Below, piece after piece: positions 1-64,000 of a DNA stretch of 64,000 bases. Made by a program: the position numbers and the translations under genes. Each line of letters starts with the position of its first letter. The stretch's first letter is position 1. Below the pieces are notes generated by a model that was not told the DNA's origin, searched no databases, and worked only from the letters and a program-made list of their open reading frames with translations. This stretch comes from Actomonas aquatica (GTDB lineage Bacteria > Verrucomicrobiota > Verrucomicrobiia > Opitutales > Opitutaceae), in contig NZ_CP139781.1 of NCBI RefSeq assembly GCF_019679435.2, forward strand, positions 2,976,001 through 3,040,000. The letters run 5' to 3'.

Positions 1-2
1 AC

Positions 3-557
3 CCTATTCCACTGAAATGGTGGATCGCCGCCGTGCTCAGCGTCGCTGCCATCGCGTTGCTCAACCGCCGTCCGCGCCACACCGACGCGCCCACCGCTCG
101 CGCCACCAACATCGGAGGCACCGTCGCGGCCGCCTTGGGCGCCGCGCTCACCTTCGCGGCCAGCGACATCACCGTGCAGGCTTGGGCCCCGCTTTGGGGC
201 GTGGGCCGCTATCTGCCGATCATGTTCGGCCTGCTGGCGCTGTTGTCCTTTGCCCTTTTCCCGGTTTTCAGCGCGCCGCTGCGCAGCATCGCCCGCCCCG
301 CCCGACCGTGGCTGCTCGGCGGCGCCACCTTGCTCGGCGTGCAGGCGGCCGGCATGGGCATCGCCATCGGCGCCTTCGGTGACGCCACCGCCGTGAACAT
401 CGTCTATAGCTCCCGCGGACTCTGGGCCGTGCTCGCGGTCTGGTGGATCGGTCACTGGTTCAAAAACGAAGAACAACACCTCGGCCCCGCCACCCTGCGC
501 CTCCGCCTCTGGGGCGCCGCCCTCATGCTCGCCGCCATCGGTCTCGTGTTGGTGTAG
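3..557 (+). CDS. EamA/DMT-type membrane permease, C-terminal part (5' end outside window)
   Basis: The frame is open to the left edge, so this is the C-terminal part of a longer gene. About 184 residues are visible and they form roughly five hydrophobic segments separated by short polar loops, the last ending at Leu-Val before TAG. The pattern of paired helices with small residues, and an Asn-Ile-Val-Tyr-Ser-Ser-Arg-Gly stretch at the start of a late helix, resembles the second half of EamA-type drug/metabolite transporters. Those are inner-membrane exporters of about 300 residues with ten helices. The family call is from overall look only; the substrate cannot be told. An internal ATG at position 33 is unlikely to be the start because the hydrophobic helix begins before it. 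Confidence 0.6.
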   Translation, partial: PIPLKWWIAAVLSVAAIALLNRRPRHTDAPTARATNIGGTVAAALGAALTFAASDITVQAWAPLWGVGRYLPIMFGLLALLSFALFPVFSAPLRSIARPARPWLLGGATLLGVQAAGMGIAIGAFGDATAVNIVYSSRGLWAVLAVWWIGHWFKNEEQHLGPATLRLRLWGAALMLAAIGLVLV

Positions 558-671
558 GCTCGGCCGTTCGGACCCCCTCGAGCATGCCGCAATTTCATGG
601 CGACTGCGGAGTTGAAGGCTTGCCAATCCCGATCGGCATCCCGCAACTACCGCCCAACGCGTCGCCCTAAT

Positions 672-709
672 GACTCTACGGAGCGCGGACACTTTTTCCG
701 TGAAGAGTC
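672..709 (+). promoter_or_regulatory. imperfect hairpin directly touching the acyltransferase start codon
   Basis: GACTCT (672-677) pairs with AGAGTC (704-709), and ACGGA (678-682) pairs with TCCGT (697-701), with a GA bulge on the right side. The structure ends at the base before ATG 710. It would hold the ribosome-entry region in a stem, so it may limit translation. It could instead be a decayed terminator of the upstream permease, but no T-run follows. Confidence 0.35.
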
Positions 710-1858
710 ATGCTACCACGCCTGCATAGCCTTACCCTGCTGCGCCTATTTGCCGCCAGCTGGGTTGTGGTTTTTCATTTTCATCACAAGTTTCCGCCGG
801 CTCCCGGCGGAGTTTGGGAGCGCTTTTGTGGCAACGGTCACTTCGCCATGCCGTTATTTTTCGTCCTATCGGGATTGGTGCTCGCTTACTGCTATCCCCG
901 GATTCCGGACGCATCCGCAATTCAGCGCTTCTACTGGGCGCGCTTCGCCCGAGTTTTTCCAGCCTATGCGGTGATGCACCTGCTGGCGTTGCTCCTGATG
1001 GTCGAACTCTGGCACAGCGATCCGGTCAGGTGGATCTACAGCAACGTGCTCTCCGCCCTCGGGCTGCAGGCGTGGTTTCACTACACCTTTCCCATCGGCC
1101 TCAACGGGGCCACTTGGTCCGTTTCCGTCGAGGCCTTTTTCTACCTCCTCTTTCCCGCCTTGTTGCCCGTTTGTCAGTATTTCGAACAACGCTGGGGGCC
1201 ACTCCGCCCGCTGGTTTTATGCATCTTGTTCAGCACATTTATCGGCTTCTCCGACATCGCTTTCGAGACCGGTTATGATTCGGGTTACTACATCCTCCCC
1301 ATCCTGCGGCTACCCGATTTCATCTTGGGCGTGTTTCTTGGTGTCCAATTGCGCCGGGAATCGAAGCTGGGCCCACGTGCCTGGCTGGGGCTCATCACCG
1401 CACTGGTCTTGTTTTCGGTTGTAACCACTCTGCCAAATTCGTGGCTGGGCAGCACCCAAATGAACTTCCGCGCCCGGGGCTTGGTCTCTCTCGCTGTCTG
1501 TGGCCTACTGTTCTTTTGCGCCCGCGTTGAACAATACCACCGCCCCGCGTGGCAGTCCTTGCCGCTGCGCATCCTCATCTACCTCGGCGAGGCTTCCTAC
1601 GCACTGTTCCTCGTGCACGTCCTGCTCGTGCGCATAATGGAATTCCCCGTCTTTCGCCCCACTGTAATGGTCCTCAAGGTCAAGGGGCTTCACTCCGAAG
1701 CGTGGATCGTGTTCTGCACGATCAGCCTGGTTGCTGCCATCGCGCTGCATGAACTTGTCGAGAAACCTGCCCGTCGCTGGCTCAAACGCCGCCATACCCG
1801 ATCCGCTCCGGCCTCCCCCGCACTACCACCCGTTGAAGCGTTCACCGTCCGCTCGTAG
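710..1858 (+). CDS. acyltransferase family 3 (OafA/YrhL-like) integral membrane protein
   Basis: A 382-residue polytopic membrane protein. Near the N-terminus it has [16 protein letters not shown], the typical first helix of acyltransferase family 3 with its conserved His, then [11 protein letters not shown] and a [14 protein letters not shown] segment. All three are family hallmarks. About ten helices follow and the C-terminal tail is basic. Such enzymes sit in the inner membrane and transfer acetyl or other acyl groups to cell-surface or extracellular sugars. No glycosyltransferase neighbour is present, so the acceptor is unknown. The length is normal for a protein without the extra SGNH domain. 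The start at 710 is supported by the conserved helix beginning a few residues later; the hairpin just before it may affect translation. Confidence 0.85.
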
Positions 1859-1933
1859 TCACCGCCCCCCATTCCCCCGCCGGCAACGGGGCGGCTGCAG
1901 CGGCCAAACGGCTCACGTCATTGACACCCCCAT

Positions 1934-1956
1934 TGTATATACATCCTGTCTATACA
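1934..1956 (+). promoter_or_regulatory. tandem operator-like repeats upstream of vapBC
   Basis: TGTATATACA (1934-1943) is a perfect palindrome. TGTCTATACA (1947-1956) repeats it with one change, 13 bp further on and two bases before the antitoxin ATG. A TTGACA box lies at 1921-1926, but no well-spaced -10 box is clear. VapB-type antitoxins usually bind such paired sites to repress their own operon, so autoregulation is likely (inference). Confidence 0.55.
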
Positions 1957-1958
1957 CC

Positions 1959-2204
1959 ATGACCAAGACGGCCAAGCTCTTCACCAACGGTGGCTCCCAA
2001 GCCATTCGCCTGCCCAAGGAGTTTCGCTTCCCCGGCAAGGAGGTCCGCATCCGCAAAACCAAGAACGGCATCTCGATCACCCCCATCGACGACGAAAAGG
2101 AAAAGCGCCGCCAAGCCTTCATCGCCCTCGCCGGCTCCTGCCCGGATTTCCCCGACATCCCGCCGCATACCGCTCCTGATCTTCCGCGCGACCTCGACTG
2201 GTAG
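1959..2204 (+). CDS. vapB: VapB-type antitoxin, AbrB/MazE-like fold
   Basis: An 81-residue protein beginning [19 protein letters not shown]. This is the usual SpoVT/AbrB swapped-hairpin DNA-binding start of VapB antitoxins, with the conserved G-S-Q-A-I-R-L-P core at about residues 12-19. The C-terminal third (roughly residues 45-81, with several Asp/Pro and ending RDLDW) would be the flexible toxin-wrapping tail. The VapC toxin gene follows after 3 bases, the normal antitoxin-first order. The start at 1959 was chosen because the domain begins there; the frame is open further upstream but without homologous-looking sequence. Repeats ending two bases before the ATG suggest autorepression. High confidence in the family; its specific DNA target is inferred from the neighbouring repeats. 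Confidence 0.9.
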
Positions 2205-2207
2205 ACC

Positions 2208-2606
2208 ATGATCTACCTGCCGGATACCAACGCCCTTTCCAAATACTTCCAAGGGCGCGACCCGTCCCTTCGCCATCAAATGGGTGCGGCATTCGAAGAT
2301 CTGAGATTATCTTCCATTGTCTTGGCCGAACTCGAATACGGAGCGTCGAAAAGTGGAGTGGCCCGTCACCGCCAGAACGTCGACCAACTGGTGGCGCAAC
2401 TCCCCCTCCTCGTGTTCAATGCCGAGGATGCCGCGATATATGGCCGCCTACGGGCTCACCTCGAAAAACGCGGCCAGATCATCGGTCCTATCGACACCCT
2501 CATCGCCGCCCAAGCCTTGCGCCTCGGGGCCACTGTCGTCACCCACAACCTCGCCGAATTTAAACGCGTCCCCAAACTCAAGGTCGTCGATTGGCAGGCA
2601 GCCTAA
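2208..2606 (+). CDS. vapC: VapC-type PIN-domain ribonuclease toxin
   Basis: A 132-residue single PIN domain. The acidic residues expected to hold Mg2+ are visible: Asp6 in YLPDTNALS, Glu41 in VLAELEYG and Asp96 in GPIDTLIAAQAL. The C-terminal VTHNLAEF matches the usual T-x-N-x-x-x-F strand of the family. VapC toxins cut tRNA or rRNA when not bound by VapB. It starts 3 bases after the vapB stop, so the two genes are almost certainly co-transcribed and translationally coupled. The acidic site looks intact, so this is probably an active toxin. The RNA target cannot be told from sequence. Confidence 0.92.
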   Translation: MIYLPDTNALSKYFQGRDPSLRHQMGAAFEDLRLSSIVLAELEYGASKSGVARHRQNVDQLVAQLPLLVFNAEDAAIYGRLRAHLEKRGQIIGPIDTLIAAQALRLGATVVTHNLAEFKRVPKLKVVDWQAA

Positions 2607-2648
2607 TGATTCCTACCTTCTCCGAGTTTCAGTGCGTAGGCGGTAGCC

Positions 2649-2686
2649 GAAGCCCTTCGTGTCCATTCGTGGTTAAAAACCAAACC
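2649..2686. repeat. possible dispersed intergenic repeat (CGTGTCCATTCGTGGTT type)
   Basis: The leader of recD2 contains CGTGTCCATTCGTGGTT, followed by a GGTT-AAA-AACC mini-stem. Text of this kind (TTCGTGGTTAA) is, as far as I recall, common between genes in related genomes. Only one copy is visible here; a related-looking CTCTGCGGTT occurs near 37,880. Confidence 0.25.
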
Positions 2687-2700
2687 AGTTCCTCTCGTCC

Positions 2701-4902
2701 ATGAGCGCCGAACAACTTACCGGCGTCCTCGAGCGCATCATTTTTTCCAACGAGGAAAACCACTACACCATCGCCGAGTTCCGCGCCGGCGACGGCAGCG
2801 AGAAGGTCACCATCGTCGGCACGCTCCCCGGCGTGCAATGCGGCGAAACCCTTCACCTCGACGGCGAATGGACCCGCCACAGCCAGCACGGCCTGCAGTT
2901 CAAAATCGCCGGCTTCCGCTCCACCCTGCCGTCCACCGTGTATGGGATCCGCAAATACCTCGGCAGCGGCCTCGTTCCTGGCATCGGCAAGGTCTACGCC
3001 AACAAGATCGTCGACGCCTTCGGCACTGACACCTTCCGCGTCCTTTCCGAAGAAAGCGCCCGCCTGCGCACCGTGCCGGGCATCGGCAAAAAGCGCGCCA
3101 TCAACATCAAGGCCGCTTGGGACGACCAACGCGCCTTCCGCGAGCTCTACATCTTTCTCCAAACCTACGGTGTCACCACCAGCCAGTGCGTGAAACTCAA
3201 CAAGGCCTACGGCGCCCAGGCCCAGACCGTGCTCACCACCGAGCCCTACCGCGTCGCCCGCGAGATCGACGGCATCGGCTTTAAGACCGCCGACAAAATC
3301 GCCATCAACCTAGGCTTCGCCAACGACGCCCCGCCCCGCCTCGACGCCGGTCTCATCTTCGCCCTCGAAACCCTGCAGGAGGAAGGCCACACCGCCCTGC
3401 GCGAAGCCGATCTCATCGCCCACGCCGCTGAGATGCTCGACACCTCGAAAGAGCGTCTTGAGGCCCGCGTCGCCGCCCTCATCGATCAACGCGCCCTCGC
3501 CCGTCACTGGCCCGCGCAAGAGGCCGATCCCCTGCCCGGTTCCGGCTTCATCCAACTCCCCGTGCTCGACCGCGCCGAGGAACGCATCGCCAAGGTCGTG
3601 CAACGCCTCGACGCCGTGCCCTCCGGCCTGCCGCCCATCAAGATCGAAGCCGCCATCACCTGGGCCCAACAAAAAGCCGAAATCCAATTCGCCGCCAAAC
3701 AGGCCGAAGCCATCCGAACCGCCCTCGCCCACAAGACCAGCATCCTCACCGGCGGACCCGGAACCGGAAAAACCACGATTTTGCGCGCGCTCGTCGACAT
3801 CCTGCGCGCGAAGAAGGTGCGCCTTCACCTCGCCGCGCCTACCGGTCGCGCCGCGCAACGCCTCGCCGAAACCACCGGCGGTTTCGCGTCCACCATCCAC
3901 CGGCTGCTCAAATTCGACCCCGCCAAAGGTCACTTCACCACCAACGAGGATCACCCACTCGCGACCGACTTCCTCGTCGTCGACGAGGCCTCCATGCTCG
4001 ACACCCGCCTCGCCGCCGCGCTCCTCCAAGCCGTGCCCTCCGCCGCGCACTTGCTTCTCGTCGGCGACACCGACCAGCTGCCTTCCGTCGGCGCCGGCAA
4101 CGTCCTGCAGGATCTCATTGCCACCCAGCGTCTGGCGGTCACCCGCCTCGATGTCATCCATCGCCAGAAGGGGCAGAGTGGCATCGTCACCACCGCCCAC
4201 GCCATCAACGACGGCGTCCCCACCCTGCCACCGACTATCCCCGAACTCGACGCCCTGCAGGCGTGGAGCGACCTCAATTTCATTCCCGCCGCCGACCAAC
4301 AGGATTGCGTCAACAAGGTCCTGCGCCTCTGCCGCGAAACCCTGCCGCGCCTGCACCCGTGGATCAAACCCATCCAGGACATTCAGGTCCTCGCGCCCAT
4401 GCACCGCGGCACCGCCGGTGTTGGAAATCTGAATACATCCCTCCAAGGTGCGCTCAACCCCACCCGCCAAGGGATCAAGTTTGCCGGCGGTGAATTCCGC
4501 GCCGGCGACAAGATCATCCAGCTGCGCAACAACTACGACAAAAACCTCTTCAACGGCGACATCGGCACCGTCGTTTCGACCGACGGCATCAACGGCACCC
4601 TCACCGCCCGCTTCGACGACAACGAACACACCTTCGAGCGCGGCGAGTTCAACGACCTCGCCCTCGCCTACGCCATCAGCATCCACAAGAGCCAAGGCTC
4701 CGAATACCCCATCGTCGTCATCCCGCTGCTCAAAGCCCACTTCATGATGCTGCAGCGCAACCTCCTCTACACCGCCATCACCCGCGGCAAAAAGAAGGTC
4801 TACCTCGTCGGCGAACCCGCCGCCTACGGCATGGCCGTGCGCAACCACGAAGCCAAAGTCCGCAGCACCCACCTGAAGCAAAAGATCACGCTCCTGCCCT
4901 AA
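2701..4902 (+). CDS. recD2: RecD2-family DNA helicase
   Basis: A 733-residue superfamily 1B helicase. The N-terminal domain (about 1-90, OB-like) is followed by helix-hairpin-helix motifs VPGIGKVYANKI and VPGIGKKRAINI (about residues 95-140), the mark of RecD2 as opposed to RecBCD RecD. Walker A is GGPGTGKTT with Lys357, Walker B is VVDEASML at about residue 425, and a late helicase motif SIHKSQGSEYP lies near 660, followed by a C-terminal TAITRGKK. RecD2 unwinds DNA 5' to 3' and works in repair and fork processing, without RecB or RecC. It is unrelated in function to the upstream toxin-antitoxin pair and has its own 94-bp leader, which contains a probable dispersed repeat. Confidence 0.93.
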   Translation: MSAEQLTGVLERIIFSNEENHYTIAEFRAGDGSEKVTIVGTLPGVQCGETLHLDGEWTRHSQHGLQFKIAGFRSTLPSTVYGIRKYLGSGLVPGIGKVYANKIVDAFGTDTFRVLSEESARLRTVPGIGKKRAINIKAAWDDQRAFRELYIFLQTYGVTTSQCVKLNKAYGAQAQTVLTTEPYRVAREIDGIGFKTADKIAINLGFANDAPPRLDAGLIFALETLQEEGHTALREADLIAHAAEMLDTSKERLEARVAALIDQRALARHWPAQEADPLPGSGFIQLPVLDRAEERIAKVVQRLDAVPSGLPPIKIEAAITWAQQKAEIQFAAKQAEAIRTALAHKTSILTGGPGTGKTTILRALVDILRAKKVRLHLAAPTGRAAQRLAETTGGFASTIHRLLKFDPAKGHFTTNEDHPLATDFLVVDEASMLDTRLAAALLQAVPSAAHLLLVGDTDQLPSVGAGNVLQDLIATQRLAVTRLDVIHRQKGQSGIVTTAHAINDGVPTLPPTIPELDALQAWSDLNFIPAADQQDCVNKVLRLCRETLPRLHPWIKPIQDIQVLAPMHRGTAGVGNLNTSLQGALNPTRQGIKFAGGEFRAGDKIIQLRNNYDKNLFNGDIGTVVSTDGINGTLTARFDDNEHTFERGEFNDLALAYAISIHKSQGSEYPIVVIPLLKAHFMMLQRNLLYTAITRGKKKVYLVGEPAAYGMAVRNHEAKVRSTHLKQKITLLP

Positions 4903-4908
4903 AGCCTG

Positions 4909-5640
4909 TCAGCCGGGACGCAGCACCAGCATCGTCGTCGCGCCGGCGAAGAATTCGTAATCCACCGGGACCTCACGGGCTTCGACTCCGCTCTCGCCCA
5001 ACTCTCCTATCAAGTCACCAAGCTGTGGATACGGCTGACCATCCGCCCCGCAGACCGGGTGAATCCGCACTTCGTCACGCGCCACCCGCATCAGCTCCCG
5101 GCAGGCCGCGAGATGGAAGGCAAAGTCGAAGAGCGCCGGATAAATGAAGAGCAGGTGGGCGCACAGCACCACATCGAACGCCCCGTCCAGAAACGGCAGC
5201 TTCGGCAGCGCCGCGCCAAAGTAACGCCCATGCTCTCGATGGGCCGCAAAATCCCCCAGGAAACGCTTCGCCGCGCGACGCCGATCGGCCTCGGCCTCAT
5301 CGACCGACGCAAAACTCTTAAAGCGAAACCGCCCACTGTTCTGCCCGGTCCGCATGCGCTCAAACATATGCTCGTAGTCCTGTGCCACCTGCCGCTCAAG
5401 ATCCGCGGGATTGCGCGCATAGAGCGGATCCACTGCGACCGCCTCGACGCCCCCCCGCCGCGCTTCCGCCGTGAACGAGGACGGCCCCGCCGCCACATCG
5501 AGCACCGACCGACCGCGCAACGCGTCGACATCGAGGTCAAAGAACTGGACATATTCAGCCAAGGAACGGCCAAAGAACGCGACCGCCGGCCGCTCAAACA
5601 CCGGCGTCAACGACCGGCTCTTTTTATCATCAAAACTCAT
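4909..5640 (-). CDS. class I SAM-dependent methyltransferase-like protein
   Basis: A 243-residue protein from ATG 5640. The motif SVLDVAAGPSSFTAEA (about residues 45-60) is a Rossmann-type SAM-binding loop, followed by AVDPLY as motif II. Further on, FDVVLCAHLLFIYP fits motif IV/V and LMRVARDEVRIHPV motif VI. The substrate cannot be named; proteins of this look are often annotated only as SAM methyltransferase. A GTG at 5661 in the same frame would add seven residues without conserved character, so ATG 5640 is preferred, although neither start has a clear ribosome-binding site. It is convergent with recD2 (6-bp gap). A 6-bp inverted repeat lies just upstream of the GTG. Confidence 0.75.
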   Translation of the reverse strand: MSFDDKKSRSLTPVFERPAVAFFGRSLAEYVQFFDLDVDALRGRSVLDVAAGPSSFTAEARRGGVEAVAVDPLYARNPADLERQVAQDYEHMFERMRTGQNSGRFRFKSFASVDEAEADRRRAAKRFLGDFAAHREHGRYFGAALPKLPFLDGAFDVVLCAHLLFIYPALFDFAFHLAACRELMRVARDEVRIHPVCGADGQPYPQLGDLIGELGESGVEAREVPVDYEFFAGATTMLVLRPG

Positions 5641-5656
5641 AAAATTACATAATGGC

Positions 5657-5673
5657 GTCACCTAATGGGTGAC
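5657..5673 (-). promoter_or_regulatory. small inverted repeat upstream of the methyltransferase
   Basis: GTCACC (5657-5662) and GGTGAC (5668-5673) form a perfect 6-bp inverted repeat around TAATG, 17 bp before the preferred start codon. This is a possible operator for an unidentified regulator. Its short length makes chance a real alternative. Confidence 0.25.
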
Positions 5674-5730
5674 AGGTGGCGCCGCGCCTCGCCGGGCGCG
5701 GCCAAGGGAAAGGGAGGAAAAGCGGACAAC

Positions 5731-5766
5731 AAAAAGCCCGATTCGCAGTGGTGCGGAATCGGGCTT
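5731..5766 (-). terminator. Rho-independent terminator (minus strand)
   Basis: AAGCCCGATTC (5734-5744) pairs perfectly with GAATCGGGCTT (5756-5766). On the minus strand the stem is followed by a T-run (AAAAA at 5731-5735 on plus). It lies about 210 bp beyond the stop of the receiver/coiled-coil gene. The 5776-5978 stretch between them shows no convincing gene, so the transcript has a long 3' tail or an unrecognised small gene. Confidence 0.8.
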
Positions 5767-5978
5767 GGCGGGAAGCGGATCGAGCGCGTCAGCCGCTCGC
5801 CGGGAGGTTCAGGGCAACCTCACCATCGCCAAGCCGATGAACGCCACCAACGACGCATTCCCGAGCAGGGCAACGGCGTCGCGATCGAAAGCTGAGTAAG
5901 CAGGTGGGAGTTCATAACGGCACCACCCATGGTCGGCATCGACCGGCGAATCAACTCCGATTCCGTCCGACGCAAAAC

Positions 5979-7103
5979 CTACCGCCGGAAAATGCCGCGA
6001 ATTCGACTGGTTCGTTTGAACGGCGCGGCCGTGCCGCCACTCGTCTTCTTCGGTTCAAAGACGTCTGGCGGCGGTGGCGGCAGGCCCCGACGCACGCGGT
6101 CCTTTTCCTGCAGCTGCCGCTCCAACTCGCGCAGACGTTCCTCCCGCTTGCGGATCTGTTGGTCCAGATCCCCCAACGCCATGCGCTCATCACGAAACAC
6201 GTTTTTCTCCGCCTCAAACACTGCCCGCGCCTTCGCCAAATCCTCCCAGCCCTGCCCCGCCGTCGCGGGCGGGAAAGGCAGCTGTGTGTAACCCGTATCG
6301 ACGCTCTTGATACTCGGCTTTCCCGGTAAGAGGGATTCACGTTGCCGCAACCGCGCCTCGTAGTCACGGAGGTTGCCCTCCCGGGTCTGTAAATCCTGCA
6401 GCGTCTGCTGCCACAAATCACATTCCGCGCGCAACTCCGCTCGCGCTCGCTCCAACCGTTTCGCCTCGTCGGCCATCTTCCGCCGCCGTTGGTCCAACGC
6501 CTGCCGCTCGTCCGCGAGCATGCGCGCCCGCTCATCCATCGCTGCCTGCGCCGCCTCCACCAAGTCGCGCTCCCCTTCGAGTTCCAACAACGCCCGCTTG
6601 AAACGCTCCCGCATTTCCACCGCTTCCGCATCCGTGTGCAACGAACGCAGCACCGGCTCCATTTCACGCAAGGTGCGTTCCACCTCGCTGAGCTCCACCG
6701 CCGGCGTCGTAGCCACCCCTTCCACCCGCTCCGGCGCGACCAACGCCAACACGCGTCGCACCACCGGCTGCACCTCTTCGTTCAACGGCCACACGTCGGT
6801 CAATCCCTCGCGAATTCCCTGCACCACCAGCGGCAGTTGTAGCTCCGGCAATAGCATGACGATCGGCGGCTCATCCCCCAGCTCATCCCGCAAACGGCCC
6901 GCCCACGCAAAGGCCTGCTCCCCCACCCCTTGATAACCGATCAGGATCAGATCGAAGCTCTCCGCGACCGCCTCTTCGACCGCGGACTCCGCAGCTTCCA
7001 CCGCCTTCACCTTCATACCCGCCTCCACGAGAAGCACGGCCAATACCCGGCGGAGATGGGCATCGGCATGCATGATAAGAATGTGGGGAGTCGTGGCAGG
7101 CAT
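5979..7103 (-). CDS. degenerate receiver domain fused to a long coiled coil
   Basis: A 374-residue protein. Residues 1-120 have the strand pattern of a response-regulator receiver (HILIMHADAHLRRVLAVLL at the start, FDLILIGYQG in the middle, PPIVMLLPE after). The phosphate-accepting Asp that normally ends the third strand is replaced by Gly in LILIGYQG, and the usual acidic pair and Thr/Ser are also altered. It should therefore not be phosphorylated. Residues about 145-250 and 300-350 are rich in Glu, Arg, Ala and Leu heptads, predicting long coiled coils with a Pro-rich break between them. The tail has PPPPPDVFEPKK and a basic end. Function unknown; a scaffold or filament-type role is plausible. 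It is downstream of the NatAB operon but separated by a terminator-like hairpin. Confidence 0.75.
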   Translation of the reverse strand: MPATTPHILIMHADAHLRRVLAVLLVEAGMKVKAVEAAESAVEEAVAESFDLILIGYQGVGEQAFAWAGRLRDELGDEPPIVMLLPELQLPLVVQGIREGLTDVWPLNEEVQPVVRRVLALVAPERVEGVATTPAVELSEVERTLREMEPVLRSLHTDAEAVEMRERFKRALLELEGERDLVEAAQAAMDERARMLADERQALDQRRRKMADEAKRLERARAELRAECDLWQQTLQDLQTREGNLRDYEARLRQRESLLPGKPSIKSVDTGYTQLPFPPATAGQGWEDLAKARAVFEAEKNVFRDERMALGDLDQQIRKREERLRELERQLQEKDRVRRGLPPPPPDVFEPKKTSGGTAAPFKRTSRIRGIFRR

Positions 7104-7223
7104 GATGAATAAGTGGGTAAAACTACGCCCCAGCGATACCCAGACACCCCGCCCGCGCCACTCGAAAGCCTCTTTACGCCAACGATTTACCCAGGCTTTA
7201 CGTTAGCTCGTTTTTTACAAGAA

Positions 7224-7249
7224 AGGGCGCCCACCGCAGTGAACGCCCT
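7224..7249 (-). terminator. hairpin after natB, weak terminator
   Basis: AGGGCG (7224-7229) pairs with CGCCCT (7244-7249). On the minus strand the stem is followed by TTTCTTG, a short T-rich stretch. It begins 28 bp after the natB stop, so it probably ends the lytS-natB transcript. The T-run is poor. Confidence 0.5.
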
Positions 7250-7276
7250 CGAAAACTATCCAGCCGATCGCGCTGC

Positions 7277-8506
7277 TCAGGAGCGGAAGATCACGTCCTC
7301 GCGGTTGAACATCTTCACGCACAACCACAAGGCGATGCCGGCATACACGGCCGACGAGCCGAAGATCAGCGCGATGTAATCCCAGTTCCACGTGCCGGAG
7401 AGCATCTCCTTGCACACGAGGCTCAGGTTCATGATCGGGATGAGCGCCGTCTTCGCACTCAACTCGATGCCGGGCAGCATGCCCATCGCCGTCGGGATGA
7501 TGATCACGATCATCAACGGCGACACGAGACTCTGCGCTTCCTTAAAACTTTTCGCGAAGAGCGAGATGGCGAGTTCCGCCGCGGCAAACAGCACCGCCAC
7601 CGGCACCACCATGGCAAACACGCCGAGCAGGCCGACCGGATCGATCAACATCGGCATGCCACCGCCGCCCGCCGCAGCGCCCGCACCGCCACCCGCGCCG
7701 GCGGCAAACACCATCGGCGCGACGAAAGCACTCACGCCCATCATTATCACCGTCAACGCGACCGTCGTGGCCGACGCCGTGAGCACCATGAAGAACTTGC
7801 CCATCACGATGTTGATGCGACCCAGCGGCGAGCAGAGCAGCGTTTCCATCGTGCCGCGTTCCTTTTCACCCGCGGTCAGATCCATCGCCGGATACATCGC
7901 GCCGGTGAAGCAGAGGATCACAATCATGTAGGGCACGAAGCCACCGATCGCGTTGCCGCCCACCTTCTCCGGCGGCGCGACGTTTTCCGTCTCCACCTTG
8001 AAGGGTTCGACCACACTGGCCGGAAGGTTGCGCGCCTCGAGCGCCGCCTGCACTCGGGCTTCGCGATAGTCGGTCAAAAAGCTGCGCAGCTCATCGCGGC
8101 CCATCTTCGACTTCAGCTCTCCCTGGTAGTGGTAGATCTTGACCGTCGGCACCTCGTCGCCTGCCAAGAGAGCGGCATCAAAGCCGGCCGGAATATCGAC
8201 CGCCGCGCGTATCCGCTTCTCGGTTACGGCAGCCTTGAAGTCTTCGGTCGTCGTCACGACGCGAAACTCCTCGTGAGCCTTGAGCGCCGCGACCAGTTCC
8301 GGCGAATCCTCGCCGCCCACGATCATGATGGAGGACTGCTCCTGCTGCGCCTTCTTGATGACTTTCTGCATCACGAAGCCGGCGCCGAAGAACAGCAGCG
8401 GGATGACCACGGTGGGCACCACGAGGGTGGAAATGAGGGTGCGTTTGTCGCGCACCGTGTCGCGCAGTTCCTTGAAGTAGACGGTGCTGATGGCTTTCCA
8501 GTTCAT
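7277..8506 (-). CDS. natB: NatB-like ABC exporter permease
   Basis: A 409-residue ABC-2 type membrane protein. It has one N-terminal helix (about residues 20-45, starting after KELRDTVRDKRTLISTLVVP, a common start of Na+-exporter and lantibiotic-type permeases), a large external domain of about 130 residues, then a cluster of five to six helices from about residue 185. The motif KERGTMETLLCSPLGR in the cytoplasmic loop is the hallmark of the ABC-2/NatB family. A Gly/Ala-rich loop near residue 275 is unusual. It works with the ATPase encoded just upstream. The substrate may be Na+, a peptide or a toxic compound; NatB is the nearest family name, not proof of function. Confidence 0.85.
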   Translation of the reverse strand: MNWKAISTVYFKELRDTVRDKRTLISTLVVPTVVIPLLFFGAGFVMQKVIKKAQQEQSSIMIVGGEDSPELVAALKAHEEFRVVTTTEDFKAAVTEKRIRAAVDIPAGFDAALLAGDEVPTVKIYHYQGELKSKMGRDELRSFLTDYREARVQAALEARNLPASVVEPFKVETENVAPPEKVGGNAIGGFVPYMIVILCFTGAMYPAMDLTAGEKERGTMETLLCSPLGRINIVMGKFFMVLTASATTVALTVIMMGVSAFVAPMVFAAGAGGGAGAAAGGGGMPMLIDPVGLLGVFAMVVPVAVLFAAAELAISLFAKSFKEAQSLVSPLMIVIIIPTAMGMLPGIELSAKTALIPIMNLSLVCKEMLSGTWNWDYIALIFGSSAVYAGIALWLCVKMFNREDVIFRS

Positions 8507-8548
8507 TGGGTAAGTCTTTCGCTGGTTGGGTTGTGGGGTGGTCCGGCT

Positions 8549-9325
8549 TCAGCCTTGTTTTTCCGCCTGTTCGAGCGCGGCCTGCAGGGCGGCTTCACCG
8601 CCGACAGCTTTCACAAAAATCTCCTCCATGTCGTTCTCGCCAAACTGCTGCTGCAGCTCGGGCAAGGTGCCCTCGGCGACAAGTTTTCCGTCATGGATGA
8701 TGCCGATCTTGTCGCAGAGTTTTTCGATCTCACTCATCACGTGCGACGAGTAGATCACCGTCTTGCCCCGATCGCGGCACTGGCGCACGAACCGCACGAT
8801 GGCGCGCGCCGTCATCACATCGAGACCGAGCGTCGGCTCGTCGAAGATCATCACATCCGGATCATGCACCAGCGTGCGGGCGATCGACGTCTTCTGCTTC
8901 ATGCCGGTGGAGAACTTTTCGCAGCGGCGGTCGAGGAAGTCGTGCATGTCGAGCTCGTCGGCGAGCTGCTTGATGCGGGCCTTGATCGCCTTGGTCTCCA
9001 TGCCATTGAGCTCACCGAAGTAGGTGATCATCTCCCGCGCAGTGAGACGGCCGTAGAGCGCAGTCGAGGCGGCGAGAAAGCCGACCTTGGCTCGCACCAG
9101 CGCCGACTCTTTGACGACGTCGTGCCCGGCCACAATGGCCTGCCCCTCGACGGGTTTGAGCAGGGTGGCGATCATGCGCAGGGTGGTGGTTTTGCCCGCG
9201 CCATTGGCCCCCAGTAGGCCATAGATTTTGCCGGGTTCGCAGCTAAAGGACACATCGTCGACGGCGCGCACAACGCCCCGCTTCTTGTCCTTGAAGGTTT
9301 TGGTCAGGTGGGTGACTTCGATCAT
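8549..9325 (-). CDS. natA: NatA-like ABC exporter ATPase
   Basis: A 258-residue ABC ATPase starting [14 protein letters not shown]. Walker A is GANGAGKTT, the signature loop is FSTGMKQK, and Walker B is [12 protein letters not shown] followed by the switch His in [12 protein letters not shown]. The STGMKQ form of the signature is typical of the NatA and CcmA-like export group. The frame is open about 60 codons further upstream, but that part does not look like protein and would run through the small gene below. natB follows after 42 bp. ATPase and permease form the exporter; the LytS/LytTR pair upstream probably controls it. Confidence 0.92.
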
Positions 9326-9372
9326 GGCTGGATGGGTAAGGAAGATTGGATAGCCGAAAACGCGCCAGCGGC

Positions 9373-9534
9373 TCAGTTTTCGCGGCGAGTGCTGAGCATG
9401 GTGACGGTGATGCCGCCGCCGATGGCGGCGCCCACGCCCCAGCCCAGTGATGCACTCATCGCCCACATGACACCGAGACCGGTGACGACAGCGGCGAACC
9501 AACGGGAGCGGCAAAACAGGGTAAGCGTTTTCAT
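9373..9534 (-). CDS. 53-residue small membrane protein between regulator and exporter
   Basis: A short reading frame on the minus strand: ATG at 9534, TGA at 9373-9375, 53 residues. It begins MKTLTLFCRSRWFAAVVTG and continues with a hydrophobic, Gly/Ala-rich stretch (about residues 12-47, with GWGVGAAIGGGITVTML), ending STRREN. This predicts one or two transmembrane helices with a basic start and end, so the tail is probably cytoplasmic. It lies 45 bp after the LytTR gene and 47 bp before natA on the same strand, so it should be part of the same operon. I do not recognise a family. It may be an exporter accessory or an immunity- or sensor-type small protein (inference). No Shine-Dalgarno is seen, as for its neighbours. 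Confidence 0.65.
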   Translation of the reverse strand: MKTLTLFCRSRWFAAVVTGLGVMWAMSASLGWGVGAAIGGGITVTMLSTRREN

Positions 9535-9579
9535 AACAAACAGGGAGGGGAGATGGGTAAGGGTGTAGTGAAGTTTTGA

Positions 9580-10305
9580 TTACAAGCTCATGCGTTCACG
9601 GAACGCCTGGGCCTGGCGGCGGCTGAGCTCGACCTTGGCGCCGCCCTTGAGTTCAACCAGCAGGCCGCCGCTGAACCACGGCTCGATCTTTTCGATCCAC
9701 TGCAGGTTGATCATCTGGCGACGGTTGGCGCGGAAGAAGGTCTTGGTGTCGAGCCGCGTCTCCATCGCATTGAGCGAGCGGAAGAGCTGCGGCTGAGCGT
9801 CGTCGAAATGCACGCGGGTGTAGTTGCCTTCGCTCTCGAGCAGGCGAATGCGCTTCACCTCGACGAACCAGCAGTGGTCGCCCTCCCGCACAAACACCTT
9901 GTCGTCGGGGCTGAGCACCTCGGGGCGATCCGCGCTCGGCGGCGGATTTGCGCCACTGCGCTCCCTCAGCCGCTCAATGGCCGCTTCGAGACGCACGGGA
10001 TCGACGGGCTTGAGGAGGTAGTCGAGGGCGTTGAGCTCAAAGGCCTTCACCGCAAACTCGTCGTAGGCGGTGGTAAAAATCACCTGCGGCACCGGCGGCT
10101 CGAGCGACTCGAGAAACTCCAGGCCAGTCTCGCCGGGCATCTGCACATCCAGAAACAGCAGATCGGGATTCAGCTCTTTCAGCTTCTCGCGGGCCTGCTC
10201 GGCGTTGGCCGCCTCGCCGACAATTTCAATGCCGTCCACCTCGCCCAGCAGGCGACGCAGTTCGCCGCGCGCGAGGCGCTCATCATCAATCAACAACGCT
10301 TTCAT
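9580..10305 (-). CDS. LytTR-family response regulator
   Basis: A 241-residue protein. Residues 1-120 are a normal receiver: acidic Asp7-Asp8 in LLIDDERLAR, phospho-acceptor Asp53 in LLFLDVQMPG, Thr in FTTAYDEFAVKAF, and Lys in DYLLKPVDPVRL. Residues about 140-241 are a LytTR DNA-binding domain (VKRIRLLESEGNYTRVHF and FFRANRRQMINL). Regulators of this kind bind paired direct repeats and often control membrane or exporter genes. It overlaps the sensor kinase gene by 4 bases (start inside the kinase stop), so the two are translationally coupled. Its likely targets are the small membrane protein and natAB directly downstream. Confidence 0.93.
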   Translation of the reverse strand: MKALLIDDERLARGELRRLLGEVDGIEIVGEAANAEQAREKLKELNPDLLFLDVQMPGETGLEFLESLEPPVPQVIFTTAYDEFAVKAFELNALDYLLKPVDPVRLEAAIERLRERSGANPPPSADRPEVLSPDDKVFVREGDHCWFVEVKRIRLLESEGNYTRVHFDDAQPQLFRSLNAMETRLDTKTFFRANRRQMINLQWIEKIEPWFSGGLLVELKGGAKVELSRRQAQAFRERMSL

Positions 10306-11507
10306 GCAGATACTGTATCAGGGTTGGATTTGTTGCTCGCGCCGTCGCGACGACGGCGGCGTTCCCGCGGACCGGTGGTCGCTTCCGCCTCCTGCGGCAC
10401 CACGACCGCGGCCGTGACCTGGTCGGGCGCACTCTGTTCGAGGGAGAGACGGGCGCTGTCGCCGAAGAGCAATTGCAGGCGATCGGACGCGTTGCGCAGG
10501 CCCACGCCCGTCGAGCGTTGCTGGGTGCGACCGGTGCCGGCCGAGCGCAGGTTGCCGGGGTTGCGCACCGCGATGTGCAGCTCGCCGTTTTCGATATGGG
10601 CGATGATTTCGATCTGCCCGCCGTTGGGTTGCTCGGCGATGCCGTATTTGACCGCGTTCTCCACCAGGGTCTGCAACAGCATCGGCGGCACGTGGCGGCG
10701 CAGGGTCTCCGGCGCGACATCGAGTTTGAGGCGCAGGCGCTCCTCGTGGCGGACCTGCTCCAGCGAAAGGTAGTCGTTCACGACCGTCAGCTCCTCCTCG
10801 AAGGAGACGGTCTGCTTGCGGCCCGCCTGCAGCGAGTAGCGCAGCATGTTGGCCAACTGCGTCACCGCTTCACGCGCCCGCCGCGGATCCTCGTCGATCA
10901 GAGCGCGAACGCTATTGAGCGAGTTGAACATGAAGTGCGGATTCACCTGCGACTTCAGCGCGCGCAGCTCGGCGTCCTTCACCACCGCGGTCAGGCGCAG
11001 TCGCTCGATCTCCGAGCGGTTGAAACGCGCATAGACATGATAGATGAAGTAGGCGCTCAACCACGCCGTATACATGATGGTGCCGTTGATGATGCTGATC
11101 AGGACCAGCAGGAAGGGGTTGATGCTGTCCGGCCACGGATGCCGCAGCACGCCATACACCCAGCCGAAGCCCACCACGCTCCACACCACCGACATGCCCA
11201 GCGCCAGGAACAGGCCCCGGGGCAACATCTTGACCCACGGCAACTCCCGCAGCTGCCAGCGATCGATGTAAATGCGCGCAAAGTGGGAAATCACCAGACC
11301 CAGCAGCACCGTGTGCACCAGCGTCATATAGTCGTCGACAGTCAGCGGCTCCTCCCGCGCACTCGACACCATCACGCTGATCACCAACTGCATGGCAAGA
11401 AACCCGCCCCAGCACAGCGCTTGGCAAATGACGTAGAGCCGCTCCTTCGCACGCTGGCGCTTGGCATCGGCTTGGGGGTCGGAAATGGGCACGGCGGAGT
11501 CGATCAC
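10302..11507 (-). CDS. LytS-type membrane sensor histidine kinase
   Basis: A 401-residue kinase starting at GTG 11507. Four hydrophobic segments lie within residues 25-160. Then comes the His_kinase domain with LKSQVNPHFMFNSLNSVRALI, where His191 is the predicted phosphorylated residue, and an HATPase_c domain with a LVENAVKYGIAE N-box and GVGLRNASDRLQLLFG G-box. This is the LytS/YehU group that pairs with LytTR regulators. The gene overlaps its regulator by 4 bases. The membrane part has no extracellular domain of note, so it probably senses something in or at the membrane, perhaps via the exporter itself (inference). Confidence 0.92.
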   Translation of the reverse strand: MIDSAVPISDPQADAKRQRAKERLYVICQALCWGGFLAMQLVISVMVSSAREEPLTVDDYMTLVHTVLLGLVISHFARIYIDRWQLRELPWVKMLPRGLFLALGMSVVWSVVGFGWVYGVLRHPWPDSINPFLLVLISIINGTIMYTAWLSAYFIYHVYARFNRSEIERLRLTAVVKDAELRALKSQVNPHFMFNSLNSVRALIDEDPRRAREAVTQLANMLRYSLQAGRKQTVSFEEELTVVNDYLSLEQVRHEERLRLKLDVAPETLRRHVPPMLLQTLVENAVKYGIAEQPNGGQIEIIAHIENGELHIAVRNPGNLRSAGTGRTQQRSTGVGLRNASDRLQLLFGDSARLSLEQSAPDQVTAAVVVPQEAEATTGPRERRRRRDGASNKSNPDTVSA

Positions 11508-11619
11508 GCCGCCACCCTACAGCAAGAACGCGCTTTCGGGGCAATCTTTGGACAAACGGCGATCCCCCATGACGAACGGCCCGCACGCGCGTCCCCTCCC
11601 ACCTCTCCGCCCCCCCCCG

Positions 11620-11654
11620 ACTTCAAACTTCCTACTTCCAACTTCATACTTAAC
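11620..11654 (+). repeat. tandem 7-bp repeat, five units, in the ribokinase leader
   Basis: Five head-to-tail heptamers follow the pattern ACTTCNN: ACTTCAA, ACTTCCT, ACTTCCA, ACTTCAT, ACTTAAC. They end 9 bp before the ribokinase ATG. The leader is pyrimidine-rich and has no Shine-Dalgarno. The unit length equals that of the heptamers found between exbD and tonB, suggesting a common origin by slippage. Confidence 0.7.
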
Positions 11655-11663
11655 CTCCCCCCC

Positions 11664-12623
11664 ATGACTGCACCCCAAGTCGTTGTCGTCGGCAGCTACG
11701 TGACCGACCTCTGTTTCAACTGCGCCCACTTCCCCCGCCCGGGCGAGACCCTCGCCGGCACCTCTCGCACCGGCCCCGGTGGCAAGGGTTCCAACCAAGC
11801 CGTCGCTGCCGCCCGCGCCGGTGCCCCCACGCTCTACGTCGGCGCCATCGGCAATGACGCCTTCGGTCGCGAAGCCCAGGCCTTTTACGAGGCCGAGGGC
11901 ATCCCCGCCCACTGGGCCATCAAACCCAAACAACCCACCGGCGCCGCCGCCATCCTCGTCAACGCCGAGGGCCAGAACCAGATCATCGTCGCCCTCGCCG
12001 CCAATCTCCACCTGCGCCGTGACGACCTGCCCATCGACGCCATCGACGGCGCCCGCATCGTCATCGCCCAACTCGAGGCCGATCTCCCCGCGACCACCCA
12101 CGCGCTCAAACTGGGTCGCACCGCCGGCGCCCTCACCGTGCTCAACCCCGCCCCGCTCCGGCCCGACTTCCAGCCGGCCATGCTCAAGCACGTCGATATC
12201 CTCATCCCCAACGAGACCGAGTTCGTGGAGCTCATCAACCGCCTCGGCCACCAGCCCGGCCAGAAACCGCTCACCGCCAAAGCCCTGCTCAAACTCGCCC
12301 CTGCCAAACTGCACGCCCTCTGCGGCACCCTCGGCGTGCCCGTCGTCATCGTCACCCTCGGCCAACGCGGCTGCTTCATCTCCCGCGCCGACGGTTACCT
12401 CGAAATCCCCGCCTTCACCGTCGACGCCGTCGATACCACCGGCGCCGGCGACGCCTTTGTCGGCGGATTCGCCGCCGGTCTGCTCGAGCACGAGGGCGAC
12501 CTCGCTGCCGCCGCCCGCCACGGTTGCGCCGTCGCCGCCCTCTCTGTCACCAAACCCGGCACCGCCCCCTCCATGCCCACCCGCACCGCCGTCAGCCGCT
12601 TCCTCAAAAAACACCCGGCCTGA
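11664..12623 (+). CDS. rbsK: ribokinase (PfkB family sugar kinase)
   Basis: A 319-residue PfkB-family kinase. The N-terminal VVVGSYVTDL and the first signature GGKGSNQAVAAARAGA (about residues 37-52) are the ribokinase form of the family. The second signature is DTTGAGDAFVGGFAAGL near residue 258, containing the catalytic Asp and the anion hole GAGD. It phosphorylates ribose (or deoxyribose) at O5 with ATP in the cytoplasm. The length is normal. ATG 11664 was chosen because the conserved VVVGSY strand begins a few residues later; the frame is open far upstream but overlaps the divergent kinase gene. No transporter or other ribose gene adjoins it, so a salvage role is likely. Confidence 0.87.
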   Translation: MTAPQVVVVGSYVTDLCFNCAHFPRPGETLAGTSRTGPGGKGSNQAVAAARAGAPTLYVGAIGNDAFGREAQAFYEAEGIPAHWAIKPKQPTGAAAILVNAEGQNQIIVALAANLHLRRDDLPIDAIDGARIVIAQLEADLPATTHALKLGRTAGALTVLNPAPLRPDFQPAMLKHVDILIPNETEFVELINRLGHQPGQKPLTAKALLKLAPAKLHALCGTLGVPVVIVTLGQRGCFISRADGYLEIPAFTVDAVDTTGAGDAFVGGFAAGLLEHEGDLAAAARHGCAVAALSVTKPGTAPSMPTRTAVSRFLKKHPA

Positions 12624-12682
12624 GCCCCTCTCACCCGGCTGAACCGCCCATCTTACGATTTCCGCCGTTCATCCACGCAGAC

Positions 12683-12714
12683 TGGCACTCGCGGCAAAAC
12701 CGCTCACCGTGCCA
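12683..12714 (+). promoter_or_regulatory. nested hairpin just before the M16 protease start codon
   Basis: TGGCAC (12683-12688) pairs with GTGCCA (12709-12714), enclosing GCGG (12691-12694) paired with CCGC (12700-12703). The structure ends two bases before ATG 12717. It could restrict translation initiation. It has no T-run, so it is not a standard terminator. Confidence 0.35.
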
Positions 12715-12716
12715 CC

Positions 12717-15530
12717 ATGCTTACCCGTCTCCTCTGTCTATTGCTGATCGTTTCCGCGCCGGCGTTCGCCGCCACGGATTCAGCTCTGCCGCCGCGCGAG
12801 GTCGCTCCCACCGACAAGGCCGAGTTCCGTCGCCTCACCCTCGACAACGGCCTCAAGGTCCTCCTCGTCTCCGACGCCAACTTCAATAAGTCCGCCGCCT
12901 CGCTGGTCGTCTCCGTCGGCCAGATCGACGACCCGTTCGAGCACGCGGGCCTCGCTCACTTCCTCGAGCACATGCTCTTCCTCGGCACCGAGAAGTATCC
13001 CGACGTCTCCGAATACAGCGCCTACATCACGGCCAACGGCGGCTACAACAACGCCTACACCTCGACCGACCACACCAACTACCAATTTGAAGTCCGCCAC
13101 GAGGCCCTCGAGGGCGCCCTCGACCGCTTCGCCCAGTTCTTCATCGCGCCGCTCTTCGTCGCCGACTACACCGAGCGTGAGGTCAACGCCGTGCACAACG
13201 AAGCCATGCGCCACGTGCAAAACGACCTACGCCGCATGCTCAATGTCCGCCGCGAGCTCTACAGCCCCGAGGCCGGCGAATCCAAGTTCTCCACCGGCAA
13301 CAAGGACACCCTCGCCAACGCCACCCCCGCCATCGTCCGCGAGTTCTACGAAAACCACTACTCCGCCGATCGCATGGCCCTCGCCATCACCGGCACCGCC
13401 TCGCTCGACGAACTCGAGCGCATGGCCCGCGTCTCCTTCTCGCCCATCCCCGTGCGCGACCTGCCCGCCATCGAGCGCGAGCCGACCTTCCTGCCGCACA
13501 AGGAAGCCCTCCGCCTCGCCACCATCGAGCCCGTGCGCGAGCTGCGCCAACTCTGGATGGAGTTTGTCATCCCCTCCACCCGCCCGCACTTCGCGTCCAA
13601 AACCGACGCCTTCCTCCTCTCCTTGCTCAACTACGCGGGCAAGGGCGGCCTCGTCGAATACCTGAAGGACGCCGACCTCGCCACCAGCGTCGGCGGTTTC
13701 ACCTGGACCCGCACCACCGGCTACGAGTCCCTCTTCATCTCCGCCGACCTCACCCCCAACGGGGCCGACAACATTCAGCAGGTCATGGAGACCTTCTTCG
13801 CCTACATCGAGCACCTGAAGGACTCTCCCTTCCCGGCCGACTTCTACGCCGACCAGGCCCGCATCGCCAACCTCCAGGAGACCTTCGAAGACCGCGGCGA
13901 AGGCGCCAACCTCGCCACCCGCCTCGCCAACAACGCCCTCTTCTTCCCGCTCGACGTCGCCGAACGAGCCGACATCGCCTGGGGTGAGCCCGACGAAGCC
14001 GCCTACCGCGAATTCCTCGGCGCCCTCACGCCCGACAACATGCTCGTGACCTTCCAGGCCAAGGGCGTGCCCACCGACCGGACCGAGGAAATCTACGGCA
14101 CCGCCTACGGTTACAGCGAGACTGCCGGCGACGACTACAACCACCTGGTCAACCCGCCCGCCATCGACAGCTTTGCCCTGCCGTCCGCCAACCCCTTCCT
14201 GCCCGGCGAAACCAAACTCATCGCCGAGCGCCCGCTCTCCCTCATCGATGAAGCCGGGCTGCAACTCTACTACGCCCAGGACGTCGAGTTCGAGCGCCCG
14301 CAGGCCACCGTGCAGATGCGCTTCGTGCCCACCCGCGACATGGGCACGGCCGAGACCGACCTCCTGCTCCGCTTCTTCGAGACCTGCCTCTACGACGCCT
14401 TCGAAGCCGCCGCCGGCGACGCCAGTGTCGCGGGCCTTTCCTACTCCGTGGATATCGGCATGGAGGGCTTCGACCTCGCCGTCACCGGTTTCGCCGATTC
14501 CCCCGCGCGCTTCATCGAATACGTCACCGAGCGCCTCCTCGACTTCGAGATCACGCCCACCCGCTTCGCCTCTCTCCACGAGCGCGTGATGCGCAACCTA
14601 CGCAGCTACGACCAGACCGAGGCCTACCAACTCGCCTCCCATCGTTCGTCCGCCGCCCTGCGCGAGTTCTACTTCCTGCCCAACCACTCCCTCGAGCGCG
14701 CCGAGTCCGTGACCTGGGACGAGGTGCACGACCTCGCCACCCGCTACTTCGCCACTGGCAAGGTCGAGGTGCTCGTGCACGGCCACCTCACCCCCGAGCG
14801 CGCCATCGAATCGGCCCGCGCCATCGCCGACGCTATCGGCGCCGAACCCGCCGCCGAACACGAGTTGCTGCGCCGCCGCCAACTTGAACTCGCCGCCGGC
14901 GAGCCCGTCATCGACACGGGTGCCATCGAAGGCGTGAACTCCACTTACCGCGCCAACTACCTCCTGCCCGACGCCACCCCGGCCGAACGCGCCGCCGCCG
15001 AGGTCATCGGCACCTTCATGAGTGAGCCCTTCTTCACCGAGCTGCGCACCAAACAACAGCTCGGCTACATCGTGGGCAGCGGTGCCGGATCCGCCGCCGA
15101 AGACATGCTTCTGCTCTACGTCATCCAATCGAGCACCCACGCCGCCGATGATCTGCGTCAGCGCGCCGAAACCTTCATCGCCACTCTGCCCGACCAGCTG
15201 GCCGCCCTCCCGACTGAGCAATGGGAAACGTTGCTCGCCGGCGCCCGCTCCTCCCTGGGCGAAAAGCCCAAGTCGATCGCCGACAAAACCGGTGTGCTCT
15301 TCGCCCGCGCTTACGACCACGGCGGCGATTGGGAACGCCAGCACGACACCCTCGCCGCCATCGATCAACTCGATCAGGCCGCGACCGCCGCGCTCTTCCG
15401 CCGTATCATCACTCCCGATACGGCCAAGTCGGTGATCGTGCTGCTCTCCAGCGGCGATCACGCCCCGAGCGAGGCCCCGGCCTCTTTCAGCGACCGCGAG
15501 GCCTGGAAGGCCGAACAGCAGTTCAACTGA
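12717..15530 (+). CDS. M16 (pitrilysin/insulysin-type) zinc metalloprotease
   Basis: A 937-residue protease with a signal peptide (MLTRLLCLLLIVSAPAFA), so it acts in the periplasm. The inverted zinc motif HFLEH is at residues 81-85, and the third zinc ligand, Glu162 in VHNEAMRH, follows exactly 76 residues after His85, matching the pitrilysin consensus. Four M16 domains fit the length; the third carries LRTKQQLGYIVGSGAG, the typical Arg/Tyr region of pitrilysin and insulysin. It degrades small peptides inside a closed chamber. All active-site residues look intact. It is followed by a strong terminator and is probably transcribed alone. Confidence 0.93.
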   Translation: MLTRLLCLLLIVSAPAFAATDSALPPREVAPTDKAEFRRLTLDNGLKVLLVSDANFNKSAASLVVSVGQIDDPFEHAGLAHFLEHMLFLGTEKYPDVSEYSAYITANGGYNNAYTSTDHTNYQFEVRHEALEGALDRFAQFFIAPLFVADYTEREVNAVHNEAMRHVQNDLRRMLNVRRELYSPEAGESKFSTGNKDTLANATPAIVREFYENHYSADRMALAITGTASLDELERMARVSFSPIPVRDLPAIEREPTFLPHKEALRLATIEPVRELRQLWMEFVIPSTRPHFASKTDAFLLSLLNYAGKGGLVEYLKDADLATSVGGFTWTRTTGYESLFISADLTPNGADNIQQVMETFFAYIEHLKDSPFPADFYADQARIANLQETFEDRGEGANLATRLANNALFFPLDVAERADIAWGEPDEAAYREFLGALTPDNMLVTFQAKGVPTDRTEEIYGTAYGYSETAGDDYNHLVNPPAIDSFALPSANPFLPGETKLIAERPLSLIDEAGLQLYYAQDVEFERPQATVQMRFVPTRDMGTAETDLLLRFFETCLYDAFEAAAGDASVAGLSYSVDIGMEGFDLAVTGFADSPARFIEYVTERLLDFEITPTRFASLHERVMRNLRSYDQTEAYQLASHRSSAALREFYFLPNHSLERAESVTWDEVHDLATRYFATGKVEVLVHGHLTPERAIESARAIADAIGAEPAAEHELLRRRQLELAAGEPVIDTGAIEGVNSTYRANYLLPDATPAERAAAEVIGTFMSEPFFTELRTKQQLGYIVGSGAGSAAEDMLLLYVIQSSTHAADDLRQRAETFIATLPDQLAALPTEQWETLLAGARSSLGEKPKSIADKTGVLFARAYDHGGDWERQHDTLAAIDQLDQAATAALFRRIITPDTAKSVIVLLSSGDHAPSEAPASFSDREAWKAEQQFN

Positions 15531-15558
15531 GCGTCCGTCCCGGCGCCCTCCCTCATCT

Positions 15559-15589
15559 CGCCCGGCCCGCCAAGGCCGGGCGTTTTTTT
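15559..15589 (+). terminator. Rho-independent terminator after the M16 gene
   Basis: CGCCCGGCC (15559-15567) pairs perfectly with GGCCGGGCG (15574-15582), followed by TTTTTTT (15583-15589). The stop codon of the opposite-strand hybrid kinase lies inside the T-run (15588-15590), so the two convergent genes meet here. Confidence 0.92.
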
Positions 15590-18440
15590 AGGCCAACTCC
15601 CGCGCCTCCAGCACCTCCCGCAGACGCTCCCGTAGCGACGTGAAGGTAAAGGGCTTCGCCAGCACGCCCGCCGGATGAATCGATTGCGGCGGCAGGTTGG
15701 CGAGTTTTTGCGAGTAACCACTGATCAATACCACCGGCACCTCCGGGTTGATTTCGTTCATCATCGCATGCGCTTCGATGCCATCCATCCGTGGCATGGT
15801 GATATCGAGCAACACGCAGAAGAGCTCTGTCGAGCGCTCGCGAAAACGCTCCACGCCTTCCACGCCATCGATCGCGAGGATCACGTCGAAACCCATCTTG
15901 CGCAGCATCAGCTCGAGCACGCGCCGCAATGCGCCGTCATCGTCGACCAGCAGCACCGTGCCTTCGGCCAGCCAGGTGCCCGTTCGCGGTGTGGACGTTG
16001 GCGACGCGGCCTCCGCCTCTTCCGCGGCTCGCACCGGCAGCAACACCTGAAACGTCGCGCCTTGGCCCACCGCCGACTCCACGCGAATGCCGGCATGGTG
16101 GGCCCGCACGAACCCCTTCACCACCGCCAGCCCCAAACCGCTGCCAGTGAATTTCGTGGTATAGAACGGCTCAAAGATCCGCTGTCGCACCTCCCCGCTC
16201 ATGCCGCATCCCGTATCCTTCACTTCGATACAAACGTAAGTGCCCGGCGCCAGTTTCGCTTCCCCCTCCAGTTGAAACACATCGAGCTCCGAAGCTCCAA
16301 AGCGCCGGGCAAACGTGCGCACGCACACGTCGCCGGACTGGTCCCCGATTGCCCCGGCGCCATTGAGCACCAGATTCAGCAACACCTGCTGTGCCTGCGT
16401 GGGCGCCACCAGCACCCGTGGCAAATCCTTCGCCAAGTCGGCCGCCAACTGCACCTTCGCGCTCACACTGGGCTTCACCAGCCGCAGCGTTTCCTCGACC
16501 ACCTGATTTAAATCGACTTCGGCAAACTCAACCGGATTACGGCCGGCGTAGGTCAACATCTGCTGGCAAAGCGCCGAGGCGCGCACCGCGGTCTTTTCAA
16601 TCGTATCGATGCACTTGCTCACCTCCGTGTTCTCCGGCAGATCCAGCCGCGCCAGGTTCGCGCTGCCCACCACCGACATCATGAGGTTGTTGAAGTCATG
16701 CGCGATACCGCCCGCCAGCACGCCCAGGCTCTCATTCTTCTGCACCCGCATCAGCTCCCGCTCGTGCTTCAGGCGATCCGCCTCGGCCTGACGCTGGGCG
16801 GACAGATCCCGCACAATGAACGAAAGGATATTTGTATCCATTTCGTCATCACGATGCCCCAGCACCAGCAACAGCGCCGGCAACTCCCGCCCGTCTGGCA
16901 GCGCGACGTTGCGTTCTGCCTGCCATAGGCCGGTCGTCACCACCTCCGGCACCACCTCCCGCCGCAATGAACCAGCCAGGTCGGCCCCCAGCACTTCCTC
17001 GAGCTTCCGCCCTTCCCATGAGCCGCCGCCGACAGGCTCGCCCCAGCGGCGCTGCATCGCGGCGTTGGCGTAGAGCACCTCCCCCTTCACATCGGTCGTG
17101 AACACGCTCTCGGGGGTGGCTTCAATAATGCGGAATAAGCGCGCAATCTCTGCTTCCGCGCGCTTGCGTTGGTTGATGTCCAGGGTGAGGCCGGAGAGCC
17201 GCACCGGTCGCCCCGCCGCATCCCACTGCGACACCGATCCCCGCGCCAAAATCCAATGCCACTGGCCGGCGCGCGTCCGCATGCGCATCTCCACCTCATA
17301 CAACGGTGTATGGCCGGCCAGATGCTCCTGCAACTTCGCCTGCTCCGTGGCCAGGTCCTGAGGATGCGCCAACTCGCTCCACCGCTCCCGCAGCGGTCCT
17401 ACCGCCTCTTCATCGTAGCCGAGCAAGCTCGTCAAACGGCTGTTGCTGGTAACTTGAGACGTTTGCGCGTCCCACTCCCACAAGCCTGCCTGAGCCCCAT
17501 CGATGACGCGGTTCAACTGCGAGCGGCTGGTCGCCAATTCCGCCTCCGCCTGCTGCCGCCGCGTCACCAGCGCCCCCAGCCCCAACCCCACCCCGGCCAC
17601 CGCGATCTCGAAGAGGAAAAAGACATAGGCATAGTCCGCCGAACTGCCCGTCAGGCGCAGCCCCACCAACCCGGTCATCGTTACCATCAATGTCGCCAAC
17701 ACCGCCCCCGGCATGCCATGGATCATGCAGATCCAAACGAGCGGCAGAAACCCCAGAAAAAACGCGTGGTGCTCCCGCAAAATCGGCACCAACAGCACGG
17801 CCGCCACCGACCCTACCAACAACACACAGCTCACCACCGTCACCACCCGTCGCGCCAGCGAACCCGCCGGAGGCCACGGCACCTTGCCCTGCCCATCCCA
17901 CCACGGCGCGACAAACACCATGACTACGGGCACCACCGTGAGCAGGCCGCTCACATCTCCGATCCACCACCGCACCACCGCGATCAGGAAATCCCAGCCG
18001 GTTCCCGCCTCCGGCGTTCCTGCCCACGCCACCCCCGAACTCACCAAGGCGAGCAGCAGGGGGGACCCCAGGATAGCCCCGAAAAACACCACCGACTCGC
18101 GCAACGACCCGGGCAACAATCGGGTCCCCGACCACCGCCGCACCGCCCAAGCCGTCAACGCAAAGCCGCCCGTGATTAGACTCGGAAACACCCACGTTCC
18201 CCACGCCGCCGGCGACGCGCCGGTTGAAAGCGCGCCAAGCACATTGGCGAGCCACACTACTCCGGCATACCGGGGCCCCATAATCACCAACATCGCGAGC
18301 GCCAAACCCGCCGGGGCATACCAGATGGAAACCGCTACAGCCCCTCCCGATACCTCAAACCATGCCGCCAAATGATGGGTGAGCAGGTGCAGACCCACGT
18401 AAGCCAAACAAAGCAGCGTAGACCGTGACGACTTGGTCAT
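15588..18440 (-). CDS. MASE1-PAS-PAS hybrid sensor histidine kinase with receiver
   Basis: A 950-residue membrane hybrid kinase. Residues about 5-295 form a MASE1 sensor with eight or so helices (SIWYAPAGLALAMLVIMGPRYAGVVWLANVLG is diagnostic; only part is quoted by position). Two PAS domains follow, at about 305-425 (AGLWEWDAQTSQVTSNSRL) and 430-550. The dimerisation helix has GGIAHDFNNLMMSVVG with His581. The ATPase domain has KDTGCGMSGEVRQRIFEPFYTT and GSGLGLAVVKGFVRAH. The C-terminal receiver (about 825-945) has VLLVDDDGALRRVL and phospho-acceptor Asp879 in CVLLDITMPRMDG. The output is unknown, because no separate response regulator lies next to it; phosphorelay to a distant partner or autonomous feedback is likely. 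Confidence 0.92.
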   Translation of the reverse strand: MTKSSRSTLLCLAYVGLHLLTHHLAAWFEVSGGAVAVSIWYAPAGLALAMLVIMGPRYAGVVWLANVLGALSTGASPAAWGTWVFPSLITGGFALTAWAVRRWSGTRLLPGSLRESVVFFGAILGSPLLLALVSSGVAWAGTPEAGTGWDFLIAVVRWWIGDVSGLLTVVPVVMVFVAPWWDGQGKVPWPPAGSLARRVVTVVSCVLLVGSVAAVLLVPILREHHAFFLGFLPLVWICMIHGMPGAVLATLMVTMTGLVGLRLTGSSADYAYVFFLFEIAVAGVGLGLGALVTRRQQAEAELATSRSQLNRVIDGAQAGLWEWDAQTSQVTSNSRLTSLLGYDEEAVGPLRERWSELAHPQDLATEQAKLQEHLAGHTPLYEVEMRMRTRAGQWHWILARGSVSQWDAAGRPVRLSGLTLDINQRKRAEAEIARLFRIIEATPESVFTTDVKGEVLYANAAMQRRWGEPVGGGSWEGRKLEEVLGADLAGSLRREVVPEVVTTGLWQAERNVALPDGRELPALLLVLGHRDDEMDTNILSFIVRDLSAQRQAEADRLKHERELMRVQKNESLGVLAGGIAHDFNNLMMSVVGSANLARLDLPENTEVSKCIDTIEKTAVRASALCQQMLTYAGRNPVEFAEVDLNQVVEETLRLVKPSVSAKVQLAADLAKDLPRVLVAPTQAQQVLLNLVLNGAGAIGDQSGDVCVRTFARRFGASELDVFQLEGEAKLAPGTYVCIEVKDTGCGMSGEVRQRIFEPFYTTKFTGSGLGLAVVKGFVRAHHAGIRVESAVGQGATFQVLLPVRAAEEAEAASPTSTPRTGTWLAEGTVLLVDDDGALRRVLELMLRKMGFDVILAIDGVEGVERFRERSTELFCVLLDITMPRMDGIEAHAMMNEINPEVPVVLISGYSQKLANLPPQSIHPAGVLAKPFTFTSLRERLREVLEARELA

Positions 18441-18523
18441 AAGAGCAGGCCGAAGAATATCATAGCAAAGTATCCCCCATCGGGCGGAAACCGCTGCTCT
18501 TGAGCAATCTTGGACTCATTCTA

Positions 18524-19705
18524 TCAGTTTGAAAAACAGGCCACCGCGCCGCCGCCCACATCCATGACGAGCACCCCCGCTTCGCGGGCGACCGCCAGCG
18601 CACTACTCCCGGATTCTGGCAACTCCCGCCGCCAGCCCGTCTGCCCTCCCGCCGTGGTCGCTTCGTTGACCGGCCAAGAGGCCACGGCCCCACCACCGCC
18701 TTCCACCGCCACGATCGATTCACTCGCCCCGTGCCAGATCAAGTTCTGCGGGGACCCCGCCAAGCGCCGCTCTGCCCGCGTCGCGACCGTCCCATCCGAC
18801 TCTCCCGCCCAGCGCTGCACCGTCCCGCCCTCGCCCGCCTGCACCGCCACCACCACCTGCCCCATTGGCTCTGCGATCGCCAACGCCGCCACCTGCTCAC
18901 CCTCCGCCACCCGACGTGCCCAGATCGGCTGGCCGGTGCGAAGAAACGCAGACGTCTCGAAGCACCGCACCCACCCCGCCGAACTCCCCACCACAAACTG
19001 CCCACCATCCGTCGCCACCGCCAGGACCCGAAACGACTCTCCATCCGGCAGATCGAATTCCTTGAGCGGCACCAGCATCCCTCCCGAATTACTCAGCACA
19101 CCAACGCGCCCGTCCGCAGCCTGCCAAACAATCGTGGTGCCATCGTCCGCCAATCCCACCGCGTTGATCACTGCGCCCGCCCGCTCGTCCGGCGCGTAAT
19201 CGCCCACCTTCGAAAACCCGTCGGTATCGAGCACACGACAAAACACCTCCACGCGTTCCGCCGCCGCCACCAGCCACAGGCCATCTCGCGAGAGCGCCAC
19301 CTGATTCACGCGCCGCACCGTGCGGTGTTTCAACAAGACCGCTCCAGAGTCCGCATCATATGCCCGCACAAACCCCTGCGGCGCTTCCTCCTGATACTCC
19401 CCGCCTGCCGCCACAAAACGCCCGTTGCCCGACACCGCCACCGAGCACACCCCCGTCCACCCCGTCACCGCATCCCGCCACCGCACCCCGCCGTCTCCAT
19501 TTAAACAATACACCGACTGCACCACCGGCATCGGCGGACGCGACTCCGCCTGCTCCGCCCACAGCCCCGGTTGCCCGCAATACGTCCCGGCGACCACCGT
19601 CCCGCCATCATCCGCCACCGCCAAGGTTTGGATACTACACACGGCGCCGCCCGGGGAACAGGTCCACAGCAGCGGCACCCCTGAGTCGAAAGCGGGATCA
19701 GTCAT
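18524..19705 (-). CDS. WD40/PQQ-like beta-propeller protein, function unknown
   Basis: A 393-residue protein from ATG 19705 (an earlier in-frame ATG at 19819 adds a stretch without propeller features). It consists of repeated blade-like units of about 40-50 residues with the pattern V-A-V-x-x-D/N-G-x-x-V-V-x-A, for example SVAVSGNGRFVAAGG, QVALSRDGLWLVAAA, AVGLADDGTTIVWQA and VLAVATDGGQFVVGS. About seven or eight blades are present. There is no signal peptide, membrane helix or enzymatic motif, so it should be a cytoplasmic ligand- or protein-binding propeller. The neighbours do not clarify its role; it follows the hybrid kinase gene on the same strand, upstream of it by about 80 bp. Confidence 0.7.
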   Translation of the reverse strand: MTDPAFDSGVPLLWTCSPGGAVCSIQTLAVADDGGTVVAGTYCGQPGLWAEQAESRPPMPVVQSVYCLNGDGGVRWRDAVTGWTGVCSVAVSGNGRFVAAGGEYQEEAPQGFVRAYDADSGAVLLKHRTVRRVNQVALSRDGLWLVAAAERVEVFCRVLDTDGFSKVGDYAPDERAGAVINAVGLADDGTTIVWQAADGRVGVLSNSGGMLVPLKEFDLPDGESFRVLAVATDGGQFVVGSSAGWVRCFETSAFLRTGQPIWARRVAEGEQVAALAIAEPMGQVVVAVQAGEGGTVQRWAGESDGTVATRAERRLAGSPQNLIWHGASESIVAVEGGGGAVASWPVNEATTAGGQTGWRRELPESGSSALAVAREAGVLVMDVGGGAVACFSN

Positions 19706-19855
19706 AAACGGGGAAGCCAGAAACCGCACGCTGGCGATACCGCCCCCGTAGCGCAAAACCAAACGTATCCACCCAAACGGCACCTGTTGAACTTGCACCA
19801 ACACCCACCCCGCCGTCACTTGCGGCTCCCTTCGCCCGCCCCCAGCCTGCCTCTC

Positions 19856-21016
19856 ATGCCCCGGACTCTACCCTCCCTTCTCACCGCCTTGTTGCTCTCC
19901 GCCGCGACCGCCTTCGCCGCCGATGGCAGCACTCCGCAACCCCAAGCCCTCGGCTCGCCGCTACCGGATTTTGAACTGCCCGGCATCGCGCCCGACGGCT
20001 CGGTGCAGACCTACACTCCGGCCGACTTCGCCTCCGCCAAGCTCCTCTGCATCATCTTCACCTGCAACCACTGCCCCACCGCGCAGCGCTACGAAGAGCG
20101 CATCAAACAACTCACCACCGACTACGCGCCCCAGGGCGTCGCCGTCGTCGCCATCAACCCCAACAACGCCGAGGCCGTGCGTCTCGATGAGATGGCCTGG
20201 ACCGATGTGGGCGACAGTTTCGCCGACATGCAGATCCGCCACGCCCACAAAGAATTTAACTTCCCCTACCTCGACGACGGCGAGACCCAGGCCATCTCCC
20301 GCGTCTTCGGCCCCGTCGCCACCCCGCACGTCTTCATCTACGACCAGGACCGCAAGCTCGCCTTCCAGGGCCGCATCGACGACGCCGAGCTCCCGCAATA
20401 CATCAAACACCACGACACCCGCGACGCCCTCGACGCCCTGCTCGCCGGCCACGCGCCGGAAGTGCAGACCACCCGCGTCTTCGGCTGCTCCGTCAAGTGG
20501 GCCGAGAAGGCCGAAGGCTACAACAAGCTCTGGGCCCAACGCCTGAAGGAAGAACCCGTCACCCTCGAGCACGCCACCGCCGCCGACTTCGTCGCCCTCC
20601 GCGAAAACCAGGACTCCGGCAAGATCCGCGTCATCAACGTCTGGGCCACCTGGTGCGGCCCCTGCGTCTCCGAGTTCCCCGATCTCGTCGACCTCAACGT
20701 CACCTTCCGCAACCGCGACTTCGAACTCGTCACCATCGCCGCCGAGTATCCCAAAATGGAAGCCAAGGCGCTCAAGTTCCTCCAGCAGCAGCACGCCTCC
20801 ATGCAGAACTACATCTTCGGCGACACCGACAAATACGCCAACATCGAGGCCATCGATCCCGAGTGGAGCGGCGCCCTGCCCCACACTCTCGTGATCGACG
20901 AAAAGGGCGAAGTCATCTTCCGCCACACCGGCCCGATCGACTTCATCGAGCTCCGCCGCCTGCTCCTCCCCGCCCTCGAAGCCATCACTCCCTGGGGCGG
21001 CCTCGACGGCAACTGA
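19856..21016 (+). CDS. secreted protein with two thioredoxin-like domains
   Basis: A 386-residue protein with a signal peptide (MPRTLPSLLTALLLSAATAFA), hence periplasmic. The first domain (about 30-185) is AhpC/redoxin-like with a CNHC motif (Cys70, Cys73), a form common in proteins annotated as redoxin or alkyl hydroperoxide reductase-like. The second domain (about 225-375) is TlpA/ResA-like with WATWCGPC (Cys267, Cys270). Both CxxC pairs are intact. It probably reduces disulfides or peroxides in the periplasm; no DsbD-like electron donor is nearby. The start at 19856 was chosen because the signal peptide begins there. A bidirectional terminator follows. Confidence 0.85.
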   Translation: MPRTLPSLLTALLLSAATAFAADGSTPQPQALGSPLPDFELPGIAPDGSVQTYTPADFASAKLLCIIFTCNHCPTAQRYEERIKQLTTDYAPQGVAVVAINPNNAEAVRLDEMAWTDVGDSFADMQIRHAHKEFNFPYLDDGETQAISRVFGPVATPHVFIYDQDRKLAFQGRIDDAELPQYIKHHDTRDALDALLAGHAPEVQTTRVFGCSVKWAEKAEGYNKLWAQRLKEEPVTLEHATAADFVALRENQDSGKIRVINVWATWCGPCVSEFPDLVDLNVTFRNRDFELVTIAAEYPKMEAKALKFLQQQHASMQNYIFGDTDKYANIEAIDPEWSGALPHTLVIDEKGEVIFRHTGPIDFIELRRLLLPALEAITPWGGLDGN

Positions 21017-21046
21017 GCGCTGGCGTATCCACGATTCCCCGACACC

Positions 21047-21080
21047 AAAAACGCCGCCCCACACCGGGGCGGCGTTTTTT
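21047..21080. terminator. bidirectional terminator between redoxin and S9 genes
   Basis: ACGCCGCCCC (21051-21060) pairs perfectly with GGGGCGGCGT (21066-21075) around ACACC, with AAAA before and TTTTTT after. It can stop transcription from both sides, which fits the convergent genes. Confidence 0.93.
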
Positions 21081-21099
21081 CGTCGAACCTCTATTCGAC

Positions 21100-23100
21100 T
21101 CAGAGGTGCTTCTGCAGGAAGGCCTCGATACCTTCGAAGAGTTGCAGGCGGGTCTGCAGCAGCGAGCCGCCCGTCAGCGTGAGCACCTCGAAGGGCTTCT
21201 GCTTCGCGCGCAGCTCGGCGACGAGCGCCTCGGCCTCCTTTTGCTCCACACTCTCACCACCGAGCTCGCGCACCACCAGCAGCGGCGCCTGGAGTTGCCC
21301 GATGCGCTCGGCCGGTGAGATGGCGTTGAACTGCGCCCGATCGGTCGCCGGGTCGCCGAGCAGCTTGAAGATCGCGCCGTAGCTCGGGTCGTCCTCGCGC
21401 TCGAGGCCGATCTCATTGGCCAGGCGAGTCCAATCGTAGATGCCGGAGAAGGTCACGCCGCAGGCATAAAGCGTCGGGTCATCAACCATGCTTGCCACCG
21501 CGAGGTAGCCACCAAAACCACCACCCGAGATCGCCACCCGCTTCTCGTCGATCATGCCCGTGCGCAGCACCGTCTTGACCGCGCGCGACACGTCGAGGCG
21601 CATCATCGCAAAGTCCGCACGCGCCTTCTCGGCGAAGAGCCAGTCGTAGCCGGTCGAGCCGCGATAGTTCGGTTGCAACACCGCGTAGCCGCGGGCCGCC
21701 AGCACCTGCACCTCGGCGTCAAAACCCCAGGAGTTGCGCGCCCACGGGCCACCATGCGGCAGCACCACGAGCGGAGCCGGGTTGTCCTTCGACGCGCCTT
21801 CGGGCAGCGTCACGTAGGCGTCGAGCTTCTTGCCGTCGGCCGTGGTGTATTTGATCACGCTGGTCGGACGCAGGTCGTCTTCGTTGATCCAGGGACGCTC
21901 GCTGGCCAGCAGGCCCACCGTGCGCTTCGTGAGGTTGACCGTGTAGTAGGCCGGCGGATTGCGGTCAGAGGACACGGCCACAAGCAGCAGGTCACCCGAG
22001 TTGCTGCCATCCAACAGCTGCACGAGTTTGCCCGGGAAGAAGGCACTCAGCACGCCCTGCAGTTTGCGGTAGCTCTCGTTGAACCACACCGAGGTCGGCG
22101 CCGCCCGGTCATAGATCGCGCCCACAATCGTGTGGGACGCCGGGTCGCGGTAGATCGCGCCATTGAAGTCGTAGTTCTCGTCGCGCAGCACCAGCTCACC
22201 CACTTCGCCCGTGAGCGAATCCATCAGGAACAAGCCCGCCGGCTCACCGTCGCCACTGCGCAGCCGCACCAGCAACTCGCCGATCTGTTGGCCGACATCG
22301 ACGATGTCGATCTCCTCGAGATCGAGCGCCGACGGGATCCAGCCGGTGCCGTCCCACACGTGCAACACCACGCGGCCATTCTCGTCGGCCGTGTAAGCGA
22401 AACCGAGGTTGCCCTCCGCATCGGCGAGGTAACCGAGCTGGGTGCGACCGGCCGGCGTCGGGACCACACGCAGCACGTGGGCGTCATTAAATTCCGCCAC
22501 CTGCGCCCAGGCCTCCTCGTTTTCTTCGCCCCGCACATCGATGAAACCGCCCTGGTTCAGCGCGGCGTCGAGTTCGACCACCGCGGGTTGGCCGTCCGGG
22601 CCGCCGACCGAAACCCACACCAGGGGCTTCATCGGCGAGCCCGCCGGCACGCCCACCACAGTGGCGGCGCCGTATTGGAAAACCGGATAAGCCCCGGCCG
22701 GATCGTTGACGTCCACCACCAGCAGACCGAGTTGCGCGCCGCCGAGATTGGCGAGCGTGTAGGCGATATGTTGATCATCGAGCCACCAAAACCCGGTCAC
22801 CTGCACACCGTTGCCGCCGCCGATGAAGACCTCGCTGCCATCCACGCCGATTTCCTTCACCATCAGCTGGTAGGTCTCGCCGCCGCCCGAAAAGAGCGCC
22901 GCGACGTGGGTGCCCGCGCGGTTGAGCGCAGGAACCTGGATGAGCGGAGACCGCAAAAAGGCTTCGACCGGAGTCGGGCCGGCGACGGTGGCTTCGGCCG
23001 CCGTCGGGGCGGGAGAGGAAGAGTCCTGGGCGACCACCGGCGCGACGAGCGCGGGCAGCAGCAACCACAGGGACCAACGACAAAAACGCGGGAGTTTCAT
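21100..23100 (-). CDS. S9-family peptidase homologue lacking all three catalytic residues
   Basis: A 666-residue protein with a signal peptide (MKLPRFCRWSLWLLLPALVAPVVAQ quoted in part by position; start ATG 23100). It has an N-terminal propeller-like half and a C-terminal alpha/beta-hydrolase half that keeps LPHGGPWARNSWGFDAE and LQPNYRGSTGYDW. The nucleophile elbow reads SGGGFGGY, with Gly528 where the neighbour has Ser525 in MGGSFGAY. The region of the catalytic Asp reads VRELGGESV instead of AHGKDDKV, and the SHGM region of the catalytic His is replaced by GGSLLQ. So the scaffold is kept but the triad is gone. It is probably a non-catalytic binding or regulatory relative of the active peptidase encoded just upstream. 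Confidence 0.88.
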   Translation of the reverse strand: MKLPRFCRWSLWLLLPALVAPVVAQDSSSPAPTAAEATVAGPTPVEAFLRSPLIQVPALNRAGTHVAALFSGGGETYQLMVKEIGVDGSEVFIGGGNGVQVTGFWWLDDQHIAYTLANLGGAQLGLLVVDVNDPAGAYPVFQYGAATVVGVPAGSPMKPLVWVSVGGPDGQPAVVELDAALNQGGFIDVRGEENEEAWAQVAEFNDAHVLRVVPTPAGRTQLGYLADAEGNLGFAYTADENGRVVLHVWDGTGWIPSALDLEEIDIVDVGQQIGELLVRLRSGDGEPAGLFLMDSLTGEVGELVLRDENYDFNGAIYRDPASHTIVGAIYDRAAPTSVWFNESYRKLQGVLSAFFPGKLVQLLDGSNSGDLLLVAVSSDRNPPAYYTVNLTKRTVGLLASERPWINEDDLRPTSVIKYTTADGKKLDAYVTLPEGASKDNPAPLVVLPHGGPWARNSWGFDAEVQVLAARGYAVLQPNYRGSTGYDWLFAEKARADFAMMRLDVSRAVKTVLRTGMIDEKRVAISGGGFGGYLAVASMVDDPTLYACGVTFSGIYDWTRLANEIGLEREDDPSYGAIFKLLGDPATDRAQFNAISPAERIGQLQAPLLVVRELGGESVEQKEAEALVAELRAKQKPFEVLTLTGGSLLQTRLQLFEGIEAFLQKHL

Positions 23101-23299
23101 GGCAGAATGCAAGGGACAGACAGAAGGGGTTGGGTCGGGAAAACGGGAGCGGAACCGCGCCCCCCCCGACACGAGTTCGGGCGCAGGGTTTCCGCCAAGG
23201 GAACGTTCACCTCAACAAACCCCGCCCCCCAGCGCACGCCGATTTTTTCAGCAGCGAGCGCCGTTGAGGGTGAGTTGCCGGGCAGCCGGGACGAGCCGG

Positions 23300-25303
23300 T
23301 TACAGGTGCTTAGCGAGGAAGGCCTCGATCTTTTCGTAGAGCTCCACCTGATTTTCGAGATGCTGCATGCCGTGCGACTCGCGGGACACGAAGTGCGTCT
23401 CGTGCGGCACACCGTGCTTCTCCAACTGGCTCACCAGCCGCTTTGATTCGAGCCAGGAGGCGACTTTGTCGTCCTTACCGTGGGCGACAAACATCGGCAC
23501 CTTCATGTTCTCCACAAAATGGATCGGCGAGATTGCCCGGAATTTCTCCGGTTCATCGTCGGGGTTGCCCAGCTTCAGCTGCAACCGGCCGAACTGCGGC
23601 GAAAAGTGCTGATTAAACGCCTCGTCGCGGAACACCTCCACCCAGTCATACACCCCGGCGTTGCCCACCGCGCACTTGTAGAGGTCGGGCTCGTGCACCA
23701 CCCCCGACAGCGCCAGGTAAGCCCCGAACGACCCCCCCATGATGGCCACGCGTTTGGGATCCACGAAGCCGGTTTTGAGAATCGCCTTCGTCGCCGCCGT
23801 CACATCGGCGTGCATTTTCAAAAAGTCCCACTGGTCGGATTCCGGAAACATCCAGTCGTAGCCGGGTGAGCCCCGATAGTTGGGCTGCAATACGGCGTAG
23901 CCTCGACTCGCCAGAAACTGCGCCTCGCCATCAAACCCAAAGGTGTCGCGCACCCACGGCCCGCCGTGCGGCAACACCACCATCGGCACAGGGGACTCCT
24001 TTGAGGCGCCCTGCGGCAGGGTCAGGTAGGCGTCGAGCCGTTTGCCATCATCCGTCTTGAATTTCACAATGCTCACGCCCGCCATCCGCGCCGGATCGAT
24101 CCACGGCAGCGCCGCCTTTAACGGCCCCAACGACTTTTTCTCCAGGTCTACGATGTAATAGGTGACCGGCTCCCGATCCGAATAAACCGAGAGCACAAAC
24201 ACCGTGTTCGCCTCGTTCGTGCTGTAGATTCGCACAACTTTCTTCGGGAAGCTGCTTTTGAAAATCTTGTCGAGCGACGCATACCCTTCATCGAACCACA
24301 CCGACGCCGGAATCGCGCGATGGTATTGGAACCCCACGACCCGTCGGGAACCACGATCACGGAGCGGCCCGGACGTCACATCATACCCCTTGTCGCGCAA
24401 AATCTCCGCCCCGTATTCCCCGGTCTGCGCGTCCACAAACCGCACCGCGCTCGGCTGACCGTCGTAAAGCTTCTGACTCACGATCAATTGCCCCGGCTCG
24501 TCCGCTGTCGCCAGCACCTCGTTGGCCTCCATGTCGATCGGCGAGGGTTCCCAATCCTCCCCATCATAATGATGCAGGGTGAACACGCCCTGCCGGCCGG
24601 TGTAGCTGTAGGCCAGGTGCCCCATGCGGTCGGAGAAGTAGCCCGCGATCAAACCACCTTCCGGCACCGGAAAACGCCGGCGCACCACCCGGCGGTTCTG
24701 ATCCTCCGCCACGCTGTAGAGGTTAAAATTGTTCGGATCGAGACTCACCCAGCGCCCGTTCTTGATATCCGTATTCACCGTTACGATACCACCGTCACGC
24801 CCGGCCCCCTCACCCGAAACCCAGACATAGGGCGAGAGCGGATCGTCCTCCGGCCGGCTGATAAAACGGTGCATGCCGTATTGTATCACCGGATACGGTC
24901 GCGACATGCTCTTGATCTCCACCGCGCCCAGCGCCACACCCCAGTATTTCTCCGCCGAGACCGAATAGATCAGCCGTTCGTCGTTCAGCCACCGCACGCC
25001 GCCCACATCGGAGTCGCCCAACCCGGTCATGACCTTGGTTTCATTGGTCTTCAGATCGATCACCATCAGGCGCGAGACATCCAAACCGCCCGACACGATC
25101 GCGGCCACATGCGTGCCGGAGGGGTTGAGCTGCGGGCTGCTGAAATAGGCCGGGCGGAAAAAATCCTGAATCGGCACCGGCTCATTCGCCGGCACGGGGT
25201 CCGTGCGCTCGAGGTCAAGTTTGTCGGCCGCCGCGGCGACCAGACAGGCAGACAGATACAGGGCGGCAAAGCGACCGCCGCGGGAAGACGCGAATCGAAA
25301 CAT
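23300..25303 (-). CDS. S9-family (prolyl oligopeptidase/DAP-like) secreted serine peptidase
   Basis: A 667-residue protein with a signal peptide ending in VAAAADK. The C-terminal alpha/beta-hydrolase domain (from about residue 400) has LPHGGPWVRDTFGFDGEAQFL, the oxyanion-region YRGSPGYDW, and an intact triad: Ser525 in MGGSFGAY, Asp612 in HGKDDKV and His644 in ESHGMQ. The N-terminal half is propeller-like. The family cleaves peptides, usually dipeptides, in the periplasm. It lies 200 bp upstream of a close paralogue on the same strand that has lost the triad. The pair shares order and length, so tandem duplication followed by loss of activity in one copy is the simplest reading. Confidence 0.93.
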   Translation of the reverse strand: MFRFASSRGGRFAALYLSACLVAAAADKLDLERTDPVPANEPVPIQDFFRPAYFSSPQLNPSGTHVAAIVSGGLDVSRLMVIDLKTNETKVMTGLGDSDVGGVRWLNDERLIYSVSAEKYWGVALGAVEIKSMSRPYPVIQYGMHRFISRPEDDPLSPYVWVSGEGAGRDGGIVTVNTDIKNGRWVSLDPNNFNLYSVAEDQNRRVVRRRFPVPEGGLIAGYFSDRMGHLAYSYTGRQGVFTLHHYDGEDWEPSPIDMEANEVLATADEPGQLIVSQKLYDGQPSAVRFVDAQTGEYGAEILRDKGYDVTSGPLRDRGSRRVVGFQYHRAIPASVWFDEGYASLDKIFKSSFPKKVVRIYSTNEANTVFVLSVYSDREPVTYYIVDLEKKSLGPLKAALPWIDPARMAGVSIVKFKTDDGKRLDAYLTLPQGASKESPVPMVVLPHGGPWVRDTFGFDGEAQFLASRGYAVLQPNYRGSPGYDWMFPESDQWDFLKMHADVTAATKAILKTGFVDPKRVAIMGGSFGAYLALSGVVHEPDLYKCAVGNAGVYDWVEVFRDEAFNQHFSPQFGRLQLKLGNPDDEPEKFRAISPIHFVENMKVPMFVAHGKDDKVASWLESKRLVSQLEKHGVPHETHFVSRESHGMQHLENQVELYEKIEAFLAKHL

Positions 25304-25471
25304 GGCAACTTCGGTTTTGGGGTGGGCTGAGGGGGTAGTGACGGCCAGTCGGGGCCATCACGCCGGATCTCACCTCCCCGCGCAAGCCTCCGCCGTTAAC
25401 TTCGAACAACTCACCCCTTCCCCTTCGCGCCGACTTCGCCACCGTGTTCATCGTTCTACCCCTCTCCGCTC

Positions 25472-26845
25472 ATGAAATCCTTTCGACTCTCCGTTCTGCT
25501 CGGCCTGTCTGCCCTGCTCGCCTTGCCCTCCCAAGCCGCCGATGCGGACAAGCCCGCCGCGCCGACCGTGCCGGAATATGAACTCGCCCTGCCCATGTAT
25601 GACAACGGCCTGCCCGGCCGCGGCCCGCTTCGCCGTCACACTTGGTTTCAAAACCTCTGGCAAAGTCGCCGCGCCAAATGGGCCAAGCAGGTCGAGGCCG
25701 ACCAGGGCGCCGTCGTCTTCTTCGGCGACTCCATCACCCAGGGCTGGGAGGACGACATGGCGACCGCCTTCCCCGGCCTGAAACTCGCCAACCGCGGCAT
25801 CTCCGGCGACACCACCCGCGGCCTGCTCCTGCGCCTCCAACACGACGTGCTCGCGCTCAACCCCAGCGCCATCGTCCTGCTCATCGGCACCAACGACATC
25901 GAGGAAGGCGCCCGCAACGACACCATCACCAAAAACGTCGAGCTGCTGGTCGAGCGCATCCAGGCCCACAGCCGCGCCGTGCCCATCATCCTCAACCTCG
26001 TCTTCCCCAGCTCGCCCAAAAAGGAACGCCCGCCCCACTACATCACCGATCTCAACGCCCGCTACCAAGGCGCCTTCAAGGGCGACCCGCAGGTCATCAT
26101 CCTCGACACCTGGACCCTCTTCGCCGACGCCGAGGGCAACGCCAAACTCGCCGAGATGCCCGACCTCCTTCACCCCAACGAGATCGGTTACGCCAAGTGG
26201 CGCGACGCCCTCTGGCCCATCTTCGCCACGCTCGGCCTCGTTGAAACCACCACCGATCTCGACTGGCAACCCGACCCCGGTTTCACCGCCCTCTTCAACG
26301 GCCACGACCTCACCGGCTGGGGCTACCGTCCGACCTCCGCGGCAGACCGAGAAGCCGCGCGCGGTTGGCAAGCCGCCGATCCCAATGCCGCCCCCTGGCC
26401 GTTCGTCGAGGAAGCGGTCAACTTCGACGGCCTGCGCGAATCGCCCGACGGTCGCTACCGCGCCGTCAATGGTCGGCTCGTGGTCACCACCCCCGCCGAA
26501 GGTCGCCTCATTCAACAGCTCTGGACCCAAGCGGAGTTCGGCACCGACTTCGAACTGCGCCTCGAATTCCGCGCCACCCCCAACGCCGACAGCGGCGTCT
26601 ACGTGCGCGCCCCCCAACTCCAATGCCGCGACTACCAGCTCGCCGGTCCGTGGAAGGACCTCCCGCACTACCGGCCCGGCGATTGGAACGAGCTCATCAT
26701 CACCGTGCGCGGCAACACGCTTCACGCGACCTGCAACGGTGACGAACTTGATGCCGGCCTCACCCTGCCCGACACCGGCCCCATCGGCCTCGAAGGCGAC
26801 CGCGGCCAGATGGAATACCGCCGCATCCAACTGCGCCCGCTTTGA
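25472..26845 (+). CDS. secreted fusion: GDSL/SGNH esterase + DUF1080 domain
   Basis: A 457-residue protein with a signal peptide (MKSFRLSVLLGLSALLALPSQA). Residues about 75-260 are an SGNH hydrolase: GDSITQGW with nucleophile Ser87, the Gly in NRGISGDTT, the GTND block, and DLLHPNEIGY with catalytic Asp and His. Residues about 265-457 are a DUF1080 (3-keto-disaccharide hydrolase/LamG-like) domain, starting GFTALFNGHDLTGWGY and ending with GPIGLEGDRGQMEYRRIQL. The fusion suggests deacylation combined with binding or cleavage of a carbohydrate outside the cytoplasm. The stop codon lies inside a TGAAATTTCA palindrome that begins a large inverted repeat. Confidence 0.9.
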   Translation: MKSFRLSVLLGLSALLALPSQAADADKPAAPTVPEYELALPMYDNGLPGRGPLRRHTWFQNLWQSRRAKWAKQVEADQGAVVFFGDSITQGWEDDMATAFPGLKLANRGISGDTTRGLLLRLQHDVLALNPSAIVLLIGTNDIEEGARNDTITKNVELLVERIQAHSRAVPIILNLVFPSSPKKERPPHYITDLNARYQGAFKGDPQVIILDTWTLFADAEGNAKLAEMPDLLHPNEIGYAKWRDALWPIFATLGLVETTTDLDWQPDPGFTALFNGHDLTGWGYRPTSAADREAARGWQAADPNAAPWPFVEEAVNFDGLRESPDGRYRAVNGRLVVTTPAEGRLIQQLWTQAEFGTDFELRLEFRATPNADSGVYVRAPQLQCRDYQLAGPWKDLPHYRPGDWNELIITVRGNTLHATCNGDELDAGLTLPDTGPIGLEGDRGQMEYRRIQLRPL

Positions 26846-26899
26846 AATTTCAGCCGCGCCGCTTTCCACTTTCGCGATGCGGCGCACGTGAAATTTCAA
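26842..26899. repeat. large inverted repeat built from two TGAAATTTCA palindromes
   Basis: TTGAAATTTCA (26842-26852) and TGAAATTTCAA (26889-26899) are perfect reverse complements, and each contains the 10-bp palindrome TGAAATTTCA. GCCGC (26853-26857) and GCGGC (26879-26883) extend the stem. It sits at the 3' end of the esterase gene and about 190 bp before the Ton operon. It may be a terminator-type stem or a paired operator. Confidence 0.6.
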
Positions 26900-27022
26900 C
26901 CCGCGCGTAAATCCGTTTGAAGGGTTCCGCGCCACCCCGGGGTTCTCGCGCCGGATGCCTGCAATGTTTTTTTGAATACATCCGCTCACCCCGTATTCGC
27001 GTGCGATTTAACGTTCGTCTAA

Positions 27023-27051
27023 TTGACATCGTTGGCGCACTGCGGATTCAT
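27023..27051 (+). promoter_or_regulatory. possible promoter of the Ton operon
   Basis: A perfect TTGACA (27023-27028) is followed after 16-17 bp by GATTCA/ATTCAT (27045-27051), a poor -10 match. The region 26846-27092 has no gene. Further upstream, GAATAC (26974-26979) and GTATTC (26993-26998) form a 6-bp inverted repeat. Confidence 0.3.
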
Positions 27052-27092
27052 CACTCCCTCTTCGGCTCGCCTCACCACTACCCTGTTCGTTC

Positions 27093-27878
27093 ATGCCCGC
27101 TTTACCCCGACTGCGACATAACGTCGGTCTCGCGTTGGCCTGCGTCATTCCTTGCACGCTGCTGACTCCCGCCTTCGCCGACACCGCCCTTAATGATGTG
27201 CAAAAAGCCGCGACCGAATGGGCGCGACTCCGATCCGAGACCACCCGTCTCGAAAAAGCCTGGGACTCCGAGCGCGACCTGCTGACCGCGTCACTCGCCG
27301 GTCTCGGCGTGCAGGCCGATCAACTCGCCGGCCAGCGCGACACCCTCGCCGCCCAGACCGAATCCGCCCGCACCGAGATCGACGCGCTCACCGCCACCAA
27401 TCGCGAGACCGCCGCTCGCATCGAAGAAGCCGGCACCCGCATCGACGCGCTCTCCGCCCAACTCATCGCGCTGCGCCCCGCGCTCCCGCCACGCCTCTCC
27501 GCCGCGCTCGAGTTGCCCTACCGCAGCCTCGCCAGTCCCGACCTCACGCCGGCCGAACGCATGCGGCACACGATGACGATTCTCAACCAGTGCAATCGCT
27601 TCAACCAGACCTTCGTCCTCTCCGAGGAAATCCTCGCCGTCACACCCGGCGGTGAAGAGCGCCTTCTCGAGGTGCTCTATTGGGGCCTCGCCCAAGGTTG
27701 CGCGCTCGACCGCTCCGGCGGCGAAGCGTTCGTCGGCCGCGCCGTCGATGGCATCTGGTCCTGGCAACCCGCACCTGATCTCGTCGGCGAACTGACCGAC
27801 CTGATCGACATCCATCAGGACAAGGAAGCCCCCGCCTTCGTCACCATCCCCGCGCAGATCACGGAGGGCGCCCAATGA
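27093..27878 (+). CDS. DUF3450 periplasmic coiled-coil protein of the Ton system
   Basis: A 261-residue protein with a signal peptide (CVIPCTLLTPAFA) and a long heptad-rich region from about residue 30 to 130, ending in a globular part with TPAERMRHTMTILNQCNRFNQ and a VLYWGLAQGCALDRSG motif. This is the arrangement of DUF3450 proteins, which nearly always precede a long ExbB-type protein in TonB operons of Gram-negative bacteria. It probably links the energising complex to periplasmic partners. It overlaps the next gene by 4 bases, so the two products should be made in fixed ratio. Exact role unknown. Confidence 0.85.
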   Translation: MPALPRLRHNVGLALACVIPCTLLTPAFADTALNDVQKAATEWARLRSETTRLEKAWDSERDLLTASLAGLGVQADQLAGQRDTLAAQTESARTEIDALTATNRETAARIEEAGTRIDALSAQLIALRPALPPRLSAALELPYRSLASPDLTPAERMRHTMTILNQCNRFNQTFVLSEEILAVTPGGEERLLEVLYWGLAQGCALDRSGGEAFVGRAVDGIWSWQPAPDLVGELTDLIDIHQDKEAPAFVTIPAQITEGAQ

Positions 27879-29311
27879 GCCGCACGCACCTCACCGCCGC
27901 GACCACGTTCGCCGGCCTCCTCCTCGCGACCGCCGCCTCCGCCCAGACCGCCGAGTCCATCGCGCGCTACGACGCCATTCTCCGCCAGGCCGCCACCGCT
28001 TACACCGCCCGCATCGAACAGGCGACCCAGACGCTCAACGACACCCGCGTCCGCATCGGCGAAGAAAAGATCCCACTCCTAAACGACCTCCGCGCCCTCG
28101 AAGACCGCATCCTTAATCTCCGCGCCGAGATCACCACCTTCCAAACCAACACCGCCAACTTCGCCAACGACAAGGCGCGTCGCGAACAGGAAGCCGAGGC
28201 CCAACGCCTCAACATCTCCTACTTCGCCGGCACCGCCGCCGAAGGCCTCTCCACCCTCACCAGCTCGCTCGGCAACGTGGAAGCCGAACACTGGGCCGAG
28301 CAGGTTGGCACGCTCCGCAATCGCCTCGATCCCGTTGGCGGCATTCCCGACATCTCTGCCGCCGTCGAAACCGCCGAGATGCTCTACGCCCGCGTCGAGT
28401 CGCTCATCGGCGGCCACGCCCGCGCCGGCGTTGCCGTCTCTGCCGAGGCCCACGAACTCGTCAACGGCACCTTCGCCTTCTTCGGCCCCGAAACCTTCTT
28501 CGTCGGCGACAACGGCATCGCCGGCACCGTGCGCGCTCGCGACGAAGGCGCCGCGCCGATGGTCTATCCGCTCGCCGGTTGGGACGCCGCCGACGCCGCC
28601 GCGTTTGCCGCCGGTCAACCCGCCGCCATCCCCGCCGACGTTTCCGGCGGCAAAGCCCTGCAACTCGCCGAGAGCCAGGGTAACTGGATCGATCACATCA
28701 ACAAGGGCGGCATCGTCGGCTACTCCATCCTCGGCCTCGGCGCCTTTGCCCTGCTCACCGCCTTCGTCAAGATGGTCGACCTGCGCAACCTCTCGGTCGA
28801 CGCCCCCGCCGCTACCCTGCCTGTGCTCACCAGCGTGACCGAGGAGAGCCCCGCCGCCGCTGAGGGCAAATTGAGCGGCCTGCGCATAACCAGTCGCGAG
28901 CTCTTCGCCACCGGCATCCGCCACGCCGCCAAACCCAAAGACGTGATCGAGGAGCACCTCCACGCCTTCATCCTCCGCGAGCGTCTGCACCACGAGCGTT
29001 GGTTGCCCATGCTCGCCGTCATCGCCGCCGCCTCACCCCTCCTCGGCCTGCTCGGCACCGTCGTCGGCATGGTGAAGACCTTCACCCTCATCACCGTCTT
29101 CGGCACTGGCAACGCCGCCAAACTTTCCAGTGGTATCTCCGAAGCCCTCGTCACCACCGAGCTCGGCCTCACCGTCGCCATCCCGACCCTCGTCCTCCAC
29201 GGTCTGCTCTCCTACCGCACGCAGAAAAACCTGTCGCTGCTGGAACGCTACGGCGTCGAGTTCATCACCGCCAACGAGGACCGCAAGGTCACCCACCCAA
29301 CGAAGTCCTGA
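27875..29311 (+). CDS. long ExbB/TolQ-type proton channel with periplasmic coiled-coil domain (TtpC-like)
   Basis: A 478-residue protein. It has a signal peptide (LLLATAASAQ), then a periplasmic part of about 250 residues that begins with heptad repeats (about 30-110). After that come one helix (about 285-305, GIVGYSILGLGAFALLTAFV) and the MotA/TolQ/ExbB core (about 370-470) with LPMLAVIAAASPLLGLLGTVVGMVKTF and ITTELGLTVAIPTLVLHGLLSY-type helices (written in part). It is the TtpC group of long ExbB proteins seen in three-component Ton systems. It would form the proton channel that powers TonB. It is coupled to DUF3450 by a 4-base overlap. The gap to the next gene holds an 8-3-8 hairpin element. 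Confidence 0.88.
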   Translation: MSRTHLTAATTFAGLLLATAASAQTAESIARYDAILRQAATAYTARIEQATQTLNDTRVRIGEEKIPLLNDLRALEDRILNLRAEITTFQTNTANFANDKARREQEAEAQRLNISYFAGTAAEGLSTLTSSLGNVEAEHWAEQVGTLRNRLDPVGGIPDISAAVETAEMLYARVESLIGGHARAGVAVSAEAHELVNGTFAFFGPETFFVGDNGIAGTVRARDEGAAPMVYPLAGWDAADAAAFAAGQPAAIPADVSGGKALQLAESQGNWIDHINKGGIVGYSILGLGAFALLTAFVKMVDLRNLSVDAPAATLPVLTSVTEESPAAAEGKLSGLRITSRELFATGIRHAAKPKDVIEEHLHAFILRERLHHERWLPMLAVIAAASPLLGLLGTVVGMVKTFTLITVFGTGNAAKLSSGISEALVTTELGLTVAIPTLVLHGLLSYRTQKNLSLLERYGVEFITANEDRKVTHPTKS

Positions 29312-29336
29312 TGGCTACCTCCGCTACACCCATCGC

Positions 29337-29365
29337 TGTAGCCGGGGTCGGTGCCCCCGGTCCCC
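29337..29365. repeat. 8-3-8 hairpin element (copy 1), between the two exbB genes
   Basis: TGTAG is followed by CCGGGGTC (29342-29349), loop GGT, and GCCCCCGG (29353-29360), then TCCCC. The stem has one mismatch. The layout matches the copies near 32,650 and 37,720-37,843. No T-run follows, so it is not a standard terminator and the operon probably reads through it. Confidence 0.55.
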
Positions 29366-29385
29366 ACCCCGTTTCGACCTGACTC

Positions 29386-29880
29386 ATGGAAGCCCTCCGC
29401 GATCTCCTGCAGCAAGGTGGCCCCGTCATGGTGCCGCTCATCCTGCTGTCGATCGTGCTCTACGAGCGCTGCTTCGGACTCTACTTCAGCGTGCGCCGCG
29501 CCAGCCGCCTGCTCACCCAGGATCGCGCCGCCGGGCTCGATTCGCTCACCGCGGTGCGCATGACCCGACTCGATCTGCAGGAGACCTTTCGGCAGCAACG
29601 TTTCATCATCAGCACGCTCATCGCCGCCGCGCCGCTCATGGGTCTGCTCGGCACCGTCACCGGCATGATCTCGACCTTCGAGAGCCTCATCGATCGCAGC
29701 GGTCAAAAGTCCTTCGAAGGCCTCGCCGACGGCATCTCCGTCGCCCTCATCACCACCGAGACCGGCCTGGCGATCGCCATCCCCGCCGTGATCCTCCTCC
29801 ACTTCGCCCACCGCCATGTGCAGCACGGCGAACAATCCCTCGTCAAACGCGAGAGCGACCTCATGGCCACCGCCGCCTGA
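29386..29880 (+). CDS. exbB: short ExbB-type proton channel subunit
   Basis: A 164-residue MotA/TolQ/ExbB protein with three helices. The N-terminal helix is about residues 12-30 (VPLILLSIVLYERCFG); the pair is in TLIAAAPLMGLLGTVTGMISTF (about 78-100) and LITTETGLAIAIPAVILLHF (about 120-140). The short loops place most of the soluble part in the cytoplasm. It is a standard-size second ExbB after the long TtpC-like one, which is the usual arrangement in these operons. It should assemble with ExbD (next gene) into the energising pentamer-dimer complex that drives TonB. Its start codon follows the hairpin repeat by 20 bp. Confidence 0.92.
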   Translation: MEALRDLLQQGGPVMVPLILLSIVLYERCFGLYFSVRRASRLLTQDRAAGLDSLTAVRMTRLDLQETFRQQRFIISTLIAAAPLMGLLGTVTGMISTFESLIDRSGQKSFEGLADGISVALITTETGLAIAIPAVILLHFAHRHVQHGEQSLVKRESDLMATAA

Positions 29881-29921
29881 CCCTTTCACCGCCGTTTGCC
29901 TCACGTTCACCCCGCTTCCGG

Positions 29922-30341
29922 ATGCTCAAAACCACTCGCTCCGATTCCCGTTACCAGGCCGTCGCCATCGATCTCGCCCCCATGATCGACTGCGTGTTCA
30001 TCCTGCTCATCTTCTTCATCGTCACTTCGGTTTTTGTCGAAGACCCCGGCGTCGAAGTGGAACGCCCCGACACCCGCGGCGAAGCCGTCACCGATCGCAA
30101 CGCCCTGCTCCTCGCCATCTCCGCCGACGACGGCATCTACTTCGACGGCCAGCAAATCCGGATGGACCAAGTCGCCGCCACCCTGCGCCAGGCGTCGTTC
30201 TCCGATGAGGCCACGGTGATCATCCGCGCCGACCGTCATGCCAGCCACGGCACCTTTGCCGGCGTCTACTCCGAAGCCAAACGCGCCGGCCTCGCCCACG
30301 TCCAATTCGCCACCGCCCGCCTAGGCTCCGCCCAACCCTGA
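29922..30341 (+). CDS. exbD: ExbD-type biopolymer transport protein
   Basis: A 139-residue protein with a short cytoplasmic start, a single helix at about residues 20-40 (IDLAPMIDCVFILLIFFIVTS), and a periplasmic domain of about 95 residues. Asp24 in APMIDCVFILLIFF is the proton-carrying residue of the ExbD/TolR family and is present. The periplasmic part ends with TVIIRADRHASHGTFAGV, the usual conserved strand. It partners with the ExbB proteins and TonB. The start at 29922 was chosen because the family N-terminus begins there; a longer frame upstream overlaps exbB. A repeat-rich 90-bp gap separates it from tonB. Confidence 0.92.
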   Translation: MLKTTRSDSRYQAVAIDLAPMIDCVFILLIFFIVTSVFVEDPGVEVERPDTRGEAVTDRNALLLAISADDGIYFDGQQIRMDQVAATLRQASFSDEATVIIRADRHASHGTFAGVYSEAKRAGLAHVQFATARLGSAQP

Positions 30342-30351
30342 ATACATGTCA

Positions 30352-30421
30352 GATGTAGGATGTAAGATGTAAACCATCACACACCCTACATCTTACATCC
30401 TACATCACACATCTTACATCT
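30352..30421. repeat. heptamer-repeat hairpin between exbD and tonB
   Basis: The left arm GATGTAGGATGTAAGATGTA (30352-30371) is the perfect reverse complement of 30387-30406 across a 15-nt loop. The right side is five tandem heptamers TACATCN (30387-30421); the left side is three heptamers of the complementary form. It fills nearly the whole gap and starts 11 bp after the exbD stop. It may tune expression of exbD relative to tonB. Confidence 0.85.
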
Positions 30422-30431
30422 CCCGCCCGCC

Positions 30432-31142
30432 ATGCCTTCCTCCCCCGTCCCCCTCGATCTTGATCCCGCCAGCGGGCTGGGTCGTCAGGTCGCCAAATGG
30501 GGCGCCGGGTTGGGCATGAGTCTGGTCATTCTCTTCGTCCTCGCTCACGTGCAGCGCACCGAGATCGTGCCGCCGCCCGCCCCCATCGCCGATCTGCAGA
30601 CCATGGTGCTGGAAGACCCGCCCCCACCGCCGCCCGAGATCGCCACCCGCGAGCCCCCACCGCCCACCGTGCTCGACCTCGAACCGATCGCTTCCGACAA
30701 CGTCGTCAAAGTCGCCGTCGCCCCGCTCACCTACGAGATCCCGCTGCCCGAAGCCACGCCCCTGCTCGAGTTCAACCTGGCCGACTTCAAACCCGACATG
30801 GATTCGGGCGAGAACAACCCCGACCACATTTTCCAATTCCGCGACGTCGACCAGCGCCCCGTCATCGTTCATCGCAAAAAACCCGACGTATCGAACGACT
30901 TGATACGCAAGGTTCCCGACCCTCGCGTGGTCGTGAGCATGGTCGTCACCCGTGGTGGCTCCGTGCGCAACATCAGCATGGTCCAGTCCTCCGGTAACAA
31001 GGAGCTGGACCGCATCGTCGCCGACGCCCTCGCCGAATGGCGTTTCCGTCCCGCCATCCGCAATGGCGTCGCGGTCAACTGCCTCGTTATCCAATCCATC
31101 GTCATCAAACAGTCCCGCGGTGGTTCACCCTTCAGCATCTGA
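30432..31142 (+). CDS. tonB: TonB-family energy-transducing protein
   Basis: A 236-residue protein. It has a short N-terminal cytoplasmic part, one helix (about residues 25-43, WGAGLGMSLVILFVLAH), a Pro-rich periplasmic stretch (EDPPPPPPE and REPPPPTV near residues 63-78), and a C-terminal TonB domain (about 150-235) with RVVVSMVVTRGGSVRNISMVQSSG (in part), the ADALAEWRFRPAIRNGVAV block and a final strand. It transmits ExbB/ExbD motion to outer-membrane TonB-dependent receptors. No receptor gene is present in this window, so the cargo is unknown. It follows the heptamer-repeat element by 10 bp. Confidence 0.93.
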   Translation: MPSSPVPLDLDPASGLGRQVAKWGAGLGMSLVILFVLAHVQRTEIVPPPAPIADLQTMVLEDPPPPPPEIATREPPPPTVLDLEPIASDNVVKVAVAPLTYEIPLPEATPLLEFNLADFKPDMDSGENNPDHIFQFRDVDQRPVIVHRKKPDVSNDLIRKVPDPRVVVSMVVTRGGSVRNISMVQSSGNKELDRIVADALAEWRFRPAIRNGVAVNCLVIQSIVIKQSRGGSPFSI

Positions 31143-31167
31143 TCCCCCGCTCCCCTTACCCGCTCTC

Positions 31168-32577
31168 ATGACTGCCCGCCGCCTGCTGCCCCTGCTCGTC
31201 GCCCTCACTGTCTACCCCGGTCTCACTCACGCCCAGCTCGCGGGCAGCGCCGACGCCGCCACCCCGGAACTGTCCCCACAGGAACAGCTCGCCCAGATTC
31301 TCGGCGAACACGCCAGCCAGCCCGACGTCGACCCCGGCCGGGTCATCAACGAGTCGATGAACTTCCGCAAAGAGCGGGAGCCCGATATGACCTCGGCCGA
31401 ATACGCCCTCTACGAACGCATCTCCAGCATGGTGGAAACCAACGCCGCCTTTGCCCTCCAGTTGCTCGAGACCATGCTCGGCGACGACCAGGAGGACAGC
31501 GCCGCCTTCGACCTCGCCCTCGGCAACCTCTACTTCGCCGAAGAACGCATCGACGACGCCCTCGAGCGCTACGAAAGCGCCGTCGGAAAATACCCCGAAT
31601 TTCTCCGCGCCTGGACCAACATCGGCATGATCCACTACCAGCGCGAAAACTGGCCCGAAGCCGCCAAAGCTTTTGCCAAAGCCGTCAACCTCGGCGACCG
31701 CGATGCCCAGACCTTCGGCCTGCTCGCCTTCGCCATGCGCCAGACCGGCAACACTCTCGGCGCCGAGATGGCCTTCATGCAGGCCATGACCGCCAACCCC
31801 GAAGACACCAACTGGATCGGCGGTCTGCTCGAGCTCTACTTCATCAACGGCCGCCACGCCCAATCCGAATCCCTCGTGCGCGAGCTCGTGCGCCTCGAGC
31901 CCGGCAAAGCCGAGAACTGGATGCTCTACGCCTCCCTGCTCGTCCAACTCGAGCGCCCGCTCGAAGCCGCCACCCAGCTTGAGATCGCCCGCCAAATCGG
32001 CGCCGTGAACAAGGACTCCCTCGGCCTGCTCGGTGACCTCTACGTCGGCCTCGGTTTCATCCCCGAAGCCATCTCCGCCTACGAAGCCATCCCGGGCGAT
32101 ACCGACCAACTCGCCTCCGCGCGCCTGCTCACCTACGCCCGTTCCATGATCAACGAGGGCAAACTCGACATTGCCCGCGACATCCTCGGCAAGGTGCCGA
32201 CCTCCACCGAATGGGAGATTGCCAAACCTCGCCACTTTGCCGTCGCCGAACTCGCCGTCGCCGAGAGCGACTGGGCCGCCGCGCAGGAATCCTACGAAGC
32301 CATCATCCAAACCGAGCCGATGAACCCCTACGCACTGCTCGGACTCGGCAACGCCCTCAACGAAGCCGGCGAAACCGCCCGCGCCGAGTTCACCTTTGAG
32401 CACGCCCTGCAAGTTCCTCAGGCCGAAGCCCGCGCCTGCCTGGAGCTGGCCAACATCGCCCTCGTCGACCGCCGCTTCCAACGCGCCATCGAGATGCTCA
32501 ACCGCGCTGACCGCCTCGAGCCCTCCTCCGCCGTCCGCGCCCAAATCGCCCGCATCAACCACCTCGCCGCGCAATAG
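31168..32577 (+). CDS. secreted TPR-repeat protein of the Ton operon
   Basis: A 469-residue protein with a signal peptide (LLPLLVALTVYPGLTHAQ). From about residue 95 to 465 it is made of tetratricopeptide repeats: LALGNLYFAEERIDDALERYESAV, AWTNIGMIHYQRENWPEAAKAFAKAV (in part), LGLLGDLYVGLGFIPEAISAYEAI (in part) and others, about ten units. TPR proteins at this place are typical for DUF3450/TtpC Ton operons and are thought to help assemble the complex or bind receptors (known for the class, inferred here). It begins 25 bp after tonB and is the last gene, followed by two hairpin elements. ATG 31168 was preferred because the signal peptide starts there. Confidence 0.88.
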   Translation: MTARRLLPLLVALTVYPGLTHAQLAGSADAATPELSPQEQLAQILGEHASQPDVDPGRVINESMNFRKEREPDMTSAEYALYERISSMVETNAAFALQLLETMLGDDQEDSAAFDLALGNLYFAEERIDDALERYESAVGKYPEFLRAWTNIGMIHYQRENWPEAAKAFAKAVNLGDRDAQTFGLLAFAMRQTGNTLGAEMAFMQAMTANPEDTNWIGGLLELYFINGRHAQSESLVRELVRLEPGKAENWMLYASLLVQLERPLEAATQLEIARQIGAVNKDSLGLLGDLYVGLGFIPEAISAYEAIPGDTDQLASARLLTYARSMINEGKLDIARDILGKVPTSTEWEIAKPRHFAVAELAVAESDWAAAQESYEAIIQTEPMNPYALLGLGNALNEAGETARAEFTFEHALQVPQAEARACLELANIALVDRRFQRAIEMLNRADRLEPSSAVRAQIARINHLAAQ

Positions 32578-32592
32578 GTCCTCCTCGCCAAC

Positions 32593-32620
32593 TGTAGGCT
32601 GCGAGCTTGCTCGCGCTACG
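32593..32620. repeat. hairpin element, related type (copy 2)
   Basis: GTAG (32594-32597) pairs with CTAC (32616-32619), enclosing GCGAGC (32601-32606), TT and GCTCGC (32609-32614). It starts with TGTAG, as copies 1, 3 and 6 do, but the loop is shorter. It lies after the TPR gene. Confidence 0.5.
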
Positions 32621-32641
32621 CTGCCTCTCAGCGCCCCCCGC

Positions 32642-32669
32642 TGTAGCCGGGCTCCTTGAGCCCGGTCCC
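32642..32669. repeat. 8-3-8 hairpin element (copy 3)
   Basis: TGTAG is followed by CCGGGCTC (32647-32654), loop CTT, and GAGCCCGG (32658-32665), then TCCC. The 8-bp stem is perfect. It lies between the convergent TPR and SET genes and may act as a shared transcript end. Confidence 0.7.
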
Positions 32670-32693
32670 TATCTGCCCCTCCGCCGCCCGGGG

Positions 32694-33209
32694 TCACCGC
32701 ACCGCCGCCGCGTCGCGTTCGCGCAACCACCGCCGCACGCGCCAACGCTGATGCCGGGCCACGATGTAACCGACACACGAGGGCGCGCCACACCGACACG
32801 GATGCCCCAAACCGTCGCGAAAGGTATAGCCGTAATCGAAGCTCAGTTCCTCACCCGCCTCGATATCCCGCGACGCCACGATCCACACCCGGTCATCCCA
32901 AATATCCGACGCGCAATTCGGCTCACAGTGGTGATTGATCAAGCGCGCCACATTGCCGTCCCCCCGCCCGTCGATGGCCCAGGCATCATCCAGAATATAC
33001 AAATAGTCGCACACTACATCGCCGGTCTCGCCAGCCGCCTCCCGGGCTTGCCGCAGCTGCTCCCGCCGCACCGCCTCGCCAAGCGGAATCCGTTCGCCGG
33101 TGTATTCCATCACGACCTCCCCTTCCGCGATGAAACCGCGGGCATACACCCCGCGGCCGTGAATCACCGACCCACGGGCTTCGATCAGATCATCCGGCAC
33201 CGTAACCAT
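32694..33209 (-). CDS. bacterial SET-domain lysine methyltransferase-like protein
   Basis: A 171-residue protein, almost entirely a SET domain. GRGVYARGFIAEGEVVMEYTGERI (in part) is the N-terminal SET block, RLINHHCEPNCASDIWD is the pseudoknot R-x-x-N-H-x-C motif that binds SAM and the substrate lysine, and EELSFDYGY is the second knot strand with the catalytic Tyr. A post-SET-like CRCGAPSCVG follows with three Cys for zinc. All key residues are present, so it is probably an active protein-lysine methyltransferase. It lies 56 bp after the Na+ pump beta subunit gene on the same strand. The start at 33209 was chosen because the upstream extension is Cys/Arg-rich and unlike the family. Confidence 0.87.
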   Translation of the reverse strand: MVTVPDDLIEARGSVIHGRGVYARGFIAEGEVVMEYTGERIPLGEAVRREQLRQAREAAGETGDVVCDYLYILDDAWAIDGRGDGNVARLINHHCEPNCASDIWDDRVWIVASRDIEAGEELSFDYGYTFRDGLGHPCRCGAPSCVGYIVARHQRWRVRRWLRERDAAAVR

Positions 33210-33264
33210 CCCCGAACCACCGTCACAGCGCCTAACTGGCGTCAAGCTCAGGCAGAACCGACTG

Positions 33265-34392
33265 CTACAGCACCAGCACCGACCACAGGACACCGGCCGC
33301 AATCGCCGAGCCGATCACCCCTGCCACATTCGGCGCCATCGCCTGCATGAGCAGGTGATTGTCGGGATCCGCCTGGCGCCCGATCATCTGCACCACCCTC
33401 GCCGAATCCGGCACCGCCGACACTCCGGCCGCGCCCACCAGCGGGTTGATCTTATCCTTCAGGAACAGATTCATGAACTTCGCAAACAAGACCCCGCTGG
33501 CCGTCGCGATCATGAAGCTCAACGCCCCCAAACCGAAGATGAGCAACGACTGCGGCGTGAGGAAGGTGTCGGCCTGGGTGCTCGCGCCCACGGACACGCC
33601 CAGCAGAATCGTCACGATGTCGATCATGGCATTGCGGGCCGAGTTCGCCAATCGCTCGGTCACGCCGCTTTCCTTGAGCAGGTTGCCCAGGAAAAGCATG
33701 CCCAGCAACGCGATCGAACCCGGCGCGATGAGCGCGCAGATCAGGAACGCCGTAATAGGAAACAGAATACGCTCCCGCTTCGACACCCGCCGCGGCGCCT
33801 TCATCCGGATCTTACGCTCCGCCGGCGTGGTGAGCAGTTTCATGATCGGCGGCTGAATCACCGGCACCAGCGCCATGTAGGAATAAGCCGCCACCGCAAT
33901 CGCACCCAACAGATGCGGCGCCAGTTTCGCCGAGAGGAAGATCGCCGTCGGTCCGTCCGCACCACCGATGATGCCGATCGCGCCTGCCTCCATCGGCGTA
34001 AAACCGAGACCCAGCGCGCCGATCAACGTGAGGAAAATGCCCATCTGCGCCGCGCCGCCCAGCAGGATGAGTTTCGGATTCGACAACATCGTCGAGAAGT
34101 CGGTCATCGCGCCGATACCCATAAAAATGAGCGGCGGGAAAATGCCCTGCTTCACGCCGAAGTAGAGGTAGTAGAGCACGCTGCCTTCGTCATACACGCC
34201 CAACGGCATGCCGTCGGCATAAGGGATGTTGCCGAGCACGATGCCAAAGCCGATCGGCACCAGCAGCAGCGGCTCGTAATCCTTCACAATCGCAAGCGTC
34301 ACAAACACCAGCCCCACCACGATCATCACCGCGTGCCCGAAATCCAGCCCGGCAAACCCGGTCGTCGGCAGGAACTGTTGAAACGTATCCAT
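33265..34392 (-). CDS. mmdB: Na+-translocating decarboxylase beta subunit
   Basis: A 375-residue membrane protein with about ten helices. It contains GGADGPTAIFLSAKLAPHLLGAIAVAAYSYMALVP (by position about 155-190), the highly conserved Asp-containing loop of OadB/MmdB/GcdB proteins, where the Asp in GGADGPT is part of the Na+ path. The C-terminal AAGVSAVPDSARVVQ and APNVAGVIGSAIAAGV are also typical. It catalyses decarboxylation of carboxybiotin coupled to Na+ export. The gene is the fourth of the pump cluster, 21 bp after the biotin carrier. High confidence in the family; the substrate is set by the carboxyltransferase subunit. Confidence 0.94.
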   Translation of the reverse strand: MDTFQQFLPTTGFAGLDFGHAVMIVVGLVFVTLAIVKDYEPLLLVPIGFGIVLGNIPYADGMPLGVYDEGSVLYYLYFGVKQGIFPPLIFMGIGAMTDFSTMLSNPKLILLGGAAQMGIFLTLIGALGLGFTPMEAGAIGIIGGADGPTAIFLSAKLAPHLLGAIAVAAYSYMALVPVIQPPIMKLLTTPAERKIRMKAPRRVSKRERILFPITAFLICALIAPGSIALLGMLFLGNLLKESGVTERLANSARNAMIDIVTILLGVSVGASTQADTFLTPQSLLIFGLGALSFMIATASGVLFAKFMNLFLKDKINPLVGAAGVSAVPDSARVVQMIGRQADPDNHLLMQAMAPNVAGVIGSAIAAGVLWSVLVL

Positions 34393-34413
34393 TGTCCGGT
34401 GACGCGTCGCCCG

Positions 34414-34866
34414 CTACTCGATGGTCAGAAGTTCGCCGCCTTGCTCGACGACCGAGTCCTTGGCCACGTCGACCTTGGTGACCTTGCCGGCCACCGGGGC
34501 GGAGATGGTGTTCTCCATTTTCATCGCCTCCATCTTGAGCAGCGCCTGCCCCGCCTTCACCGCGTCGCCCACGCGCACAAACACATCCAGCACCGCACCT
34601 GGGATCGGCGCCCGCACCACGCCGGGCGCATCCTTGCCCTTCATGGTCGGGACGGGTTTCCCTCCCGGAGTGGTCACCGGGCGAGCCGCCGCCGCGCCCG
34701 GTGACCCGACCCCGGCCGAGGTCGCTTCACTCGGCAGAACCTCTTGCCGGGTGAGTCTGACCGCATACTCCACCCCATCCACCTCGAGCCGGCTTTCGTT
34801 GGGGCAGAGCGATTTGACCGTGACCGTCAGGGGTTGGTCGTTGATGACGAGTTGGTATCGGCGCAT
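34414..34866 (-). CDS. mmdC: biotin carboxyl carrier subunit of the Na+ decarboxylase
   Basis: A 150-residue protein. Residues 1-55 form a small N-terminal domain often seen in decarboxylase carriers, followed by a Gly/Ala/Pro-rich linker. The C-terminal 75 residues are a biotinyl domain with LLKMEAMKMENTISAP, in which the Lys of MKM is biotinylated. It shuttles the carboxyl group from the carboxyltransferase to the beta subunit. The start at ATG 34866 lies inside the end of the gamma-type gene (40-bp overlap), giving strong coupling. An in-frame start at 34911 would add 15 residues without conserved character. Confidence 0.93.
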   Translation of the reverse strand: MRRYQLVINDQPLTVTVKSLCPNESRLEVDGVEYAVRLTRQEVLPSEATSAGVGSPGAAAARPVTTPGGKPVPTMKGKDAPGVVRAPIPGAVLDVFVRVGDAVKAGQALLKMEAMKMENTISAPVAGKVTKVDVAKDSVVEQGGELLTIE

Positions 34867-35243
34867 GGGGCAGCGGGGTCGTTGTAACGCGAGGTGTTGA
34901 GGATCGACCACAGGCCGGCGGATCGCACCGGCTTGAAGGTGAGACGCGTCTGATCACCCAATCGAAAAACTTCCAACTCCCGCAGCGCCACCCACGCCAG
35001 CGCCGCCCGCACTTCCGGCGAGGGCAGGCCGTCGTCCTCCTCCGCCCCAGCGGCCGCGGCATCCGCTGGCTGGCCTTTACTCCGCCACGCATCCCACCGC
35101 TCCAATACCCGTGGTAACACCGTGATGTAGGCCGCGATCAACACCAGCCCGCCAAAGACGATGGAGATGCCCGTGATGGCCAACGGTATGCCGTCGCCAT
35201 CGACGATGTTCTGCCAGTTGAAGGCGAGCAGGAGCGGAGTCAT
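34827..35243 (-). CDS. OadG-family small membrane subunit (gamma/delta)
   Basis: A 138-residue protein with one helix (about residues 18-45, IPLAITGISIVFGGLVLIAAYITVLP in part) and a soluble C-terminal part. ITGISIVFGGLVLI is the usual start of OadG/MmdD small subunits, which hold the membrane and soluble parts of the pump together. The C-terminus contains TRLTFKPVRSAGLWS and a polar, Thr/Ser/Asn-rich tail that is coded by the part overlapping the biotin carrier gene. It begins 18 bp after the carboxyltransferase gene. Small subunits vary much, so the helix and gene order carry most of the evidence. Confidence 0.85.
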   Translation of the reverse strand: MTPLLLAFNWQNIVDGDGIPLAITGISIVFGGLVLIAAYITVLPRVLERWDAWRSKGQPADAAAAGAEEDDGLPSPEVRAALAWVALRELEVFRLGDQTRLTFKPVRSAGLWSILNTSRYNDPAAPCADTNSSSTTNP

Positions 35244-35261
35244 CGGAGCGGCGCCTCCTCT

Positions 35262-36815
35262 TCACAGCGGCATGTTGCCGTGCTTCTTGCGGGGGTTGCT
35301 GTCCTGTTTGTTCTCGAGCATCGTCAGCGCCTTGATGACGCGCAGGCGGGTGCGGCCGGGCGTGATGATGTCGTCGATGTAGCCGCGACGGGCGGCCACG
35401 AGCGGTGTGGTGAAGCGCTCGTTGTAGTCCTTTTCCTTTTCCGCCAGCAGCGCCTTCGGATCCTCCGCCTTGGCGGCTTCGCGGGCGTGCAGAATTTCGA
35501 CCGCGCCCCGCGCGCCCATCACCGCGATCTCCGCGGTGGGCCAGGCGTAGTTGATGTCGCCGCGCAAATGTTTAGAGCTCATCACGCAATACGCCCCGCC
35601 ATAGGCCTTCCTCGTAATGACGGTGACTTTCGGAACAGTGGCTTCGGCGTAGGCGTATAACATCTTCGCACCCTCGCGGATAATTCCACGATGTTCCTGC
35701 GCGGTTCCCGGCAGGAACCCGGGCACGTCGACTAACGTGATGAGCGGAAGGTTAAAACAATCGCAGAAGCGCACGAAGCGCGCCCCTTTGATTGATGAGT
35801 CGCAATCGAGCACGCCCGCGAGATGCGTCGGCTGATTTGCCACAATGCCGACCGGCTTTCCGCCCATGCGGGCGAAGCCAGTGACCAGGCTCGGGCCGAA
35901 GCCCGCCTGCGACTCCATGAAGTCACCATTGTCCACGATCGCCCCGATCACTGCCGTGATGTCGTAGGGGTGGTTGGGGTTCTCCGGCACGATCGCATCG
36001 AGGCCGGCATCGTAACGGTCCGGCGGATCCTGCGTCGCGCGTTGCGGCGGCATCTCCAGATGATTGGAGGGCAGAAACGCCACCAGCCGCTTGATTTGTT
36101 CGAGCGTCGTCAGCTCGTCCGGACAGGCAAAGTGCGCCACGCCACTACGGGTCGTGTGCACCGCCGCGCCACCGAGATCTTCGGTGGTGACGTCCTCATG
36201 TGTGACCGTTTTGACCACCTTGGGTCCGGTCAGGAACATGTTGCTCTGTCCCTCCACCATGAAGGTGAAGTCCGTCAAAGCCGGCGAGTAAACCGCCCCG
36301 CCGGCGCACGGCCCGAAGATGGCCGAGATCTGCGGCACCACGCCCGAAGTGAGCACGTTGCGCAGAAAGATGTCGGTGTAACCCGCGAGGCTTTCGATGC
36401 CTTCCTGAATGCGGGCGCCACCGCTGTCGTTGAGGCCGATGACCGGCGCGCCGTTCTTGAGCGCCATGTCCATGACCTTGCAGATCTTTTCGGCAAAGGT
36501 CTCCGACAGCGAACCGCCGAAGACGGTGAAGTCCTGCGAAAACACATACACCAGACGCCCTTCAATCGTGCCGTAGCCCGTCACGACGCCGTCGCCGGCG
36601 AAGTGTTTGTCGCCCATGCCGAAGTCGCCGCAGCGATGCTCTTTGAAGAGGTCAAATTCCTCAAAACTGCCCTCGTCCAAAAGGACGGCGAGGCGTTCGC
36701 GGGCGGTGAGGCGGCCCTTTGCCTTGTGCTTGGCGATGCGGTCGGCGCCGCCGCCGAGCCGAGCGGTTTGTTTCAACTCGGCCAGCTCCTGCAAACGTTG
36801 GAGGGGTGACGGCAT
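35262..36815 (-). CDS. mmdA: carboxyltransferase subunit, methylmalonyl-CoA decarboxylase alpha / PccB type
   Basis: A 517-residue acyl-CoA carboxyltransferase. It has the two crotonase-like halves with [19 protein letters not shown] (about residue 140), [21 protein letters not shown] and, in the second half, [35 protein letters not shown] (in part) and a [11 protein letters not shown] oxyanion loop. Because it is of the CoA-dependent type, not the OadA type, the pump should act on methylmalonyl-CoA or a similar acyl-CoA, making propionyl-CoA and exporting Na+. No biotin carboxylase gene adjoins, which supports the decarboxylase over a carboxylase. ATG 36815 was chosen; the upstream in-frame extension is unlike the family. 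Confidence 0.93.
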
Positions 36816-36844
36816 GGCGCCGCGGGGGTTGGGGTGGGGGTAAA

Positions 36845-37132
36845 CTAAACGTGCTGATAAACCTGATACAGCGTGGTCTCCCCCAACAGCTCGTCGATCT
36901 TGGCTTGGATCGCCGCCCGCTCGGGTTTGTTGAGCCACTCTGTCCATTGCGCGAGAGTCGCCCAGGTGCTGATCACCAGATACTCTCCCGGCGCTTCAAT
37001 ATTCAAAAAAGTCTCTCCTGAGACGTAGCCCGGTTGGGCGAGTGCCATCGCCCGCAAGCGCTGTAAGAGCGGCTTGAGTTCCTCGAAGCACCGGGGCGTG
37101 CCTCTGCGGACAATGAGCACTTTGACGGCCAT
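36845..37132 (-). CDS. antibiotic biosynthesis monooxygenase (ABM)-domain protein
   Basis: A 95-residue protein starting [11 protein letters not shown]. It has the ferredoxin-like fold pattern of ABM proteins: an N-terminal strand, a helix with [18 protein letters not shown], then [25 protein letters not shown] and a C-terminal helix with [13 protein letters not shown]. Members can be small monooxygenases or heme-handling proteins, but many have no known role. It is 29 bp upstream of mmdA on the same strand and heads the pump operon. The link to methylmalonyl-CoA decarboxylation is unknown. A longer frame to 37252 exists but adds a region without family features. Confidence 0.8.
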
Positions 37133-37283
37133 TTTCGTTGGGGTAGGACGAAATTTACCTGACGCTGCCATGCATAGCCGATCCGCCGCCAGACTGCTCA
37201 TCGTTTCTTGCCAAAACCTTCGCCCTTCGTGGCACGTGCGCCCGATGAACAAGTCGGCCCGCCTCCGGTCTTATCTCCTCATC

Positions 37284-37691
37284 ATGAAGTCGCCCCTGCG
37301 CTCCCTCGCCCTGCTCTCGCTCCTCCCCCTGTTGTTCGGAGGTTGCCTGGCCGTCGGCACCGGCGTGACCGAACGCCAATGGAACGCCGCCCTGAAAGCC
37401 CTCGAACCCGGCCTCACTCAGGCTCAGCTCCTGCGCATGATGGGCGAACCGCGCGAACGCGTCCCCGCCGAGACGGACGACAACTTCGACACCGTGTGGA
37501 TCTACTCGCGTCCCGAAGTCATCGGCACACGCCCTGAGCTCGTCGGGGAGCACGACATCATGCTGCCCAACGGCAAACACACCATGAGCGTCCCCGACTA
37601 CGAGGACACCGACATCACCGTCATCGCCGAATACCACCTCCACTGGCGCGGCGAAACCCTCGTGGACTGGGAACGCGTCGAGCTGAAGTAA
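37284..37691 (+). CDS. SmpA/OmlA-like outer-membrane lipoprotein
   Basis: A 135-residue lipoprotein. The signal peptide ends with a lipobox LLFGGC, so Cys is lipidated. The mature part has the BamE/SmpA-like pattern: TERQWNAALKALEPGLTQAQLLRMMGEP (in part), that is a helix leading to L-x-x-x-G-E-P, followed by strands with DTVWIYSRP. It may bind the envelope or take part in outer-membrane assembly, but similarity is to the short fold only. It is divergent from the ABM gene. ATG 37284 was chosen because the signal peptide begins there. Followed by three hairpin elements. Confidence 0.75.
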   Translation: MKSPLRSLALLSLLPLLFGGCLAVGTGVTERQWNAALKALEPGLTQAQLLRMMGEPRERVPAETDDNFDTVWIYSRPEVIGTRPELVGEHDIMLPNGKHTMSVPDYEDTDITVIAEYHLHWRGETLVDWERVELK

Positions 37692-37719
37692 ACGCACCGG
37701 CCCCACGCCTCCCTCGTGG

Positions 37720-37738
37720 CCACGGCATCCTGCCGTGG
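37720..37738. repeat. 8-3-8 hairpin element (copy 4)
   Basis: CCACGGCA (37720-37727), loop TCC, TGCCGTGG (37731-37738): a perfect 8-bp stem with a 3-nt loop. It is the first of three hairpins between the convergent lipoprotein and dmeF genes. Confidence 0.65.
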
Positions 37739-37773
37739 TGCGTTGCCTCTCCGCCACCGCCCCGTCTTCCCGC

Positions 37774-37794
37774 GGACGGCCCGGCGGTCCGTCC
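37774..37794. repeat. 8-3-8-like hairpin element (copy 5)
   Basis: GGACGG-C-CC (37774-37782), loop GGC, GG-T-CCGTCC (37786-37794): nine positions with one mismatch and a 3-nt loop. Confidence 0.6.
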
Positions 37795-37818
37795 CTACCT
37801 ACAACGTCACCATCAAAA

Positions 37819-37846
37819 TGTAGCAGCGGCCGTCTCGGCCGCTCCA
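37819..37846. repeat. 8-3-8 hairpin element (copy 6)
   Basis: TGTAGC is followed by AGCGGCCG (37825-37832), loop TCT, CGGCCGCT (37836-37843), then CC. It has a perfect 8-bp stem and the same TGTAG start and CC end as copies 1 and 3. Confidence 0.7.
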
Positions 37847-37908
37847 CTGTCGCCCCTCAGCCCTCTGCGCCCATCAGCGATCTCTGCGGTTGTATCCAAT
37901 CCGCGTCC

Positions 37909-38910
37909 CTACTCTTCCGCCGTATTCACCTCGATGGTCACATGCGGAAACCGCGCCGCATCCAACCGCGCCCGATACCCATCCGGCGACTCCGGAGTCG
38001 GGCTGGCCACGGCTACCACCACACTCACGGCATTCGGTGCGATCGACCACACATGCAGATCCGTCACCTGCGTATGACCGTCGCCCTCCAACGCCGCCCG
38101 CACCTCGCTCGTCTCTCGCTCCGAAGCCTGGCGATCGAGCAACACTCCGCCGGTTTGTTTCAACAGTCCGATTGACCAATGCGCGACCAGCACGGAACCG
38201 GCGATGCCCATCACCGGATCCATCCAAATCCAACCGAAGAACTTGGCCGCCAACAACGCCACGATGGCCGTCACCGATGTCAGCGCATCCGCCAATACGT
38301 GCAGGTAAGCCGAGCGCAGGTTGTGATCATGATGGGCATGTCCGTGCCCATGCCTGTGCCCGTGGTCGTGATCATGGTCATGCGCGTGGTGGTTCTCATG
38401 CCCGTGGTCATGGTCATGCTCCTCCTCGCCGTGGTCATGATGATGGTGGTGGTGATGGTCGTGATTGTCGCCCAGCACGAAGACCGAAATGCCGTTCACC
38501 ACGAGCCCGACCACCGCAACCAGGATAGCCTGGTTGAACGCGATCGCCGTCGGCGAGAGCAGCCGCTCCACGCTTTCCCACGCCATCAACAGGGCGAAGA
38601 GCGCCAGCACCACCGCCCCGCAGAAACCGCCCAACGCATTCACCTTTCCGGTGCCAAACGAGAACGCCGGATCATTCGCATGCCGCCGCGCATACACGTA
38701 GGCAAAGGCCGTGATGCCCAGCGCCACCGCATGGGAGCCCATATGCATGCCATCGGCCAACAGCGCCATGGAGCCGAAACCAATGCCGGCGGTGATCTCG
38801 ATCACCATCATCACCACCGTGATCGCGATAACGATCAGCGTGCGTGCTTCACCGGGCTTTTTCTCATCCTGGCCAAAAGTATGGCCATGTTTCCAACGAC
38901 TCAGGTCCAT
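37909..38910 (-). CDS. dmeF: cation diffusion facilitator, DmeF-type Ni2+/Co2+ exporter
   Basis: A 333-residue CDF protein with six helices. It begins with WKHGHTF, a DmeF hallmark, and contains the metal-site motifs LLADGMHMGSHAVAL and HVLADALTSVTAI. Between helices IV and V (about residues 148-196) lies a loop of nearly only His, Asp, Gly and Glu, a metal-binding stretch. The C-terminal cytoplasmic domain has VTDLHVWSIAPN. It exports Ni2+ or Co2+ (possibly Zn2+) in exchange for protons. It is 22 bp downstream of the metal-sensing repressor gene, forming a dmeRF operon. Confidence 0.93.
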   Translation of the reverse strand: MDLSRWKHGHTFGQDEKKPGEARTLIVIAITVVMMVIEITAGIGFGSMALLADGMHMGSHAVALGITAFAYVYARRHANDPAFSFGTGKVNALGGFCGAVVLALFALLMAWESVERLLSPTAIAFNQAILVAVVGLVVNGISVFVLGDNHDHHHHHHHDHGEEEHDHDHGHENHHAHDHDHDHGHRHGHGHAHHDHNLRSAYLHVLADALTSVTAIVALLAAKFFGWIWMDPVMGIAGSVLVAHWSIGLLKQTGGVLLDRQASERETSEVRAALEGDGHTQVTDLHVWSIAPNAVSVVVAVASPTPESPDGYRARLDAARFPHVTIEVNTAEE

Positions 38911-38932
38911 GGTCTGGTTCTCCGCAGGGTGG

Positions 38933-39208
38933 TTATTTCAAATAGCTGCCGACGATCTGCCGCAGCTCCTCCGCCGCCTGTTGCACCGGCGCACTCGCAC
39001 TCGGCTCCCGCACCAGGTGGTGTTCGATGTGATCGGAAATCAACTCCCGGGTAAGCGCATCAAACGCGCCCCGACACGCCGCCGCATTCTGCAACACCTT
39101 GTAGCAGTCCGCCCCCTCCTCGAGCATACGCTCGATCCCCTCGATCTGCCCCTTCAGCCGTTTCACCCGGTTGACCAGCTTCTTGTTATGATGATGCAAG
39201 TGCGACAT
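38933..39208 (-). CDS. dmeR: DmeR/RcnR-FrmR-family metal-responsive repressor
   Basis: A 91-residue all-helical protein of the CsoR/RcnR/FrmR family. It starts MSHLHHHNKKLVNRVKRLKGQIEGIERMLEE (in part), and the conserved Cys is in DCYKVLQNAAACRGA. His residues near the N-terminus together with Cys36 are the ligand pattern of the Ni/Co-sensing RcnR/DmeR branch, not of copper-sensing CsoR. When metal binds, the protein leaves DNA and lets dmeF be made. Directly upstream lies a 22-bp near-perfect palindrome that touches the start codon. The start is fixed by the conserved N-terminal His. Confidence 0.92.
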   Translation of the reverse strand: MSHLHHHNKKLVNRVKRLKGQIEGIERMLEEGADCYKVLQNAAACRGAFDALTRELISDHIEHHLVREPSASAPVQQAAEELRQIVGSYLK

Positions 39209-39230
39209 ATACTATACCCCGGTATAGTAT
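39209..39230 (-). promoter_or_regulatory. DmeR operator and overlapping -10 box
   Basis: ATACTATACC (39209-39218) and GGTATAGTAT (39221-39230) form a perfect 10-bp inverted repeat around CC: a GC-tract flanked by AT arms, as known for RcnR/FrmR-type operators. On the minus strand it contains TATAGT, a good -10 match, and it ends one base before the dmeR ATG. Binding would block RNA polymerase directly. Confidence 0.85.
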
Positions 39231-39301
39231 TTGAATCCGACCGCAAGCCTATTGCGCCAGCCCACCTAGGCCCGACCCCATCTCCCCACAGCGTGCGGAA
39301 A

Positions 39302-40219
39302 TCAACCACCTCCCGGCGCGCGCAGCGACTCCCGCAAGCGCTGCGGCGAGACACCGTGCACGTGCCGAAACACGCGCGAGAAGTGCAGCGGATCATCGAA
39401 GCCGACCCGTGCCGCCACTTCCTTCACCATGAGGTCCGTGTCGATCAACGCGTGCGCGGCTTCATTCATCTTTCGCCGCGTCAGGTATTGGTAGGGCGTC
39501 ACGCCTTGGTAACGCCGAAACAGCCGATGCAGCGTGGGCAGACTCACATGCGCCACCGCCGCCAGCTCACCAAGTGACCCAAACCGCTCCGGCCCGGCAT
39601 CGATCAAGCGCTTGCAGCGCGTGAACGTCTCGAGCTGCGGATCCCGCGTCTGCTCGCCGCGGAGCTGCGCCTGCTCCAGCTTGAGCAGGAGCCGACAAAA
39701 CGAGTTCCAACACAGCGCCTCGGTGCGGGGCCCGTGCTCCTTTCCCTCCTGCAGGATCAGGTCAAAAATCTCGCGCAATTCCGCGTGTCCGCCGAAGTGC
39801 TGCATCCGCCCCATCAACGCCACCGGCTCCTCCAAGACCCGCCGCGCCTTGTTCCCCACCAGACAGAGGAAGTATTTCGTCATGGCTTTCCCCGCCGTCG
39901 ACATACTCACCGGCATTCCGGGGCCATAAGCAAACACACACCCCGCTCGCAGGGACTGCACCGGCCCGTCGCCCAAGCGCAGCTCCCCCGCGCCCTCCGC
40001 CACGAACTCCAGCGTTGTGAACGGATAGGTGCGGCGCTGCACGCTGTATTCACCTTTACAATACTCCCGCCCGCCCAGCGCCACCGCCATGGGGCCATGG
40101 TGACGCTCCGCCAACTCCCGGAAAAAGAAATCCCCTGGCACTTTGCCGTGCAGCAAATCCTGCTTCGTCAGCGTCGAACCCCGCCGGACCGTGTTAGAAA
40201 TATCCATGCCTTCTGACAT
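39302..40219 (-). CDS. AraC-family transcriptional regulator
   Basis: A 305-residue regulator. The N-terminal part (about 1-200) is a cupin-like sensing domain with YPFTTLEFVAEGAGELRLGDG (in part). The C-terminal 95 residues hold two helix-turn-helix units, including LAAVAHVSLPTLHRLFRRYQG and VAARVGFDDPLHFSRVFRHVHGVSP (in part), the standard AraC signature. It is divergent from the fucose-isomerase-like gene with an 87-bp gap, so it probably senses the sugar and activates that operon. ATG 40219 or 40207 may be the start. A much longer open frame upstream runs antisense through the isomerase gene and is not real. Confidence 0.9.
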   Translation of the reverse strand: MSEGMDISNTVRRGSTLTKQDLLHGKVPGDFFFRELAERHHGPMAVALGGREYCKGEYSVQRRTYPFTTLEFVAEGAGELRLGDGPVQSLRAGCVFAYGPGMPVSMSTAGKAMTKYFLCLVGNKARRVLEEPVALMGRMQHFGGHAELREIFDLILQEGKEHGPRTEALCWNSFCRLLLKLEQAQLRGEQTRDPQLETFTRCKRLIDAGPERFGSLGELAAVAHVSLPTLHRLFRRYQGVTPYQYLTRRKMNEAAHALIDTDLMVKEVAARVGFDDPLHFSRVFRHVHGVSPQRLRESLRAPGGG

Positions 40220-40306
40220 CAATGTCCATTCATCCCGCCGCTGGCAAATGGTATGATCGAGCCCCCCCTCCTCCCCTTCCGCTGTTGCGGTTAATGCTTT
40301 ATATCC

Positions 40307-41941
40307 ATGTCTACCCAATCCCCCACCCGTCCCGCCGTCACCCTGATTGCCAATGGTGACCTGCGCGTCTCCGCCAACCAAGCCTGCTGGGCCGCCCAGC
40401 AGGAGATGGAACGCCAACTGACCCAAACCCTCGCCGATCTCGGCTGGGACGTCCGCCGCGCCCATCCCTACAAGGCCGCCCAAAAACACGGCTTCATCGG
40501 CTCGCAGAAGGAGGGCATGGAGGTGTTTGCCACCATCGATCCCACCGCGCCGCTCATCGTCGCGGAGAGCGTCTGGCAATACTCCCACCACATCCTCCAC
40601 GGCCTGATCACCCACCGCGGCCCGATCCTCACCATCGCCAATTGGTCCGGCACCTGGCCGGGCCTTGTCGGCATGCTCAACCTCAACGGCTCTCTCACCA
40701 AAGCCGGCGTCAAATACTCGACCTTGTGGTCGAAGGATTTCACCGACGACTTCTTCCTCACCGCCCTCCGCCGTTGGCTGGAGAAGGGCAAGGTCACGCA
40801 CCCGACCCGGCACGTGCAAAAGCTCGCCAAGGCCAAGGTTCCCGCCCGCGCCCAAAAGGTCGCGCAACAACTCGCCGACGAACTGCGCACGCGCAAAGCC
40901 ATCATGGGCGTCTTCGACGAGGGCTGCATGGGCATGTTCAACGCCATCATCCCCGACCACCTCTTGTTCCCCACCGGCGTCTTCAAAGAACGCCTCTCCC
41001 AATCCGCCCTCTACTACGCGGCCTCCCAAGTGACCGAGGCCGAAGCCCGCGCCGTTCTCGACTGGTTGCTGGCCAAGGGCATGACCTTCCACTTCGGTCA
41101 GGACGAAGCCACCGAACTCACCGAAGCCCAGGTGCTCGCCCAGTGCCGCACCTACATCGCCGCCCTGCGCATCGCCGACGAGTTCGGCTGCGACACCATC
41201 GGTATCCAATACCAACAGGGCCTCAAAGACCTGCTCCCCGCCTCCGACCTCACCGAGGGCCTGCTCAACAACTCCGAGCGCCCGCCGGTCAAAAACGACC
41301 GCGGCCGCATCATCCGCCGCGGCCAACCGTTGCCGCACTTCAACGAGGTCGACGAATGCGCCGGCCTCGACGGCCTGCTCACCTACCGCGTGCATCAGGC
41401 CCTCGGGCAACCGGTCGAAAACACGCTGCATGACCTGCGCTGGGGCGATCACGATCAGAGCGGCACCGTCGACGATTTTGTCTGGGTCTTCCTCATCTCC
41501 GGCGCCGCGCCGCCCGCGCATCACATTGGTGGATACAAGGGCACCGACTCCCTGCGACAGCCCCCGATGTATTTCCGTCTCGGCGGCGGCACCGTGCGCG
41601 GCATCGCCAAACCCGGCGAGATCGTCTGGAGCCGCATCTTCATCGCGAACGGCAAACTCAAGATGGACCTCGGACGCGCCAAGGTCATCGAGTTGCCCCG
41701 CGAAGAAACCGAACGCCGCTGGCAGGAAACCACCCCCGAGTGGCCCATCATGCATGCCGTCACCTACGGCGTTTCCCGCGACCAAATGATGGCCCGCCAT
41801 CAGGCCAATCACATTCAGGTCGCCTACGCCAACTCCGCCCGCGAAGCCGACCTCGCCATGTATGCCAAAGCCGCCCTCGCCGCGGAACTCGGACTCGAGG
41901 TCAACCTCTGCGGCACCCGCGCCAACGGCAAACCGTTCTGA
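40307..41941 (+). CDS. L-fucose isomerase-like (fucose/arabinose isomerase superfamily) protein
   Basis: A 544-residue protein of the fucose/arabinose isomerase superfamily. Residues [16 protein letters not shown] hold an acidic metal-site residue, the central region has [16 protein letters not shown], and the C-terminal barrel domain carries [28 protein letters not shown] (in part). Classic FucI is about 590 residues, so this is somewhat short and may use another deoxy- or keto-sugar. It would convert an aldose to a ketose in the cytoplasm with Mn2+. It is followed after 2 bp by a class II aldolase. The needed sugar kinase is not in the window. Confidence 0.82.
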
Positions 41942-41943
41942 GC

Positions 41944-42714
41944 ATGGCCGACGCCCCCGCCCCGGACGCCATCGTCGCCCAACTGGTTGAACTCTCCCAC
42001 GAGCTCGGCCAGGAGGCCCGCGACTTCGCCCTCCTGGGCGAGGGCAACACCTCCGCCCGCGTCGATGAAACCACCTTTCTCGTCAAAGCCAGCGGCTCTT
42101 CCCTCGGCACGCTCACGCCCAAGGGTGTGACGCATTGTGCGCTCCAGCCCCTCGTGGAGCTGCTGGATCAGGACCACCTGAAGGACGCCGCCGTCGAGAC
42201 CGCCCTGATGGACTCACGCGTGAGTGCCGACAGCGCCAAGCCCTCCGTCGAAGCCATGTTTCACGCCTGGCTGCTCACCCTACCGGGCGTCGACTTCGTC
42301 GGTCACGTGCACCCCGTGCACGTCAACGCCCTCCTCGCCTCCCCGCACGCAGCCGCCTTTGCCCACCGCCGACTCTTTCCGGATCAAATCGTCTGCTGCG
42401 GCGCCAAGTCCGTCCTCGTGCCCTACTGCGATCCGGGACTGACCCTCGCCAAAGCAATACGTGAGGCCGTCGAAGAGCACCTCGCCACCGAGGGCCACAC
42501 ACCTCGCCTTATCCTGCTGGAAAACCACGGCCTCATCGCCCTCGGTTCATCCCCCGCCGCCGTCCTCGCCACCACTCTGATGGCGGAAAAATCCGCTCGC
42601 ATCATGATCGGTGCCATCGCCGCCGCCGGCCCCCGCTACCTCAGCGACCAAGACGTCGCCCGCATCGCCGGCCGCGCCGACGAACACTACCGCCAAAAAG
42701 CACTCGGACTCTGA
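41944..42714 (+). CDS. class II aldolase/adducin family protein (FucA/RhaD-like)
   Basis: A 256-residue protein. The zinc site of class II aldolases is visible: VGHVHPVHVNAL provides two His, and LLENHGLIALGSSPA the third near residue 192. GEGNTSARVDETTFLVKASG is the N-terminal phosphate-binding region (GNTSAR, KASG). In the fucose pathway this family splits L-fuculose 1-phosphate into lactaldehyde and dihydroxyacetone phosphate. It is 2 bp after the isomerase gene, so translation is coupled. The sugar is assigned only through the neighbour. A terminator-type hairpin lies 60 bp downstream. Confidence 0.87.
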   Translation: MADAPAPDAIVAQLVELSHELGQEARDFALLGEGNTSARVDETTFLVKASGSSLGTLTPKGVTHCALQPLVELLDQDHLKDAAVETALMDSRVSADSAKPSVEAMFHAWLLTLPGVDFVGHVHPVHVNALLASPHAAAFAHRRLFPDQIVCCGAKSVLVPYCDPGLTLAKAIREAVEEHLATEGHTPRLILLENHGLIALGSSPAAVLATTLMAEKSARIMIGAIAAAGPRYLSDQDVARIAGRADEHYRQKALGL

Positions 42715-42775
42715 TCGCCCAAAGCAGCCTCTCGCCCCTCCGGGATTCGCCTCCCCGTCGGCGTTCCGGAATGCA

Positions 42776-42811
42776 AAAAGCCCTCCGACTTTTGATCGTC
42801 AGAGGGCTTTT
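42776..42811. terminator. terminator of a former tRNA-Glu (minus), also usable after the aldolase (plus)
   Basis: AAAAGCCCTC (42776-42785) pairs perfectly with GAGGGCTTTT (42802-42811), and GAC/GTC extend the stem inside. Both sides have T- or A-runs. On the minus strand it begins 7 bp after the CCA end of the tRNA-Glu remnant, which is where a tRNA terminator normally lies. Confidence 0.85.
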
Positions 42812-42817
42812 CGAAAG

Positions 42818-42846
42818 TGGCGTCCCCACGGGGATTCGAACCCCGG
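42818..42846 (-). other. 3' end of a tRNA-Glu gene (attachment-site remnant)
   Basis: On the minus strand, CGGGG-TTCGAAT-CCCCG is a complete T-arm followed by TGGGGAC, G and CCA. This matches the 3' part of bacterial tRNA-Glu, whose acceptor begins GTCCCC. The 5' half is absent from the adjacent bases. A second GGGGATTCGAA (plus strand, 42968-42978) repeats the core. Integrases commonly recombine at tRNA 3' ends, so this is most likely one end of an integrated or lost element. Confidence 0.75.
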
Positions 42847-43302
42847 TTTGGCCCAGTGCCATTTTGGCACAAGGCCATGTGTTGATTTTCAATAACTTAA
42901 CTTTCGGCGACATCCCCGTTTTTCGACGTCATTGTCACTTTCATTGTCACTGACCCTAAAATCGAGGGGGGATTCGAAGTCATTTTTAGGGTTCGTGCTA
43001 AGATCGAGCTTGACGGTTTAGACTGGGTGACCGGCGAACACCAGACGGTGAATCGTCTAAGCTGAGGCAGGCCGACTAGTCTGCCTTGTCTCCGGCGGTT
43101 GGTTCGCCCTCTGACCTGATCCCCCGAAGCTGGAGTGGCGAAATGGCAGAAACCGGGTAAACCGAAAGGACCCGAACGCCACGTTTTACAGGTTAGGGGG
43201 CATTCGCCGAGGCGGTATGCTCGCCCTCGAAAGACTCCGAATTACGAAGACCAAATTTTCGCCCTCCCACGCTTCGTTGGTCCCCGATACCGAAATCCAA
43301 AC
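42847..43302. other. gene-free scar with repeats and a possible structured RNA
   Basis: I find no convincing gene here. Visible are: two copies of CATTGTCACT 12 bp apart (42930-42939, 42942-42951); CCCTAAAA (42954-42961) and TTTTAGGG (42984-42991) flanking the second T-arm core; and a 76-nt multi-branch fold at 43033-43108. A frame from GTG 43135, starting VAKWQKPGKPKGPERHV, could be a decayed integrase start but is not recognisable enough to call. The base composition is lower in GC than the flanks. Confidence 0.5.
43033..43108. ncRNA. possible 76-nt cloverleaf-like RNA fold
   Basis: GGCGAAC (43033-43039) pairs with GTTCGCC (43102-43108), a 7-bp outer stem. It encloses AGACG/CGTCT (43043-43047 with 43054-43058) and AGGCAG/CTGCCT (43065-43070 with 43081-43086). 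The size and outer stem recall a tRNA, but the arms do not carry tRNA consensus bases. It may equally be an integrase arm-site region. The strand is unknown. Confidence 0.3.
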
Positions 43303-43713
43303 TCAATCGGCAGAATGCTCGCTGCTGCCCGCGGGCACCGCCACGCAGTCTATTTCGAAGTGCAGCGTCTCCGGCAGACAATTTGTGATGGTCGTGCGGG
43401 CGGGATGCGGGGCGCTGAAATACTCGCGATAAAGCTTGTTGAACTCCGCCACATTCGCCGGATCGCGCACGTAGTTGCGGGTTTGCACCACGTGAGCCAG
43501 ATCACTGCCGGCCGACTCCAGCACCGCCCGCAGGTTTTCGATCGATCGACGCACCTCCCCTTCGAAGGTATCCGGCACGATCGTGCCCTTCGCATCGACC
43601 GAGGCTTGCCCGGAAATAAAGATCAGGTCGCCGACCTGCACCGCCGGACTAAACGGCAGATGCGAAACCGGAGTGGACTCATCACGTGGATAACTGACTG
43701 CAGGATGGTTCAT
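43303..43713 (-). CDS. RidA/YjgF/Rid-family protein
   Basis: A 136-residue Rid-family protein. It has PFSPAVQVGDLIFISGQASVDAKG (in part), with the conserved start of the family, a middle helix SIENLRAVLESAGSDLAHVVQTRNYV (in part), the Arg of the active site in PARTTI, and a C-terminal IDCVAVPAG. Archetypal RidA hydrolyses reactive 2-imino acids made by PLP enzymes. It overlaps the mlrC gene by 4 bases and is last in an operon with a PLP aminotransferase, which fits a clean-up role. Ile-Asp-Cys in place of the usual Glu near the end suggests a subfamily different from E. coli RidA. Confidence 0.88.
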   Translation of the reverse strand: MNHPAVSYPRDESTPVSHLPFSPAVQVGDLIFISGQASVDAKGTIVPDTFEGEVRRSIENLRAVLESAGSDLAHVVQTRNYVRDPANVAEFNKLYREYFSAPHPARTTITNCLPETLHFEIDCVAVPAGSSEHSAD

Positions 43714-45218
43714 AAAAACGAAAAATGTGGATGGCTGATCGGATCCAGCGGGAAGACGGGTCGTCGCAGGTGCTGCCAGTCGAATCGTGCCAAACGACTG
43801 CTGCAGGGCCCTGGCGTTTCCACCCAGAAGGAGGTGCCGCCCAAGCGGTCATAGGCCCGGCGATGCGCGACCGCCGCTTTAACCCCAATCACGTCGAAAT
43901 CCTGTGGTTCCAACCCCTGACTGCGCAGTTGGCCCAGATCAAAGGGCGGCGTCTTGCGACTGGTCAGAAGCACCGTCACGCCTCCCGTCGTCACGACCGC
44001 GCTCGGTCCCATATCGATGTTTTCTCCCAACATGGAAGCGAGGTGGCTTTGTTTGTCCTCCAAGGCAAAACGACCGTCACTGCGAGAGCGCAAAATCACC
44101 TCCACCGCCACCGGCCCCTCATCCAATCGCGAGGTCTTGCCGCCAATGCACAAGGAACAGGGTTCCCCCGGATTCACCGCTCGCAACTGCTCGACCGAGG
44201 TCGGGTCATTGATCACCACCAAGGCATTCTGAACGTCGGCCCGCAGCAGCGCGCGCAGGACTCCGGTGCCATCGCCCGGAGCACCACCACCGATGTTATC
44301 GGAAGGCTCCACCAACAACACCGGCTTTTTCAGCCCATCCAGACCGGCGTCGAGAACATCATTCACGTCCTGATACTCCACGCACCCTTGCTCGCGCAGC
44401 GCCCAGGCCAACTCCGCGCCTTCCCGCAACACCGCCCGCACGCCGGCATCGTTGCCATCGTGAATGATACCGAGCGACACGCCGGTATCGCCTGTGTCGG
44501 CAAAAGCGTAGCCGCCAACCACATTGGCCGCCCACACGCCCTCGACCTTCTGTTCCCACTCGCGGGCCCGCTGCTCCAGCTCAAGCATCGGCGACGACGC
44601 TGTGCCGGTTCCCGGCGGTGGCCATACCATCGGCAACTGGCACACCGTCATTCGGGGCACCGTGCCGTCCCTCAGGCAACGCTCCAGCAGATGCGCCGCC
44701 CGCACCGCCGCTGCCCGCGCATCACTGTGCGGATTTTCCTGATACGCCACCAGGCCTTGCGTCAGTTTGGCCATGCGGAAGCTGAAGTTGGCGTGCAGGT
44801 CAAACACGCCGAAGATCGGCTTCGCCTCCGCGCCGGACAGGCTGCGCAGTCGCGACAAAAACTCGCCTTCGGCATCGCGATGTCGACCCGTGACCATCGC
44901 CCCGTGCAGGACGAGATAGATCGCATCCACGCCCTCTGCCAACGCGGGCTGCGCTCGTTCTTCAAAGGCCCGCCAATAGTCCTCAAAAGCCGCGTCTTCC
45001 ACCATGCCCGAGGGCATGGCGCGCGCGTCGATGGTCGGGATCACTTCCCAGCCGGCGGCGTCCGCCACTTCCAGAAAGCCGTCGGTCGGCGAGGCGTCAC
45101 CTCGCTTGGCGAAGATCGCCTCGCCCATCGCGACATCAAAGTCACGCCAAGCGGTGCGCTCCTCCAGAAACGTGTGCGTCTCATGGAACAGGCCGGCAAA
45201 AAGAACACGCGCAGACAT
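43710..45218 (-). CDS. M81-family (MlrC-like) metallopeptidase
   Basis: A 502-residue protein of the MlrC family. It starts MSARVLFAGLFHETHTF, the characteristic N-terminal block with the H-E-T-H-T-F metal-binding motif. LVLHGAMVTGRHRDAEGEFL and VFDLHANFS are the next conserved, His/Asp-containing blocks. The C-terminal domain has SDNIGGGAPGDGTGVLRALL. Microcystinase C cleaves linear peptides after microcystin opening, but most relatives occur in amino-acid or amide catabolism, which is more likely here. It follows the aminotransferase by 25 bp and overlaps ridA by 4 bases. The start at 45218 is set by the conserved N-terminus. Confidence 0.9.
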   Translation of the reverse strand: MSARVLFAGLFHETHTFLEERTAWRDFDVAMGEAIFAKRGDASPTDGFLEVADAAGWEVIPTIDARAMPSGMVEDAAFEDYWRAFEERAQPALAEGVDAIYLVLHGAMVTGRHRDAEGEFLSRLRSLSGAEAKPIFGVFDLHANFSFRMAKLTQGLVAYQENPHSDARAAAVRAAHLLERCLRDGTVPRMTVCQLPMVWPPPGTGTASSPMLELEQRAREWEQKVEGVWAANVVGGYAFADTGDTGVSLGIIHDGNDAGVRAVLREGAELAWALREQGCVEYQDVNDVLDAGLDGLKKPVLLVEPSDNIGGGAPGDGTGVLRALLRADVQNALVVINDPTSVEQLRAVNPGEPCSLCIGGKTSRLDEGPVAVEVILRSRSDGRFALEDKQSHLASMLGENIDMGPSAVVTTGGVTVLLTSRKTPPFDLGQLRSQGLEPQDFDVIGVKAAVAHRRAYDRLGGTSFWVETPGPCSSRLARFDWQHLRRPVFPLDPISHPHFSFL

Positions 45219-45243
45219 GGGCAGGGGCGTCAGGTCGGGATGC

Positions 45244-46587
45244 TTAGGCCGGTGCCTGCCACTCGGCCGCGTGGCGGGCAAAGGCACGAGCCGCTCGTTC
45301 GAGCGCGTCACTGATATCCTGTTCGGTGTGCACCAAACTGATCGACCAGAGCCCACGTTCGATCGCCCGCACTCCTTCCTCCAGCAGGCAACGCCGCAGA
45401 TGCGCCCAGCGCGGTGCGTCGTGCCGCAGGACATAGTCGCGATAGTCGAGCACTTTACCTTCCTTCGCACCGGGTTTCAGCATGACCGTATGGAAGGCAA
45501 GCCCGGGTCCCTGCGGGCGCAGCGGCACGCCATGTTGGTCGGCCAACTCTCGCAAACCTGCCATCATTTGCTGCCCGAGCCGATTGGTCGTCCGCGGATG
45601 CTCCTCCCCCAGCGCAATCACTTCGTCCAGACACCAACGGCTGGCGGCCAGACACAGTGGATTGGCGTTCAAGGTGCCAGCGTGAATCGACTCGCCGGAG
45701 ATGATCTTGGCCATCGCCGCCTTGGTTCCCGCCAACGCCGCGAACGGTGTGCCTCCGCCGATCGCTTTGCCAAAAATCGTCAGGTCCGGCCGCACGTCGT
45801 AATAGGCCTGCGCGCCACCCGCGCCAAAACGGAATCCGGTGATCGTCTCATCCGCGATCATCATGATGCCGTCTTCATCACAGACCTCGCGGATGGCCTG
45901 CAGGAATCCGTCCTCGGGCTCAATGCAGCAGGTGTTGCACACCGCCGGCTCAAAGATGATCGCCGCGATTTGACCACGGTATTCCGCCACGCGCCGACGC
46001 AGGTGCTCGGCGTCATTCCACCGCGCCACCACAAAGTGCTCCGGCACCTCCGGAATGATGCCTTTGCTCGGATGCGTGCGCGCCGGGTTCTCGTCATCGC
46101 CCCAGGCTCCGGGGGGATTGGCAAAACCCACCAGACCTTCGTCGCTCCAGCCGTGATAGTGGCCCTCAAAACGCAGCACCAGCTGACGTCCGGTGTGGGT
46201 GCGAGCCAAGCGCAACGCCGCCATCACGGCCTCCGTCGCCGAGTTGTTGAAACGCACCAGCTCGACCGATGGCACCATCTGCTGCAGGCGCTCCGCCACC
46301 TCGATCTCGAGTTCACATTGCGCCGCCCAGTGCAGCCCCAGTCGAGCCTGCTTGGCCAATTCAGCCGCCAAACCGCTCGGAGCATGCCCATAGAGCAGCG
46401 CGCCCTGACCGAGCTGGAAATCGATGTATTCGTTGCCATCGACGTCCCACACGCGGGCCCCCTCACCTTTCTCAAAATAAAGCGGCACCGGCTGCTCGAG
46501 CTTGCGAATGCCGCTGTTGATACCACCGGCGATGCTGTTCTGCGCGCGGGTGAAGAGTTCGGTGGAACGAGGGAAAGTGTAGGCCAT
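45244..46587 (-). CDS. class III PLP aminotransferase, glutamate-1-semialdehyde aminomutase-like
   Basis: A 447-residue class III aminotransferase close in look to HemL. It has SIAGGINSGIR near the start, DVDGNEYIDFQLGQGALLYGHA, VRFNNSATEAVMAALRLAR (PLP phosphate site), FEGHYHGWSD, MMIADETITGFRFGAGGAQ with the Asp that binds the PLP nitrogen, and IFGKAIGGGTPFAA with Lys274 as the Schiff-base lysine. In a catabolic operon with IclR control it more likely transaminates or isomerises a substrate-derived amino acid than makes heme. It follows iclR by 47 bp and precedes mlrC by 25 bp. Confidence 0.9.
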   Translation of the reverse strand: MAYTFPRSTELFTRAQNSIAGGINSGIRKLEQPVPLYFEKGEGARVWDVDGNEYIDFQLGQGALLYGHAPSGLAAELAKQARLGLHWAAQCELEIEVAERLQQMVPSVELVRFNNSATEAVMAALRLARTHTGRQLVLRFEGHYHGWSDEGLVGFANPPGAWGDDENPARTHPSKGIIPEVPEHFVVARWNDAEHLRRRVAEYRGQIAAIIFEPAVCNTCCIEPEDGFLQAIREVCDEDGIMMIADETITGFRFGAGGAQAYYDVRPDLTIFGKAIGGGTPFAALAGTKAAMAKIISGESIHAGTLNANPLCLAASRWCLDEVIALGEEHPRTTNRLGQQMMAGLRELADQHGVPLRPQGPGLAFHTVMLKPGAKEGKVLDYRDYVLRHDAPRWAHLRRCLLEEGVRAIERGLWSISLVHTEQDISDALERAARAFARHAAEWQAPA

Positions 46588-46634
46588 GGAAAATTCTGGG
46601 AGTTGCGATTGATGGAAACGAAGGCGGGCTGCGC

Positions 46635-47387
46635 TCAGGCGCGGGCGCCACCTTCCGCGAGATCAGCAGCGGTCGCCGTTTGGCAAAGGGCACTGCTCAA
46701 AGCTTGTCGGCGCTTGGCCGGAAAACGGGTTACCGGCACCGCCACACTGATACCGGCCAGAGGTTCAGCATGGGCTGCCAACGAGATCGCCATACACGCC
46801 ACGCCCTCCACGGTTTCCTCTTCTTCGAGCGCATAACCGCGCTCACGGGTCGCCTCCAATTCCGCCTCCAGCCGTTTACGGGCCGCTGACCGCCCGCGCG
46901 CTGGCATATCAGCACACACCTTGGCCACCAATCGCGCCTGCCGCTCTTCTGGCAGGTGCGCCACGATCGCCCGCCCCAACGCCGTGGTGTAAAACAGATC
47001 GCGCGCGCCGGGCTTCACAATCCAACGCAAAGCCTGATCGGTCTCCACCACATGGGCGTAACGCACATAAACCCCTTCGAGCAGCCCCAGATTGACCGTC
47101 TCATCAAAGGCATCGCGCAGACGCTCCATCGCCGGGTTGACCTTGGTGCGCAACGCCGCATCCCGCCCATGCTCCCGCAACGACGACAAACGCTCCGACA
47201 GGATAAAACTCCCCCGCGCAATCCCCGGCTCCAGATAACCGAGCTCGCGCAGACTATGCAGAATACGATGCACCGTCGGCTTCGGCAACCGGCTCTCTTC
47301 CGCCAGCTCCGCCAAGCTCAAAGGCCGCCCGCTGCGGGCCATGACCTCTAGAATGGAAAATGCTCTGTCCAGGACGGCGATACTCAT
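46635..47387 (-). CDS. IclR-family transcriptional regulator
   Basis: A 250-residue regulator. Residues 1-70 are a winged helix-turn-helix with LDRAFSILEVMARSGRPLSLAELA and LPKPTVHRILHSLRELGYLE. Residues about 75-245 are the IclR effector domain, with ALGRAIVAHLPEE and EEETVEGVACMAISLAAHAEPLAGISVAVPVTRF (in part). It should bind a small carboxylate or sugar-acid effector and control both its own operon and the divergent amidohydrolase operon through the palindrome between them. An in-frame ATG at 47414 adds nine basic residues and cannot be excluded as the start. Confidence 0.93.
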   Translation of the reverse strand: MSIAVLDRAFSILEVMARSGRPLSLAELAEESRLPKPTVHRILHSLRELGYLEPGIARGSFILSERLSSLREHGRDAALRTKVNPAMERLRDAFDETVNLGLLEGVYVRYAHVVETDQALRWIVKPGARDLFYTTALGRAIVAHLPEERQARLVAKVCADMPARGRSAARKRLEAELEATRERGYALEEEETVEGVACMAISLAAHAEPLAGISVAVPVTRFPAKRRQALSSALCQTATAADLAEGGARA

Positions 47388-47409
47388 CGTTTTTCGCTTT
47401 ACACCCCGT

Positions 47410-47438
47410 TTCACAATGTGGAACTAAAGTTCCGTCAA
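47410..47438. promoter_or_regulatory. IclR operator within a promoter between the two catabolic operons
   Basis: GGAACT (47420-47425) and AGTTCC (47428-47433) form a perfect palindrome around AA, of the TGGAAC-type seen for IclR regulators. On the minus strand TTGACG (47433-47438) and TGTGAA (47410-47415) are -35 and -10 candidates with exactly 17 bp between them, so the palindrome fills the spacer of the iclR promoter and repression is likely. Confidence 0.6.
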
Positions 47439-47452
47439 ACAAAATATCTGAC

Positions 47453-48415
47453 ATGGTTATCGACTGCCACAATCATCTCGGGGTTGACCTTCTGTTCTAC
47501 CTCAACGCCCACCAGCCCTATGCTCAGGACCTCCCCACTCTGGTGGAAATCGGGCGCTCCCACGGGGTCGATCGTTGGCTGGTCTTTCCGATGGTGAGCA
47601 ACCTCACCTTTGACCTCCAACGCATGCGCCAGGGCGAGCTGGCTCCGGGCGGCTTCGAAGCCATCCCTTACGCGTTTGAAAACGCCCGCATGATGACCGA
47701 GCTCTACGACCGTTACCCCGATCTGGGGCGCGACACGATTCCCTTCGCCATCATCGATCCCTTGCGTGAACCCGCCGCCCAGATCGAGCACCTCCGCCGC
47801 CTCCACGCCCAACATCCGTTCCGCGGGCTCAAGCTACAGGCCACCATCATCAAATCCGATGTGCGGGCTTTGCTCACCACTGGACGCAGCTTCCTGGAAT
47901 TTGCGGCCGAGTTCAACCTACCCTTCATCATCCACTCCAGCATCGCGCCCGAAGATACGTGGTCCCAGGCCTCCAGCATTCTGGAGGTGGCTGCCGCCAC
48001 GCCGGAAGTCCGTTTCTGCCTCGCCCACTCCTGCCGCTTCGACCGTCCTTCCCTCGATCGGGTGGCCGAGCTGCCCAACACGTGGTTCGACTGCTCCGCC
48101 CACCGCATCCATTGCCAAGCCGTCGAGCAGGGTCTGCCGATCATCGCCCGCCCTGAAAATCGCCTCGCGGCCGACTACCGCGACCCGGCCGCCGTGCTCC
48201 AATGCCTCGCCGAAACCTACCCGACGAAGTTGATCTGGGGCACGGACTCGCCGTTCCAGTCCTACATCGATGACGAGATCGCCCTGCGCTCGACCTACGC
48301 GGAGGAGGTCGCCTGCCTCAACGCCCTTTCGCCCACCCTGCACCGTGCCGCCACCTGCGACAACCTGCTCGCCCTGCTCCAACTCCCCGATGAAACGCTT
48401 CTCTCTGGCAACTGA
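47453..48415 (+). CDS. amidohydrolase family 2 (COG2159-like) enzyme
   Basis: A 320-residue TIM-barrel metal-dependent hydrolase. It starts [12 protein letters not shown], where the DCHNHL (D-x-H-x-H) block binds metal. [15 protein letters not shown] (His), [12 protein letters not shown] (His) and LIWGTDSPF (catalytic Asp) follow in the order expected for amidohydrolase_2. Members hydrolyse lactones or decarboxylate acids; examples include sugar-lactone hydrolases. It leads the plus-strand catabolic operon under the IclR palindrome. The next gene starts 26 bp before its end. The ATG at 47453 is fixed by the conserved first strand. Substrate unknown. Confidence 0.87.
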
Positions 48416-49148
48416 TTCCGCCCTCGTCACCGGCTCCTCCCAAGGCATCGGCAGTGCCATCGCCCACGGGTTGGAGTGCGCCGGCGCGCACACCGTCGTC
48501 CGCCACGGCCACATGCCGCGTCCCGCCGATTTGGCCGAAGCACTCCCCTACCTGCAGGCCGACCTCTTCGACGCCGCCGCCCCCGCCCAACTCGTAGCTG
48601 AAGCCTTCACCGCCGCGCCCGACCTGAACCTCCTTGTGTGCAACGCTGGCAGCTTCTTCGACCTGCCGTTCCTCGACAACGATCTCAACGCCTGGGAGCG
48701 CACCCAAAACCTCAACGTGCGCGCTGTTTACTTTACGGTGCAGGCCTTCGCCCGCGGTTTGATCGAACGAAAACGCCCCGGTGCCGTGGTGATCGTATCA
48801 TCCACCAACGGCTTTCAATCCGAGGAGGATTCCACCGCCTACGACACCGCCAAGGGCGCCCTCGTCATGATGACGCGCACCCTCGCTCAGGCGCTCGCCC
48901 CCCAAGGCATACGCGTCAATGGACTCGCCCCCGGCCTCATCCGCACCCCTCTCACCTCCTCTTGGCTCGACGGCGACGACGGTGTCCGCGCCCACTACGA
49001 AAAGAAGGTTCTGCTCGGCCGGATCGGCGAACCCGAGGACTGCGCCGGCGTCGCCGCCTTCCTGCTGTCACCAGCCGCCAACTACATCACCGGCCAAACC
49101 CTCATCGTCGATGGCGGCCTGACCGTCGGTCAAATCGGCCGTCCCTGA
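48390..49148 (+). CDS. short-chain dehydrogenase/reductase
   Basis: A 252-residue SDR. The nucleotide-binding glycine motif is [12 protein letters not shown] (about residues 14-25), the NAG motif is VCNAGSFF, catalytic Ser is in VIVSSTNGF, and Tyr and Lys are in [11 protein letters not shown]. The C-terminal [20 protein letters not shown] is also typical. An oxidoreductase for a hydroxyl or keto group using NAD(P). It overlaps the amidohydrolase gene by 26 bp and is 3 bp before the next gene, so it is tightly coupled. In sugar-acid routes an SDR often oxidises a 2-keto-3-deoxy acid before an FAH-family hydrolase (as in the L-fuconate route), and one is encoded nearby. Confidence 0.9.
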
Positions 49149-49151
49149 TTT

Positions 49152-50246
49152 ATGATGCTCAATCTCGACGACCTTCGCACGCCCAGCCTGCTGGTCCACC
49201 GCGATCGCCTCGAAGCCAACCTTCGCAGCATGCAGTCCGCCTGCGATGCCGCCGGCTTCGCCCTGCGCCCCCATATCAAGACGCACAAACTCGTGCCCAT
49301 CGCCCGCCGTCAGCTTGAGCTGGGCGCCGCCGGACTCACCTGCGCGAAGTTGAGCGAAGCCGAAGCCATGTTGCCCAGCGGAGTGCGCGAGATGTTTGTC
49401 GCCCACTCCCTGGTCGACCCGCGTCAGGCACCACGCATCGATGCCCTCGCCGGCCAACTCGATGAGCTGCGCCTCGCCGTCACCAGCGAGGCCCACGCCA
49501 CCGCACTGATCGAGCTGGTCGCGCGCACCGGCCGCCGCCTCCCCGTCATGCTGGCCATCGACACGGGCCTGGACCGCGAGGGCGTCCGCTCCATCGAATC
49601 CGCGCAACGCACCGCCGCCTTGCTCGCCAAATCCGACGCCGTCGACCTCGCCGGATTCTACACCCACGAGGGTTTCTTTTACACGACCGACCCCGCCGAC
49701 CAGACGGCTGCAATCGACCGCATGTTGGAACAACTCCACGCCGTTCGCGATGCGGTCGACCCCAGCCTGCCGTTGTGGCCGGGCTGCAGCGTGACCGCCC
49801 GCGCCCTCGCCCAACGCTCCGACACCGGCATTCAAGCCGTTCGCCCCGGCGCTTACGTTTTTGGCGACCTCTCGCTCTCCACCTCCACCCACGTGATGCC
49901 CTTCGCCGATGTGGCGCTCGAGGTGCTGGCCACCGTGGTCGATCGACCGGCGCCGGACCTGGCGCTCATCGACGCCGGTTCCAAAACCTTTTCCTCCGAC
50001 CGCACCGCCGCGGGCATCAGTGCCATCGACGCGGCCGGGCGCGACCTTGCCGTCGTGCGCACCAACGAAGAACACGGCTACGTGCGCGGTGCCGATGTGG
50101 ACCAACTTCAAATCGGCGAACGCCTGCGCCTGGTGCCCGCCCACGTTTGCACCGTCGTGAACCTCGCCAATGAGGTCTGCGTGCTCGAGGCCGACTCCAG
50201 CATCCACGCGGTGTGGTCCATTGAGGCACGCGGCTGCACCCAATAA
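49152..50246 (+). CDS. DSD1/D-threonine aldolase-type PLP enzyme
   Basis: A 364-residue fold-type III PLP enzyme. RPHIKTHKLVPIA near residue 45 contains the PLP-binding Lys, typical of the D-threonine aldolase/D-serine dehydratase group (in RPHxKTHK). The C-terminal domain has NEEHGYV and LVPAHVCTVVNLANEV, where His and Cys bind the divalent metal. Such enzymes split D-threonine or D-3-hydroxyaspartate, or dehydrate D-serine. Together with RidA, which can clear imino acids, it hints at D-amino-acid or hydroxy-amino-acid breakdown. It begins 3 bp after the SDR gene. The first of two consecutive ATGs was taken. Confidence 0.88.
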   Translation: MMLNLDDLRTPSLLVHRDRLEANLRSMQSACDAAGFALRPHIKTHKLVPIARRQLELGAAGLTCAKLSEAEAMLPSGVREMFVAHSLVDPRQAPRIDALAGQLDELRLAVTSEAHATALIELVARTGRRLPVMLAIDTGLDREGVRSIESAQRTAALLAKSDAVDLAGFYTHEGFFYTTDPADQTAAIDRMLEQLHAVRDAVDPSLPLWPGCSVTARALAQRSDTGIQAVRPGAYVFGDLSLSTSTHVMPFADVALEVLATVVDRPAPDLALIDAGSKTFSSDRTAAGISAIDAAGRDLAVVRTNEEHGYVRGADVDQLQIGERLRLVPAHVCTVVNLANEVCVLEADSSIHAVWSIEARGCTQ

Positions 50247-50301
50247 CATCGCATTCGTCCGCCCCCCGCTCTCCCCTCCCAACCTTTTTGCACCCAGTTC
50301 C

Positions 50302-51117
50302 ATGAAAATCATCCGCTACCGAGACTCCCAAAACACCATCCAATACGGCTGCCATCAGGATGATGGTTCCGTCTTCCGCGCTGAGGGCGATCCCTACACC
50401 GGAATCACCGTCACCACCGAGACGGCCGACATCGCCAAACTCCTCGCCCCCATTGAGCCCACGCAGATCCTCTGCATCGGCCTCAACTACAAGCACCACG
50501 CCGCCGAGTCCGGCATGGCCGCCCCGGAGCGTCCCGTTCTCTTCGTCAAGGGCATCAACACCCTGCAACACCCCGGCGATCCGATCGAGATTCCGACTCA
50601 CCTCGCCAGCCACGAAGTCGACTACGAATGCGAACTCGCCGTCGTCATCGGCAAACCCTGCAAGAACGTCAGCCGCGAGGAGGCCTTGTCCTATGTAGCT
50701 GGATACACCTGCGCCAACGACGTCTCCGCCCGCGATCATCAGATCAAACTCGGCGGCGGCCAGTGGTGCCGCGGCAAGTTCTTCGACACCTTCGCCCCCC
50801 TCGGCCCGTGGCTCGTCACCACCGACGAGATCACCAATCCGAACAACCTGAAGATCGCCACCATCCTCAACGGCGAGCGCGTCCAGGATTGGAACACCAA
50901 CGACATGATCTTCGATGTCGCCACCATCATCTCCTATCTCAGCGGCAGCACCACGCTCGTGCCCGGCACGGTCATCATGACCGGCACGCCCCACGGCGTC
51001 GGCATGGCCGCCAAGCCCTCCCCGCGCTGGCTCCGCCCGGGCGACAAGGTGGCCATCGAGATCGAGGGCATCGGCACTCTGCACAACCCGGTTGCCTACG
51101 AATCGGTCAAGGCCTGA
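50302..51117 (+). CDS. fumarylacetoacetate hydrolase (FAH) family protein
   Basis: A 271-residue FAH-superfamily protein. CIGLNYKHHAAESG starts the core, and the metal-binding acidic residues are in VDYECELAVVIGKP (E-x-E). YTCANDVSARDHQ with Asp and GTVIMTGTPHGVGMA complete the family pattern. Members hydrolyse or decarboxylate 2,4-diketo acids; one branch acts on 2,4-diketo-3-deoxy-L-fuconate. With an amidohydrolase (lactonase-like) and an SDR directly upstream, three of the steps of an oxidative sugar-acid route are present, although no dehydratase gene is. ATG 50302 is 56 bp after the DSD1 gene. Confidence 0.9.
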   Translation: MKIIRYRDSQNTIQYGCHQDDGSVFRAEGDPYTGITVTTETADIAKLLAPIEPTQILCIGLNYKHHAAESGMAAPERPVLFVKGINTLQHPGDPIEIPTHLASHEVDYECELAVVIGKPCKNVSREEALSYVAGYTCANDVSARDHQIKLGGGQWCRGKFFDTFAPLGPWLVTTDEITNPNNLKIATILNGERVQDWNTNDMIFDVATIISYLSGSTTLVPGTVIMTGTPHGVGMAAKPSPRWLRPGDKVAIEIEGIGTLHNPVAYESVKA

Positions 51118-51136
51118 GCCCTGTCGCGTCTAACCC

Positions 51137-52546
51137 ATGTCCTCCGGCGCGCCTCCTGCTTCGCCTCTTGATGCCGAGTTGCTGGCCGAGCTCCGCCAAC
51201 TCGTCCCCTCCGATGCGCTGCTCACCGCGCCCGAGGACCTGATTCCCTACGCCTTCGACGGCACCGCCGCCCACCGCGCACGGCCGGCCGCCGTCGTCAT
51301 CCCCACCGATCGCGATCAACTCATCGCGGTCGTCCGCGCCGCCTTGCGCCGTGAGGTGCCCATCGTCACCCGCGGCAACGGCACCGGCCTCAGCGCCGGC
51401 AGCCTGCCCTCCACCGGCTCGCTCGTGGTCTGCCTCAACCGTCTCGACCGCATCCTCGAGCTCGATCCGGCCAACCTCACCATGATGGTGGAACCCGGCG
51501 TGGTCACCCAGACCATCAGCTCCGCCGCCGAGGCCGCCGACCTGTTTTATCCGCCCGATCCGGGCTCCATGAAAATCAGCACCATCGGCGGCAACGTGGC
51601 GGAGAACTCCGGCGGACTGCGCGGACTCAAATACGGCGTCACCCGCGACTACGTCATGGGCCTCGAAGTCATTCTCGCCGATGGCTCCGTCTGCTGGCTG
51701 GGCGGCAAATGCGTGAAAGACGTCGCCGGTTTCTCCCTCCGCGACCTCTTCATCGGCAGCGAGGGCACCCTCGGGGTCATCACCAAGATCCTGCTCAAGC
51801 TCGTGCCCAAACCCGCCGCTCGCCGCACACTGCTCGCCACCTTCGCCAGCATGGAAGACGCGGCGTCCGCGGTCTCCGGCATCATCGCCGCCAAGGTCGT
51901 GCCCTGCACTCTCGAGTTTCTCGACCAGAAAACCATTCGTTGCGTCGAGGATTTCGCTCACGTCGGCCTGCCTGTATCCGCCGGGGCCCTACTGCTGATC
52001 GAAGCCGACGGCAACCCGGCCGCCGTCGATGCCGAGATTGCCGTCGTCGAAGCCACCTGCCGCGCTCACCACGCGACCGACATTCGGGCCGCCGCCGATG
52101 CTGCCGAAGCGACGCGCCTCGCCACCGCCCGCCGCAGCGCGTTCTCGGCACTCGCCCGGATGCGCCCCACCACGATTCTCGAAGACGTCACTGTGCCGCG
52201 CAGCGAACTCGCCCGCATGGTGCGCTTCATCGAAACCGTTGCGACCAAACACGACCTGCAGATCGCCACCTTCGGCCACTTCGGCGACGGCAACCTGCAC
52301 CCCACCTTTTTGACCGACGAACGCGACGAAGCTGAGATGGTCCGTGTGCACACCGCCATGCAGGAGATTGTGACCATGACCCTCGAACTCGGCGGCACCA
52401 TCACCGGCGAACACGGCGTAGGCCTAGCCAAGCGCGAGTTCCTGCCGCAGCAACTCGGCGACGCCAGCTACCAGCTGCATCGCCAGATCAAGCGCACCCT
52501 CGATCCCGCCGGTTTGTTCAACCCGGGCAAGGTCCTGGCGCCATGA
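51137..52546 (+). CDS. glcD: GlcD-like FAD-linked oxidase subunit
   Basis: A 469-residue FAD-binding oxidase. The PCMH domain includes PAAVVIPTDRDQLIAVVRAA, TRGNGTGLSAGSLPSTG and PDPGSMKISTIGGNVAENSGGLRGLKYG (in part), the usual FAD-pyrophosphate sites. The C-terminal half ends with FGHFGDGNLHPTF, GEHGVGLAKREFL and LDPAGLFNPGKVL, the standard 2-hydroxy-acid oxidase block. It oxidises glycolate, D-lactate or a related 2-hydroxy acid. The Fe-S partner overlaps by 4 bases. Substrate is inferred only at the family level. It starts 19 bp after the FAH gene, so it is in the same operon. Confidence 0.92.
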   Translation: MSSGAPPASPLDAELLAELRQLVPSDALLTAPEDLIPYAFDGTAAHRARPAAVVIPTDRDQLIAVVRAALRREVPIVTRGNGTGLSAGSLPSTGSLVVCLNRLDRILELDPANLTMMVEPGVVTQTISSAAEAADLFYPPDPGSMKISTIGGNVAENSGGLRGLKYGVTRDYVMGLEVILADGSVCWLGGKCVKDVAGFSLRDLFIGSEGTLGVITKILLKLVPKPAARRTLLATFASMEDAASAVSGIIAAKVVPCTLEFLDQKTIRCVEDFAHVGLPVSAGALLLIEADGNPAAVDAEIAVVEATCRAHHATDIRAAADAAEATRLATARRSAFSALARMRPTTILEDVTVPRSELARMVRFIETVATKHDLQIATFGHFGDGNLHPTFLTDERDEAEMVRVHTAMQEIVTMTLELGGTITGEHGVGLAKREFLPQQLGDASYQLHRQIKRTLDPAGLFNPGKVLAP

Positions 52547-53856
52547 AGACCGGCCCCGGATCCTTGGCGGAGATGGACTACTCCGTCCTGCAGCAATGCA
52601 TGCACTGCGGCATGTGTTTGCCGACCTGCCCGACCTACGAGGAGACCAAACGCGAACGCCATTCCCCGCGCGGCCGCATCGCACTCATGCGCGCCATCGC
52701 CGATGGTGAGATGGAAGTGTCCAAGGCTTTCGGCGAGGAGATGTATTATTGCCTCGGCTGCCTTGCCTGCACCACCGCCTGCCCCGCTGGCGTCGATTAT
52801 CCGCAACTCTTCGAAGCGGCCCGTGCCGAGGTGGAGGAAGCCGGCGTGCTCGAGTCCCCCAAACGCAACGCCATTCGCGCCAGCGTGCTGCGTGGACTCT
52901 TCACCCGCCCCCGCCTCCTGCGCCTCATCGGTCGCCTGCTCTGGATCTGGCAGGCCAGCGGCGGCCAGTCGCTCTTTCGTCGACTCAAACTCAACCGCCT
53001 GCTGCCCGCCAACCTGCGCCGCCTCGAGCCCCAGGCCCCGGCCATCAACCGGCAGTTTTCGCACCAACTCATCCGCCCCGTCGAACGCCCCGCTGCCCCC
53101 ACCCGCCGCCGCGTCGCGGTGCTCACCGGCTGCGTGCAGGACCTCGCCTTCAGCGACATCAACCGCGCCACCGTCGACGTGCTCCTGGCCAACGACTGCG
53201 AAGTGCACACCCCGCCGGTTCAACCCTGCTGTGGTTCGCTGCACGCGCACAACGGCGACCTCGCCACCGCGCGTGAGCTGGCTCGCCGCCAACTCGACCT
53301 GATCGATCCGGATCAGTTCGACGCCATCATTTCCAACGCCGGCGGCTGCGGCTCGCACTTGCGGCACTACGACCACCTCTTGACCGACGACGTGCGCTAC
53401 GCCGCCAAGGCCATCGCCTGGTCGGCCAAACTCCGCGACATTCACGAATACCTCGTCGAGATCAGCTTCCGCGCACCCACGGCACCAGCCGATGCGCAGA
53501 CGGTGACTTACCACGAGTCCTGCCACCTTTGCCACGGCCAGAAAGTCAGCGCGCAACCCCGCGCTATTCTCCAAGCCATTCCCGGTGTCGAACTGCGCGA
53601 ATGCGCAGAGTCCACCTGGTGCTGCGGCAGCGCCGGCATTTACAACATCACTCAACCGGAGACCTCCGCCCGCCTGCAGGAGCGCAAGCTCGGCCACCTC
53701 GCCGCCACCGGTGCCGGCACTGTCGCCACCGCCAACCCCGGTTGCCACCTCCAGATCGCCAACGGCCTCAGCGCCGGCGGTGACACGACCACCACCGTCG
53801 AACACCCCATCGTCCTCCTCGCCCGCGCCTACGCCGCAGAGCATTCTCGGCCGTAA
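52543..53856 (+). CDS. glcF: GlcF-like iron-sulfur subunit
   Basis: A 437-residue Fe-S protein. The N-terminal half has two 4Fe-4S motifs, CMHCGMCLPTCP and CLGCLACTTACP. The C-terminal half has two CCG domains, seen in CVQDLAFSDIN-QPCCGSLHAHNGD (separate blocks), and CHLCHGQKV and WCCGSAGIYN, which bind a further cluster or heterodisulfide-like site. It passes electrons from GlcD to the membrane quinone pool. A GlcE subunit is absent, so this is a two-gene oxidase, as in many D-lactate or glycolate systems. It overlaps glcD by 4 bases and is the last gene of the operon. Confidence 0.92.
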   Translation: MKTGPGSLAEMDYSVLQQCMHCGMCLPTCPTYEETKRERHSPRGRIALMRAIADGEMEVSKAFGEEMYYCLGCLACTTACPAGVDYPQLFEAARAEVEEAGVLESPKRNAIRASVLRGLFTRPRLLRLIGRLLWIWQASGGQSLFRRLKLNRLLPANLRRLEPQAPAINRQFSHQLIRPVERPAAPTRRRVAVLTGCVQDLAFSDINRATVDVLLANDCEVHTPPVQPCCGSLHAHNGDLATARELARRQLDLIDPDQFDAIISNAGGCGSHLRHYDHLLTDDVRYAAKAIAWSAKLRDIHEYLVEISFRAPTAPADAQTVTYHESCHLCHGQKVSAQPRAILQAIPGVELRECAESTWCCGSAGIYNITQPETSARLQERKLGHLAATGAGTVATANPGCHLQIANGLSAGGDTTTTVEHPIVLLARAYAAEHSRP

Positions 53857-53895
53857 ACCGTGTGACCGAGCCATCGCGGTCTTACCGCCGTTCCA

Positions 53896-55356
53896 TCAGC
53901 CCGCCGCTGAACGGTTGCGCCCCCCACCGGCCAATGCCGTAAGCCCCAACGCCATGGCCACCGTGACCACCGCCGAGACGGCCGACACCCACAGGTTCGC
54001 GACGTCCGAGTAGGCGACCGCAAAGCCGGCAAGGCTGCCGATGAAGAGCGACGCAATCAGCGCCCCCGGGCGCACCGCCAGCGGCGCAACCGCACACACC
54101 ATGCAGCCGAGCAGCGGTCCGAGGAAGATGCCGTAGAACGCGTTCATGATGTCGAACAAGGTGCCCATGTCCTCGATGAGACCGGCCACCATCGTTGCCA
54201 GCACGCCGATCACCGCACTCGTCAGCCGAGCATAGCGCAACAGGGTGCGCGGCTGCACCCGTTTCGAGAAGGGATAAAAATCACTCAGCAGCGAACCGGA
54301 GAGCGCGTTGATGCCACTGGTGATGCTGCTCATCGTCGCGGCCAGAATCGCCGCGATCACCACGCCCATGAATCCGACCGGCAACTGCGTCGCCACGAAG
54401 TAGGGAAACACTTTGTCGGCGTCCGCCGGCAGCCCGGCATCCGGATGCAGACTATACCAGGTGCCCACCGTGAGCCCCACCGCCGCGAGCATGGTGAGCA
54501 CCATCACCATCGACAGCATGCTGGCGCCAAAGGCCCGCGAGGCCGACTTCACCCCGCCCGCCGCCAGGTAACGCTGCAGCGACATCTGATCGGCCGTGAA
54601 AGTGCTCATGTTCTGCAAGGTCGCGCCAATCGCCATGCCCCACACCGTAATCGTCACCATCGGACTCAGCGACCAGTTGAGCTGCAGCAGATCCGTTTCC
54701 TGCGTGAGGTAGTGGCCGACTTCGTCCATCGTCAGCGGAACCTTCAACATCACGTAAAGAATCGTCCCCGCCAGCACCGCGATGATCAGCAGGAACTGGA
54801 TCGCATCGGTGATGATCACCCCCCGAATGCCGCCCACCACGGTGTAGGCCGTGCTCACCAACCCGATGGTCAACACCAGCGGCCAGAACCAGCGATCGTC
54901 CAATTGGCAACTCGCCATCACCACCAACACCGGCGCGTAGATCAGCGCCGACATCCAGCACAGCCGCAGCAGCACAAACAGGCCCGAGGCCACCAAGCGT
55001 GTCGGCGTGCCGAAGCGCCGCTCAATGATGTCGTAAGGGGAGCTCGACTTCGTCGCCAGATACCGGGGTAAAAACCAATAACGCAGCACCACGTAGGCGA
55101 CCGGAAAACCCACCATCGACATCAGCACCGTCGCGCCGTGCGTGATCACGATGCTGGGATAAGCCACAAAGCTAAGCGCACTGAACACCGTTGCCCCCAG
55201 ACTCAGGCCCACCAGCAGCGTGCCGAGCCAACCACCAAACCCACTCTGCGCCGTGAAGTAGTCGTTGATGTCGTCCTGCCGACCCCGGAAACGAATGCCC
55301 ACTGCCACGATGCCGGACAAATAAACGATGACGATGATGCTGTCGGTGATACTCAT
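53896..55356 (-). CDS. sodium:solute symporter (SSS family)
   Basis: A 486-residue membrane protein with about thirteen helices. It starts MSITDSIIVIVYLSGIVAVG, and FSALSFVAYPSIVITHGATVLMSMVGFPVAYV (in part) and ANNTVVGGIRGVIITDAIQFL-type segments (here AYTVVGGIRGVIITDAIQ) are standard in SSS transporters. It uses the Na+ gradient to import a solute; sialic acid, sugars, amino acids or acids are all possible. In this place it is the best candidate for uptake of the catabolic operon's substrate. Convergent with glcF (39-bp gap) and divergent from the first Gfo gene. It also fits the organism's Na+ pump nearby. Confidence 0.92.
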   Translation of the reverse strand: MSITDSIIVIVYLSGIVAVGIRFRGRQDDINDYFTAQSGFGGWLGTLLVGLSLGATVFSALSFVAYPSIVITHGATVLMSMVGFPVAYVVLRYWFLPRYLATKSSSPYDIIERRFGTPTRLVASGLFVLLRLCWMSALIYAPVLVVMASCQLDDRWFWPLVLTIGLVSTAYTVVGGIRGVIITDAIQFLLIIAVLAGTILYVMLKVPLTMDEVGHYLTQETDLLQLNWSLSPMVTITVWGMAIGATLQNMSTFTADQMSLQRYLAAGGVKSASRAFGASMLSMVMVLTMLAAVGLTVGTWYSLHPDAGLPADADKVFPYFVATQLPVGFMGVVIAAILAATMSSITSGINALSGSLLSDFYPFSKRVQPRTLLRYARLTSAVIGVLATMVAGLIEDMGTLFDIMNAFYGIFLGPLLGCMVCAVAPLAVRPGALIASLFIGSLAGFAVAYSDVANLWVSAVSAVVTVAMALGLTALAGGGRNRSAAG

Positions 55357-55496
55357 AGGCAGGAGGCGCGGCCCGTCGTTGGGCTCGGTGTCACGATTCC
55401 ACGACCGGCCGAAGGCGCAACCGGTCGAGAGTGGTCATAGCTTTTGCCCACCGGGGAAAGTTCGCCACCGGTGGCGGGTTGGCCAGAGTCGATTCC

Positions 55497-56501
55497 GTGT
55501 CATCCCGTCCCCTCAAAGTGTTGATCATCGGTTGTGGTTCCATCGGCACCCGCCACGCCCGCACCTTTCACGCCACGCAGCGCGCAGAAGTGATCGCCTG
55601 CGACAATCGTCCGGAACTTACCGCCGCCGTGGCCGAGTCCCTCGGCCTCGCCACCACCGACAACTGGGAAGCCGCGCTGACCGACGAGACGCTCACGCAC
55701 GTGCTCATCGCCACCCCCGCTCCCCTCCACGTGCGCATGGCTCAAGCCAGCCTGGCCGCGGGGAAACAGGTGCTGATCGAAAAGCCGCTCGCGCTGGACC
55801 TGACCGGCATCGACGAGCTCATCGCCACCCGTGACCGCTCCGGCTGTTTCGCCGGCGTCGCCTACGTGCAACACTTCGCGCCGGCCCTGCAGGGCGCCCG
55901 CGCCTTTCTGGCCGACCGGCCTTTCGGCCCCGTCCGCCATGTCACCGTCACCGCGGGTCAGCACTTCCCAACCTTCCGTCCCGCGTATCGGGAAATTTAT
56001 TACAACAACCACGCGCAGGGCGGCGGCGCCATCCAGGATGCCCTCACCCACTTGGCCAACGCGGTGGAGTGGATCATTGGACCCGCCACGCGCTTGTATT
56101 GCGACGCCGCCCACCAAGTGCTGGAAGGCGTGGAGGTGGAGGACACTGTCAACCTCGTCGCCCGCCACGGCGCCACCCAGGCGGTTTACGCCCTCAACCA
56201 GTTTCAGGCGCCCAACGAGATCACCTGCGACTTCCATGCGGCCGGCGGTTCCGTGCGGGTGGAACTCCACCGGCAGCGCTGGGGCGTGCTGCCGCTGGGC
56301 GCCGACGCCTGGGTCTGGCACGACGCTCCGATGGTCGACCGCGACCAGCAGTTTATCGCCCAGGCCCACGCCTTTCTCGATGCCGCTCCGGGGGACACTC
56401 AGCCGCTCTGCACCCTCGAGGAGGGCGCGCAAAGCATCCGGTTCAATCTTGCCGCCCTGCAATCCGCGCGCGAGGGGCGCGCTGTCGACCTGTCATCGTG
56501 A
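55497..56501 (+). CDS. Gfo/Idh/MocA-family oxidoreductase (1)
   Basis: A 334-residue protein, preferred start GTG 55497. The Rossmann start is VLIIGCGSIGTRHART, ATPAPLHVRMAQASLAAGKQVLIEKPLALD (in part) contains the E-K-P motif with the conserved Lys, and GGGAIQDALTHLANAVEWIIG gives the D-x-x-x-H pair of the C-terminal sheet domain. It oxidises or reduces a sugar or cyclitol hydroxyl with NAD(P). A GTG at 55431 in frame would add 22 residues and cannot be ruled out. It overlaps the next gene by the sequence GTGA and is divergent from the SSS symporter. Confidence 0.88.
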   Translation: MSSRPLKVLIIGCGSIGTRHARTFHATQRAEVIACDNRPELTAAVAESLGLATTDNWEAALTDETLTHVLIATPAPLHVRMAQASLAAGKQVLIEKPLALDLTGIDELIATRDRSGCFAGVAYVQHFAPALQGARAFLADRPFGPVRHVTVTAGQHFPTFRPAYREIYYNNHAQGGGAIQDALTHLANAVEWIIGPATRLYCDAAHQVLEGVEVEDTVNLVARHGATQAVYALNQFQAPNEITCDFHAAGGSVRVELHRQRWGVLPLGADAWVWHDAPMVDRDQQFIAQAHAFLDAAPGDTQPLCTLEEGAQSIRFNLAALQSAREGRAVDLSS

Positions 56502-57376
56502 GCCTCACCTTCAGCCCGATCTGCCTCGGCACCTCCACCTTCGGCCGCGAGATCGATCAAACCGCGGCGTTTGCCCTGATGGATCACGCCGCCGCTCGCG
56601 GTATCACGGTTTTTGATACCGCCGCACTTTACGCCGACGGTGAATCGGAGCGGATCGTGGGCGCCTGGCTCGCTTCGCGTCAGACTGCCCCCGGCGCACC
56701 CGCCATCGCCACCAAGATCTACCCACCCTACACGCCCGATGCGATCCGCTCCGCGGTCACCGCAAGCCTGGAGCGCCTGGGCCGCCCGTCGGTCGACCTG
56801 CTCTACCTCCACAAATGGGACCCGTCCGTCGAGGACACGTCCGGGTTGACCGCCCTCCACGAACTGGTGGTTGCAGGCACCGTCGGCGCGCTTGGTGCCA
56901 GCAACTTCGATGCGGCTCAACTTCAGGCCGCTTTGGCGCTGCAACACGCCCACCAGCTCACACCTTTTTCTGTCCTGCAGAACAACCACAACTTTGCCGT
57001 GCGTCACGTTGATCGGCCGTTGATCGACCTCTGCGCGCAGCACGGCATCGCGCTCGTCACCTACAGCCCCTTGGGCGCGGGTTTCCTCACCGGCAAACAC
57101 CGCCAAGGGGTCGCCGCCGGATCGCGTTTCGCCGTCTCTCCCGCGCACCAGGACATCTATTTCAACGACCGCGCGCTCGCCCGTCTCGACCAACTCGACG
57201 CCGTCGCCCAACGCCACGACGTCCCGCTCGTCCGCCTCGCCCTGGCGTGGGCACTGCACCGTCCGGGCATCACCTCCGTGTTGGTCGGCGGCCGGCATAC
57301 CGGTCACCTCGACCAAGCCTTTGCCGCCCTCGCCTTCGACGATCCCGCCGTATGGCGCGAGTTGGACTCCGTCTGA
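56498..57376 (+). CDS. aldo/keto reductase
   Basis: A 292-residue TIM-barrel AKR. GTSTFGREIDQ at the start, FDTAALYADGESE with catalytic Asp and Tyr, ATKIYPPY with the Lys, VDLLYLHKWDP (His) and GALGASNF are in the right order. The C-terminal GVAAGSRF and VGGRHTGHLDQ are the cofactor region. Start codon GTG 56498 overlaps the stop of the preceding gene in the sequence GTGA, so translation is coupled. It probably reduces a keto or aldehyde group in the same pathway as the neighbouring Gfo proteins. A longer open frame upstream is antisense-like noise inside the Gfo gene. Confidence 0.9.
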   Translation: MSLTFSPICLGTSTFGREIDQTAAFALMDHAAARGITVFDTAALYADGESERIVGAWLASRQTAPGAPAIATKIYPPYTPDAIRSAVTASLERLGRPSVDLLYLHKWDPSVEDTSGLTALHELVVAGTVGALGASNFDAAQLQAALALQHAHQLTPFSVLQNNHNFAVRHVDRPLIDLCAQHGIALVTYSPLGAGFLTGKHRQGVAAGSRFAVSPAHQDIYFNDRALARLDQLDAVAQRHDVPLVRLALAWALHRPGITSVLVGGRHTGHLDQAFAALAFDDPAVWRELDSV

Positions 57377-57398
57377 TCTCCGTCCCCACTCCGTTTCG

Positions 57399-58538
57399 AT
57401 GCACGTTGCCCTGCTCGGCCTCACTCACCCCCACGCCAGCCCGCTGCTGCGCACCCTTGAGCTGCTGCCCGAGGTGAGCCGGATATCCCTGTGGGATGCC
57501 GCCAACGATCCCGCTTCGCTCGCCGCCCTGCCGCCCAGCGCCAAGGCCACGCCGGCCACCACCAACCTCGATGCCGTGCTCGCTCAACCGGACCTGCGCG
57601 CCGTCGTGTTGTGCGAGCGCCACGACAAACTCGCCGCGCTGGCGCTGCAGGTGATCGCTGCCGGCAAACACCTGCTGGTGGAGAAGCCGGTCGGGCTGAC
57701 CGCGGCGGAAGTCGATCAGGTTGCCCAAGCCGCCGAGCGTCAGGGCGTCGCAGCCTCCGTCCTCTATGTGCGCCGCCACCATCCCTGTGTGCTCGCCGCC
57801 CGCGATCGAGTGCGCTCCGGGGTGCTTGGCGCACCGCTCTGCATCGAGTCGCGTTTTCTGACGACCCAGGTTCAGTTTCGCCGCCCGGAATCCTGGTTGT
57901 TTAAACGCGCCCAATCCGGCGGTGGCATCCTGCTGTGGTTGGGCTGCCACTGCCTCGACTTGATGCAGTATGTCGCGGGCGAGGACATCGTTGAACTCAG
58001 CGCCATGCTGACCACCCGCTCCGGGGCCGACATCGACGTCGAGGATCTCGCTGCACTCACCCTGCGCTTTCGCTCCGGCGCGATCGGCACCTTTCATGCC
58101 GGTTACACCCTCGCCTACAGCGGCGCCGGCTACGTCAACATGGCAGGCTACGATTCCTACTTTGGCTACAATGCCCGTCAGGGTCGCATCGTCTGGCCCG
58201 ATCTCGAACCGCGCCTCTACATCGAACAACCACGCCCGGCCGGCGAAAACCCGGGGCAGGAGGAAACGTTCCCCCTGCCCGCCTCAGCTGCCTACGGCGG
58301 CGCCGGCGGCGAACAGTTTTTCCGCCAGTTTTTTGCCGCCATGGAGGGTCAGGCCACCCCACCCGCTCCACTCTCCGCGGCGGTGCAGACCGCGCGTCTG
58401 GTTGAGGCGGCCCTCACCTCCTCTCAGGAAAGCCGCTTCGTGAAAATCGGTTCCACCGCCTCCGTGCCCCATATGCCGCCCTTCGCCGGGGAAGGTTACG
58501 CCCTGCGTGAGGTGCGTCGCCACCTGCGCCCGTCATGA
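57399..58538 (+). CDS. Gfo/Idh/MocA-family oxidoreductase (2)
   Basis: A 379-residue protein starting MHVALLGLTHPHASPLL. The glycine-rich loop is altered here (GLTHPHA instead of G-x-G-x-x-G), suggesting a variant cofactor site; KHLLVEKPVGLTAAEVD keeps the E-K-P motif, and GGGILLWLGCHCLDLMQYVAG keeps the D/H region. Members with this kind of N-terminus occur in sugar operons and are sometimes predicted to be non-classical. It is 22 bp after the AKR gene. Its stop TGA lies within TCATGA, sharing bases with the stop of the convergent gene (6-bp overlap). Confidence 0.84.
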   Translation: MHVALLGLTHPHASPLLRTLELLPEVSRISLWDAANDPASLAALPPSAKATPATTNLDAVLAQPDLRAVVLCERHDKLAALALQVIAAGKHLLVEKPVGLTAAEVDQVAQAAERQGVAASVLYVRRHHPCVLAARDRVRSGVLGAPLCIESRFLTTQVQFRRPESWLFKRAQSGGGILLWLGCHCLDLMQYVAGEDIVELSAMLTTRSGADIDVEDLAALTLRFRSGAIGTFHAGYTLAYSGAGYVNMAGYDSYFGYNARQGRIVWPDLEPRLYIEQPRPAGENPGQEETFPLPASAAYGGAGGEQFFRQFFAAMEGQATPPAPLSAAVQTARLVEAALTSSQESRFVKIGSTASVPHMPPFAGEGYALREVRRHLRPS

Positions 58539-59588
58539 CTTCGACGCACCGAGCTCGATCCAACGACGCTCGGCCGACGAGCTCAGGATAGCGTCACACA
58601 CCCTCACGCCCGCCTGCCCATCGAGCCATCGCCCGATGTCCGAGGGACGCCCTTCGATTGCGGCAATCATCGCCGCATTCTGATCCGCATAGGCCTGCAT
58701 ACGCACGTCGCCAAACGCGGTCTCGGCGCCCTCGTATCCAATCGCTGGTTGCGTGGAAATCGTGCGCTGCCCGTCCTCGTCCGCCACCTGCACCTCGCCC
58801 ATCGGGTCGAGATCCATCATGCCCTTGGATCCCATCAGCCGGAAGCGAAAGTCCTCCCCCGGAAACGCCGGCGCCGGCAGGGCTCGACTGGAATACAACG
58901 AGGCGATGGCGCCACCCGAAAACGCAAAGGTCGCCAGCGTGGAATCCTCCACCGTGAGCTCCGGCAAATAGCTGCGGCAAAACGCCGAGACGGTTTCCAC
59001 CTCCTCCCCGGTGAACCAGCGCAACAAGTCCACCGCATGCGGCGCGCTGTTGAAGATGTGGCCGCGACTCGCCGGATCATTCCACCAGCTCCAGTCCCCG
59101 CCAAACCCTCCCGCCTGCAGGTTGCGCGCAAAGGTCGGCATCGACACCTGCGCCATCTGCAACGCTCCCAGACGCCCTTCGCGCAACCATGCCCGCGCCG
59201 CACGATTGTTGCGTCGAAAACGCTGATGATAGCCGACCGCCAGCACCCGCTCGCATTCGGCGGCCACCCGCGCCAGGCGAACACTGTCCCCCACCGTCGT
59301 CGCCAGCGGTTTTTCCACCAACACATGCTTCCCGGCGCGCATCGCCGCTTCGGCCTCCTCGAGGTGCAGATGATGCGGCGTGGTGATGATCACGACCTCG
59401 ATGTCGGCCCGATTCACCAGCGCCGTCAGGTCAGGCTCGCACGCCACGCCACAGCGTTGAGCCAAACCTTCCGCCCGCCGCCCCAACGCGACCGCCCGCA
59501 ACTCGGCCCCCGCGGTGCGTTGCACGGCCTCGGCATGGGTGCGGCCCATGAAGCCCGATCCCAGCACCCCAAAACGCCACGTCTTCAA
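58533..59588 (-). CDS. Gfo/Idh/MocA-family oxidoreductase (3)
   Basis: A 351-residue protein starting from TTG 59588: the leader GGAGGTGGCGCG gives a rare clear ribosome-binding site, and the TTG overlaps the stop of the upstream gene as TTGA. The Rossmann loop is VLGSGFMGRTHAEA; TTPHHLHLEEAEAAMRAGKHVLVEKPLATT (in part) holds the E-K-P motif; RGHIFNSAPHAVDLLRWFTGE gives the His region. Same reaction class as the two other Gfo proteins on the opposite strand. It is the second gene of a two-gene unit with an Ldh2-type dehydrogenase. An open frame running further upstream is antisense noise. Confidence 0.88.
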   Translation of the reverse strand: MKTWRFGVLGSGFMGRTHAEAVQRTAGAELRAVALGRRAEGLAQRCGVACEPDLTALVNRADIEVVIITTPHHLHLEEAEAAMRAGKHVLVEKPLATTVGDSVRLARVAAECERVLAVGYHQRFRRNNRAARAWLREGRLGALQMAQVSMPTFARNLQAGGFGGDWSWWNDPASRGHIFNSAPHAVDLLRWFTGEEVETVSAFCRSYLPELTVEDSTLATFAFSGGAIASLYSSRALPAPAFPGEDFRFRLMGSKGMMDLDPMGEVQVADEDGQRTISTQPAIGYEGAETAFGDVRMQAYADQNAAMIAAIEGRPSDIGRWLDGQAGVRVCDAILSSSAERRWIELGASKS

Positions 59589-60679
59589 CGCGCCACCTCC
59601 AGGTCCGGCGGGATCACGCCCAACGTCTTCGCTTCGTCGCTCAATCGATTCCATAATTGCCGCGGCACGCGGAAGCCCTGCGCCGCTCGCTCGCGCGCGC
59701 AGCGCTGCTCCGGCTCTCCGGCCACCAACACCTCCTCGACGCCCAACGCCGGCGCACAGGCCTTGACCAAGCTCACCAGCCGGTCGAGCTGTTGCTCGAA
59801 GTCTCCCGGCGGCAGGAACCGCCGCGGGTCCAGCGCGATAAAGGTATGACTGATGCCCAACGGATCTCCGCCGGTGCGGTAGACGGGCAGATCGGTCGCC
59901 ATGTTGCCGCCACTCAGACCCGCGGTGAGCAGCTCCACCATCATGGCGAGGCCGGTGCCCTTGTATCCACCAAGTGGAGTCGGCGCCCCGCGTTGAGCTT
60001 CGGCCGCGTCGGTGGTGGGATGGCCTTCTCGGTCCAGAAATCCCCACGACGGCGGAATGGTCGTTTCGCCGCGATGCAGCGCGTCCGAAACCTTGCCGAG
60101 CGCCACCGTGGTCGTCGCCATGTCGAGCACCCAACGCACCTCGCCACCACTCCCCGGCACGGCCACACACCAGGGATTGGTGCCCAGCGTCGGCGTGCGT
60201 CCCGCCCACGGCGCAACCGCCGGACAGGCATTGCTCATTACGATACCGATGAATCCCGCACGGGCCAGCTTCTCGCCCCACCACGCGCCCGTGCCGAAGT
60301 GGTTGGAGTTGCCCGCCACCACCACCGCCACGCCATGTTCTGCGGCCAACTCGCCCGCCAGTTCCGTGCAGCGATGCGCGACGACCTGACCGAGCCCGTT
60401 GCCGCCATCAAAACGCAAACATCCTCCGTTCACCCCAAGCACCCGCCCGCCGGCCCGCGGATCCATGCCGCCCGCCCGCAGTTGCTGCAGATACACCAAC
60501 AGCATCTGCAGTCCGTGCGAATCGACACCGCGCAGGTTGGCCGCCAGCAGGGACTCCATCACGATCTCGCCAAACGCCGTCGGCACGTCCCGCGCCTCCA
60601 GCAGCGCCACCCCAAACCGCCGCACCACCATCGGGTCGCGACAAAGCAAGGGGAGCAGTTCGGGCGAGGTGGGCATCAT
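59585..60679 (-). CDS. Ldh2-family (malate/L-lactate/L-sulfolactate type) dehydrogenase
   Basis: A 364-residue NAD(P)-dependent oxidoreductase of the Ldh_2 family. Key blocks are ANLRGVDSHGLQMLLVYLQQL (in part) with the catalytic His, GVAVVVAGNSNHFGTGAWW, LGTNPWCVAVP, MATTTVALGK and LGGYKGTGLAMMVELLTAGLSGG. Unlike ordinary lactate dehydrogenases it has this fold's own NAD site. Family members oxidise 2-hydroxy acids or reduce cyclic imines such as delta1-piperideine-2-carboxylate. In this operon a 2-hydroxy acid is most probable. The first of two adjacent ATG codons was used; 190 bp divides it from the divergent aldolase gene. Confidence 0.9.
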   Translation of the reverse strand: MMPTSPELLPLLCRDPMVVRRFGVALLEARDVPTAFGEIVMESLLAANLRGVDSHGLQMLLVYLQQLRAGGMDPRAGGRVLGVNGGCLRFDGGNGLGQVVAHRCTELAGELAAEHGVAVVVAGNSNHFGTGAWWGEKLARAGFIGIVMSNACPAVAPWAGRTPTLGTNPWCVAVPGSGGEVRWVLDMATTTVALGKVSDALHRGETTIPPSWGFLDREGHPTTDAAEAQRGAPTPLGGYKGTGLAMMVELLTAGLSGGNMATDLPVYRTGGDPLGISHTFIALDPRRFLPPGDFEQQLDRLVSLVKACAPALGVEEVLVAGEPEQRCARERAAQGFRVPRQLWNRLSDEAKTLGVIPPDLEVAR

Positions 60680-60869
60680 GTCTCCGGCGGCGGTCACGCG
60701 GAAGCTCCTCCACGTTCGTCGGTCGGCTCCGCCGCACTCAACCGCCGGCAACTGGTCACAACCCCTGACCGGTGCGTCGGGATGGTCATCAGCACCACGA
60801 TGCTCCAACGTCACGCCAGCCCTGCCGCCCTCCCCCGATTCACCTTCCCCGTCCCATCCCCACCGACCT

Positions 60870-61649
60870 ATGCGCCCTTCTTTGGCTCGTGCCCGACTTC
60901 TGCAGCAGCGTCCCGTTCGCATCGTCTGCATGTATTACCCCACCGCCATGCTGCCCGCCCACGCCGCCAAAGCCGGCTACGATGCGGTCTGGCTCGATAC
61001 GGAGCACAACACCTGGGATCCCGGCGAACTCCGCCGCGTGATCCAGCTCCACCATCTCGCCAACATCGACTGCATCGTCCGCACCGGCAGCCGTGACCCT
61101 GCCACGCTTTACCACCTCCTCGAAGACGGCGCGACCGGCCTCATGGTGCCATTCGTGAACACCGCCGCCGATGCGGCCGCGCTGGTGCGGGCCACCCGCT
61201 TCCCGCCACTCGGGGAACGCGGCCTCGATGGCGCCAGCCTCGACAACCACTTTTATCTCAACGGCACCACCGACTATCCGGCTCAGGCCAACGCGCAGAC
61301 CCTGCTCATCGCCCAAATCGAAACCCCCGAAGCCGTCGCCAACGTCGACGCCATTGCCGCCACCCCCGGCATCGACGGCCTCTTCATCGGCCCCGGTGAT
61401 CTGTCGCTACGACTGGGCTGCCCGCTCGATTGGAACGAACCCGCCATGATCGCCGCCGAGGACGCCGTGGCTGCCGCCGCCAAGCAACACGGCATCGCGT
61501 GGGGCCGACCCGCTGGCAGCGCTGAGCAGATCACCGCCATCGCGGCCAAGGGCGCTCAACTCATCGCCCACGGCAGCGACTTCGGATCCGTGTTGGTGGG
61601 CCTGCAGCAAGGCGGCGCCACCCTGCAGTCGGCCTTGCCCGCATCATGA
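60870..61649 (+). CDS. HpcH/HpaI-family class II aldolase
   Basis: A 259-residue TIM-barrel aldolase. AGYDAVWLDTEHNTWDP contains the catalytic Glu/His region, ATGLMVPFVNTAADAAALVRATRFPP (in part) is typical, QIETPEAVANVDAIAA gives the metal-binding Glu, and GLFIGPGDLSLRLG the metal-binding Asp. Such enzymes reversibly cleave 2-keto-3-deoxy acids to pyruvate plus an aldehyde; examples include 2-keto-3-deoxy-L-rhamnonate aldolase. It would be the final step for a keto-deoxy acid made by the dehydrogenases. It overlaps the esterase gene by 4 bases. ATG 60870 is set by the family N-terminus. Confidence 0.9.
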   Translation: MRPSLARARLLQQRPVRIVCMYYPTAMLPAHAAKAGYDAVWLDTEHNTWDPGELRRVIQLHHLANIDCIVRTGSRDPATLYHLLEDGATGLMVPFVNTAADAAALVRATRFPPLGERGLDGASLDNHFYLNGTTDYPAQANAQTLLIAQIETPEAVANVDAIAATPGIDGLFIGPGDLSLRLGCPLDWNEPAMIAAEDAVAAAAKQHGIAWGRPAGSAEQITAIAAKGAQLIAHGSDFGSVLVGLQQGGATLQSALPAS

Positions 61650-62368
61650 ATCGGCGTCGCTTCGTCTGCACCGCTTTCGCGCTCGCTTGTGCTGTGTCCG
61701 CCATCCGCGCCACCCCATCACCGGAGCCAGCCTCGGCCGACCTTCCGGTCCTACAGGCTCGCCTCGCCGACACCACGTCCCCGCTCACCTGGGTCATCAC
61801 CGGCGACTCCATCACCCAAGGTGCCAAGTGGCTCGGCCCGGCCCGCTCCTACGGGGAGTTGTTCTCCGAATTCGTGCGTTGGGATCTCGGCCGCCGTCGC
61901 GATTTTTTCATTAACACCGCCATCTCCGGCGAACGCACCGGCGGTTTGCTCGCCGACTTCGATTGGCGGGTCCGTCGCTTCCAACCCGATGTCGTCTCCC
62001 TGATGATCGGCATGAATGACGCCGTCGCCGGCGAGGCGGGCCGAGCCGACTTCGAGGCCAACCTGCGGACGCTGCTGACGCGTGTCCGTGACCTTGGCGC
62101 CATCCCGATTCTCCATCGCACCAACCCGATCGACGACGCCGCCGAGGGTGCCCGCACCCGCGCCGACTTGCCGGCCTACAACGCCATCATCGCCCGCGTC
62201 GCGGAGGATACCGACACGATCCTGATCGACCATTGGACGGACTGGATGCAACGCCGCCCCACCCTCGTCGAACGGCGCGCCTGGCTGGCGGATCCGATTC
62301 ACCCGAACGCTGCCGGGCACGCTGCGTTTGCAGACGCTATGCGCTCCGAGCTCGGTCTCAACGAGTAG
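61646..62368 (+). CDS. secreted SGNH/GDSL hydrolase
   Basis: A 240-residue secreted hydrolase. The signal peptide has a twin-arginine-like start (MNRRRFVCTAFALACAVSA). The catalytic blocks are ITGDSITQGAKW with Ser55, ISGERTGGLL with the oxyanion Gly/Asn region replaced in part, LMIGMNDAV (the N of block III), and DPIHPNAAGH with catalytic Asp and His. It probably removes acyl esters from carbohydrate outside the cytoplasm. It is joined to the aldolase gene by a 4-base overlap and is convergent with the sulfatase gene (11-bp overlap). Start ATG 61646. Confidence 0.88.
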   Translation: MNRRRFVCTAFALACAVSAIRATPSPEPASADLPVLQARLADTTSPLTWVITGDSITQGAKWLGPARSYGELFSEFVRWDLGRRRDFFINTAISGERTGGLLADFDWRVRRFQPDVVSLMIGMNDAVAGEAGRADFEANLRTLLTRVRDLGAIPILHRTNPIDDAAEGARTRADLPAYNAIIARVAEDTDTILIDHWTDWMQRRPTLVERRAWLADPIHPNAAGHAAFADAMRSELGLNE

Positions 62369-63941
62369 CGCCGACGCGATCCGCCCAGTGCTCCCACACC
62401 GCAGCCAGCGCCGCCGCTCGCGCGGGATAATGCTCCGCGAGATCCTTTGTCTCCGCACGGTCAGTATCTAAATCGTAGAGTTCCCAGCGCTGCTTACCGG
62501 CACCCCACACGAGCTTCCAGCGACCATCCCGCACCGCGCGATTACCCATCAGCTCCCAGCACAAAGGCTCCGCCCGCACGTCCGACTCCTCTCCCCGCCA
62601 AACCGGTAGGAGATCGCGTCCTGCCAACGGCGGAGCATCACGCTGCTCGGCCAATGAGCCGTAATCCGCCTGCGCCGCTGCCAGCAGCGTGGGCATGAGA
62701 TCCACCACATGACCGAGGGTGGAACTTATGGTCCCCGGCACCAACTGCCCCGGCCAACGCACAATCATCGGGGTGCCGATGCCGCCTTCGTAGGTCCATA
62801 CCTTGTGACGGCGAAACGGCGCGTTCTGCGCCCAACCCCAGGCTGGTCCCACAAACTCATAGCTGTCGACCGCGCCGATGCTGGAAGCCGCCGCATTGTA
62901 GGCCCGATAATCCGCCATGCGGGTCGCTTCCGGTAGACTGGCGCAGCCGCCGTTGTCGGAAAAGAACAGCACAATGGTGTTTTCTGCCTGCCCGGTTTCC
63001 TCCAACGCCGCCAGCACCTCCCCCACGCCGTGATCAAGCCGCTCGACCATCGCCGCATAGACTTCCATGCGCCGTTCCTCCAACTCGCGCTCCGCTGCGC
63101 TCAGTTCGGCCCAGGGCGTCACGGCGTAGTCGTAGCGAAAATCGCTGGTCTGCGGATCCGGGGCCGTGAGCGTCGTCGTATCCGGATCAACGATACCGAG
63201 TTCAACCTGCCGCGCAAAACGTCGCTCGCGCAACACCGCATATCCCGCGGCATAACGGCCGCGCTGCCGGGCAATGTCCGCCGCCGGTGCCTGCAGCGGA
63301 AAATGAGGCGCGGTATAGGCCAGGTTGACGAAAAACGGTCGTCCGGCCGCCACCGCCGCCCGGATCTGATCCGCCGCCTCCGCGGCAAAAGCGTCGGTCG
63401 TATAGAAGCCCTCCGGGAATTCCGTGATGGGCTGACCGTCGCGCACGAAGGGACGGAAATGACCGGGATGGCCGGTATAGAATTCCGGGTCCGGTTGCGC
63501 CGGGTCGAAGAAGTTGCAGGCCCCGCTGAGCACGCCGTAACTGTGCTCAAATCCACGGTCGATCGGCCTTCGCGGGGCTTCGTCGCCAAGATGCCATTTG
63601 CCGATCAGGCTGGTGGCGTAACCGGCGGCGCGCAGGGCTTCGGCCAAGGTCACCGTATTGGGCTGCAGCAACGGTCGCGTCGATTGCCGGGGATACTGTC
63701 CGGTGTAGACGGAGATGCGGGTGACGTTGCAGACCGCGTTGTTGTAGAACTGCGTGAAGCGCGTGCCGTCAGCGGCAAGTTGATCGAGATGCGGGGTCGC
63801 GATTTCGCCGCCGTAGGAACCGAGATCCGAGTAGCCCAGATCATCCGCGATGATCATGACAATGTTGGGCCGGGTCGGCTCAGCAGCCCGGGTCGTCAGC
63901 GCCGCGATTAGGAAACCGATCAGGAGGCACAGGGGTTTCAT
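62358..63941 (-). CDS. secreted sulfatase (arylsulfatase family) with a variant modification motif
   Basis: A 527-residue sulfatase with a signal peptide (LLIGFLIAALTTRAAE). RPNIVMIIADDLGYSDLGSYGG gives the two Asp for Ca2+ (in part), LIGKWHLGDE the Lys and His of the active site, TAPHFPLQAP a His, and FFSDNGG the Asp-Asn pair. The formylglycine motif, normally C/S-x-P-x-R, here reads CNVTRISVYTG with Cys71: Cys and Arg are kept but the Pro is Val. All other metal and substrate residues are normal, so it is probably active if a maturase accepts this motif. It removes sulfate esters from polysaccharides. No maturase gene is in the window. Confidence 0.9.
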   Translation of the reverse strand: MKPLCLLIGFLIAALTTRAAEPTRPNIVMIIADDLGYSDLGSYGGEIATPHLDQLAADGTRFTQFYNNAVCNVTRISVYTGQYPRQSTRPLLQPNTVTLAEALRAAGYATSLIGKWHLGDEAPRRPIDRGFEHSYGVLSGACNFFDPAQPDPEFYTGHPGHFRPFVRDGQPITEFPEGFYTTDAFAAEAADQIRAAVAAGRPFFVNLAYTAPHFPLQAPAADIARQRGRYAAGYAVLRERRFARQVELGIVDPDTTTLTAPDPQTSDFRYDYAVTPWAELSAAERELEERRMEVYAAMVERLDHGVGEVLAALEETGQAENTIVLFFSDNGGCASLPEATRMADYRAYNAAASSIGAVDSYEFVGPAWGWAQNAPFRRHKVWTYEGGIGTPMIVRWPGQLVPGTISSTLGHVVDLMPTLLAAAQADYGSLAEQRDAPPLAGRDLLPVWRGEESDVRAEPLCWELMGNRAVRDGRWKLVWGAGKQRWELYDLDTDRAETKDLAEHYPARAAALAAVWEHWADRVGATR

Positions 63942-63965
63942 CGCGACGGTTTCGGCAGCTACGGC

Positions 63966-64000
63966 CTACGGTTGAAACTGATACGCGTAGAGGTCGGCAT
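63966..64000 (-). CDS. last residues of a gene that runs past the right edge
   Basis: On the minus strand an open frame enters from the right edge and ends ADLYAYQFQP followed by TAG. It is only 10 visible residues long but has protein-like composition and ends 24 bp before the sulfatase ATG, so it is probably the upstream gene of the same operon. Nothing can be said of its function. Confidence 0.4.
   Translation of the reverse strand, partial: ADLYAYQFQP

Follow-up and report, generated by a model that had tools for sequence, protein, structure and literature searches.

What keeps a peptidase gene open after its catalytic residues have been lost, and does an intact paralogue next to it have any part in this? 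The question arises from a locus of Actomonas aquatica (contig NZ_CP139781.1) in a window of 64,000 nucleotides, by which we mean the whole stretch of DNA analysed. A sequence-only reading had described two S9 genes in tandem, the downstream one lacking the catalytic triad. Both genes were recovered on the minus strand at the following coordinates, and their products share 37% identity over 666 aligned columns (E 3e-159).

21100..23100, minus strand: S9 gene without triad (the dead copy), 666 amino acids from the ATG at 23100; identified by PF00326, AF2 model and fold matches
23300..25303, minus strand: tandem partner with intact triad, 667 amino acids; transcriptionally upstream of the dead copy

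The ATG at 23100 matches the residue numbering of the earlier reading and is followed by a signal-like stretch; an alternative start, the GTG at 23172, gives the longest open reading frame (690 amino acids). Signal peptides of both proteins were assessed by eye only. From its N-terminus, the dead copy comprises the signal-like segment, a beta-propeller, and an alpha/beta-hydrolase domain without triad. The locus adjoins a DUF3450-ExbB set, and ExbB, ExbD, and TonB genes then follow in the window.

By fold and homology, both proteins belong to peptidase family S9. Pfam PF00326 scored 91.7 bits for the dead copy and 144.6 bits for the partner, both above the cut-off of 22.6. The AF2 model of the dead copy reached a pLDDT of 81.9 and a pTM of 0.82, and for both proteins a beta-propeller followed by an alpha/beta-hydrolase domain was seen in the AF2 models and in PDB matches that spanned almost the full length. 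Acylaminoacyl peptidases and further S9C-like enzymes (5l8s, 1ve6, 8wt1, and 7c72) ranked among the best matches of both proteins, by sequence and by fold, at about 15-20% identity across the aligned length. By sequence, the solved chains closest to the dead copy were acylaminoacyl peptidases (5l8s, E 4.5e-24). Remote relatives listed in the sequence searches also included DPP10 for each window protein and DPP6 for the dead copy (for the latter protein, E 6e-5 and 4e-4, respectively). Neither was among the matches listed in the structure searches, which is not evidence against kinship. Both proteins missed the equivalog cut-off of 900 for NCBIfam Dpp5 (NF053518), with 47.4 bits for the dead copy and 72.9 bits for the partner.

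The triad positions of the two proteins are as follows.

23729..23731, minus strand: partner Ser525 codon, catalytic
23468..23470, minus strand: partner Asp612 codon, catalytic
23372..23374, minus strand: partner His644 codon, catalytic
21517..21519, minus strand: dead copy Gly528 codon (GGT) at the place of the nucleophilic Ser, in SGGGFGGY; Gly in 7/7 orthologues
21247..21273, minus strand: dead copy VRELGGESV (residues 610-618) where the Asp loop AHGKDDKV stood
21171..21172, minus strand: dead copy junction at which the catalytic-His block is absent; His absent in 7/7 orthologues

As the sequence-only reading had stated, Ser525, Asp612, and His644 were all read in the partner, which thus carries the Ser-Asp-His triad of an active S9 peptidase and is predicted to be active. 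The dead copy lacks this triad. A Gly stands at its Asp place, and in the alignment to the partner a 4-residue gap removes the SHG block. Its losses, likewise described before, are shared by all seven orthologues, in which the place of Asp612 is taken by G, A, or N but never by Asp. Because the orthologues show the same losses, neither chance nor sequencing error accounts for them.

A search of the genus that scored all first-look candidates found the dead copy, with an open frame, in seven of eight genomes, including that of the window. The eighth genome, in which no dead copy was found, is only 69% complete, and no orthologue was frameshifted. The six other orthologues are 51-58% identical to the window's protein, and SGGGFGGYLA was read in all seven. 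In each genome the dead copy lies beside the partner, the adjacency in G145 being inferred across a contig break. No member of the dead-copy clade was seen outside the genus: the next matches in a family search of 150 genomes had at most 42% identity, the best ones being intact, and the next match outside the genus in a contig search had 41%.

Pairwise dN/dS analysis, computed with a custom codon-model script and with dS saturated in most pairs, gave omega values of 0.045-0.080 for the five dead-copy pairs with dS < 4. The values were 0.048 for G128-G111 (dS 2.29), 0.045 for G090-G145 (dS 3.24), and 0.066-0.080 for the remaining three. An omega of 1 was rejected for all 21 pairs (LRT >= 281). 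We conclude that the dead copy is under strong purifying selection. The proposal that it is selected for a non-catalytic role was thus supported by the open frames, the low omega values, and the lack of a replacement triad among the conserved residues.

The partner had a different fate. Its triad is intact in two of the seven genomes, the window's and G020, and dead in the other five (G064, G090, G111, G128, and G145), with EGWG replacing the His site. No other close intact family member was found in these five genomes; this absence is less sure in G090 and G145 because their genomes are 91% and 82% complete, respectively. The partner gene of G128 contains TGA and TAG, so this pair may be breaking up. 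Since the partner has lost its catalytic residues in five of seven genomes, the role of the dead copy appears to be independent of an active twin. The earlier suggestion of pairing with the active copy was therefore not supported as the conserved role; its other suggestion, peptide binding, is a possible role.

Within the old active site, the elbow, HGGP, and NYRGS stretches of the dead clade are conserved at the level of the intact enzymes. In the same descriptive comparison (7 and 4 rows, with stretches picked after the alignment had been viewed), conservation of the Asp and His loops was 0.44 and 0.41, compared with 0.77 and 0.66 in the intact enzymes. Conservation of the dead-copy elbow above the intact level did not reach significance (88 and 213 of 259 shifts). 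The dead partners relax elsewhere, in the elbow and HGGP; thus, relaxation affects different portions of the old site in the two kinds of dead copy. Across the seven dead-copy orthologues, the invariant His residues are limited to H449 and H65, of which H449, in the PHGG loop, is the sole one in the hydrolase domain; no invariant Cys or Lys was found. Three residues ahead of the position once held by the nucleophile, all seven orthologues have a Ser (Ser525 of the dead copy), where the window's partner has Met; in the AF2 model this Ser lies within strand 517-527, not at the turn. Judged from the invariant residues of the seven orthologues, the dead copy is thus predicted to possess no substitute triad.

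Between the two genes lies a conserved non-coding element.

23214..23242, minus strand: conserved non-coding element, TCGGCGTGCG...GGGTTTGTT, between both genes

It occurs in one copy per genome in the seven pair-carrying genomes; the search pattern was derived from these seven copies and matches them by construction, so that the search tests copy number and absence elsewhere. The element is probably the control region of the dead gene. Together with the intergenic gap, it suggests that the dead gene may be controlled separately, an arrangement that would suit an independent role as well as a joint one. No Rfam match was obtained in 23000-23450 up to E 1, and a hairpin in the element lacks covariation support (of 11 pairs, one showed a compensatory change, and this in a single sequence). 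In a consensus scan of 20900-25600, the sole sigma-70-like site lay on the plus strand (0.9 expected); terminator-like sites numbered five (3.6 expected). The element could also be read as a candidate ECF-type promoter, with GGAAC and CGTC separated by about 16-17 bases. In the intergenic stretch, GGAAC-N17-CGTC was present in all five dead-partner genomes and in neither of the two intact-partner genomes.

The reading that we favour, tentatively and at slightly less than an even chance, is that the dead copy is a secreted pseudopeptidase of S9C fold, kept by selection, that binds rather than cuts and most likely acts as a complex subunit with its tandem partner. The signal-like N-terminus, recognised by eye, points to export. 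Both proteins would then form a hetero-oligomer, either periplasmic or extracellular, in which the propeller and former active-site cleft would bind a peptide or some other protein. On the dead copy, contact would be made by the elbow side, with PHGGPW, NYRGS, and SGGGFGGY. In the window's genome and G020, whose partners are intact, the complex may also cut the bound ligand. A two-part complex is easier to picture because the copies were kept together in all seven genomes and relax in different parts of the site. Counting against a joint complex, side-by-side birth of the duplicates alone could preserve the tandem layout. In an unlikely elaboration, tandem duplication would have turned an S9 homo-oligomer into a hetero-oligomer in which one subunit lost catalysis and took on the binding; in part of the genus, loss of catalysis in the second would then have left a bacterial binding machine made only of dead peptidases. 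Of the former active site, one dead subunit keeps the nucleophile-elbow/oxyanion side and the other the Asp/His-loop side, with Trp for His, and together the two may form one new ligand site.

It is possible, though doubtful, that the dead copy instead works without a partner, as a free-standing secreted binding protein that captures peptides or glycans or serves adhesion, and that the tandem is just a trace of duplication. Selection is strong whether the partner is active or not, the conserved element just ahead of the gene suggests its own control, and the DUF3450-ExbB, ExbB, ExbD, and TonB neighbours are as expected for nutrient uptake. The retention of both copies even after the second had lost catalysis, and their relaxation in different parts of the site, argue against such independence. 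A regulator or structural subunit of an active partner, comparable to dead paralogues that activate an enzyme, appears improbable: the dead copy is strongly selected although five genomes have a dead partner and yielded no other close intact member, despite the intact partners of the window's genome and G020 and the pairs of one dead and one intact member in G206 and G202. The residue patterns make it very unlikely that the dead copy is a hidden enzyme whose catalytic residues have migrated, since H449 is the sole invariant His of the hydrolase domain, Cys and Lys offer no invariant candidate, and Ser525 sits in a strand; its invariance and the highly conserved elbow are what such an enzyme would have in its favour. 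The relaxed Asp and His loops and the stops in the G128 partner might suggest a decaying pseudogene or an assembly error, which was ruled out for the dead copy with near certainty by open frames in seven separate assemblies and the uniform rejection of neutrality.

Across Opitutaceae, the triad status of this S9 subfamily changed at least seven times by parsimony on quick trees without bootstraps, in which some forks are open. Two more tandem pairs with one dead member were found, in G206 and G202, where one-dead pairs arose again. Among the four tandem pairs encountered outside the genus with both triads readable, a count that covers members other than those of a 12-row His-poor clade, two were intact-intact, a point against the joint complex. 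Of the 74 family members read, 27 would be wrongly called peptidases on homology alone; the census searches scored the best seven or best four candidates per genome, and these family-member counts are lower bounds.

To our knowledge, S9 pseudopeptidases are known mainly from animals. DPP10 has Gly in place of Ser630, and DPP6 and DPP10 are termed inactive DPP4 homologues (PMC9820350); DPP6 is described as a Kv4.2 channel partner (PMC8566240). The dead copy shares with these animal S9B proteins an S9 fold with a replaced nucleophile, a common feature and not a sign of descent. Unlike them, it is bacterial, stands in tandem with a paralogue, has lost all three residues, and is closer to acylaminoacyl peptidases than to DPP4; channel partners are irrelevant here. 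With acylaminoacyl peptidases and other S9C-like enzymes it has the propeller and alpha/beta-hydrolase in common, but not Ser, Asp, and His. In mode of working, the dead copy can be compared with catalytically dead paralogues such as the Trypanosoma AdoMetDC prozyme, whose fold is unrelated to S9. This dead paralogue is paired with a live enzyme (PMC5201418). There, the live partner is required, whereas five genomes of the present genus have dead copies only. Inactive metallopeptidase homologues are peptidase-fold proteins retained for interactions or scaffolding (PMC11266112); in our case, the losses concern a serine-peptidase subfamily and were repeated within one bacterial family. A survey of prokaryotic prolyl oligopeptidases describes the triad as highly conserved in all its bacterial POP subtypes (PMC4522959). 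Our literature search, which covered few subscription journals, found no report on Opitutaceae S9 pseudopeptidases or bacterial tandem dead-live S9 pairs.

The intact-intact, intact-dead, and dead-dead pairs form a natural series that offers a direct test of when a fold outlives its chemistry, and they warn against annotating such proteins as peptidases from homology alone.

The genome of Actomonas aquatica, G000, consists of one contig of 6.1 Mb, with the window at G000:C1:2976001-3040000. Two S9-fold genes lie in tandem:

23300-25303, minus strand: S9-fold gene, 667 aa (the partner)
21100-23100, minus strand: S9-fold gene downstream of the partner, 666 aa from its ATG (the dead copy); an in-frame GTG at 23172 is an alternative start giving 690 aa

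The proteins share 37% identity over 666 aligned columns. The sequence-only reading had placed their catalytic residues correctly: the partner has Ser525, Asp612, and His644, and the dead copy shows Gly528 and VRELGGESV instead, with the His block replaced by a gap. Both proteins exceeded the Pfam S9 cut-off, and their best solved relatives by sequence were acylaminoacyl peptidases (5l8s matched the partner at E 5e-28 and the dead copy at 4.5e-24). AlphaFold2 gave a mean pLDDT of 87.9 and pTM of 0.88 for the partner, and 81.9 and 0.82 for the dead copy. 5l8s was the top Foldseek match for both, and VIA-align placed the dead copy on 8wt1 with Z 29.2 and an rmsd of 4.3 over 526 residues. Thus, the predicted S9 fold is retained in the dead copy despite the loss of the triad. 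The N-terminus of the partner (25303-25240, minus strand) contains LSAC, which we take to resemble a lipobox and which is not kept in the genome G020.

We compared eight genomes of the genus, including the window's own; the five genus-mates from a contig search are metagenome assemblies. The dead copy occurs in seven of the eight (own included) with no stop within the match, and its six other orthologues are 51-58% identical to it. Broken or absent orthologues would have spoken against the sequence-only reading; none was broken, and the one genome that gave no dead-copy match at E 1e-50, G150, is 69% complete. All seven dead copies contain SGGGFGGYLA and lack the His, and Asp is missing from the Asp612 place in each. 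In a family search of 150 genomes, the next best matches to the dead copy reached at most 42%, and the best of those were intact; therefore, the dead clade seems limited, as far as sequence tells, to the genus of A. aquatica. The dead copy adjoins the partner in identical order in all seven genomes. For G145 the order is presumed: one contig carries the partner, cut at its end, and a partner C-terminus stands at a contig end beside the dead copy.

Pairwise dN/dS was estimated with our own codon-model script (GY94-type, F3x4). In dead-copy pairs with dS < 4, omega ranged from 0.045 to 0.080: 0.048 at dS 2.29 (G128-G111), 0.045 at dS 3.24 (G090-G145), and 0.066-0.080 in three others. The neighbouring redoxin gene gave 0.031 for the pair G128-G111. 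For the dead copy, omega = 1 was rejected in 21 of 21 pairs (LRT 281 to 628; dS saturated in most), and for the partner in 15 of 15 (LRT at least 237; dS saturated in all). With the triad missing in every orthologue found, the dead-copy result supports the selection for a non-catalytic role proposed earlier. Decay of the dead copy is refuted.

The partner reads SDH at the Ser, Asp, and His places, i.e., intact, in G000 and G020. The residues are QNW in G090, SSW in G111, NIW in G064, and GSW in G128. In G145 the Ser place is lost to the contig break, Asp is replaced by Asn, and the tail, EGWG, matches that of the other four dead partners; the exchange of His for Trp is therefore common to all five, and the Ser place has drifted. 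The G128 partner (G128:C51:11631-13637; loci L044, L055, and L187) has one TGA and one TAG, owing to either decay or assembly error. A full search of the five dead-partner genomes beyond the pair yielded relatives at 30-32% only: two in G064, one each in G090 (91% complete) and G145 (82% complete), and none in G111 or G128. Three of these four are readable and SDH, one of them with a TAG; the fourth is incomplete.

Mean pairwise identity (propeller; nucleophile elbow; HGGP; NYRGS; Asp loop; His loop)
Dead clade, 7 rows: 0.59; 0.93; 0.88; 0.91; 0.44; 0.41
Intact set A, 9 rows, chosen as similar to the dead clade in propeller divergence: 0.57; 0.82; 0.83; 0.79; 0.77; 0.66
Intact set B, 6 rows: 0.46; 0.88; 0.88; 0.85; 0.75; 0.62
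Dead partners, four readable rows (elbow onwards): 0.59; 0.56; 0.78; 0.68; 0.73

The stretch sets were slid along the domain (259 shifts), and shifts with an equally large contrast were counted; the test is descriptive, its rows are few (7 and 4), and its stretches were chosen after the alignment was seen. The contrast of the Asp and His loops in the dead copy was equalled in 4 shifts versus set A and 7 versus set B, and that of HGGP and elbow in the dead partners in 7 versus set B and 21 versus set A. Neither HGGP and elbow of the dead copy (88 and 213 of 259 shifts) nor the Asp and His loops of the dead partners (126 and 151) differed significantly from the intact rows. These identities and contrasts indicate that the dead copy is freed on the Asp/His side, the dead partner on the elbow side.

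Queried with the intact partner, a census of 252 family genomes matched 45 at E 1e-120; member counts are lower bounds, as only the best few candidates per genome were scored. The alignment comprised 77 rows and, in addition, the G128 partner read through its stops, drawn from the census and earlier whole-genome searches but not from the contig search; rows below 340 bits versus the partner were left out. Two short fragments were dropped, one duplicating the G128 partner and the other an intact piece from G108, which left 76 rows for a quick tree without bootstraps. The triad was readable in 74 rows, 47 of them intact and 27 lacking at least one residue, all 27 inside one 54-row clade. By parsimony, triad status required seven changes; counting losses alone, with no regain allowed and open forks left in the order drawn, gave eight. 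Seven changes were likewise needed in an earlier tree of 80 rows centred on the dead copy (54 intact, 24 lost, 2 unread).

The losses vary in type. All three residues are gone in the dead clade of the window (7 rows); the dead partners form a clade with 4 readable rows; a clade of 11 rows comes from other Opitutaceae genera; and five rows stand singly (RDP, ATM, DDV, SDR, SDQ). The 11-row clade (L028, L030, L034-L037, L136, L137, L140, L196, L199) has lost His in 10 rows and Ser in 4, with Asp kept in all 11 (SDN, SDG, SDD, SDV, GDH, GDG, GDD, DDY), and by its sequences is likely another pseudopeptidase line. Two of four tandem pairs outside the genus with both triads readable, found unsystematically, have one dead member: G206 (L192, G206:C72) reads intact then SDR, and G202 (L193, G202:C41), in the opposite gene order, DDV then intact. 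Both members are intact in G159 and G133. G014 has diverged S9 relatives without the triad at L153 (G014:C342) and L033 (G014:C359), coded G-N and ATM; one adjoins another S9 fragment at a contig end. Excerpts of a survey of prokaryotic prolyl oligopeptidases describe the triad as highly conserved in every subtype that the survey covers (PMC4522959). The literature searched, which covered few subscription journals, yielded no account of S9 tandems of the dead-live or dead-dead type in bacteria.

Two further features adjoin the genes:

27093-31142, plus strand: DUF3450-ExbB-ExbB-ExbD-TonB set beside the S9 pair
23214-23242, minus strand: non-coding element conserved in the gap that separates the dead gene from its partner (also L010, L055-L059)

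The partner flank carries this set and a GDSL + 3-keto-disaccharide-hydrolase gene, and the dead-copy flank a redoxin/thioredoxin-like gene. DUF3450 and the first ExbB recur in 6 of 6 genomes with the partner flank (in G090 it lies beyond the end of the contig), the GDSL gene in four of these six (not G064 or G145), and the redoxin in 5 of 7 (other genes in G090 and G145). A link to uptake is possible. A hybrid histidine kinase with MASE1, PAS, and receiver domains lies at 15588-18440 (minus strand). The intergenic element occurs once per genome, with 0-1 mismatch to a pattern drawn up from these copies themselves, in all seven genomes with the pair; 143 genomes of other genera gave 3-mismatch matches only, in 12 (reversed control pattern, 10), and no Rfam family fitted. 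Within it, GGAAC-N17-CGTC, which resembles an ECF-sigma promoter, is present in all five dead-partner genomes and in neither intact-partner genome. On the simplest reading, the element is a putative control region of the dead gene.

What the dead copy does can be read in several ways. Pairing with an active copy, as suggested earlier, is not supported as the conserved role, the partner being itself dead in five of the seven genomes that keep the dead copy. Beyond the pair, the search found only the 30-32% relatives in these five. On the sequence evidence, then, what constrains the dead copy in the dead-partner clade is not the regulation of an active twin; the dead-dead pairs thus weaken regulation as an explanation. 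Hidden catalysis would be at odds with the lack of a conserved general base. The strongest rival is a free-standing binder that needs no partner.

The dead copy is a triad-less S9 protein with an intact predicted fold, under selection, and found only beside a partner that is sometimes dead. In kind it resembles DPP6 and DPP10, S9 folds that persist without catalysis: excerpts of the literature describe both as DPP4 homologues without activity, DPP10 carrying Gly in place of Ser630 (PMC9820350), and DPP6 as a partner of Kv4.2 (PMC8566240). We propose that the dead copy would be exported and act through binding, probably in complex with the partner, and that its contact surface would be made up of the mouth of the propeller and the former cleft.
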